Below, piece after piece: positions 1-33,796 of a stretch of 33,796 bases of DNA (positions within the stretch are counted from its first letter, which is position 1; the number at the start of each line of letters is the position of its first letter). The notes under the pieces are model-generated. The model ran no database searches. It was not told where the DNA came from and worked only from the letters and a program-made list of their open reading frames with translations. The translations under genes and the position numbers were made by a program. The DNA lies in the IMG/VR virus record IMGVR_UViG_3300021364_001294, positions 1-33,796 of that record; one strand, given 5' to 3'. This DNA is from a virus.

Positions 1-729
1 TGGAGTTATTTCTGGCGCAAGCCTGATGTACGACAATATTGTGAAAGGAACTTGGCTCACGTCGGCGCAAAGGCTCGTGAACTGGATGTTAGGCTTTCTA
101 TGCATCCTGGTCAGTTTACTGTACTTGCGTCAGATAATCCTGATATCGTTGAACGGAGCATAGAAGAATTTGAGTATCACATTGACATCGCCAGGTGGAT
201 GGGTTACGGTAACAATTGGCAAGACTTCAAGTGTAACGTCCACATCTCAGGCAGACAAGGTCCAGCCGGTATCATCAACGTCCTTCCAAGACTGTCTCCA
301 GAAGCACGAAACTGCATTACTATTGAGAACGACGAAATGTCCTGGGGCATCGACGCAAGCCTCGAACTTGCAGAACACGTTGCCCTCGTTTTGGACATAC
401 ACCATCACTGGGTCGCTAGTGGAGAATACATTCAACCCACCGACGATAGATTTAGTCGCATAGTTGATTCGTGGCGCGGTGTGCGTCCTGTTATTCATTA
501 CAGTGTTAGCCGTGAAGATGTTCTTGTAGATCATCCTACAGATAAAAAACCTAATATGGATTTTCTTCTTCTTGAAGGTTACAAGAAACAGAAACTAAGA
601 GCACATTCAGACTTTATGTGGAATACAGCAGTTAATGAATGGGCACTTACATTCCGTGACTATGCCGACATTATGGTAGAGTCCAAGGCTAAAAATCTAG
701 CCAGTATTGCTCTTTACGAATCTATCTAA
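1..729 (+). CDS. uvsE: UV DNA damage endonuclease (UvsE/UvdE), 5' end outside window
   Basis: This is the C-terminal 242 residues of a UvdE-family TIM-barrel endonuclease, which nicks DNA 5' to UV photoproducts and other lesions in an ATP-independent repair pathway. The reading frame is open from base 1, so the true start lies upstream; the family is usually about 300 residues. Visible family motifs are HPGQFTVLAS (visible residues 35-44), ENDE (109-112) and LDIHHHW (131-137), which supply metal-binding His, Glu and Asp residues in characterised members. The stop overlaps the 3' end of the opposing HNH gene by 8 bases. Bases 1 to about 470 look richer in GC than the rest of the gene and its neighbours, which may reflect recombination. 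Confidence 0.92.
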   Translation, partial: WSYFWRKPDVRQYCERNLAHVGAKARELDVRLSMHPGQFTVLASDNPDIVERSIEEFEYHIDIARWMGYGNNWQDFKCNVHISGRQGPAGIINVLPRLSPEARNCITIENDEMSWGIDASLELAEHVALVLDIHHHWVASGEYIQPTDDRFSRIVDSWRGVRPVIHYSVSREDVLVDHPTDKKPNMDFLLLEGYKKQKLRAHSDFMWNTAVNEWALTFRDYADIMVESKAKNLASIALYESI

Positions 730-1234
730 TATAGTTGTGCCAACTATCGTGCTTAATCTTTAATTGTAATAATTCTTTATTTTTCACAAGATCGTAATAG
801 GTTGGCTTATAAGGTTCTTTATTAGGACGAATTCCTAGTTTATCGCTTTTATAAACATTACAAGGTCCACAAGCAGTTACACAATTCTGCCAATTAGTTT
901 TTCCACCTTTTGATATAGGTATAATATGGTCCACGGTACATTTGTTTTTGTGTGGCAATTGTTCTTCACAGTATTGACAGGTAAATTGATCTCTTAAAAA
1001 TAGATTGTATTTTGAAAATCTTACCCGAGAATTTTTCTTAATATAGTCTTTGACCATCACAACTGCTGGTACACGAGTTTCCCAAGTTGGTGAACTTACG
1101 ACCCAATCGTCATACCATTCTAGCACTGTGACTCTTTGTAATACAAGATATTTGATTGATTCCTGCCATCTAATAGTGCTGAGAGGCAGTATGCTATAGG
1201 GTTTAGCATCAGCATTTAATACTAGCGTATCCAC
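722..1234 (-). CDS. HNH endonuclease family protein
   Basis: An HNH/McrA-type nuclease of the kind common in marine T4-like phages. The N-terminal half carries the family opening VLNADAKPYSILPLS; the C-terminal half has a zinc-binding CQYC pair, the catalytic-type VDHIIPISKGG segment with NWQN, and a second pair, CGPC. Such proteins are often free-standing homing endonucleases, but some have host- or genome-processing roles, and nothing here decides which. I place the start at GTG 1234, giving 170 residues, because a purine-rich AAGGGA lies about 8 bases upstream. A TTG at 1261 would add nine residues. It is one of few minus-strand genes here and is convergent with uvsE, overlapping it by 8 bases. 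Confidence 0.85.
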   Translation of the reverse strand: MDTLVLNADAKPYSILPLSTIRWQESIKYLVLQRVTVLEWYDDWVVSSPTWETRVPAVVMVKDYIKKNSRVRFSKYNLFLRDQFTCQYCEEQLPHKNKCTVDHIIPISKGGKTNWQNCVTACGPCNVYKSDKLGIRPNKEPYKPTYYDLVKNKELLQLKIKHDSWHNYIR

Positions 1235-1271
1235 TTGTTTTCCCTTTTCTCCGTAGGACAACTATATTTAA

Positions 1272-1279
1272 CATAAATA
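1272..1279 (+). promoter_or_regulatory. T4-type late promoter box CATAAATA
   Basis: CATAAATA matches the T4 late -10 box TATAAATA at 7 of 8 positions. The last A is only 6 bases before the ATG of the superoxide dismutase gene, so a T4-like start site would fall on or next to that ATG, giving a leaderless mRNA. No Shine-Dalgarno sequence is visible. Confidence 0.6.
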
Positions 1280-1285
1280 TACAAG

Positions 1286-1843
1286 ATGTTAAAAGAATTG
1301 AAAGATTTTATTACAGAAGCAGAAAGAACAAGAGCAACACTTGTTTTGAATCCGTTACCATATGCACGTGATGCATTAGAGCCGGTGATGAGCAAAGAAA
1401 CAGTTGATCTACACTATGGTGTTCTTTCTAAAGGTTATGTTGATCGCTACAATAACAAAGAAGGCGATGATACATTTAACTATGGTGGTGCTCATTTGCA
1501 CAACCTATTTTGGGCTCATTTGCAGCCTGCTGTTTCAGGCAACAAACCATCTGGAGCATCTGAAGAACTTATTAATAAAAAATTTAATTCTTTTGATACG
1601 TTCAAAGAAAAATTCATAGAAAAAGCCAAACAGTTACAAGGAAGTGGTTGGGTGTATATGGACGTCAAAGGAAAAATTGACACAATACCTAATCAAGATT
1701 TTAAACGTGGAACTGAAATTGCTATGCTAGTTGATATGTGGGAACACAGTTATCTACTAGATAGTGATAAGAACAAATACTTGGATAACATTTGGCGAAT
1801 CATAAACTGGTCAATAGTCAACGACAGAATAACAGGAGAATAA
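1286..1843 (+). CDS. Fe/Mn-family superoxide dismutase with N-terminal capsid-targeting-like leader
   Basis: This enzyme should dismutate superoxide to O2 and H2O2. The 185-residue protein keeps all four metal ligands: His43, His72, Asp150 and His154 (VDMWEHSYLLD). Gly68 plus Gln137 in an NQD context match the arrangement of Mn-type enzymes, where the second-sphere Gln comes from the C-terminal domain. Tyr51, the gateway Tyr, is present, but the usual gateway His next to it is replaced (Leu47/Ser48). Residues 1-18 precede the normal domain start; MLKELKDFITEAE resembles the T4 internal-protein leader MKTYQEFIAEA, including an (I/L)xE cleavage site (ITE). It is first in an operon with the three following genes, behind a late promoter and with no visible ribosome binding site. 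Confidence 0.93.
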   Translation: MLKELKDFITEAERTRATLVLNPLPYARDALEPVMSKETVDLHYGVLSKGYVDRYNNKEGDDTFNYGGAHLHNLFWAHLQPAVSGNKPSGASEELINKKFNSFDTFKEKFIEKAKQLQGSGWVYMDVKGKIDTIPNQDFKRGTEIAMLVDMWEHSYLLDSDKNKYLDNIWRIINWSIVNDRITGE

Positions 1844-1844
1844 A

Positions 1845-2000
1845 ATGTTTACTTGGTTAAAGAATCTTTTCGCGCCTTCTAAAAAGGAACCTTTGGTTCT
1901 TACAAAAGAAATGGAAGTGAAAAAGAAACCTGCCGCTAAAAAGAAACCTGCGGCAAAGAAAGCACCTGCCAAACGAGGCAGACCTAAAAAATCTAAATAA
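1845..2000 (+). CDS. Lys/Ala/Pro-rich small basic protein with AT-hook motif
   Basis: A 51-residue protein. Residues 1-22 contain MFTWLKNLFAPSKKEP, possibly an amphipathic helix. The rest is histone-H1-like, with repeats of KKKPAA followed by an AT-hook core, KRGRPKK, near the C-terminus. AT-hooks bind the minor groove of AT-rich DNA, so a role on phage or host DNA is likely but unproven. An AGGAG ribosome binding site lies just upstream. It is 1 base from the end of the superoxide dismutase gene and 10 bases before the next gene, so co-transcription from the late promoter is expected. The low-complexity composition makes homology searches unreliable. Confidence 0.75.
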   Translation: MFTWLKNLFAPSKKEPLVLTKEMEVKKKPAAKKKPAAKKAPAKRGRPKKSK

Positions 2001-2010
2001 GGAGAAAACT

Positions 2011-2184
2011 ATGTTAGATACATTCAAAGGATGGGTAGCAAAACGTTTTACCGAAAGAACATCTTGGGACGGTGCAGCATTAATTGCTGTTGGTCTAATT
2101 GTTCTTATAGCAGGACCTCTTGCTAAACTAGCAGCATACGCAGCAATTGCTTATGGTGCTTGGACAATCTACAAGAGTGAATAA
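2011..2184 (+). CDS. Small hydrophobic membrane protein
   Basis: A 57-residue protein with a soluble N-terminus of about 20 residues and a long hydrophobic stretch from Ala22 to about Trp51, interrupted by GPLAK, so one or two membrane segments are possible. It ends in a short charged tail. AAGGAG lies 7 bases before the ATG. Its TAA overlaps the ATG of the Fe-S carrier gene (TAATG), implying translational coupling. The function is not recognised. Its place between an AT-hook peptide and an Fe-S carrier gives no firm clue. Confidence 0.7.
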   Translation: MLDTFKGWVAKRFTERTSWDGAALIAVGLIVLIAGPLAKLAAYAAIAYGAWTIYKSE

Positions 2185-2510
2185 TGCCAGACGCAGTTAA
2201 TCTTACAGATTCTGCAAGAAGGCATATGGAAAGCCTTATTGAAAAGCAGGGACAGCCAGTTGTCAGACTACAAGTCAAAGGCGGCGGCTGTGCCGGCTTT
2301 CAATACGAATGGAAAATGTCAGATGCAAAAGAGTCTGACGATGAAGTAATCAAATTATCAAACGGTGAATTTGCTATAGATGCTCAGAGCCTATTATTTG
2401 TAATAGGAACTGAGATAGACTATGTAGAGGAAGTGTTTGGTTCTTATCTACAAATAAAAAATCCCAACTCTACATCAAGTTGTGGATGTGGCGAAAGTTT
2501 CGCAGTCTAA
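2184..2510 (+). CDS. A-type iron-sulfur cluster carrier (IscA/ErpA/HesB family)
   Basis: A complete 108-residue A-type carrier, which receives a 2Fe-2S or 4Fe-4S cluster from a scaffold and hands it to target enzymes. The three invariant cysteines are present: Cys36 in GGGCAGFQY, and Cys100 and Cys102 in SSCGCGESF. Length and motif spacing are normal for IscA/ErpA proteins; I cannot choose between subfamilies. It is the last gene of the superoxide dismutase operon and overlaps the opposing zinc-ribbon gene by 4 bases. With the FdxA-type ferredoxin at 20266, it suggests the phage supports host Fe-S metabolism during infection. Confidence 0.92.
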   Translation: MPDAVNLTDSARRHMESLIEKQGQPVVRLQVKGGGCAGFQYEWKMSDAKESDDEVIKLSNGEFAIDAQSLLFVIGTEIDYVEEVFGSYLQIKNPNSTSSCGCGESFAV

Positions 2511-2794
2511 TACTTACTAATAGGTATATCAGCACTAGCAGGTAAATTCCATATCTGCTTGTTTTCTACACCTTTGCGTTGTGCAAATCTTTTTGCATCG
2601 CAATTGCTACAAACGTGAAAATAATTGTTGTTTAGCCGGGCTCTATTAATTTTTTTTAGATCCCTGGTAAATACACTGTCACAGTTATCGCATTGGAGTT
2701 TAACTATGGTTTTTTCACGTTTGTACTTGTGTTCTTTACCTAGTTTACTTTTACGAATGTGTTCTGATAAAATTTTTTCTATACCTAAAAACAT
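2507..2794 (-). CDS. Zinc-ribbon protein of unknown function
   Basis: A 95-residue basic protein with two CxxC pairs, CDNC (about residues 35-38) and CSNC (about 62-65), which probably form one zinc ribbon. The N-terminal third is rich in Lys, Arg and Glu. This arrangement is seen in nucleic-acid-binding proteins and in the zinc part of some HNH-related phage proteins, but no nuclease motif is visible. It is convergent with the Fe-S carrier gene. No ribosome binding site precedes the ATG; instead TGTAAATA, a 7/8 match to the late-promoter box, reads toward it with 5 bases between box and ATG. Confidence 0.7.
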   Translation of the reverse strand: MFLGIEKILSEHIRKSKLGKEHKYKREKTIVKLQCDNCDSVFTRDLKKINRARLNNNYFHVCSNCDAKRFAQRKGVENKQIWNLPASADIPISKY

Positions 2795-2799
2795 AGTAT

Positions 2800-2807
2800 T
2801 ATTTACA
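2800..2807 (-). promoter_or_regulatory. Possible late promoter box TGTAAATA
   Basis: On the minus strand, TGTAAATA differs from the T4 late consensus at one position and ends 5 bases before the ATG at 2794. This resembles the two plus-strand cases where box and start codon are too close for a leader. It could be chance in AT-rich sequence. Confidence 0.35.
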
Positions 2808-2835
2808 CGTTTACATTAGGCTTATAGAATGATTA

Positions 2836-2843
2836 GATAAATA
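2836..2843 (+). promoter_or_regulatory. T4-type late promoter box GATAAATA
   Basis: GATAAATA lies 30 bases before the ATG of the giant structural protein, with a GGGG-containing purine-rich ribosome binding region at 2864-2869 between them. It is the likely main promoter of the structural block. Confidence 0.65.
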
Positions 2844-2873
2844 TTAGCGTAAAAAGGACCTTTAGGGGAAAAA

Positions 2874-5800
2874 ATGGCAAGAAGAGTTGTAGATATTGGT
2901 GCTATAGGTAACGACGGTACCGGCGATAGTATAAGAGAATCGTTTAGAAAAGTAAACGAAAACTTTAGAGAACTGTATAGTTCACTAGGGCTAGGAGAAC
3001 GTCTTACTTTTATTGGATTAGATGATACTCCAGCATCTTATCTAGGACAAGAATCAGCAGTTTTAGCAGTTAATCCTACTACAGATGCACTGCAATTTAA
3101 ACAGATTAGTCCAGGTGTAGGTATTAATGTTGATACCACTAGTAATGCAAATGAAATAATAATTTCAACAGAGTTCTCAGAAATCAGTGGTGACACAACG
3201 CCGCAACTTGGTGGCAACTTATCTGCTACTTCAGGCGGTAATCAATACAGAATACAAGACCTTGCAACACCTATCACAGACGATGAAGCAGTAAACAAAG
3301 GTTACGCAGATACAAAAATATCACGTGCAGGTGTAAATGCTGTTGATCCTGAATCAGGAGCAACTAATCCTCTGTTTGGTACAATGACAGGTCCGCTAAT
3401 ACTAGCACGTGATCCTGAGCCAGACGATGACGAAGTATATGACGGTTTAATTGCAGCAACAAAAAGATATGTTGATAGTTCTGCTTTTGGTAGTAGTGTT
3501 AACCTTTACGTTGCTACATCAGGACAAGATGAGCGTGTAGGTGTTAATAAAAGCATACAAGGTAGAGCACTTGCATATGCATATAGAACTATTGAAGCAG
3601 CATTAAAACGTGCTGAAGAAATTTTATTAGAATCAAATGATGATATCGGTCCTTATAAAAAATTACTTACATACGACGGCGGTAAAAAAGAAGTTACACT
3701 AGACGAAATACAAACTTCTCCAGACAGCGGAGCAGGTTTTGCAGGTTCGGTAACTATGAGTGTTGATAGTATAACACTTAATAATGTAGGTGCAAACTAT
3801 CAAGTAGGAGATATTATTGAGCTTTCAGGCGGTACAGGTTCTCCTGCAAAGTATGAAGTTCTTTCAACTGTAACTAATCCTGGTGCTGTTTTATCATTTA
3901 GACAAATTAGTTCAGGTAACTATACAACTTTACCAGGTACATCTGCTGTTGTTACTACTAGTGATTCAAATTTTGGTAGCGGCGTAACATTCGATGTAAC
4001 CTACAAAGTGAACGGTGTTACAATTACAAACGGCGGTAGTGGATTTAGTTTAGTATCCATTAGAATTGAAGGTGGTGGAGAAACACAAGGTGCATTTGGT
4101 ACTGCAACTGTTACAGGCGGCGAAATTGTAGCAATTGAAATTGTAACTGAAGGTTCTGGATTTACTAGCATTCCTACAATTACAGCAGACCTTCCAAGAT
4201 TTTTACTTAAAACAGAAGGGTATAGAACAGACTTTACAGGAGATGTATTAACTGATACACCTGTTGCATTTAGAGGTAGAGATATTAGAGAAGGACTTTT
4301 CTTAAAAGGTGAAGAGTCCGGAGCACTAGCACAGATACTTGCACACGAAGGTGCATTAGATTCAAACGGAAATGAGATATTTGATGTAGACATCAAAGAA
4401 GGATCATTTAAAATTGGTGAGGCTATCTCATACGGCGATATTACTAACCAAACACAAGTTAGTATTTTCATTGAAACAGGAATATACGAAGAAAACTATC
4501 CATTAAAGATTCCACAAAACTGTGCTATTATTGGTGATGAATTTAGAAGAGTTTTAATTAAGCCAAGACAAGGTACATCAAGTTCTCCTTGGGCATTCCA
4601 AAAGTTTAGAAGAGATACAGAAATAGACGGATTGACCACTGCGAACAAACTATTTGGTTATCATTATCTATCTGACACCAGTCAACCTGTATATCCAAAA
4701 ATTGATAATGCAGGAGGATACAAACAAAGTGCTGAACTTATCACACTTAACAGAGCCTTTATTCAAAATGAAGTTATAGGTTGGATTAACAATCAAATTG
4801 CTCTAGGTGCTGCACCATTTGCTGGTTTCAGTTATAACGAATCATTGTGTAAAAGAGATATTGGATTAATTCTTGACGCAATGGTATTTGATTTGAAATA
4901 CGGTGAATACAACCGAACTATTTCAGCAGGTTTAAAATACTATCAAAGTGAAAGTGGTAGACTTGCTATTACAACTCAGTTATCACAAACTGTTGCTGCT
5001 ATCCAAAGAATTGAATTCTTATTAAGTTATATCATTAGTAATGTAGAAATCACTGATCTATATAGCAGTGGATTGTTCACTCAGATTATCGATCTAGCAT
5101 ATGTAAAAGAATCTGGTACTGAAGATGTGCTTGGAGAATTATTTGATGCTCTTGAAGATGTTATAGACGGATCAGGTAGTGTAAACTATCCAGAAGAAAA
5201 CGATAAACTTGATGTTTTCTTATGTAATGATGCTAACATTATTAGAGCGGTAACTTGTCAAGGACACGGCGGATTTATGATGACGCTCGATCCTACAGGA
5301 CAAATTCTTGCTAAATCACCATACTGTCAAGAAAGTGCTTGTTTCTCAAAATCAATTAATGCACAAACATTTTCAGGTGGTATGTTTGTTGACGGGTTCT
5401 CAGGTAACTTACAATTTGAACATTTAAGTAGTGCTACTAACACAAGAATAGGTGTTGGCGGACTTGATAGATTCCCACAACTTCCTGCTTCATTTATTGT
5501 TGACGACACAGTATACAGAGTCAACTATGTAAGAGATTACATTTACAATAAAAATGGAAGTACAGCAACATTTGTACTAGATGAAACAACACCATTTACA
5601 CGTTCACCAGGATACCAAAATATTACATCGATAAGCGTTGGCGATCCTGCTGTAATTACACTAAACAATCACGGATTACAGGCTAACACAAGTATTAAAT
5701 TTGCAACAACTGGTACATTGCCAGCAGGACTATTACCAAATGTTGAATACTATGTAATGGCCGATGGGTTGACAACTAATACATTCAGAGTTTCAGAGAC

Positions 5801-8800
5801 ATTCTTAGGTACTATTCCTGTTGCAACTACAGGCGCAGGAACAGGAACAGCATCTTATATAAGACTTTATGAAGTATTGATGCCTGGTAACAGATCAATG
5901 CTATCAAACGACTTTACTCAAGTTAACGATATGGGTTATGGTCTACTTGCTACCAACGGTGGTTTGACAGAAGCAGTATCTATGTTTACATACTACTGTT
6001 ATACTTCTTACTATTCACTTAATGGTGCGCAGATTAGATCAGTTGGTGGTTCCAGTGCTCACGGTGTGTATGCTCTTGTAGCAGAAGGAAGTGATCCACT
6101 TGAAGTTCCAACACCAGTAACTGTTTACTATGATCTAGCACAACGAGTAGATTGTTATGCACCTACTCCATCATTTGAAAACCAAGCAAATGGATTGTTT
6201 GTATATGTAACAAATTATGATTATACTCCATTAAACAATTCAGAACTTGAAGTTGATCACGGTAATTTAATTTTTAGATATCCGGTTACTTCTGTTGCAA
6301 CACAAGACTTACCACCAGGCGTTGCTAGATTAAATTTAACATCAGATACTACTGGAAACTTTGACGGTCTATTTGATCAGATTGTAGATGGCACCAAGAT
6401 GTCATTGCGTTCAAACTCACAGGTTATCTTAACAGGTGACATTGTTGATGTTGCTACAAGACCATCAACAGGTTTAAGACTAGGTGAATCGGATGATGTT
6501 TATCGTGTTCTACAGTTTGAAGACTTTGTTGATTCTCGTGGAACATTTGAAGTAGAATTTACTGCTACTGATCCATCCAAGGTGTCTTTATTAGTAACAA
6601 TAACAGACATTGACAGTAATGAATTATTTACAACATCACAGTCTCACACACTTAAGACAGGTGATTTCTTTAAAGCAAAAACAAGTGATAATGGTTTAAC
6701 TGCTGGTACAGTTTACTATGTTGAAGATGTACCTAACTACAATCAATTTACACTTGCTGCAACACCAGGTGGTGCAAAACTAACTTCATTTACTAACGGA
6801 ACCGGTTTAAGCATAAAAGGTTATATACCTCACAAACAGTTAAGAAATTACATCCTTAGTTTTGAATCAACTGGTGACTTACCAGACAATATCCAAGAAG
6901 CAACATTCTATTATGTTCTCGAAACTGGTTTAACAAATATTGATTTTGAAATAGGTGAATCGCCAACAAGCCCTTCTATTGCTAACACCACAACAGGTAC
7001 TGGCACAATTACTGCAATTGTTGAAGGACTAGGTAAAACAACACTTAGAGAAAACTACAACTATATTGATTTAACAATTTACAAACCAGGTGAGTATGTA
7101 ACAGGAACTACAACTTGTACAATGACTATTGCAGCACCTGCGGTGGTTACTGCTGTTGGGCACGGACTAAACGTTGGTGATGTAATTAGATTTGAATCAA
7201 CTGGTAACTTACCAACAGGTGTAAACGATCAACAACATTATTTTGTAAACACAACACCTACTGCTGATACATTTACAATATCATCAGGATATCCAGGACT
7301 AGCAAGTACTATTCAAACTGAAACAACATTTGCAGGTACTGGAACTATTACATTTGGTAAAGTAACTGGTAGAATAGGAGATACACAATTTGCTGTTGTT
7401 CCAGTTGCTCCTCAAGAAAGAGCACGTGTGCCTGGAAGTAGAATGATCTTCAAAGGTGAAGAATATGTTATTGATACATATGAATCAGAAGATGATCTAA
7501 CAAAACCATTTGCAAGAGTTACTCTTGATAGGCCATTAGAAGATGCTGTTATTGATTATGAAGCAACATATACAGCACGTTCAAGTGTTCCTATTAGAAC
7601 ATCGGGTGCTAATGGTAATCTAACAATTAGAATTTCGTTGACACGTGTTACATCACACGATTTACTTGAGATTGGTACAGGATCTTATGCAGATACCAAC
7701 TATCCAAATGAAATTTATGGTCCTGCTGTAAACGCACTTAATGATGCTAATGAAACTGAAGAACGTGATGTGGGACGTGTGTTCTATGTGACCACTGACC
7801 AATTTGGTAACTTTAGAGTTGGTCCATACTTTAGTGTTGACCAAGGTACTGGACAGGTTACATTCTCTGCTGCAATTGCATTGAGTAACTTGGACGGACT
7901 AGGATTTAAACGTGGTGTTCCGATTGCTGAATTCTCAACAGACTCTGGCTTTACAGATAACGCTGTTGATACAGTACCAACAGAAAACGCAACAAGAATT
8001 TATCTTGAAAGACGTTTAGGAATGACACACACAGGTGCTCCTGTACCTGATGCTAACTTGATACCACCACTTAGTGGTGGCTTTATGGCTCTAGACGGCC
8101 AGTTGGCTATGAAAGGTACAATGGACCTTGACCAAAATAAAATTGTTGGTCTAGCAGATCCTACTAATCCACAAGATGCACTTAACCTTAGAAGTTTAAC
8201 TTTTGAAAACTTACAAAACTTTACATTCAATGATCTAAGTGCAAATCAATTGTTTGTGTTTACTTGCGTAGACAGAGATGCTATTAATGCTACTGTTGTT
8301 GGTGATATTTCATTAAACATTGATTCAACAGCAAATACAATTGATGCACAAATTGAACCAGACACAATTCTAAATGCTGATGTTAACAGTGCAGCAGGTA
8401 TTGAACAAAGCAAACTCGATTTGCAATTAGCAACTACATCTGCACTTGCACCTACTGGAACTCCAGAAGATCTACAAGCGGCAAGTGGTGTAGCAAGTTT
8501 CAATGATGCAGAATTTACAATTAGTAATGGTTGGGTAACACTTAAAAACAATGGTGTTCCTAAATCTGCACTAGCACAGGTTGCTGCTAAGAGTGTAATT
8601 GCAAATAATACACTTGCAAGTGCAACACCAACTGATGTAACATTTGTTGATGTTATCGACCAAGGTGGCGGAATTAAGAAAAGTCAATATTCTGCAACAG
8701 GTTTCTTAAGAAGAACAAATGCAGGTAGTAATGCTAATGATGTTGACTACACAACTATCGAAGCAAGTGCTGCTTATACTGGTGCATCTGACAACAATAA

Positions 8801-9569
8801 ACTTATTCAAAGAGACAGCAATGGTGATTTTGCTGCTAGAATCGGTACTCTAAGTCAATTAAACATTGATACAATGGAAGCAGTTGACAGTGGAACCACT
8901 AGTGGAAGTGCTGGATTCTTAAGAGTACATACATATGGCGGCGCTGGTGGTAGTGGTAACGGTGGTATCTATCTAAACGACGGTTCGATTGCTACAGATA
9001 AGCGTAATGAATATTGGAATGATAATCATATATTCAAAACACAAAATGGTTTGAGTAATGCACCTATAACTGCTTCACAGGTTACAACACTAGCATTAAC
9101 TACTGGTGGCAATACGATTGGTGGAACGGTAACAGGCAGATGGACACTTACTGGAACATCACCTAGTGAATCAAGATTTGAAGCAACTTATGCTGCTGAC
9201 CTTGCTGAATATTACGAAGGTGATAAAGAATACGAAGTGGGGACTGTACTAGTATTTGGTGGAGACAAAGAAGTAACAACAACAAATACAAAAGCAGATA
9301 CAAGAGTAGCAGGAGTAGTATCCAACAGAGCAGCATATGTGATGTATGCGGCTTGTCCAGGATTAAAAAATCTTGTTGCACTTTCAGGAAGAGTTCCTTG
9401 TAAAGTTGTTGGCAAAATTAACAAAGGTGATATCCTTGTTACTTCAGGTATACACGGTGTTGCTGTAGCAACTACTGAACCTAAACCAGGTACAATTGTT
9501 GGTAAAGCAATTGAAGCATATGATTCGGATCATATAGGAACTATTGAAGTGGCGGTAGGGAGAAACTAA
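2874..9569 (+). CDS. Giant virion structural (tail fibre/baseplate-associated) protein, 2231 residues
   Basis: A very long beta-rich protein of the type found in T4-like cyanophages and pelagiphages. Residues 1-42 form an adapter-like module (IGNDGTGDSIRESF, then VNENFRELY) repeated at the start of four later genes. Residues about 610-870 contain a helical region with YNESLCKRDIGLILDAM and the Cys-rich CQGHGGFMM and CQESACF segments. Residues about 920-1510 hold several copies of a beta module with a HGL...TGxLPxG...YYV pattern. The last 120 or so residues (AEYYEGDKEYEVGTVLVFGG onward, ending VAVGRN) match the domain that precedes intramolecular chaperones in many marine phage fibres, but no S74 chaperone-protease follows. 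Its exact place in the virion is inferred from family and context. The stop overlaps the next ATG. Confidence 0.88.
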   Translation: MARRVVDIGAIGNDGTGDSIRESFRKVNENFRELYSSLGLGERLTFIGLDDTPASYLGQESAVLAVNPTTDALQFKQISPGVGINVDTTSNANEIIISTEFSEISGDTTPQLGGNLSATSGGNQYRIQDLATPITDDEAVNKGYADTKISRAGVNAVDPESGATNPLFGTMTGPLILARDPEPDDDEVYDGLIAATKRYVDSSAFGSSVNLYVATSGQDERVGVNKSIQGRALAYAYRTIEAALKRAEEILLESNDDIGPYKKLLTYDGGKKEVTLDEIQTSPDSGAGFAGSVTMSVDSITLNNVGANYQVGDIIELSGGTGSPAKYEVLSTVTNPGAVLSFRQISSGNYTTLPGTSAVVTTSDSNFGSGVTFDVTYKVNGVTITNGGSGFSLVSIRIEGGGETQGAFGTATVTGGEIVAIEIVTEGSGFTSIPTITADLPRFLLKTEGYRTDFTGDVLTDTPVAFRGRDIREGLFLKGEESGALAQILAHEGALDSNGNEIFDVDIKEGSFKIGEAISYGDITNQTQVSIFIETGIYEENYPLKIPQNCAIIGDEFRRVLIKPRQGTSSSPWAFQKFRRDTEIDGLTTANKLFGYHYLSDTSQPVYPKIDNAGGYKQSAELITLNRAFIQNEVIGWINNQIALGAAPFAGFSYNESLCKRDIGLILDAMVFDLKYGEYNRTISAGLKYYQSESGRLAITTQLSQTVAAIQRIEFLLSYIISNVEITDLYSSGLFTQIIDLAYVKESGTEDVLGELFDALEDVIDGSGSVNYPEENDKLDVFLCNDANIIRAVTCQGHGGFMMTLDPTGQILAKSPYCQESACFSKSINAQTFSGGMFVDGFSGNLQFEHLSSATNTRIGVGGLDRFPQLPASFIVDDTVYRVNYVRDYIYNKNGSTATFVLDETTPFTRSPGYQNITSISVGDPAVITLNNHGLQANTSIKFATTGTLPAGLLPNVEYYVMADGLTTNTFRVSETFLGTIPVATTGAGTGTASYIRLYEVLMPGNRSMLSNDFTQVNDMGYGLLATNGGLTEAVSMFTYYCYTSYYSLNGAQIRSVGGSSAHGVYALVAEGSDPLEVPTPVTVYYDLAQRVDCYAPTPSFENQANGLFVYVTNYDYTPLNNSELEVDHGNLIFRYPVTSVATQDLPPGVARLNLTSDTTGNFDGLFDQIVDGTKMSLRSNSQVILTGDIVDVATRPSTGLRLGESDDVYRVLQFEDFVDSRGTFEVEFTATDPSKVSLLVTITDIDSNELFTTSQSHTLKTGDFFKAKTSDNGLTAGTVYYVEDVPNYNQFTLAATPGGAKLTSFTNGTGLSIKGYIPHKQLRNYILSFESTGDLPDNIQEATFYYVLETGLTNIDFEIGESPTSPSIANTTTGTGTITAIVEGLGKTTLRENYNYIDLTIYKPGEYVTGTTTCTMTIAAPAVVTAVGHGLNVGDVIRFESTGNLPTGVNDQQHYFVNTTPTADTFTISSGYPGLASTIQTETTFAGTGTITFGKVTGRIGDTQFAVVPVAPQERARVPGSRMIFKGEEYVIDTYESEDDLTKPFARVTLDRPLEDAVIDYEATYTARSSVPIRTSGANGNLTIRISLTRVTSHDLLEIGTGSYADTNYPNEIYGPAVNALNDANETEERDVGRVFYVTTDQFGNFRVGPYFSVDQGTGQVTFSAAIALSNLDGLGFKRGVPIAEFSTDSGFTDNAVDTVPTENATRIYLERRLGMTHTGAPVPDANLIPPLSGGFMALDGQLAMKGTMDLDQNKIVGLADPTNPQDALNLRSLTFENLQNFTFNDLSANQLFVFTCVDRDAINATVVGDISLNIDSTANTIDAQIEPDTILNADVNSAAGIEQSKLDLQLATTSALAPTGTPEDLQAASGVASFNDAEFTISNGWVTLKNNGVPKSALAQVAAKSVIANNTLASATPTDVTFVDVIDQGGGIKKSQYSATGFLRRTNAGSNANDVDYTTIEASAAYTGASDNNKLIQRDSNGDFAARIGTLSQLNIDTMEAVDSGTTSGSAGFLRVHTYGGAGGSGNGGIYLNDGSIATDKRNEYWNDNHIFKTQNGLSNAPITASQVTTLALTTGGNTIGGTVTGRWTLTGTSPSESRFEATYAADLAEYYEGDKEYEVGTVLVFGGDKEVTTTNTKADTRVAGVVSNRAAYVMYAACPGLKNLVALSGRVPCKVVGKINKGDILVTSGIHGVAVATTEPKPGTIVGKAIEAYDSDHIGTIEVAVGRN

Positions 9570-11449
9570 TGGCATACGATAATAATATTATTCCAGGTAA
9601 TCCACCACTTAATTGGGAAAAGATTAAAGTTGCTTTTGATAGAATAAACGAAAACTTTACTATCATCGGAGCAACACTAGGTTCGTCTGATAACAAAGAT
9701 ATTGCACACGTTGAATCAGGAACAGTAGATAGTAATCCAGTAAAAGTTGTAACAGTACAGGCACACGGACTAACCAACGGTCAACGTGCTACTATTACCG
9801 ATACAGGTATTTCGCAAATAGACGGAAATACCTATTATGTTAATGTTTTAGATAATAGAGAATTTACAATTTATTCAGATGCAGCATTAACAACACCTGT
9901 AGACGGAACTGCTTTTGATGCTTTTCCTTCAGGCGGTGGAGATGTTGTAGGACTTTTAGAATTTAATGCTATTGATTTCGAATCATTTAGAAGTAGTATT
10001 GTTCCTAATGCAACTAACGATATTAACCTTGGTAGTTTCTCAAAAATGTTTAAGGAAGTTCACGTTGAAACTTCAAGTACAGCACCAGGTAGTGAAAATA
10101 ATGGACTTTGGTTAGGACTTGCTAAAGTACAAGGTGTTGGCACAGTTGTTGATTTACCGTTGGGTTCTACTGTAGACGGCGAATTAATTATTAACCCTAA
10201 TCAAACATTTTTCAAAAGTGTACAAGTTGATAACGGAGATCAAGTTGTCGCAGATGAATTTGTTGACGTATTAAATTTATTAAGTGGTACTGCTATTTCA
10301 ATGAGTGTTGATAGTGGTGCTGAAAGTATCACAATTACAAACACAGGTGTAACTCAATTAAGCGCAGGACTTGGAATTAGCGTTAGCAGTTCAACTGGTA
10401 ATATAAGTGTTACAAACACAGGTGTAAGAGAACTTACTAATTCAAGTACACTACCGGCAGGATTATCAACAGGAGTTGGTATTGCTGCTGATACTTCAAC
10501 AGGTACTGTTACACTAACAAACACAGGTGTAATTGAAGTAGATGCAGGGTTTGGTATTACAGTGTTTACAGATACAGCAACAGGTGTTGCAACTGTAACA
10601 AATAATGCTCCTGCTGTTCCTACATTCCAAACATTTTCAGTTCAAGGGCAACCAGGCGTAAGTCCAGATAATACAGCAGACACTATTGAGTTTGTTCAAG
10701 GATACGGTATTATCCTTACAACAGATGCTGCTAATGATAAGATTACTTTCCAGGTAAATCAAAACATAGACATTAGTGGAAGTGTATTTGCAGATGACAG
10801 TTCATTGATGGTGGATGCCATTGACAACAGATTAATTGCAAACAGTGGTAGTATTACAAATCTTACAGCACCATTTATAACTACTCAATCAATTGTTAGC
10901 ACAGTTGATCTTGAACTTACTAGAGCAGGCTTTACAAATATAGTATTAACAGCGAGCTCTACAGAAATGCAGAATGTACCTGTAAATATTTTAGAATCTC
11001 TCAGTGTAGGAAAAGGTATTACAGGTGATTTAAAAGGCAGTGTATTTGGTGACGATTCAACGATGCTTGTTAATGCAGTTGATTCAAGTATACCTGCTTC
11101 AGTAATTGATGGAACTCTTAACAACAATCTAGTCGGAAATGTAACTGGTAATTTAACAGGTTATCAAACAGGTGATATGACTGGTTCAGTATTTGGTGAT
11201 GATTCTACTAAACTAGTAGACGGTGCTGAAAGTAAAATTGTTGGACCAATCGAATCAGATAATATTAGAGGAACATTTATAGGTAGTGTATACGCAGATG
11301 ATTCTAGTTTAGTAATTGATACCGATGGTAGTTTAGCATATACTCCATCAACACCAGCAGATTGGAACGGAGATGCTCCAACTACAGTGGGCGAGGCGCT
11401 GGATAGGATAGCGGCTTGGATTAAAGCAAGTGATGGAACGGGAGCGTAG
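9569..11449 (+). CDS. Virion structural protein with repeated fibre motifs
   Basis: 626 residues. Residues 1-38 carry a divergent form of the shared N-terminal module (WEKIKVAFDRINENF). Residues about 48-130 contain one copy of the HGL...YYV beta module also present in the preceding giant protein. The middle (about 255-345) has three TNTGV turns encoded by exact 16-base repeats. The C-terminal part holds four copies of a GSVF(G/A)DDS(S/T) motif, roughly at residues 404, 490, 539 and 572. Composition is rich in Thr, Ser, Gly, Asn and Asp and almost free of Cys, typical of a trimeric fibre. It is translationally coupled to the preceding gene (TAATG). Confidence 0.85.
   Translation: MAYDNNIIPGNPPLNWEKIKVAFDRINENFTIIGATLGSSDNKDIAHVESGTVDSNPVKVVTVQAHGLTNGQRATITDTGISQIDGNTYYVNVLDNREFTIYSDAALTTPVDGTAFDAFPSGGGDVVGLLEFNAIDFESFRSSIVPNATNDINLGSFSKMFKEVHVETSSTAPGSENNGLWLGLAKVQGVGTVVDLPLGSTVDGELIINPNQTFFKSVQVDNGDQVVADEFVDVLNLLSGTAISMSVDSGAESITITNTGVTQLSAGLGISVSSSTGNISVTNTGVRELTNSSTLPAGLSTGVGIAADTSTGTVTLTNTGVIEVDAGFGITVFTDTATGVATVTNNAPAVPTFQTFSVQGQPGVSPDNTADTIEFVQGYGIILTTDAANDKITFQVNQNIDISGSVFADDSSLMVDAIDNRLIANSGSITNLTAPFITTQSIVSTVDLELTRAGFTNIVLTASSTEMQNVPVNILESLSVGKGITGDLKGSVFGDDSTMLVNAVDSSIPASVIDGTLNNNLVGNVTGNLTGYQTGDMTGSVFGDDSTKLVDGAESKIVGPIESDNIRGTFIGSVYADDSSLVIDTDGSLAYTPSTPADWNGDAPTTVGEALDRIAAWIKASDGTGA
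10337..10532 (+). repeat. Three exact 16-base direct repeats in a fibre gene
   Basis: ACAAACACAGGTGTAA occurs at 10337-10352, 10412-10427 and 10517-10532. The spacings are 75 and 105 bases, both multiples of three, so the repeats encode the same TNTGV turn. They probably arose by in-frame duplication of a structural unit. Confidence 0.85.
10778..11330 (+). repeat. Four protein-level repeats GSVF(G/A)DDS(S/T)
   Basis: Codons beginning near 10778, 11036, 11183 and 11282 encode GSVFADDSS, GSVFGDDST, GSVFGDDST and GSVYADDSS. The DNA has diverged but the peptides are near identical, pointing to selection on a repeated fold, probably a fibre shaft or metal-binding turn. Confidence 0.8.
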
Positions 11450-11453
11450 GTAG

Positions 11454-11813
11454 ATGGCTAAACTAACAGTAAACATTGGAACTAGCGCAAACGACAGAAC
11501 AGGTGATAACCTACGCACTGCTTTTGATAAAATTAATCAAAACTTTGATGAGCTATACACAACTCTCGGTCTTGATGATAACAGTTTAAACTTAGGCGCA
11601 TTTGAATTTACGGGTAGTGTAATGACTACTACTGACTCTAGTGCAATTACTATTGATCAATCGGTAAATATTACAAGTGATTTAAAAGTCGACGGTGATA
11701 TTACAATTAGCAACCAAGGCGATAGCAGTCAGCCTATAGACGGAACGGATCCTGTAGGCTGGATCGAAATAACAATAGATGGGCAATTAAGTTATATGCC
11801 TTACTACAGATAG
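11454..11813 (+). CDS. Short virion structural protein with shared N-terminal module
   Basis: 119 residues. Residues 1-42 are a clear copy of the shared module (NIGTSANDRTGD, then LRTAFDKINQNFDELY). The remaining 77 residues are beta-rich and end in GWIEITIDGQLSYMPYYR. A protein that is little more than the module plus a small cap would fit a connector or short spike subunit. It is spaced 4 bases after the preceding gene. Its function is inferred only from context and the shared module. Confidence 0.8.
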   Translation: MAKLTVNIGTSANDRTGDNLRTAFDKINQNFDELYTTLGLDDNSLNLGAFEFTGSVMTTTDSSAITIDQSVNITSDLKVDGDITISNQGDSSQPIDGTDPVGWIEITIDGQLSYMPYYR

Positions 11814-11822
11814 GAAAGCAAA

Positions 11823-12401
11823 ATGGCAGATTTACAAACAATTAATGTAGGAAACTTGGTAAACGATGGTCTTGGTGATGATCTAAGAACAGCGTTTCAG
11901 AAAGTCAATGCTAACTTTGCTGAACTAAATGCTGAACTTACATTAACTGCTATAAACACAGGCGACACAGGTGTTGGCATATTTAAAGAAAAAGTTGGTA
12001 GTGAATTTAGATTTAAAAAATTAGTTGCTGGTACTAAAGTTATACTAGACGAAAACGTAGATAGTATTACTGTTAATAATAGTGCACCAGATGCTTTTGT
12101 GAGAATAGATACTGACGGTGGTTCAATATACGCTGATAGTTTTCAACAAATTACAGCACAAGGTATTGCAGCACCTGGAAGTGAAACAGGTATTAAAGAC
12201 ATAGAAGTTACTGCAAATGGTAGTAGTTTAAATTTTAAAACAATAGTTCCTGTAACAGAATATCTAACTACATATGATTTTGGTTATATTAATGGATCAT
12301 ATGACAATGCTATACAACTTGCTATGCAGGCAGGTAATATAGATTTCGGAACACTAACTTACGATTCTGATTTAAATTTGGACTGTGGCGGTCTAACGTA
12401 G
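11823..12401 (+). CDS. Virion structural protein with shared N-terminal module
   Basis: 192 residues. Residues 1-40 (NVGNLVNDGLGDDLRTAF, then VNANFAELN) repeat the module of the neighbouring fibre genes. The remainder is predicted beta-rich, with an unremarkable Ser/Thr/Asn composition, and ends in a TYDFGYINGSYDNAIQ segment similar in style to cyanophage structural proteins. GGAAAG upstream is a reasonable ribosome binding site. The next gene starts 10 bases after the stop. The role within the tail is not known. Confidence 0.8.
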   Translation: MADLQTINVGNLVNDGLGDDLRTAFQKVNANFAELNAELTLTAINTGDTGVGIFKEKVGSEFRFKKLVAGTKVILDENVDSITVNNSAPDAFVRIDTDGGSIYADSFQQITAQGIAAPGSETGIKDIEVTANGSSLNFKTIVPVTEYLTTYDFGYINGSYDNAIQLAMQAGNIDFGTLTYDSDLNLDCGGLT

Positions 12402-12411
12402 GAGGTAGCCA

Positions 12412-14904
12412 ATGGCAGTAACTTGGACAACGCCAGCAGGAGACCTTGGAATACTTGAAGAAAGAATTACTCAAAACATTCCACTCACTGCTACCAGCGA
12501 CACGAGCACAGTTACATATTCTATAATTGCAGGAAGTCTTCCTAGAGGATTATTTTTAGAATCTTCTACAGGAACAATTAAAGGTACACCAGGTGAAGTT
12601 CGTAAATTTACAGAATCACGTTTTGTTGTAAGAGCCACAGATGACGAAGATGAAAAAGATAGAACTTTCAAACTTAGTGTAGATGGTTCTGATTTACCAG
12701 AATGGATTACAAAAGAAGGTTTCCTAAAAGTTGGTCCAGGCGAAGCATATTTTGTACTTGATGATGCAAGAGTTGATTTTCAACTTCAGGTTACTGATCC
12801 TGATATAGTTGCAGGTGATGAACTAGAATTTTATCTATTGCCTAATGCAGGAATTTTACCTCCAGGACTTACAATGTCTAAGACAGGTATTATCAGCGGC
12901 TTCACAAAAAGTGTTCCTGCACTTGATTATAATACTACTCCAACTGGCGCATACGATGCACAGAGTTTTGATACAGTCCCTCTTGATATTGCCAAAAGCA
13001 GTTCTACAGGTTTTGATACTTATTTTTATGATACTAATACCTATGACTACAGTGAACAAGGTAGAACACCTAAAAAATTAAGTAGAATATATACATTTAG
13101 TGTAGCAGTTACTGATGGTGTTAATGTTGTTAGTAGATACTTTAAAATTTATGTTGTTACAGAAGAATTTTTACAGGCAGACAATACACTTGTACAAGTA
13201 GATACTAATCTATTTCAAGCAGATGCGAGTAGAGATAGAGAACCTCTATGGATTACAGATTCAAATCTAGGCAAATTTAGAGCAAACAACTATGTTACAA
13301 TTTTCCTTGATGTATATGATCCACCTTCATTGTCAGGTAGTATTACATACTTTTTATTAGATACCAATCCAGATGGCTCTCCTAGTGTAATTCCAGAAGG
13401 TATGACACTAGATGCTACTACAGGAGAAATTGCAGGTACTGTTCCTTACCAAGCAGCCGTAACAAAAAATTATAAGTTTACAATGCAGGCAGTTAACTTT
13501 CCGGTTACACTTGCCGATGCAAACTATACACTTGTAGGTGATTGGAGTTCAACTCGAATTTATCAGGTTAATGAAGCAGTAAGGTATCTTGGTTTCATTT
13601 ATATCTGTAAAAAAATACACAGAAACGTTTTACCAGATCAAGATCCTACTACCTGGGAACTAGGCGTTAGTACTTCAGAAAAAACTTTTAATTTAGATTT
13701 AATAGGTGAGATTGAAAGTGCAATTGAATGGATTACACCAAGTGATAGAGGTACAATTAAACCTAATCAACCTAGTAAACTATATGTAGAAGCAAAGAGT
13801 TTACTTTACGGTGGTAGAATATTATACAGTTTAGAATCTGGTGAACTTCCACCTGGATTAGTATTTTTACCTAATGGAAATATCCAAGGCAAAGTTAAAC
13901 AATTTGCAGATGATAATGGTAACGGACTTACTAGATATTTTGATTTAGACGGTAGCGAAAAAACTTTTGATACTGTCTTCGATGCTAGTACAACCAGTTT
14001 CGATAAAGTATATAAATTTACAATAAAAGCACAAGACGGTGCAAACTTTGCAGAATCGTTGAGAGAGTTCACAATCAAAGTTGTGGCTGAATCACAATCT
14101 ACATTTGCTAACTTATATGTTAGGGCATTGCAAACAAAACAAAAACGTTTGGATTGGTTTAATTTTATTACTAATAGCACAATCTTTACACCAGAAGATA
14201 TCTATCGCTACGGTGATGATAATTTTGGAATACAAACTGAACTTAGAAGTTTAGTATTTGCTGGTATAGAAAGTGTTGAAGCGGTAAAATATGTGCAGGC
14301 ATTAAGCAGAAATCATTATAGAAAAAGATTTAATTTTGGTAATCTTAAAACTGCAAAAGCAAAAGATCCTGATACACAGGAAACTATTTACGAAGTAATA
14401 TATGTTGAACTTATAGATACTTTTGAAAAAAATGGTAAAAGCATAAGTGACACAATAGAGTTACAAGATAATATCAACAGTAAAGTTTTGGTAAGTTACG
14501 CAGGAATTAGAATAGACAGTGATATACCACTGGCTAGTGACAGTGATGTGCAAAGAGTATTTCCTAATAGTGTAAAAAATATGAGAAGTAGAATTAGAGA
14601 AATAGGTGATAGAGATAGAGAGTTTTTACCTTTATGGATGCGCTCTATTCAAGATGATGCACAACAAGAATCAGGATTTGTAAAAGCATTAGTATTGTGT
14701 TATGCTAAACCAGATAGATCTGCTGATATTGTAAGTAAAATAAACAATAGTGGTTTTGATTTTAAAACCATAGATTTTACAGCAGATAGATATATTATTG
14801 ACATTATAAGCGGAAATATACAAGATCAATACCTAAAATTTCCGCAAGAAAACATAACTAATCATAGAAACAGCACTAGTACAAGTCAAGATCTAAGCAT
14901 ATGA
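12412..14904 (+). CDS. Tail protein with repeated putative Ig-like domains and a carbohydrate-binding-like insert
   Basis: 830 residues. At least four He_PIG-like Ig folds are visible from the pattern LPxGLxLxxxTGxIxGT: near residues 1-95, 110-250, 285-370 and 440-560. Between the third and fourth, residues about 376-424 (WSSTRIYQVNEAVRYLG, then YICKK and TTWELG) resemble a CBM5/12-type carbohydrate-binding module. The last 270 residues have no Ig pattern and are mixed helix and strand. Ig-like and carbohydrate-binding domains on phage tails usually give weak binding to host surface sugars. Unlike its neighbours, this protein lacks the shared N-terminal module. AGGAGG lies directly upstream of the ATG. 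Confidence 0.82.
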   Translation: MAVTWTTPAGDLGILEERITQNIPLTATSDTSTVTYSIIAGSLPRGLFLESSTGTIKGTPGEVRKFTESRFVVRATDDEDEKDRTFKLSVDGSDLPEWITKEGFLKVGPGEAYFVLDDARVDFQLQVTDPDIVAGDELEFYLLPNAGILPPGLTMSKTGIISGFTKSVPALDYNTTPTGAYDAQSFDTVPLDIAKSSSTGFDTYFYDTNTYDYSEQGRTPKKLSRIYTFSVAVTDGVNVVSRYFKIYVVTEEFLQADNTLVQVDTNLFQADASRDREPLWITDSNLGKFRANNYVTIFLDVYDPPSLSGSITYFLLDTNPDGSPSVIPEGMTLDATTGEIAGTVPYQAAVTKNYKFTMQAVNFPVTLADANYTLVGDWSSTRIYQVNEAVRYLGFIYICKKIHRNVLPDQDPTTWELGVSTSEKTFNLDLIGEIESAIEWITPSDRGTIKPNQPSKLYVEAKSLLYGGRILYSLESGELPPGLVFLPNGNIQGKVKQFADDNGNGLTRYFDLDGSEKTFDTVFDASTTSFDKVYKFTIKAQDGANFAESLREFTIKVVAESQSTFANLYVRALQTKQKRLDWFNFITNSTIFTPEDIYRYGDDNFGIQTELRSLVFAGIESVEAVKYVQALSRNHYRKRFNFGNLKTAKAKDPDTQETIYEVIYVELIDTFEKNGKSISDTIELQDNINSKVLVSYAGIRIDSDIPLASDSDVQRVFPNSVKNMRSRIREIGDRDREFLPLWMRSIQDDAQQESGFVKALVLCYAKPDRSADIVSKINNSGFDFKTIDFTADRYIIDIISGNIQDQYLKFPQENITNHRNSTSTSQDLSI

Positions 14905-14923
14905 TAAATACTACTAATAAATA
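14903..14923 (+). promoter_or_regulatory. Tandem late promoter boxes GATAAATA and AATAAATA
   Basis: GATAAATA at 14903-14910 and AATAAATA at 14916-14923 lie 13 bases apart (start to start), just before the GTG of the next structural gene. The first overlaps the end of the Ig-domain gene. Confidence 0.55.
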
Positions 14924-14939
14924 AAGTTGGAGAAATAAC

Positions 14940-15527
14940 GTGGCTAGCACTATTAATTATTTAAGTATCAATGAAAACTTCCCTGTAGCAGGGCAGGATA
15001 ATGATACACAAGTATTCAGAGACAATTTTGACACCATTAAAAACAGTTTAAGAAGTGCCAAAGATGAAGTAACTGATTTACAAGACAACACAGCAAAATT
15101 AAATTTAGATAATGATTTTGAATTGAATAAGATTCAAAGAGCATTATTACAAAACAATCGCACACAAAAGTTTGATGGTGGTACAATTTCTGCTAGTCCT
15201 ACCACTATTGATTATGAAAACGGATCATATCAAATTTTTAGAGTTTCTGCAAACATCAATGTAGACTTCTTAAATTTTCCAGGAGATCCTGTTTTTACTA
15301 ACGAATCAACTCCAATTGGAATGGGTAAGGTTACATTAGAACTTTACAATTCAGGCAGTGAAAATCACACAATAAACTTTATCACATCAGGTGGTACTGT
15401 TATTAAGAAAGATGCAAGTTTTCCTGCGTTGGTAACACTAGAAAGCACAACTGATCCAATTTTTATTGAAGTTTGGAGACACAGTGCTGAAACAATTTAT
15501 ATGCGTTACCTAGGATTGTTTAGTTAA
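14940..15527 (+). CDS. Virion structural protein
   Basis: 195 residues starting at GTG 14940, with GGAG 7 bases upstream. Residues 1-45 (INENFPVAGQDNDTQVFRDNF) are a diverged version of the module found in the fibre genes, followed by a probable coiled coil to about residue 75 and then a beta-rich domain to the end (VWRHSAETIYMRYLGLFS). It has its own pair of late promoter boxes, so it is probably made late and in good amount. Homologous-looking proteins occur in many marine T4-like phages as structural proteins of unknown position. Confidence 0.78.
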   Translation: MASTINYLSINENFPVAGQDNDTQVFRDNFDTIKNSLRSAKDEVTDLQDNTAKLNLDNDFELNKIQRALLQNNRTQKFDGGTISASPTTIDYENGSYQIFRVSANINVDFLNFPGDPVFTNESTPIGMGKVTLELYNSGSENHTINFITSGGTVIKKDASFPALVTLESTTDPIFIEVWRHSAETIYMRYLGLFS

Positions 15528-15531
15528 TGTT

Positions 15532-15771
15532 ATGTTTCATCCTTTCCAAGAAGATCCAAAAGAACTTACCGAGACTGAACTAACTCAAAGAATTTCTGAA
15601 TTGAGTAGAAAATATACCCAAGCGGCTCGTTTAGGTAAGCCTGAGCTCTTGACACAAATCCAAACATTTGTTACAATATATAGAGATGAGATTCGCAGAC
15701 GTGCAATGCAACCTATTAAAGCAAATGACGATCAAGACAAGGATTTGGATCAATTGATAAATGTGGACTAA
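15532..15771 (+). CDS. Small conserved protein, unknown function
   Basis: 79 residues, highly charged and almost entirely helical by composition (LTETELTQRISELSRKY, then QIQTFVTIYRDEIRRRA), ending in an acidic Asp-rich tail. It follows the preceding gene by 4 bases and overlaps the next by 11. I do not recognise a family. The helical character and placement between structural and replication-type genes would fit a small scaffold or adaptor, but this is not shown. Confidence 0.65.
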   Translation: MFHPFQEDPKELTETELTQRISELSRKYTQAARLGKPELLTQIQTFVTIYRDEIRRRAMQPIKANDDQDKDLDQLINVD

Positions 15772-16231
15772 TACTGAACAACAACTTATAAATGGCGTAA
15801 TAAAACACGGTCCTGATATTTTAGAACACTGTGTTACTGATGCTGATGTTTCTAAATATCTAGAAATTATTGATAAAGAATTTCTAAACTATCCAAAACC
15901 AAAAACATCTATAAACAAAGACAATTGGTTTATGCCATATGAATATTCAACTATGGATATTGAAAAATATGTTAAGGAAATTTGTCCAAAAGAAAACATT
16001 GCAAGAGTAGAACACGAACTAGAATTATACAAACAAAGAAATTTATTTTCATTGCTGAAACAAATGAAATATATAGTAGATACACTTAGAAAACACAATA
16101 TTGTTTGGGGTGTAGGTAGAGGAAGTTCTGTAGCAAGTTATGTACTCTTTTTAATGGGGGTCCATAGGGTGGACAGTGTTAAATACAATATACCAATAAC
16201 AGAATTCTTCAAAGGAGAAAACAATGGGTAA
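15761..16231 (+). CDS. Orphan fragment resembling DNA polymerase III alpha (DnaE) palm region
   Basis: 156 residues. Residues 115-150 (VWGVGRGSSVASYVLFLMG, then KYNIPITEFFK) closely follow the DnaE/PolC segment GRGSAAGSLVAYLLG...DPLKY...FERFL, which lies just before the catalytic PDFDID motif. The catalytic aspartates are absent because the protein ends there. The N-terminal 110 residues are helical and charged, with no PHP domain motif. Similar short proteins occur in marine T4-like phages. It may bind DNA or dNTPs, or interfere with host polymerase III, but cannot polymerise DNA alone. The stop overlaps the next gene by 8 bases. Confidence 0.7.
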   Translation: MWTNTEQQLINGVIKHGPDILEHCVTDADVSKYLEIIDKEFLNYPKPKTSINKDNWFMPYEYSTMDIEKYVKEICPKENIARVEHELELYKQRNLFSLLKQMKYIVDTLRKHNIVWGVGRGSSVASYVLFLMGVHRVDSVKYNIPITEFFKGENNG

Positions 16232-16457
16232 AACAGTAAGAAGTATGCGTGGCAAAGAAATTGATATGGAAAAATTAAACCTTAAAAATGAATTGCTACC
16301 AGCAGTTGGAAATGCAAAAGTTAATGCACGTGGGGACGAACTAGGACCAGGTGGTAAAATTGTAAGAACTAGAGAAGAAGTTTTACAAGACTATTACAAA
16401 AAAAATCCTAGAGCAGTTAAAGAAGAAATCGTTAATCGCGGCAACAGCAAAAACTAA
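16224..16457 (+). CDS. Small conserved phage protein, unknown function
   Basis: 77 residues, basic, with no hydrophobic segment. It has a Gly/Asn-rich centre (NARGDELGPGGKIVRTREE) and a helical C-terminus (VLQDYYKKNP). Proteins of this pattern are common beside groES-like genes in marine T4-like phages, but no function is known to me. A GGAGAA ribosome binding site lies within the end of the preceding gene. The stop is 14 bases before the co-chaperonin gene, so the two are probably co-translated. Confidence 0.65.
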   Translation: MGKTVRSMRGKEIDMEKLNLKNELLPAVGNAKVNARGDELGPGGKIVRTREEVLQDYYKKNPRAVKEEIVNRGNSKN

Positions 16458-16471
16458 AGAAAGGGTGTTCA

Positions 16472-16864
16472 ATGATTAAAGGAAAAGTACGACCAATCCA
16501 CGGAGATGTTTTAGTTACAGATATGCATTTTGGTGAAACCAAAACAGCAGGCGGAATCATTATTCAATCTGATGATGCTAAAGCACACGGGGTAAAACCT
16601 AGATGGGGAAAAGTATATGCAAAAGGTAACGAAAATACTGATCCATATAATGTAGGTGATTGGATCCTTGTAGAACACGGTCGTTGGACAAGAAAAGTTG
16701 AAGTCGAAACAGATGAAGGTGAAAAAATAGAAATTCAAAAAGTTGAAGTTGAATCTATTTTAGCGTGGCAAACAGAAGCCCCATCGGACCTAGCATACTT
16801 TGGTCAAGAATACAGTGACGGTGCAACAGCAACATACGATCCTAGTATGTTTGTAAACAACTAG
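16472..16864 (+). CDS. groES: GroES-like co-chaperonin
   Basis: 130 residues with a GroES/Cpn10 fold. VRPIHGDVLV (residues 6-15) matches the first strand, and KTAGGIIIQSDDAKA (about 24-38) matches the mobile loop that binds GroEL. GKVYAKG and the later GDWILVEH match the core strands. T4 replaces GroES with gp31 to fold its major capsid protein; this phage protein keeps a recognisable GroES loop, so it probably caps the host GroEL to fold capsid or other phage proteins. The C-terminal 30 or so residues (DLAYFGQEYSDGATATYDPS) extend beyond the usual 95-100-residue GroES. Its 3' end overlaps the opposing gene by 4 bases. Confidence 0.88.
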   Translation: MIKGKVRPIHGDVLVTDMHFGETKTAGGIIIQSDDAKAHGVKPRWGKVYAKGNENTDPYNVGDWILVEHGRWTRKVEVETDEGEKIEIQKVEVESILAWQTEAPSDLAYFGQEYSDGATATYDPSMFVNN

Positions 16865-17097
16865 ATTGCTTTAGGAACTCCAAAAACATCAAGTTTATCT
16901 TCACGAACACAATATACAGTTTCGATAGGTTTTAACTGAAACTCTATCTGCATATCTCGTTTGATTGAACCAGCATTATAGCCTACATAGAATTGGCATT
17001 CTTCCACAGTTTCAAACTGTGGTTGCTGATACCAGAATACATCCTTGCTTCCGTCAGGATAGGTTCCCATCATTAATACTATTATGAACCATTTCAT
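16861..17097 (-). CDS. Small probably exported or membrane-anchored protein
   Basis: 78 residues. A short N-terminal hydrophobic run (MKWFIIVLMMG) could be a signal or anchor. The rest contains aromatic and acidic residues and two Cys (about positions 34 and 64), which could form a disulfide outside the cytoplasm. Similar small proteins with this N-terminus recur in marine myoviruses, with no known role. It is convergent with groES. The minus-strand gene at 17124-17312 lies directly upstream of it, so the two may form a small early operon. Confidence 0.6.
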   Translation of the reverse strand: MKWFIIVLMMGTYPDGSKDVFWYQQPQFETVEECQFYVGYNAGSIKRDMQIEFQLKPIETVYCVREDKLDVFGVPKAI

Positions 17098-17123
17098 AAC
17101 AGTATTTAGATAAAAACTAGCAG

Positions 17124-17312
17124 TTAATAACTGTATGCTTTTTCAGGACACAACCTAAACGTTAGAGCTTTTCTTGGTCCACGTGTTGTATTAATAGATA
17201 CTTCCCCTGATTTCGGATGAAATTCAATTTTTGTTATTCGTGCTTTATCATTGTGCTTTCCGACTAGTATTTCTTGTCCAACTTCGAGATTTAGTGAAAT
17301 ATTTTTGATCAT
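17124..17312 (-). CDS. Small protein of unknown function, probable KOW/SH3-like beta barrel
   Basis: 62 residues, basic, predicted mostly beta, with the run VGQEILVGKHNDKARITKIE resembling a small barrel or KOW-type fold. An AAAGGAG ribosome binding site lies 7 bases before the ATG on the minus strand, a good sign that this is a real gene. It reads away from the mazG promoter. No family is recognised. Confidence 0.6.
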   Translation of the reverse strand: MIKNISLNLEVGQEILVGKHNDKARITKIEFHPKSGEVSINTTRGPRKALTFRLCPEKAYSY

Positions 17313-17363
17313 AGGGTTTCTCCTTTTGAATAACGAATGTTATAAAAATATTTACCAGAACTC

Positions 17364-17392
17364 TTGACAGCAATAAACAGATAGTATATAAT
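17364..17392 (+). promoter_or_regulatory. Perfect sigma-70 consensus promoter
   Basis: TTGACA at 17364-17369 and TATAAT at 17387-17392 are separated by exactly 17 bases. This full consensus match points to strong early transcription by unmodified host polymerase. The expected start is near 17399, giving a short leader with AAAGGAG at 17405-17411 before the TTG of mazG. Confidence 0.85.
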
Positions 17393-17417
17393 ATATTATA
17401 AATTAAAGGAGTTTAAA

Positions 17418-17828
17418 TTGCAAGTAGATCTAAACAAATACAAAGAATTTGTAGAACAAGTTACATCAAAAGAAAGTAACCAATTGTCAGAACTGTTCTA
17501 TCGGGCAAAAGACATTGAGTCAAACAATCCCGATGTCAATGTAGCATTGCTACTAACAGGGGCAATTGGTATAGCATCAGAAGGAGGCGAATATGCAGAA
17601 ATTGTTAAAAAATGTATCTTCCAAGGTAAACCTATGGACGATGAAACTAAGTTTCATATTAAACGAGAACTTGGCGATATTATGTGGTATTGGATTAATA
17701 GTTGCCGGGCATTGGGTCTCGATCCTAATGAAGTCGTAGCAGAAAATGTAAACAAACTCAAAGCTCGTTATCCGGGTGGCGAGTTTGATGTGCATTACAG
17801 CGAAAATAGGAAGGACGGAGATCTCTAA
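17418..17828 (+). CDS. mazG: MazG-like nucleotide pyrophosphohydrolase
   Basis: 136 residues. The MazG metal-binding pattern is visible: acidic residues in SEGGEYAEIVKK, followed about 25 residues later by KRELGDIMWYW. Phage MazG enzymes hydrolyse (d)NTPs and are thought to tune nucleotide pools or stringent signalling during infection; the substrate here is not known. The start is TTG 17418, with AAAGGAG 6 bases upstream and a perfect early promoter before it, so this gene is probably expressed early. The next reading frame overlaps its 3' end. Confidence 0.88.
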   Translation: MQVDLNKYKEFVEQVTSKESNQLSELFYRAKDIESNNPDVNVALLLTGAIGIASEGGEYAEIVKKCIFQGKPMDDETKFHIKRELGDIMWYWINSCRALGLDPNEVVAENVNKLKARYPGGEFDVHYSENRKDGDL

Positions 17829-18198
17829 GAAGAAACCAGATAATGTAGCGGATAATCCAAATTCACTACCATATCCTACGAATGTCGGTGCTCCTGCATT
17901 TACAATTCCTGATGTGTTGAAGCATAAGAATGAGCGTGGTGTTAATGCTACTAATCATTTGGAAACACGATTTGATGAACTAAAACAAAAATATTTTGAA
18001 CTAGTAAAACTTGCAGAAGATACAGAATTAGTGTATAATGCAAAGTATGCTTTTATTCCTGTTGTGGGTAAAACATATCATCTATACATAGGTAGCGATG
18101 ATAAATTATTCTTAAGCATTATTGAACCCGAAAGAGTAACTTGGGATTGCAAGGGTAGTTTTAAATTTACAGCAGATAACGTATGGGAGAGAGTATGA
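17776..18198 (+). CDS. DUF2452-family protein
   Basis: A conserved family of unknown function, seen in bacteria and marine phages. The recognisable part runs from about residue 26 (NPNSLPYPTNVGAPAF) to the end, including GKTYHLYIGSDDKLFLSIIEP and a final WERV. The start is uncertain: in-frame GTG 17776, TTG 17785 and ATG 17788 lie inside mazG (GGGTGG is 8 bases before that ATG). Family similarity begins after about residue 17, where no ATG, GTG or TTG is present, only ATC 17821 with GGAAGG 6 bases upstream. The listed coordinates use the longest option. The stop overlaps the cupin start (ATGA). Confidence 0.75.
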   Translation: MASLMCITAKIGRTEISKKKPDNVADNPNSLPYPTNVGAPAFTIPDVLKHKNERGVNATNHLETRFDELKQKYFELVKLAEDTELVYNAKYAFIPVVGKTYHLYIGSDDKLFLSIIEPERVTWDCKGSFKFTADNVWERV

Positions 18199-18521
18199 AG
18201 TTTAAATATGCTAACATAGAAGGAACAGTGGTTAAAAACGATGACAGGTACATTGTCAAGGACAATACTGTGCTTAAAAATTTAGTTGTTAGTTCAACAA
18301 GATTAAATCCAAGAAAGAGCACAAGCGGACATAAACACGAAGGTCAAGAAGAAGTCTATATGTTTTTGGAAGGCAGTGGAACTATGGAACTTGATGATGT
18401 TACACACAATGTTGAAGCAGGCGATACTGTTCTAATTGAGGATGGTGTATTTCATAGAGTACACGCAGGTAATGAAGAACTTTATTTTGTTTGCGTATTC
18501 GACGGTCGGAGAAAATTTTGA
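18195..18521 (+). CDS. Small single-domain cupin
   Basis: 108 residues from ATG 18195, chosen over ATG 18183 because GGGAG lies 6 bases upstream and the overlap with the preceding stop is a compact ATGA. Cupin motif 1 is GHKHEGQEEVYMFLEGSG (His46, His48, Glu52/53), and motif 2 includes AGDTVLIEDGVFHRV (His87). All four usual metal ligands are present. Small cupins of this type include sugar-phosphate isomerases and metal-dependent binding proteins, and the sequence does not tell which. It overlaps the following cytidylyltransferase by 4 bases, suggesting they act in one surface-sugar or small-molecule pathway. Confidence 0.85.
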   Translation: MKFKYANIEGTVVKNDDRYIVKDNTVLKNLVVSSTRLNPRKSTSGHKHEGQEEVYMFLEGSGTMELDDVTHNVEAGDTVLIEDGVFHRVHAGNEELYFVCVFDGRRKF

Positions 18522-18928
18522 GAGTAGGCTTTACAGCATCGGCATTTGATCTGTTTCATAGCGGGCACGTCGCTATGCTAAAAGAAGCAAGATCAAACTG
18601 CGACTATATGATAGTTGGACTACAAACAGATCCTACACTAGATAGGCCAAATAAAAATAAACCAATTCAAAGTGTATTTGAAAGATATGTCCAATTAGAA
18701 GGTTGTAAGTATATAGATGAAATTATTCCCTACGCTACAGAACAAGATTTACTCGATATTTTTTTAACATATAAAATCGATGTAAGATTTATTGGTGAAG
18801 AATATCAATCAAAAGACTTCACCGGTAAGCAATTATGTCTTGACAAAGGTATAGAAATATACTACAATAGTAGACAACACTCATTTAGTACGAGTGGTTT
18901 ACGTAAAAGAATAAGTGAGGCAAAATGA
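18518..18928 (+). CDS. Cytidylyltransferase-family nucleotidyltransferase (TagD-like)
   Basis: 136 residues from TTG 18518, preferred because GGAG lies about 7 bases upstream and the start overlaps the cupin stop (TTGA). An alternative TTG at 18491 adds nine residues before the conserved strand. The HxGH motif is HSGH (residues 14-17), and the ISTS-like motif is FSTSGLRKRI (123-132). This matches glycerol-3-phosphate cytidylyltransferases and related enzymes that activate a phosphorylated alcohol or sugar with CTP or ATP. The true substrate is unknown. It may alter host envelope or nucleotide-sugar metabolism together with the cupin. Confidence 0.85.
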   Translation: MRVGFTASAFDLFHSGHVAMLKEARSNCDYMIVGLQTDPTLDRPNKNKPIQSVFERYVQLEGCKYIDEIIPYATEQDLLDIFLTYKIDVRFIGEEYQSKDFTGKQLCLDKGIEIYYNSRQHSFSTSGLRKRISEAK

Positions 18929-19101
18929 AAGTACCAGAAGGAATGAATAAAACAGGAATTACTACGTTGGGTGCAACAGGAATTACTCTTATGATTCTAC
19001 ATATCACAGGGTTTTTGACAGGATGGGCGTGGCCTATTCTCTATGTGCTTTGTATATTAACCGCTATCGGAAACGAAAGCACTAACAAACTGAGGCTGTA
19101 A
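18925..19101 (+). CDS. Small two-segment membrane protein
   Basis: 58 residues beginning at ATG 18925, which overlaps the preceding TGA (ATGA). Two hydrophobic segments are visible, at about residues 10-31 and 34-50, separated by a short GWAW turn, with a polar C-terminus. The stop TAA shares its last A with the ATG of the clamp loader gene (TAATG). It is too short to assign a function. Its tight coupling on both sides supports a real gene. Confidence 0.65.
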   Translation: MKVPEGMNKTGITTLGATGITLMILHITGFLTGWAWPILYVLCILTAIGNESTNKLRL

Positions 19102-20015
19102 TGAAAGAACTATGGGTAGAAAAGTATCGTCCTAAATCTTTGGACGGCTATGTTTTTAGAGATGAAAATCAACGAAAACAAGCAAAACTGTGGATCAAAG
19201 AAAAATCTATTCCACATTTGTTGTTTAGTGGTGCTGCCGGTATTGGTAAAACAACAATGGCAAAGATTCTAATTAATGAATTAGAAATTCCAGACTATGA
19301 CGTACTAGAACTTAACGCAAGTCGAACAAACAGTGTAGATGAAGTAAGAAACAAGATTACAAACTTTGTAATGATGATTCCTTTTGGTCCATTCAAGGTT
19401 GTGTTGCTAGATGAGGCAGACTACTTGAGTCCAAACGCACAAGCCGCACTGCGTGGTGTGATGGAAGAATATCATAGCACTGCACGTTTTATTCTTACTT
19501 GTAACTATCCTAACAGAATTATTCCTGCACTACACAGTAGATGTCAAGGCTATCATATTGAACGTATTGATCAAACAGAATTTACAGCAAGAGTAGCAAC
19601 TATTCTTGTAGAAGAACAAATTGATGTTGAATTAGAAACACTTGATTTGTATGTAAAAGCAACATATCCAGATTTGCGTAAATGTATCAATATGGTACAA
19701 CAGAATGTTAGCGAAGGTAAACTTCACGCTCCTAGCAAAGGCGATGAAGGAACTGCTGACTGGAAATTTGAAATGGTGGAACTATTTAAGGCAGGTAAAA
19801 TTACTGATGCAAGACAATTGCTATGTGGTAAATTACGTGCCGAAGAGATGGAAGAAGTATATCGTTGGTTGTATGATAATCTTTCAATCTTTGGTTCTGA
19901 AGAAAAACAAGACACGGCTGTCTTGATTATTAAACAGGGACTCGTGGATCATACATTGGTTGCTGATCCAGAAATTAATCTTGCTGCGGTGTTAATTAAA
20001 CTTGCAAGGTTATAG
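19101..20015 (+). CDS. 44: Sliding-clamp loader large subunit (T4 gp44-like)
   Basis: 304 residues, close to the 319 of T4 gp44. This AAA+ ATPase opens and loads the DNA polymerase processivity clamp. Motifs are the RFC-like opening WVEKYRPKSLDGY, Walker A GAAGIGKTT (residues 44-52), Walker B VVLLDEAD (about 101-108), sensor 1 ILTCNYPN and the SRC arginine-finger motif (about 152-154). A C-terminal helical collar follows. In T4 the clamp gene 45 and small subunit 62 lie next to it; here the next genes are a membrane protein and a ferredoxin, so the small subunit is either elsewhere or not recognisable. Confidence 0.94.
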   Translation: MKELWVEKYRPKSLDGYVFRDENQRKQAKLWIKEKSIPHLLFSGAAGIGKTTMAKILINELEIPDYDVLELNASRTNSVDEVRNKITNFVMMIPFGPFKVVLLDEADYLSPNAQAALRGVMEEYHSTARFILTCNYPNRIIPALHSRCQGYHIERIDQTEFTARVATILVEEQIDVELETLDLYVKATYPDLRKCINMVQQNVSEGKLHAPSKGDEGTADWKFEMVELFKAGKITDARQLLCGKLRAEEMEEVYRWLYDNLSIFGSEEKQDTAVLIIKQGLVDHTLVADPEINLAAVLIKLARL

Positions 20016-20264
20016 GTGAAGATAAGATATTATCATAAGATAGACGGTTGGAGATGGTTAGGATTCATATTAGCAATGGTAAGTGCTTTTACACTGAGCG
20101 GAGGAAATCCTAACGTCCAGTGGTTAGGATGGGCAGTTGCACTTATATCTTGTAGTATATGGATATGGATGGGAATAAAAGACAAAGATGTTCCAAGAGC
20201 ACTAATGGAATTAATGTATTTGTTATTAGCAATTCGAGGTGTATGGAATTGGGTAGGAGTATAA
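20016..20264 (+). CDS. Small membrane protein, three hydrophobic segments
   Basis: 82 residues from GTG 20016, immediately after the clamp-loader stop. Hydrophobic segments lie at about residues 13-30, 35-53 and 62-80; they are rich in Trp, with a central [11 protein letters not shown] loop. It resembles small conserved membrane proteins of marine phages, but I cannot name a family or transport activity. The next gene starts 1 base after its stop. Confidence 0.7.
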
Positions 20265-20265
20265 T

Positions 20266-20586
20266 ATGGCACACTTAGTAGATAGTAAATGTATAAATTG
20301 TAAACACACAACCTGTGTTGAAGTATGTCCAGTTGACTGTTTTTATGAAGGGCCTAATATGTTAGTAATCAATCCTGACGAATGTATAGATTGCGGAGTA
20401 TGTGTTCCAGAATGCCCAGAAGAAGCAATTTATCAGACTGATGATGTAAATGATAAGTGGTACAAACACAACGAATATTTTTCTAATGAGTGGCCTAATA
20501 TTACACAAGCACAAGATCCAATGCCAGGTTATGAAGAATTTTCTAATTCAACCGAAGACAAGATTAAATTGTTTAAGGCAAAGTAA
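20266..20586 (+). CDS. fdxA: 7Fe ferredoxin (FdxA type, one 3Fe-4S and one 4Fe-4S cluster)
   Basis: 106 residues matching bacterial FdxA over the full length. Cys9, Cys17 and Cys50 should bind the 3Fe-4S cluster; Cys21, Cys40, Cys43 and Cys46 the 4Fe-4S cluster. These are the same spacings as Azotobacter ferredoxin I, and even the extra Cys12 and Cys25 are kept. [18 protein letters not shown] and the WPNIT segment near the C-terminus are typical. It is a low-potential electron carrier; phage versions could keep host reductive reactions running or feed electrons to phage enzymes. It overlaps the dCMP deaminase start by 1 base. Confidence 0.95.
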
Positions 20587-20990
20587 TGAAACAAAAGTTT
20601 ATAGATGCTCATATGGATGTTGCTGAACGTTATGCACAACTAAGTTCAGCGAAGCGTTTACAAGTAGGTGCAATTGTTGTAAAGGACGATCGCATTATCT
20701 CTATTGGCTACAATGGTATGCCTAGTGGTTGGGATAATTGTTGTGAAGATGAAAATAATAAATCTAAGCCAGAGGTACTACACGCAGAAAGCAATGCTAT
20801 TGCGAAACTAGCACGTTCACCTGAAAGTGGTGAAGGTGCAAGTATCTTTATCACACACTCGCCTTGTATAGATTGTGCTAAATTAATCTATCAAAGTGGG
20901 ATCACTACAGTTTACTATAGAGACAATTATCGTAGCACAGACGGAATAGACTTTCTGTTTGCTAGTAACGTTAAAGTAGAAAAGGTGTAA
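20586..20990 (+). CDS. cd: Deoxycytidylate (dCMP) deaminase
   Basis: 134 residues. It converts dCMP to dUMP, feeding thymidylate synthesis, as T4 Cd does. The zinc site is complete: His66-Ala-Glu68 (HAE) and Pro93-Cys94-Ile-Asp-Cys97 (PCIDC). RLQVGAIVVKDDRIISIGYNGMPSG is the conserved substrate-binding front half. At 134 residues it is shorter than T4 Cd (193 residues), lacking the extra zinc-binding insert, and is more like compact bacterial and cyanophage forms. Its ATG overlaps the ferredoxin stop, and a strong hairpin follows its own stop. Confidence 0.92.
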   Translation: MKQKFIDAHMDVAERYAQLSSAKRLQVGAIVVKDDRIISIGYNGMPSGWDNCCEDENNKSKPEVLHAESNAIAKLARSPESGEGASIFITHSPCIDCAKLIYQSGITTVYYRDNYRSTDGIDFLFASNVKVEKV

Positions 20991-21006
20991 TGGGGCCGAA
21001 GCCCCA
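20991..21006. terminator. Bidirectional hairpin with UUCG/CGAA tetraloop
   Basis: TGGGGC-CGAA-GCCCCA forms a perfect 6-base-pair GC-rich stem. Read on the minus strand, the loop is UUCG closed by C-G, an unusually stable tetraloop. It lies between the convergent dCMP deaminase and phoH genes. No long T-run follows on either strand, so it may act partly as an RNA 3' end stabiliser. Confidence 0.75.
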
Positions 21007-21012
21007 CTACGT

Positions 21013-21723
21013 TTAGTCCTCTCCGTATATATTTAAAATTTCTTTTACCGCTTCGTGTCTTTCAATGTCTTGTTTACCAAAGTGTACAACATCGACATAT
21101 TGATGGTTTTCAAAACCGTTATACAGTTTAAGGAATTCTAATAACCCGTTACTACTTGGTCTATCTGCTTGATGTAGATCACCGGTTACAACCATCTTAC
21201 TTCCTTCACCTAATCTAGTTAACAACATCTTCATTTGACTGGGTGTTGCGTTTTGCATTTCATCTGCAATAATTACAGAGTTCTTAAATGTTCGACCACG
21301 CATATATGCAAGTGGTGCTATTTCTAATATCCCCTCTCTCAATTGTCTTTCAATTTCTCTCTGACAAAAGTTATCAGAGAACACATCAAATATCGGTCTA
21401 GTCCAAGGTGCCATTTTTTCATTAAGATCTCCTGGCAAAAACCCGTGTTGTTCATCTACCGATACAGCAGGTCTAGTTACAACAATTTTATCGACCAATC
21501 CTTCTTTAAATTCGTCAATAGCATATTGCACACCTAGTAAAGTTTTACCTGTTCCTGCTGGTCCTATAGCAAAAACAATATGTTTATCTGCAGAATTTAA
21601 CTTCTGCATATACAGTTCTTGCGTAGGATTTTTAGGAAATATTTGAGGTCTTTTACTTTTGTGTGAGTTAATGTTTACAACGTTGTTGTAGGCTGCTGCT
21701 TGTTGTTTGTGTTTTCTTTTCAT
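21013..21723 (-). CDS. phoH: PhoH-like ATPase
   Basis: 236 residues from ATG 21723; a GTG at 21768 would add 15 residues but has no good ribosome binding site, whereas GGAGG lies 12 bases before the ATG. The P-loop is GPAGTGKTLLG, Walker B is VIIADEMQN, and TGDLHQAD follows. PhoH proteins are widespread in marine phages and were first linked to phosphate starvation; the biochemical role is probably RNA-related ATPase or helicase activity, not settled. It stands alone on the minus strand, between the terminator hairpin and the divergent late promoter at 21862. Confidence 0.92.
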   Translation of the reverse strand: MKRKHKQQAAAYNNVVNINSHKSKRPQIFPKNPTQELYMQKLNSADKHIVFAIGPAGTGKTLLGVQYAIDEFKEGLVDKIVVTRPAVSVDEQHGFLPGDLNEKMAPWTRPIFDVFSDNFCQREIERQLREGILEIAPLAYMRGRTFKNSVIIADEMQNATPSQMKMLLTRLGEGSKMVVTGDLHQADRPSSNGLLEFLKLYNGFENHQYVDVVHFGKQDIERHEAVKEILNIYGED

Positions 21724-21769
21724 ATTAAGGACTTTCCTCCGTGCTTGAAATGGCCCAGGCACAGACACC

Positions 21770-21821
21770 TTAAATAATCAACAATGTAAAATCGTCCGTA
21801 CCCGAACATACTATTATTTAA
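21770..21821. repeat. Nine-base inverted repeat in the phoH/21886 intergenic region
   Basis: TTAAATAAT at 21770-21778 and its complement ATTATTTAA at 21813-21821 are 34 bases apart, in the 160-base gap between divergent genes. They could be divergent promoter elements or an operator. The same nonamer also occurs at 25614-25622, upstream of dnaJ. In AT-rich DNA this may be chance. Confidence 0.35.
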
Positions 21822-21861
21822 GTTCTGCGTAGAAAAATAATACTGTTAGTTTAAAATACGG

Positions 21862-21869
21862 CATAAATA
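21862..21869 (+). promoter_or_regulatory. T4-type late promoter box CATAAATA
   Basis: CATAAATA ends 16 bases before the ATG at 21886, with GGAGAAG between them as the ribosome binding site. It probably drives the block that ends in the lysis genes. Confidence 0.6.
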
Positions 21870-21885
21870 CATACGGAGAAGACAT

Positions 21886-22407
21886 ATGCCTACAGTAACA
21901 GAAATTATACAAAATATTGAACAGATTTATGAGTCTAATAATAGCCTTAATTTACTTAAGGATTTTGAAAGAGTAATAGATGAATTAGACTTATATGTGT
22001 ACGAAAATTGGCAAGACGGCGAATTATCGCAAGGTCCTGTAGAAGAACGTTACTTTGTAGAGTGTACGTTTATGTGGCCAAAAGAAAAAATGCCAGAACC
22101 TGCTGCTGCAAAGCGTTTAACAGAATATGGTTGTAAAGTAGGATTTGCAGAGAGTGTTCTTAAATCAGTAAGAAAGATAGAAACACCAGACGATATTAGA
22201 CCTGGCACAAGAAAAGGTAAAATAGATCATCAACCTATTTGGTTAGTAAAGATAAAAATGCCTAAGAGATTAATGAAGAATATTGATAGAGGTTATACTA
22301 ATCTTGACAGAAATAAAGTACAAGATGTTCTATCAACTATTCCACAAAACAATATAGAACCACCTGAAGCAGCCGCAGCAGAGGGGGAAGAAAATGCAGC
22401 AGAATAA
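21886..22407 (+). CDS. Conserved marine T4-like phage protein, unknown function
   Basis: 173 residues. The N-terminus is helical and acidic, the centre contains a mixed fold with the conserved-looking VECTFMWPKEKMPEP and QPIWLVKIKMPKRL segments, and the last 20 residues are Ala/Glu-rich and probably disordered. I recognise the pattern from marine T4-like phages but know no function. It has its own late promoter and a clear ribosome binding site. Its 3' end overlaps the next gene by 14 bases, suggesting the two proteins act together. Confidence 0.75.
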   Translation: MPTVTEIIQNIEQIYESNNSLNLLKDFERVIDELDLYVYENWQDGELSQGPVEERYFVECTFMWPKEKMPEPAAAKRLTEYGCKVGFAESVLKSVRKIETPDDIRPGTRKGKIDHQPIWLVKIKMPKRLMKNIDRGYTNLDRNKVQDVLSTIPQNNIEPPEAAAAEGEENAAE

Positions 22408-23119
22408 AATTATAGAAGAAGGTTTACGTAAAGGCGATCTAGCAGATATGGTGTATCCAGTTTTTGAAGTGGATACATTCCGTAGCAAAATGGGTGAAGA
22501 CCGAGATGTATGTGTTGTAACGTTCCAGGCTAAAGATAGATATCCAGCAAGAGATATGATGGAGTTTGTAGAAAAAGGATATCCATTTGTACTAGACGCT
22601 GATGTAAGTGCAGGTGAAAATGAAGAAGGTGAATACAGTGTTTTTGTAGAAATTGTTAGAAGTTCTAAACTTGCTGAACAAATAATGGAAATGGTTTACG
22701 GACTTTCTAATTTAACAGGAATACAAGATTGGAAATTTACCTACTACAAAAATAAAAAAGAAAGAGATGTAAGCACAGAAAATCTAAAACAAATTCCAAC
22801 GTCATCAAAAATCTATGAACAAACAATGCAAAAATTTCAAACAAATGAAATGAAAACTTTCTTCAACAAAACATTAATGGATGATCTAATCTTAGAAGAT
22901 GACACAATAACTATCGTCAAACCTTTTGGTGTAAGTTACAAGTTTAAAGTTGTTGATGAAACACTAGAAGAAACTAATGCTACATCTGTTGTAGATGAAA
23001 ACTCTATGGCAGAAATATTTTGGTTAACTAAAGTTATGGGTAACTATAATATTGAAAAAGTTGGAGACAACTTTGTCTTTACAAACGAAGACAAAAAAAT
23101 AGTATTAAAAAGGGTATAA
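22394..23119 (+). CDS. Conserved phage protein (VrlC-like annotation in related phages)
   Basis: 241 residues. The N-terminal 115 residues (GLRKGDLADMVYPVFEVD, then KMGEDRDVCVVTF, VLDADVSAGENEEGEY and VFVEIVR) look like a family often labelled VrlC in cyanophages, a label that does not explain function. The C-terminal half is mixed, with WKFTYYKNKKERD and a beta-rich end. No catalytic motif is visible. It sits in a late operon before the endolysin, so a virion-assembly or structural role is likely but unproven. Confidence 0.7.
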   Translation: MQQNKIIEEGLRKGDLADMVYPVFEVDTFRSKMGEDRDVCVVTFQAKDRYPARDMMEFVEKGYPFVLDADVSAGENEEGEYSVFVEIVRSSKLAEQIMEMVYGLSNLTGIQDWKFTYYKNKKERDVSTENLKQIPTSSKIYEQTMQKFQTNEMKTFFNKTLMDDLILEDDTITIVKPFGVSYKFKVVDETLEETNATSVVDENSMAEIFWLTKVMGNYNIEKVGDNFVFTNEDKKIVLKRV

Positions 23120-23120
23120 A

Positions 23121-23993
23121 ATGAGTTTTGAATTTGATTTTACTAAAGCACATTTAGCAGAAATTATTAGTGATAATGCTGATAATTGGTATGATGCACT
23201 TTGCGAACTACTACCTAAATACGGTATTACAACAGAGCGCAGAGTAGCACATTTCTTAAGTCAGTGTGCTCACGAATCAGGCGGCTTTAAGCGCCTAGAA
23301 GAAAATCTAAACTATTCAGCAAAAGCACTACGTTCAGTGTTTGGTCGTTACTTTGGTGAACCACCAAAGGCAAACGCAGATGAATATGCACGTAATCCAG
23401 AGATGATTGCTAACCGTGTATACAACGATGCTTATCGTAAGTATAAGATGGGCAACACACAAGAAGGTGACGGTTATAGATTCCGCGGTCGTGGACTAAA
23501 GCAACTTACAGGTCGTGAGAACTATACACGTTTTGGTGCTTCGGTTGGTATGACAGCAGAAGAAGCAGCCGAATATGTTGCTACACCTGCAGGTGCAATT
23601 GAAAGTGCTTGTTGGTATTGGAACAGTCGCAACCTAAATGAAATTGCAGACACAGACAATGTTGTTGCAATGACTAAAAAGATTAACGGTGGAACAATTG
23701 GTCTTGAAGATCGTCAGAAGCGTTATGCTCACGCACTGAAAGTGCTAGGTATGGAAGCAGATGATCTTGGTACAGATGACGGCAGTGTAGAAGAAATCCT
23801 TGATGATATTGGAGTGCTACGTAAAGGTTCTAGAGGCGAAGGTGTTAAGATTATGCAAGAAGCACTAGGTATTGGTGCTGACGGTGTATTTGGACCAGGT
23901 ACTGAAAGAGCATTAAAAGAATGGCAAGCAAGTCAAGGACTAGTTGCTGACGGTATTGCTGGACCTGCAACATTCGCCAAACTATTAGACTAA
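23121..23993 (+). CDS. Endolysin: GH19 chitinase-like lysozyme with C-terminal peptidoglycan-binding domain
   Basis: 290 residues. Residues about 1-210 form a GH19-type muramidase domain that should cut peptidoglycan; HFLSQCAHESGGF contains the likely catalytic Glu52, with a second acid nearby in RLEENLNYSA (Glu60/61), and GDGYRFRGRGLKQLTGRENY is the usual substrate-binding signature. Residues about 228-290 are a PG_binding_1 domain (LRKGSRGEGVKIMQEAL, then GADGVFGPGTERALKEWQ). No signal peptide is seen, so release should depend on a holin; a holin candidate lies at 25258. The stop overlaps the next ATG (TAATG). Confidence 0.93.
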   Translation: MSFEFDFTKAHLAEIISDNADNWYDALCELLPKYGITTERRVAHFLSQCAHESGGFKRLEENLNYSAKALRSVFGRYFGEPPKANADEYARNPEMIANRVYNDAYRKYKMGNTQEGDGYRFRGRGLKQLTGRENYTRFGASVGMTAEEAAEYVATPAGAIESACWYWNSRNLNEIADTDNVVAMTKKINGGTIGLEDRQKRYAHALKVLGMEADDLGTDDGSVEEILDDIGVLRKGSRGEGVKIMQEALGIGADGVFGPGTERALKEWQASQGLVADGIAGPATFAKLLD

Positions 23994-24130
23994 TGAAAAC
24001 TTGCCAAAATTGCGGACGACAACACGAAGGTAAACTTGTAGAAACGTTTAAAGACGGAGATAACAAAGACATCGAAATTGTTGTTTGTGATCAGGCTAGG
24101 TACGAGGTAAATAAAAAAGACGATGTTTAG
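23993..24130 (+). CDS. Small Cys-containing protein in the lysis block
   Basis: 45 residues. The N-terminus has CQNCGRQH, a half zinc-knuckle, and a third Cys lies near residue 32 (VVCDQ). The body is acidic and polar. The ATG overlaps the endolysin stop, and the 3' end overlaps the i-spanin start by 8 bases, so it is embedded in a tight translational chain. The function is unknown; a metal-binding or regulatory peptide is possible. Confidence 0.6.
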   Translation: MKTCQNCGRQHEGKLVETFKDGDNKDIEIVVCDQARYEVNKKDDV

Positions 24131-24548
24131 TTCAATCAGAATTGCTATGATACTTGTGATACTTGCTGCGGCAGGTGGAGGATTCTTGTACGTTAAAAAC
24201 CTACAGAAGAATCTAGAAATTGCTAGAGCTAATGTAGCAAAAATGGAAGTGGCATTAGAAACATCTGAGGCAAGCAATAAACTATTACAAGAAGAAGCAA
24301 TTAAAACTGCTGAACTTAATAAGCAACTAACAGAAGATTTACAAAAGGCAGAGCAGTACGGAGACGAACTTCGTGCTACTCTACAGAAACATAATCTAAC
24401 ACACTTGGCTAACAAGAAGCCAGGTTTAATTGAAAAGAGAATGCAAGATGCGACTAATAAGTTATGGGATGATCTTGAGTCTATCACTGCTCCTGACAAC
24501 AGGATGCTCGATGCTCAGACCGGAACCACAGATAGTAACAGTAACTAA
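24123..24548 (+). CDS. Inner-membrane spanin (Rz-like)
   Basis: 141 residues. One N-terminal membrane segment (about residues 5-24) is followed by a long coiled coil rich in Glu, Lys, Ala and Leu to about residue 90, then a C-terminal region with THLANKKPGLIEKRM. This is the layout of an i-spanin, which sits in the inner membrane, spans the periplasm and fuses the two membranes with an o-spanin at the last step of lysis. An o-spanin candidate begins inside its 3' end in another frame, the classic Rz/Rz1 arrangement. Confidence 0.82.
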   Translation: MFSSIRIAMILVILAAAGGGFLYVKNLQKNLEIARANVAKMEVALETSEASNKLLQEEAIKTAELNKQLTEDLQKAEQYGDELRATLQKHNLTHLANKKPGLIEKRMQDATNKLWDDLESITAPDNRMLDAQTGTTDSNSN

Positions 24549-24828
24549 CACAGTAAAAACCACTGTACCAATAGTTGCTCATCCTAAACCCGTTCAATTG
24601 AACGATGTAAAAATCTATGTGGTCGCAAAAGAAAACTATGAAGAATTTGTAAAAGAATTCGAATCCAAAAACGGCTCAGATGCCTATATTGCAATTAGTG
24701 TAAAAGACTACGAAAACCTATCACTTAACTTTGCTGAACTTCGTAGATATATTGAACAGCAAAAGCAAATTATTGTTTACTATGAAGAAGCAGTTAAGCC
24801 TGATACTGATTCTGATAAGTCTGAATAG
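24448..24828 (+). CDS. Outer-membrane lipoprotein spanin (Rz1-like), nested start
   Basis: 126 residues from ATG 24448, within the i-spanin gene in another frame (a TTG at 24430 would add six residues). The signal peptide is MRLISYGMILSLSLLLTTGC; the Cys20 lipobox is slightly atypical (TTGC). Downstream is a Val/Pro/Thr-rich linker, then a helical C-terminus (NLSLNFAELRRYIEQQKQ). It is longer than the usual Rz1 of about 60 residues. Overlap with the i-spanin and lipoprotein character support the o-spanin call. Confidence 0.78.
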   Translation: MRLISYGMILSLSLLLTTGCSMLRPEPQIVTVTNTVKTTVPIVAHPKPVQLNDVKIYVVAKENYEEFVKEFESKNGSDAYIAISVKDYENLSLNFAELRRYIEQQKQIIVYYEEAVKPDTDSDKSE

Positions 24829-24949
24829 TTGTGCTGCTAAGCCTGATTGCACCTTGCAACCTGGCGTAGATGTAGATGCTTCAACTATAGACGATCTCAA
24901 AAACCGTGAAAATTTCAAGCCCAAAGGCGAAGTTCGCTGTAACTTTTAA
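24782..24949 (+). CDS. Second small lipoprotein overlapping the o-spanin
   Basis: 55 residues from ATG 24782; an upstream TTG at 24731 is in frame but lies before the signal peptide. MKKQLSLILILISLNSC is a clear lipoprotein signal with lipobox LNSC. The mature part of about 39 residues has two more Cys and an Asp-rich centre, and the start overlaps the o-spanin gene by 47 bases. It may be a true compact Rz1-like partner, an accessory lipoprotein, or an immunity-type outer-membrane lipoprotein. The sequence alone does not decide. Confidence 0.68.
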   Translation: MKKQLSLILILISLNSCAAKPDCTLQPGVDVDASTIDDLKNRENFKPKGEVRCNF

Positions 24950-24955
24950 TAAATA
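24948..24955 (+). promoter_or_regulatory. T4-type late promoter box AATAAATA
   Basis: AATAAATA begins at the end of the lipoprotein gene and lies 24 bases before the ATG at 24980, with AAGGAG in between. It should give separate late expression of the holin-type genes. Confidence 0.55.
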
Positions 24956-24979
24956 CACATATAAAGCAAGGAGCGTTGT

Positions 24980-25258
24980 ATGTGGGAAATGATTGAAAGA
25001 ATGGCTAGTGATAGACTGTGGATCTATACAGCATTAGTTGGTTCTTTATTTGGACTTGCATTTTCAACATATTTTAAGTCAACTAGAATTGGACTTTGGT
25101 TATATGCAAAATTTGATTCAATTGTTGATTTTCTTGTAGAAAGATATGGTTGGACTTGGCTAGAGCAACCAAAAGATGCCTGGCGTAAAAAGTATCCATA
25201 TGTTACTAAAAAAATAGACGAATTAGAAAAACGCATTAAAAAATTGGAGAGCGAATAA
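24980..25258 (+). CDS. Small membrane-anchored protein with C-terminal coiled coil
   Basis: 92 residues. One membrane segment at about residues 13-31 (LWIYTALVGSLFGLAF) is followed by an amphipathic region rich in Trp and Tyr and a basic coiled-coil end (KKIDELEKRIKKLESE). Its position directly before the holin-like gene, coupled to it by TAATG, suggests a lysis accessory protein such as an antiholin or holin partner, but that is inference. AAGGAG lies 8 bases before the ATG. Confidence 0.68.
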   Translation: MWEMIERMASDRLWIYTALVGSLFGLAFSTYFKSTRIGLWLYAKFDSIVDFLVERYGWTWLEQPKDAWRKKYPYVTKKIDELEKRIKKLESE

Positions 25259-25587
25259 TGTCGGAAGATAAAATTGTAGTACCTGCAGATAAAAATACTG
25301 CTTCCAAAAAAGTAAACGTTCAACTTGAAGTTGATACGTCAGCAAAAGATCTTGGACCTAATCCATATGCTAGATTAATTCATTTAGCAAAAGCAGTTGA
25401 TAGTTGGAGGATTTTTCCCCGTGTATTCATTACAACTTACATTGTATTACTATACAAAGTTGTAGTTTGGTATATGGCTCTTCCAAATCCTACTATGGAA
25501 CAATCAGGTTTGGTTAGTATTGTAGTTGGTGCTGGTGCTGCTTGGTTTGGTTTATATACTGGATCTAGTAAAAAAATAGACAAATAA
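25258..25587 (+). CDS. Holin-like protein (T7-family style)
   Basis: 109 residues. After a polar N-terminus of about 45 residues, IHLAKAVDSWRIFPR leads into a first membrane segment (about 57-75), then MALPNPTMEQSGLVS and a second segment (VVGAGAAWFGLYTGS), ending in a short Lys-rich tail. This layout, with SWRIFPR before the first segment, is seen in holins of marine T4-like and T7-like phages. It would form the membrane lesion that lets the endolysin reach the cell wall. The assignment rests on topology and context. Confidence 0.72.
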   Translation: MSEDKIVVPADKNTASKKVNVQLEVDTSAKDLGPNPYARLIHLAKAVDSWRIFPRVFITTYIVLLYKVVVWYMALPNPTMEQSGLVSIVVGAGAAWFGLYTGSSKKIDK

Positions 25588-25617
25588 AAATTTTTGTCCC
25601 CTTGACATCTTAGTTAA

Positions 25618-25655
25618 ATAATAAAGGATTGCTTAAGGAGGATCCTTTTTATTAT
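25618..25655 (+). promoter_or_regulatory. Hairpin covering the dnaJ translation start
   Basis: AAAGGAT (25623-25629) pairs with ATCCTTT (25642-25648). With a two-base bulge the stem extends by ATAAT (25618-25622) pairing with ATTAT (25651-25655), which includes the AT of the ATG. The ribosome binding site AAGGAGG (25635-25641) is in the 12-base loop. A TTGACA at 25602-25607 has no good -10 partner at the normal distance. Confidence 0.5.
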
Positions 25656-26490
25656 GGACTATTATTCAACACTTGGTATAAACAGAAACGCTAGCCAGGA
25701 CGAGATAAAAAAGGCATACAAGAAAATGAGTATGCAGCATCATCCTGACAGAACCGGTGGGGATGATTCCAAATTCAAAGAAATAAACGAAGCCTACCAA
25801 ACACTTAACAATCCCGAAAAGAAACAGATGTACGATCAGTTTGGAACCACTGATCCAAGACAGCATCAATACCGTTCAGGAGATTTTGAATTTAATTTTA
25901 ATGGATCTCCATTTAGCGGCTTTGACGATATATTCTCAGAAATGTTTGGAGGCCAAAGAAGACAAAGAACAAATAGACCTATACAGGTTGCTGTTGATGT
26001 ATCGTTAGAAGACGTGCTGTCAGGCAAACAAATAGGTATGGAAATACAATTACTATCAGGAAGAACAAAGGTAGTTACAGTTGATGTACCAGCAGGCGTA
26101 GAACACGGTCAACAAATTAGATATTCAGGAATTGGCGATGATAGTAATAGACAAGCAAGGCCTGGTGATGTTATACTACATATAAGAGTTCTAAATCACC
26201 CAGTATATGAACGTGCTGGGGATAATATAGTATGTAACAGTCAAGTAGATGTCTTTGATTTAATGATCGGAGGCAAAACTGTTATTAAGACACTTGAAGG
26301 CAGAACACTTGATATCAATATACCTGCTGGTACACAACCAGATACGGTATTAAGTTGTAGAGGAGAGGGACTACCTAACGTAAGAACCAAAAGAAGAGGA
26401 AATCTTTTAATAAGAATAAAAGCAAAGATTCCGAAATCTTTAACACAGGAACAAAAACAAAAAATTATAGATTTAAAAAATGGAATATAA
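25654..26490 (+). CDS. dnaJ: DnaJ/CbpA-type Hsp40 co-chaperone (class II)
   Basis: 278 residues. J domain at 1-70 with the HPD motif (residues 30-32), which stimulates host DnaK; a short Gly/Phe-rich linker at about 75-105 (FNGSPFSGFDDIFSEMFGG); then two beta-sandwich substrate-binding domains to about 265. The CxxCxGxG zinc repeats of class I DnaJ are absent, so it is a class II (CbpA-like) protein. It should direct host DnaK to phage or host clients. It is first in an operon with peptide deformylase and ClpA, overlapping the former by 11 bases. The start is within a hairpin that may control translation. Confidence 0.93.
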   Translation: MDYYSTLGINRNASQDEIKKAYKKMSMQHHPDRTGGDDSKFKEINEAYQTLNNPEKKQMYDQFGTTDPRQHQYRSGDFEFNFNGSPFSGFDDIFSEMFGGQRRQRTNRPIQVAVDVSLEDVLSGKQIGMEIQLLSGRTKVVTVDVPAGVEHGQQIRYSGIGDDSNRQARPGDVILHIRVLNHPVYERAGDNIVCNSQVDVFDLMIGGKTVIKTLEGRTLDINIPAGTQPDTVLSCRGEGLPNVRTKRRGNLLIRIKAKIPKSLTQEQKQKIIDLKNGI

Positions 26491-27010
26491 ACTAGACATA
26501 GATTACAAATTAGGATTACACGAAGCACTAAACCAATCAAGTGAAGTATGGGAGTTCGATAAAGAGAAATACGACCCAGAAAAACTAGAATGGGATATGT
26601 GTAATTTTATGATACAACATAGAGGTATTGGACTTGCGGCTAATCAAATAGATCTTAAGAAAAGAGTATTTGTAATGGGCAGTACAGATTTGCCAAACTT
26701 TCCAAAACCTTTTGCACTATTCAACCCTACAATACTCGAAGTAAGCAAAGAAAGAGTATTAGATACTGAAGGGTGTTTAAGTTTTCCAGGATTACTTCTC
26801 AAAGTTTCAAGACCAGAATGGATTGTTGGTCAATGGCAAAATGCTAAAGGCGAAACTAAAGAAGGAAGAATAGAAGGTTATCTTGCTAAATGTTTTCAAC
26901 ACGAATTTGATCATCTTAATGGAATTTGTTTTGTTGACAGAGTAGGTAAACTGAAGTTACAATTAGCACTTAAGAAATTAAAAAAATTAAGGAAGAAACT
27001 ACAAAAATGA
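26480..27010 (+). CDS. def: Peptide deformylase
   Basis: 176 residues. It removes the formyl group from new proteins. All three motifs are intact: GIGLAANQ (49-56), EGCLS (97-101, with metal ligand Cys99) and QHEFDH (140-145, with ligands His141 and His145 and catalytic Glu142). Many phage deformylases are cut short after the third motif; this one continues with a basic Lys/Leu helix (KLQLALKKLKKLRKK), which may help it sit on ribosomes. The N-terminus is acidic and longer than the minimal form. It overlaps dnaJ and clpA by 11 and 4 bases. Confidence 0.95.
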   Translation: MEYKLDIDYKLGLHEALNQSSEVWEFDKEKYDPEKLEWDMCNFMIQHRGIGLAANQIDLKKRVFVMGSTDLPNFPKPFALFNPTILEVSKERVLDTEGCLSFPGLLLKVSRPEWIVGQWQNAKGETKEGRIEGYLAKCFQHEFDHLNGICFVDRVGKLKLQLALKKLKKLRKKLQK

Positions 27011-29373
27011 TAGAACCTAGTAAAAACCTACAAACTATTTTTGATAATTCAATAACCATTGCTAAAAAGTTCAAGCATAGATTTATCACAGTTGAACATT
27101 TAGTTTTAGCCATTGTTTCTGACGATGATGCTGCGGCTGGTTTAAAAGCATATGGTGCAGATGTTGAATTCGTAAAAAGCAACATTGAACATTATCTAAA
27201 AAATAATCTAAATGATATTGTTGCTGAACAGGATGTTTTACCTAAGAAAACTAATGCAGTAGAGCGTGTTTTAAACAGATGCTTTACACAGGTGCTTTTC
27301 AGTGGTAGAAATCAAATGGAAGTTGCAGACGTTATTATAAGTGTTTTATCTGAAAAGAATTCTTTTGCATTTTATTTCTTAAGCAAGGCCGGAATTATTA
27401 AGGAAAAATTTGTACAACATTTCCAAGAGCATATTTTTAATGAAGACGAAATGCTTGGGTATGAAGATGCTGTCGATTCACCTAGCATATCTAATGATCA
27501 GTTAGATAAAATTATAAATCAATTTTGTGAAAATCTATCATTAAAAGCAAAACAAAAAGTTTTAGATCCTGTAATTGGTAGACAAGAAGAATTAGAAAAT
27601 ATTACACTTACACTAGCAAGACGTAGTAAGTGTAATGTATTAATGGTTGGCGATCCAGGCGTTGGTAAAACCGCTATTGCCGAAGGGTTAGCCAAAAAGA
27701 TACACGATAAAAAAGTGCCTAAGTTTATTCAAGATTATGTTGTATACAGTTTAGATATTGGTTCTTTAGTTGCTGGTTCAAAGTATAGGGGTGACTTTGA
27801 GGAACGTATTAAAGCAGTATTAACAGCAGTTGAAAGAAAAGGAAAAGTTATTCTTTTTATTGACGAAGCACATATGATGAGCGGTGCTGGAACAGCAAGT
27901 CAAAGTTCTAATGATCTTGCTAATATGCTAAAGCCTGCACTAAGCAAAGGTAAAATCAAAGTTATTGCTTCTACTACCTGGGAAGAATATCGCAAGTATT
28001 TTGAAAAGGATCGTGCGCTAATGCGTAGGTTCCAGCGTGTAACAGTTGATGAACCGTCAGCAGAAATGACTGTAAAGATTATCAAAGGTCTAAAAAGATA
28101 TTACGAAAAACACCATAATGTGTTAATTACCGACGAAGCAATTGAGCAGGCAGTGAAACTGTCAGTTAAGTATATGGCTGACAAGAAACTGCCTGACAAG
28201 GCTATAGATATTGTAGACTGTGCTTCTGCACGTTATAAACTTATTGATGATCCTGTAGAAGAAGATGTACAGCAAATAGTTGACATTGAACAAATTACAT
28301 ATGAATTATCTAAGATGATTAATATGCCTTTAGAAACAGTTGCACAAAAAGAAAGCAAAAATCTATCAGGCTTAGAAAATGCAATGCAAAAAGTTATCTT
28401 TGGGCAAGATGATGCAGTAAGTAATTTGTTAGATAAAATTTTTGTAGCACAGGCGGGATTAAAATCGCCTAACAAACCTATTGGAAGTTTCTTATTCTTA
28501 GGGCCAACAGGCTGTGGTAAAACAGAAACTGCAAAACAACTTGCAGATAAAATGGGTATGACATTAATTAGATTTGATATGAGTGAATATCAAGAGAAAC
28601 ACAGTGTAGCAAGACTAATTGGTGCTCCCCCGGGATACGTTGGTTACGAAGAAAATGCTGGGCAACTTATTACTAAATTGCAAGAAACACCTAACGCAAT
28701 TTTACTTCTAGACGAAATTGAAAAAGCACACCCTGATGTTTCAAACATTCTACTACAGTTTATGGATAATGGATTTGTAACTGGATCTAATGGTAAACAA
28801 GCAGATGGTAGAAATACTATTTTGATTATGACTTCTAATCTAGGTGCGGCTGATAATGAAGCAAATAGTATTGGTTTTGATGATTTAGAAAAAGATGGCG
28901 AAGATGATAAAGCAGTTAAGAAATTCTTTGCTCCTGAATTTAGAAACAGATTAGATGCTACTGTTAAGTTTAACAAGTTAAGTTCTGAAGTTGTAAGTAA
29001 TATTGTTGGAAAGTTTATTAATGAACTTAACACTCAATTAAAAGATAAAAACATTTTAATTACAGCAGACAGCACTGCTACTAAATGGTTATCTAAAAAA
29101 GGATATAGTGCTAAACTTGGTGCAAGACCTCTTTCTAGAATAATTGACAATCAAATTAAAACACCTTTAAGTAAAAAAGTATTGTTTGGTGAGTTAGTAG
29201 ATGGTGGTAAAGTTGAAATTGGTATTGAAGATGATAAGCCGATATTTAAAATATCGCCAATGCCAAAGCCCTTGACTAAAGCAGAACGCAAAGCACAGAA
29301 AGCAAAAGCAAAGGAAGAACAAAATGACGACACAACTTCCAACAGCCAAGAAAACCAAGCAGAAGTTTTATAA
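27007..29373 (+). CDS. clpA: ClpA-type AAA+ unfoldase with ClpP-docking IGF loop
   Basis: 788 residues, similar to E. coli ClpA (758). The Clp N-domain is at about 1-145, the first ATPase module has Walker A GDPGVGKTA (about 215-223) and LFIDEAHMM, and the second has GPTGCGKTE (499-507), LLLDEIEKAHP and an FRNRLD arginine-finger segment. The ClpB/Hsp104 coiled-coil middle domain is missing, so this is ClpA/C-like. SIGFDD near residue 622 lies where ClpA has its ClpP-binding IGL/IGF loop. No ClpP is visible here, so it may dock on the host protease. A charged, probably disordered tail of about 35 residues ends the protein and overlaps the next gene. Confidence 0.95.
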   Translation: MIEPSKNLQTIFDNSITIAKKFKHRFITVEHLVLAIVSDDDAAAGLKAYGADVEFVKSNIEHYLKNNLNDIVAEQDVLPKKTNAVERVLNRCFTQVLFSGRNQMEVADVIISVLSEKNSFAFYFLSKAGIIKEKFVQHFQEHIFNEDEMLGYEDAVDSPSISNDQLDKIINQFCENLSLKAKQKVLDPVIGRQEELENITLTLARRSKCNVLMVGDPGVGKTAIAEGLAKKIHDKKVPKFIQDYVVYSLDIGSLVAGSKYRGDFEERIKAVLTAVERKGKVILFIDEAHMMSGAGTASQSSNDLANMLKPALSKGKIKVIASTTWEEYRKYFEKDRALMRRFQRVTVDEPSAEMTVKIIKGLKRYYEKHHNVLITDEAIEQAVKLSVKYMADKKLPDKAIDIVDCASARYKLIDDPVEEDVQQIVDIEQITYELSKMINMPLETVAQKESKNLSGLENAMQKVIFGQDDAVSNLLDKIFVAQAGLKSPNKPIGSFLFLGPTGCGKTETAKQLADKMGMTLIRFDMSEYQEKHSVARLIGAPPGYVGYEENAGQLITKLQETPNAILLLDEIEKAHPDVSNILLQFMDNGFVTGSNGKQADGRNTILIMTSNLGAADNEANSIGFDDLEKDGEDDKAVKKFFAPEFRNRLDATVKFNKLSSEVVSNIVGKFINELNTQLKDKNILITADSTATKWLSKKGYSAKLGARPLSRIIDNQIKTPLSKKVLFGELVDGGKVEIGIEDDKPIFKISPMPKPLTKAERKAQKAKAKEEQNDDTTSNSQENQAEVL

Positions 29374-30019
29374 CAAATTTGTTTATAAAACAAATCTACG
29401 TATTAAAGCAAGTGAGCTGTTACGCTATTATTCTTTTGATCAAATTATAGATAATAATTTATTATACGATCCAAAGGTATGGACTAGAGGAAACGATAGA
29501 TTTAGAGATGCAGTTATTGAGCTAGATCAATCTGACAAAGAACGATTTCTTAATTTTTTAAATTTGCTTAAAACATATGATAAAAAAGATTATCAACTTA
29601 GAATCGAAGGATTAGGATTAGATGTTTATACTAATGAAGATGATTTGTATGAAACTTTGTGCAGTGACTTTTCTGAAAATATAGAAAGACGATGGGCTCC
29701 GGAACAAGGACAAAAACAAGAAATTTTAAACAGCACCAGAAAGATATTTGTCAAGCATTTGCCACATTTCAAATATGCCTATAAAGTGTTTTTACACCCT
29801 CATAAAATACAAGGTGATAGAAAATCTATAGTAGAATGGTTTTCAAAACAAACTGATAAAACATCTATCAGTGATAGTATTGTTCAATGGATGCTTAAAC
29901 AGAATCAGAACTGGGATAGAAGATATATTCTAGTTGAAGATGATCAAACAGTTTTAATGCTGAGATTGCGATGTCCTGAACTTATAGGACCTGTTCATCA
30001 ATATGTAATAAAAGCATAA
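29324..30019 (+). CDS. Hypothetical protein coupled to clpA
   Basis: 231 residues, start ATG 29324 with AGGAAG about 7 bases upstream, overlapping the 3' end of clpA by 50 bases. It is mostly helical, basic at the N-terminus (TAKKTKQKFYNKFVYK), with several aromatic patches (RRYILVEDDQTVLMLRLRCPEL near the end). No membrane segment, signal or catalytic motif is visible. I do not recognise it. Its overlap with clpA makes an adaptor or a separate late structural protein both conceivable. Confidence 0.7.
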   Translation: MTTQLPTAKKTKQKFYNKFVYKTNLRIKASELLRYYSFDQIIDNNLLYDPKVWTRGNDRFRDAVIELDQSDKERFLNFLNLLKTYDKKDYQLRIEGLGLDVYTNEDDLYETLCSDFSENIERRWAPEQGQKQEILNSTRKIFVKHLPHFKYAYKVFLHPHKIQGDRKSIVEWFSKQTDKTSISDSIVQWMLKQNQNWDRRYILVEDDQTVLMLRLRCPELIGPVHQYVIKA

Positions 30020-30022
30020 ATA
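30015..30022 (+). promoter_or_regulatory. T4-type late promoter box CATAAATA
   Basis: CATAAATA overlaps the stop region of the preceding gene, and only 4 bases separate its last A from the next ATG (30027). As with the superoxide dismutase gene, there is no room for a leader or a ribosome binding site. Confidence 0.55.
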
Positions 30023-30026
30023 TAGT

Positions 30027-30386
30027 ATGTCCATTGAAACACGTATACTTTTAGAAAATATTACCACAGAATCAACTGACTCTACCTATTCATATGGTGA
30101 TAAAAAAATAGGTGCAGGATACCACAAAAGCAACAATGGCGTGCATACAGCCTATTATAAAACAAGAGATTTTGTTGGATCTATTAAAATTCAAGGTACT
30201 TTAGAAATAGAGCCAGGCGAATCTGATTGGTTAGATATAGAAGGTACTGAAGTAGGACTTGGTGCAGATAGCACTATTTTTGCTTCTAGCAGTGTTTCAC
30301 GAACATTTACAGGTAAATTTGTGTGGATTAGAGCTGCATACAATCTACAGAACGGTACTATAGACCAAATTCTTTATAATCAATAA
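30027..30386 (+). CDS. Beta-rich virion-type protein, unknown position
   Basis: 119 residues, no Cys, rich in Thr, Ser, Gly and aromatic residues, predicted as a beta sandwich (FVGSIKIQGTLEIEPGESDW, then FTGKFVWIRAAYNLQNG). This composition is typical of small phage decoration or tail proteins. A late promoter box lies directly before the ATG, no ribosome binding site is seen and no other Met occurs in the frame, so a leaderless mRNA starting at this ATG is likely. Its specific role is unknown. Confidence 0.72.
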   Translation: MSIETRILLENITTESTDSTYSYGDKKIGAGYHKSNNGVHTAYYKTRDFVGSIKIQGTLEIEPGESDWLDIEGTEVGLGADSTIFASSSVSRTFTGKFVWIRAAYNLQNGTIDQILYNQ

Positions 30387-30410
30387 ACTTTACTTTTACG
30401 CTAAATACAG

Positions 30411-30418
30411 TATAAATC
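30411..30418 (+). promoter_or_regulatory. Possible late promoter box TATAAATC
   Basis: TATAAATC matches the late consensus at 7 of 8 positions and ends 17 bases before the ATG at 30436, with AAAGGG between them. It would drive the capsid-associated gene cluster. Confidence 0.5.
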
Positions 30419-30435
30419 TATAAAAGGGTTATACT

Positions 30436-31125
30436 ATGCGAGATCTATTGGACAAATTAAAACAACTTGATGAAGGCTTTATGCCCAAGGAAATGGATGG
30501 CGAAGTAGAAGACTTTGAATTTACTGGTGATGACGGTGAAACTGGCTTCGGAACGCTGTACTACAAAGCACAAATCAAACAGAGCGATGAACACGGTTAC
30601 TATGCTGAAGTAGATCCTAAATCACTGAGAGGTGAATGCGAAGGCGACGGTAACAACAAACTAGATGATGAACTAGCAACTGATGTTGTCCAACCAGGTG
30701 CACTAGATCACGAAGCAGCAATGGATGCTGCATTTGAAGATGCAATGGATCAAATTAAGAACGCAGACATAGATGTCCCACAAGAAAGCATAGCAGACGA
30801 TTCCGATGAGCAAACATTTGAAGGTGAAGAGTTTTATGAGTATTACGGATATCTACCTTGGCACGAAGATTTACCAATAGACGAAGCAGAATACAGAGGA
30901 CGTAAAGTTCCACTAGGCAAGCCAATGCGCGGTGATGTTAAGAAGTTTAAAGTTTATGTTCGTGATCCGAAAACAAAAAATATTAAAAAAGTAAACTTCG
31001 GTGACCCTAATATGAAGATCAAGCGTTCTAATCCAAAGCGTAGAAAATCCTTTAGAGCAAGACACAACTGTGACAATCCAGGTCCAAGAACAAAAGCTCG
31101 TTATTGGTCGTGTAGAAAGTGGTAG
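30436..31125 (+). CDS. Conserved phage protein with acidic centre and basic C-terminal domain; possible capsid-associated
   Basis: 229 residues. The N-terminal 16 residues (MRDLLDKLKQLDEGF) form a short amphipathic helix with an LxE-G site of the type cut by T4 gp21 protease. Residues about 20-135 are strongly acidic. The C-terminal 80 residues are basic and conserved in style among marine T4-like phages (YRGRKVPLGKPMRGDVKKF, then KRRKSFRARHNCDNPGPR and ARYWSCRKW), with two Cys. The charge split and leader suggest a scaffold or internal head protein. No enzymatic motif is visible. Confidence 0.75.
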   Translation: MRDLLDKLKQLDEGFMPKEMDGEVEDFEFTGDDGETGFGTLYYKAQIKQSDEHGYYAEVDPKSLRGECEGDGNNKLDDELATDVVQPGALDHEAAMDAAFEDAMDQIKNADIDVPQESIADDSDEQTFEGEEFYEYYGYLPWHEDLPIDEAEYRGRKVPLGKPMRGDVKKFKVYVRDPKTKNIKKVNFGDPNMKIKRSNPKRRKSFRARHNCDNPGPRTKARYWSCRKW

Positions 31126-31131
31126 ATAAAA

Positions 31132-31467
31132 ATGAAACTAAATGAACTGTTTTCACCTATCGGAGCGCCTAAAGATAACGAAGATATAAATTGGGGCGAG
31201 GATCTTAAAGTTTTTATTGATAACGAAACTGACGTTATGAGTAATATACTCTTTCCTGCTATTAAAAAACATCAAGGGTATCCAGGACATCAAGATGCTT
31301 ATAAAATTTATATAAAGCCTATTCAACAGTGCAAAGAAATGTACTGCAATAAATTTAAGGTTGATCAACCTGAAGAAAAATTTCCTAAAGAATTAATAAT
31401 AAATCTAGCAAAACAAATTGCTAGTGAACAAGATGAATTTATTGGACGTGGCGACTATGAAGATTAG
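31132..31467 (+). CDS. Hypothetical protein in capsid-associated cluster
   Basis: 111 residues, acidic, with an N-terminus MKLNELFSP that resembles the leaders of neighbouring genes, though no obvious (I/L)xE cut site follows in the first 15 residues. The middle (MSNILFPAIKKHQGYPGHQDAYKIYIKP) is conserved-looking, and the C-terminus is helical and acidic. The 3' end overlaps the next gene by 11 bases. The function is unknown. Confidence 0.68.
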   Translation: MKLNELFSPIGAPKDNEDINWGEDLKVFIDNETDVMSNILFPAIKKHQGYPGHQDAYKIYIKPIQQCKEMYCNKFKVDQPEEKFPKELIINLAKQIASEQDEFIGRGDYED

Positions 31468-32086
31468 AGATCTTTTCGAACAAGACACAGATAAACACAT
31501 TACATTCTGCTTTGGCAGATTTAATCCGCCTACGCTTGGACATAAAAAATTATTTGATACTATGAAGTCACAAGGCGGGGATATGAAAATCTTTACAACA
31601 CAGTCACAAGACAGTAAAAAAAATCCTTTAGATTATGCAACTAAGGTAGACTTTCTTAGAAAAATTCACTCTGATTATGCAAACAACATTATAGAAAATA
31701 CTAATCTTAATACTATTACCAAAGTATGTGCAAGTTTATATGACGAAGGATATAGACACATAACTTTTGTTGCAGGAGATGATAGATTAGAGAATATGAA
31801 AAAACTAATTAAAGACTATAACGGAAAGACTGAAGGTAAAAAAGGACCATTAGAAGATACATATAAATTCGAAACAATGGATTTTGTAAGCGCAGGCGCT
31901 AGAGAAGATGGTTCAGACGGTGTTGAAGGTATTAGTGGAACTCTTGCGAGAGAAGATGCTGCTAATAATGATATTAAAAAGTTTACGAAACATACAGGAG
32001 CAGGAGAACACGCAGAAGAACTATTTGCTGCTGTAAGAAAAGGAATGGGATTATCAGATGAAAAACCAGAAGACGATCAAGAGTAG
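31457..32086 (+). CDS. Nucleotidyltransferase-fold protein with Alt-like N-terminal leader
   Basis: 209 residues from ATG 31457, chosen because the conserved part begins there; an upstream in-frame start at 31418 adds 13 residues inside the preceding gene. The HxGH-type motif is GRFNPPTLGHKKL (Thr-Leu-Gly-His), and ISGTLARED resembles the ISSTxxR motif, as in NMN adenylyltransferase and cytidylyltransferases. HITFVAGDDR is the central strand. The leader MKIRDLFEQDT resembles the start of T4 Alt (MELITELFDEDT), a packaged protein. The substrate is unknown. Its 3' end overlaps the next gene by 29 bases. Confidence 0.82.
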   Translation: MKIRDLFEQDTDKHITFCFGRFNPPTLGHKKLFDTMKSQGGDMKIFTTQSQDSKKNPLDYATKVDFLRKIHSDYANNIIENTNLNTITKVCASLYDEGYRHITFVAGDDRLENMKKLIKDYNGKTEGKKGPLEDTYKFETMDFVSAGAREDGSDGVEGISGTLAREDAANNDIKKFTKHTGAGEHAEELFAAVRKGMGLSDEKPEDDQE

Positions 32087-33101
32087 AGATCCAAACTGGA
32101 GAGATATGGAAGCACTGCGGAAGAGTGGTGCGGCAGGCTCGCATCGTGATAAGAAAAAAGAAATGAAACTAGGTAAAGTCAAACACAAGGGGAAAACAAT
32201 GGACGAATCTATCTACACAAATCCAGCGGGGGGCGAACTTTCCAGAATAGGAAGGATCCTGATGGACAAATCAGTAACGGTAAAGGACGATGCACTATCA
32301 AACGTGCTTGGTCGTGTCGGTGATGAACTCACACGCTATGGCGAAGCAGGTGGAGCAGCAAGTATCGACGAACTGTGCAAAAGAGCAAGATGCGATAAGA
32401 ATCAACTAATGAAGTTGATGAAATGGGCACAGCAACAAAAAGATACTTCATTACAAAAAGTTAAGGATCCAGATCCTAAACCAGAAGATGATGAAGACGA
32501 AAAAGAATCAATTGCTGCTGAAACTTCAATCGGACACGTAGATGATGAACGCCATATGATTCGTAAAGAATTATATCAACACGCAAAGTATGCTAAAGAA
32601 CTTTTCCAAATGCTAGATGACTTACCTGAAGACAGTGATTTCCCCCACTGGTGGCAGAGTAAAGTTACTAAAAGTTTGCAGATGTTGAGCAAGGCAAAAC
32701 ACTACCTAGAAAATGAACTAGCAGTTCCAGAAGCAACAGAAGAAAAGGATAACCAAGGATTCACTGATAAGGAAATCAAAATGGCCTTTGGTGTTCTAAA
32801 CGATCCTAGATACAAGGGCGGTAACTACACAGGTGCAGTGGAAGTAATTAACAAAATTGCTCCTGGACTAGCAGACCATCCTAGTGTTGCAAAAGCACTT
32901 AAGAAAACAAACGAAGCAGTATGTGCAGAGTGTGGAAAGCCTAGATTTGTTGCACTACCAGAAGAAATGCAAAAACAGTATGAAAGTGTAAACGAAGAAA
33001 AGCAAAAAGGCGTTGACGGCAAAGTATGCTGGAAAGGCTACAAGCGTATGGGCACTAAGAAAAAGGGCGGCAAGACTGTAGACAACTGTGTTAAGATGTA
33101 A
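32058..33101 (+). CDS. Conserved phage head-cluster protein with basic Cys-containing C-terminus
   Basis: 347 residues from ATG 32058. The N-terminal 50 residues are basic (SRDPNWRDMEALRKSGAAG, then HRDKKKEMKLGKVKHKGK) and the next 90 are a helical domain. An acidic stretch (PKPEDDEDEKES) leads to a helical section with HAKYAKELFQMLDDLPEDSDFPHWW, then CAECGKPRFVALPEE, a one-sided zinc pair. The protein ends in KGVDGKVCWKGYKRMGTKKK and DNCVKM, a tail often seen in marine T4-like phages. The function is unknown; several domains joined by charged linkers would fit a packaged or scaffold protein. Confidence 0.72.
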   Translation: MKNQKTIKSRDPNWRDMEALRKSGAAGSHRDKKKEMKLGKVKHKGKTMDESIYTNPAGGELSRIGRILMDKSVTVKDDALSNVLGRVGDELTRYGEAGGAASIDELCKRARCDKNQLMKLMKWAQQQKDTSLQKVKDPDPKPEDDEDEKESIAAETSIGHVDDERHMIRKELYQHAKYAKELFQMLDDLPEDSDFPHWWQSKVTKSLQMLSKAKHYLENELAVPEATEEKDNQGFTDKEIKMAFGVLNDPRYKGGNYTGAVEVINKIAPGLADHPSVAKALKKTNEAVCAECGKPRFVALPEEMQKQYESVNEEKQKGVDGKVCWKGYKRMGTKKKGGKTVDNCVKM

Positions 33102-33301
33102 TGGAGATAGAAGAGTTAAAAAGACTAGCGGGTATCTATGAACGTCACGGCTGGAAAGCATATGACGGACCCAATCTATCGATTACAGGCACAGAAAAAC
33201 AATATCTAGAAAAGAAGCACAACATACAACCAGGAACCCCTGAATGGTTTAAGTTGTGGTTCTCATTACCAAAACTAACAGGTGAGAAACCCGTAGAATG
33301 A
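33101..33301 (+). CDS. Small protein, unknown function, with leader-like N-terminus
   Basis: 66 residues. MEIEELKRLAGIYE is an amphipathic helix with an IxE site at residues 12-14; the remainder is basic and aromatic (HGWKAYDGPNLSITG, then TPEWFKLWFSLPKL). Its ATG shares a base with the preceding TAA (TAATG), and its stop overlaps the next gene's ATG (ATGA), so it is translationally coupled on both sides. No family is recognised. Confidence 0.65.
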   Translation: MEIEELKRLAGIYERHGWKAYDGPNLSITGTEKQYLEKKHNIQPGTPEWFKLWFSLPKLTGEKPVE

Positions 33302-33796
33302 GAGCATACGAGATCATATCTGAAAAAGCAGTAAGCAAAAAGCAGCAGCAGTTCTTTGGCATTGTAAGAGCAATGCAAAAGGGCGATATGAAGAAGAGTG
33401 GCGAAGCAGGCAAAGTTGCTAAGGATATGAAAAAGTCAGACGTAAAAGACTTTGCTAAAACCAAGCACAAGGGTTTGCCTACAAAAAAGAAAACTAACGA
33501 AGGTGCAGAAATAACCGTATATACGGATCCTTCCTATCAGGGTGCCACGCTGGATGACAAGTATTGGAGTTCAAAGCCTTCACAAAAAATAGATTTTGAC
33601 AAACTGGAACCATTTGAACCTGCGGACAAAATGAAGGCTAAAAAATCTGCGGACAATATGAAACGTTTTGTAGATAAAATCAAAGCAGGTGAAGAAATTA
33701 AACCCATCATAGTAACTCCCAAGGATGGCAAGTATCTCATACTAGATGGACATCACAGATACTTTGCGGCAAGAATAGCAAAAGTAGATTCAATGG
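33298..33796 (+). CDS. DUF3008-like domain fused to ParB/sulfiredoxin-type domain, 3' end outside window
   Basis: 166 residues are visible and the frame is open to the window end. Residues about 13-63 (SKKQQQFFGIVRAMQKGD, then KVAKDMKKSDVKDFAKTKHKG) match the pattern of the small basic DUF3008 proteins. Residues about 120-166 (KPIIVTPKDGKYLILDGHHRYFAA) match the core of ParB/sulfiredoxin-like domains, with DGHHR at 150-154. A linker with no clear pattern joins them. ParB-like domains in phages act as CTPases, nucleases or ADP-ribosylation-type enzymes. The N-terminus MRAYEIISEKA includes an IxE site like those of T4 packaged proteins. The ATG overlaps the preceding stop. Confidence 0.8.
   Translation, partial: MRAYEIISEKAVSKKQQQFFGIVRAMQKGDMKKSGEAGKVAKDMKKSDVKDFAKTKHKGLPTKKKTNEGAEITVYTDPSYQGATLDDKYWSSKPSQKIDFDKLEPFEPADKMKAKKSADNMKRFVDKIKAGEEIKPIIVTPKDGKYLILDGHHRYFAARIAKVDSM

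Follow-up and report, generated by a model that had tools for sequence, protein, structure and literature searches.

An Fe/Mn superoxide dismutase of PA5oct-type jumbo phages bears a T4-like leader and is probably packaged in the phage head

A superoxide dismutase (SOD) gene on a viral DNA fragment raises the question of where its product acts, in the cytoplasm of the infected cell or from within the particle. The DNA stretch analysed here in its entirety (the window) corresponds to a virus record of 33.8 kb (33,796 nucleotides; IMGVR_UViG_3300021364_001294), and its genes are similar to those found in jumbo myoviruses of the PA5oct type, which are related to T4. Roughly one in three predicted ORFs of the window has a match among PA5oct proteins (SOD, clamp loader, PhoH, ClpA and others). 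A first-pass annotation of this DNA had proposed that the SOD is directed into the virion by a capsid-targeting leader.

The ORF at 1286-1843 encodes an intact Fe/Mn-type SOD of 185 amino acids, the N-terminus of which reads MLKELKDFITEAERTRATLVLNPLPYARDALEP (features are compiled in Table 1). Pfam domains Sod_Fe_C (2.9e-21) and Sod_Fe_N (1e-11) were recognized from residue 21 onwards, the scores for PF00081 and PF02777 (45.6 and 75.9 bits) both exceed the cut-offs (27 and 20.9), and the fold corresponds to that of Fe/Mn SODs (Foldseek E 2.6e-14). AlphaFold modelled the core confidently (mean pLDDT 93) and placed residues 2-14 of the leader, at low confidence (pLDDT 65-78), as a separate helix outside the core. 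The metal ligands H43, H72, D150 and H154 (His, His, Asp, His) are invariant in 34 of 34 phage homologues. Fold and ligands are shared with cellular Fe/Mn SODs, whereas two further positions are replaced in the phage clade: the conserved second-sphere His of cellular SODs aligns with an invariant Leu47 (which we take to be the position of His30 in the E. coli SOD), and the Tyr174 position is occupied by Leu or Ala in most members. Judged from these residues, SOD activity of the phage enzyme is plausible, and its kinetics may differ due to the two replacements. Directly 3' of the SOD gene (1844-2000), a small, very lysine-rich and possibly DNA-binding protein with the C-terminus RGRPKKSK is encoded.

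Table 1. Coordinates of features at the SOD locus of the window
Feature	Position	Strand	Basis
Late promoter element of T4 type, CATAAATA, beginning 14 nt ahead of the SOD ATG	1272..1279	+	Position conserved in homologues
N-terminal leader of 18 residues, MLKELKDFITEAERTRAT, a proposed propeptide for capsid targeting	1286..1339	+	Homologue comparison, helix prediction
Proposed prohead-protease site, codons I9-T10-E11-A12	1310..1321	+	T4 L/I-x-E rule
Putative cut between E11 and A12	1316-1318 (E11), 1319-1321 (A12)	+	Sequence pattern
Fe/Mn SOD domain, residues 19-185	1340..1840	+	Pfam, ligands, fold

The 18-residue extension before the SOD domain, as originally described, was confirmed by comparison with bacterial and archaeal homologues, which mostly begin 1-3 residues before the equivalent point; the 13 residues first quoted as the leader are real, but constitute only a part of it. 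The proposed cut would separate MLKELKDFITE from AERTRAT. For an assessment of leader conservation, two IMG/VR scans for SOD homologues provided 65 distinct leaders, and a third scan, centred on a distant member, 59 more, with start codons assigned by a fixed rule, which took the most distant ATG no more than 32 codons away from the core. The motif [ILV]-x-E with a permitted next residue is present in 117 of these 124 phage leaders compared to ~25 expected from shuffling, these counts not being independent trials, since the best 80 hits per scan were sampled, the sequences are related and the starts were chosen by rule. The first set contains the motif in 61 of 65 leaders (shuffled mean 14, maximum 26; 2000 shuffles) and, if collapsed to 28 types, in 27 (6.4 shuffled), and the second sample in 56 of 59 (shuffled mean 11, maximum 20). 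The (I/L)xE cleavage pattern of gp21 claimed for the window leader is thus found there as I9-T10-E11 and, in the form [ILV]xE, is kept across phage leaders far above shuffled levels. The leaders themselves vary widely, from MKVNDFLTEA through to MGSLFEWIDLVED, MNQDIRKYINLFEA and MREHIDLVEASTRPAK, and those from the third scan combine a variable front part with almost constant residues past the site (EASTRPAK).

Among 77 bacterial and archaeal SOD homologues, the domain is preceded by fewer than 10 residues in 61, and the motif is present in one. Occurrence of the extension in SODs of free-living bacteria had been named as evidence that would speak against packaging, and its rarity there favours the packaging idea; restriction of the leader to phage forms holds insofar as most cellular SODs lack it and a single one carries the motif. 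The SOD could also be an ordinary late cytoplasmic enzyme that eases oxidative stress, with the leader as a structural extension (e.g. for oligomer contact or stability). Such an extension leaves unexplained why the leader front varies while [ILV]xE plus A/S persists, and most bacterial and archaeal homologues function without it.

SOD-bearing relatives are numerous, with at least 592 confirmed in one IMG/VR scan. In the phylogenetic tree, a branch with full support separates phage SODs from cellular SODs, on which basis a host origin of the leader was rejected; the exact tree positions of the PA5oct and Vibrio sequences are unsure due to their long branches. Vibrio phage 2.275.O was dismissed as a leader bearer, as its related SOD (L054:3968-4537) has no leader and in its place a C-terminal tail (MLDESVNIRHLINFISK), possibly another targeting end. 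The SODs in the 'phage' records MW462191 and CAKLQF020000002 (L281, L282) were treated as belonging to bacterial chromosome pieces, because their neighbours are ordinary bacterial genes.

In the T4 record, IPII and IPIII carry the leader MKTYQEFIAEA and IPI the leader MKTFKEFTSTTTPVSTITEA. The T4 prohead protease recognizes L/I-x-E, and residues 4 and 7 of the IPIII leader serve chiefly targeting, residues 8 and 10 processing (PMC9026906). These four residues (Y4, F7, I8, E10) correspond to L5, F8, I9 and E11 of the window leader at equal spacing, shifted by one; of the likeness in length asserted by the first-pass annotation, the spacing agrees, while the window leader exceeds the IPIII leader by one residue. 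Of the 28 types of phage SOD leader, 24 show T4 spacing, either exact or with two extra residues before E, versus a mean of 2 and a maximum of 7 in shuffled types (2000 shuffles), a descriptive count, since the rule of two added residues was set after the leaders had been seen. The phage SODs accordingly resemble IPI, IPII and IPIII, which belong to a class with N-terminal propeptides of 10-19 residues, in their short N-terminal leader, hydrophobic residues at targeting spacing and L/I-x-E at the leader end, as well as in the gp21-type protease encoded by SOD-bearing relatives. They differ in cargo, a conserved Fe/Mn SOD versus IPI, IPII and IPIII, and in that packaging and cleavage are demonstrated in T4, whereas the SOD leader is known here from sequence. 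T4 IPI counters a restriction enzyme; the roles of IPII and IPIII, to our knowledge, remain open.

No head genes were detected in the 33.8 kb window fragment. Two SOD-bearing contigs (G021 and G023; 238 and 199 kb) harbour a head cluster in T4 gene order, comprising portal, gp67-like protein, gp21 (PF03420), scaffold and gp23 (PF07068), all of which match PA5oct; the latter also encodes gp21 (EST35_0152; E 5e-24). Of 23 large contigs with a SOD gene, 7 encode the T4-type prohead protease gp21; among the further large ones, the count is 5 of 13. No gp21 was found in contigs of the window's closest clade, which is known from fragments only, so that we infer its presence there; for the phage's own protease, to which the original proposal referred, counterparts were located in SOD-bearing relatives, not in the window. 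PA5oct relatives are T4-like and devoid of a phage nucleus; the leader was rejected as an import signal for the jumbo-phage nucleus, as MIJ3 and Callisto lack nucleus genes (PMC6892783, PMC11079468).

Removal of the leader by the prohead protease is likely, to judge from the pattern. In a different arrangement, the leader would stay uncut and anchor the SOD to the scaffold or shell of the virion, or the protein would be an uncleaved structural head protein. An uncut anchor is compatible with the predicted separate helix and with the different residues on which targeting and processing of T4 IPIII rely (PMC9026906); conservation, however, is centred on the protease pattern, gp21 occurs in relatives, and the invariant metal ligands would be unneeded in a purely structural role. 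Retention without cleavage is regarded as very improbable.

The late promoter originally placed just upstream of the SOD gene is indeed found there, and its position is fixed across homologues. By its sequence, NATAAATA is a T4-type late promoter; the window contains 7 copies, all on the + strand and each just upstream of a + strand gene, and none on the - strand. Just upstream of homologous SODs, it was detected in 38 of 73 and 49 of 74 distinct upstream regions, lying 12-15 nt from the start codon in almost all cases (background 0.7% per 60 nt). Distances between NATAAATA and start codons (window 1272 and 30015; L257-L278) fall into a sharp 12-14 nt peak and a broad 24-39 nt class, the latter accounting for 11/38 and 11-13/33 in two genomes. 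At a distance of only 12-14 nt, the mRNA would have almost no 5' leader. The short-distance class includes several head proteins and leader-bearing proteins.

Evidence relating to virions is available for PA5oct, the EST35_0261 protein of which is a SOD homologue. Its N-terminal sequence is YISIAEAASSVK and the proposed cut lies between MNDSIKKYISIAE and AASS..., after E13 and before A14; the leader is quoted as MNDSIKKYISIAEA or MNDSIKKYISIAEAASS. The SODs of the Pseudomonas phages PA5oct, MIJ3 and Callisto (annotated as hypothetical protein or sodB) are homologous to the window SOD (36% identity at 95% query coverage) and share the leader MNDSIKKYISIAEA; they differ by a late-type promoter element further upstream of the start codon and by His in place of Gln at window position 137. 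The GenBank entry of EST35_0261 lists the product as 'hypothetical protein' with the note 'ESI-MS/MS'. Structural proteomics was carried out for PA5oct (PMC6950013), and the note in the GenBank record is read here as detection in purified virions, which, taken alone, is suggestive of a virion SOD. It is attached to 93 of 445 PA5oct coding genes, including those for ribonucleotide reductase, thymidylate synthase, GTP cyclohydrolase and DNA ligase, several of them encoded near SOD, so that carry-over of cell protein is possible. These clearly metabolic enzymes agree with a cytoplasmic SOD, the PA5oct detection of which would then be carry-over, as does the interpretation of phage-borne Fe/Mn SOD as a stress-buffering gene (PMC12542629). 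The scaffold-like protein of PA5oct bears no ESI-MS/MS note, as expected if the protease degrades the scaffold. An LxRLAG-type motif is located at the end of this protein (84724-85830; EELRRLAGIK) and also at the start of the window gene 33101-33301 (EELKRLAGI).

Unrelated proteins in SOD-bearing genomes display similar starts, namely MKTFKEYLAEG (PA5oct homologue MS-flagged), MRAHEFITEA, MKISELLVES and MRINDILIES. The starts MKTFKEYLAEGKK and MKSLKDYLTESQ belong to homologues of an MS-flagged PA5oct protein with a weak match to the PHROG 'virion structural protein'. These leaders on unrelated proteins, together with the T4-like spacing, are likewise left unexplained by a structural extension, and a purely cytoplasmic SOD is considered unlikely overall. 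A crude leader pattern predicts the MS flag weakly in PA5oct (9/93 flagged versus 14/352, p=0.03; second version 7/93 versus 14/297, p=0.21) and was rejected as a means of predicting virion proteins in general; its N-terminal enrichment is significant in one of two genomes only. Since a simple pattern separates virion from non-virion proteins poorly, a general leader-tag system in these genomes is proposed here as a hypothesis. Further leader-like starts in the window (30436-33795) are MKIRDLFEQD (~31454), MRAYEIISEKA (33298) and MKLNELFSPIGA (31132).

Packaging of the SOD is supported by the phage-specific leader, the conserved cut pattern, the T4-like spacing, gp21 and gp23 in SOD-bearing genomes, the late promoters and the MS flag in PA5oct. 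The virion location put forward in the first-pass annotation is thereby well supported, though indirectly, the MS flag being recorded for one homologue, that of PA5oct. In the preferred scheme, the gene would be transcribed late to yield a SOD precursor, the amphipathic N-terminal leader of which would act as a T4-type capsid-targeting sequence and draw the enzyme into the core of the assembling prohead. The gp21-type protease would then cleave between E11, the leader glutamate, and A12, and the mature head would retain the SOD. If the enzyme is released into the next host, it may shield the DNA or the newly infected cell from superoxide. Phages of this group thus probably carry SOD inside the particle, and its entry into the head specifically via a T4-type leader is rated as likely, on balance of the evidence. 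A more tentative proposal, to which somewhat less than even chances are assigned, is that a widespread group of T4-type jumbo phages generally loads ready-made enzymes, SOD included, by a short cleavable N-terminal tag, and that these enzymes enter together with the DNA, so that superoxide is removed ahead of any phage gene expression.

The earlier statement that no capsid-delivered SOD had been described does not apply to viruses in general: according to a review passage, the Cu/Zn SOD (A245R) of chlorovirus PBCV-1 is made late and incorporated into the virion (PMC7019647). It shares with the present case a virus-encoded SOD, late expression and the virion location, and differs in its unrelated Cu/Zn family and eukaryotic host; a T4-type cleavable leader is not described in this passage (PMC7019647). 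No report of a phage-packaged SOD was found in the open-access literature, which omits most subscription papers. Already known are hence the T4 internal proteins and the virion SOD of PBCV-1, to which an Fe/Mn SOD with a T4-type leader is added here.

If true, packaging of the SOD would carry the principle of T4 internal proteins beyond anti-restriction functions to an antioxidant enzyme, and points to sequence-based prediction of phage enzymes that are carried in the particle. Phage SODs, so far interpreted as host-stress genes, would be given a different place and time of action.
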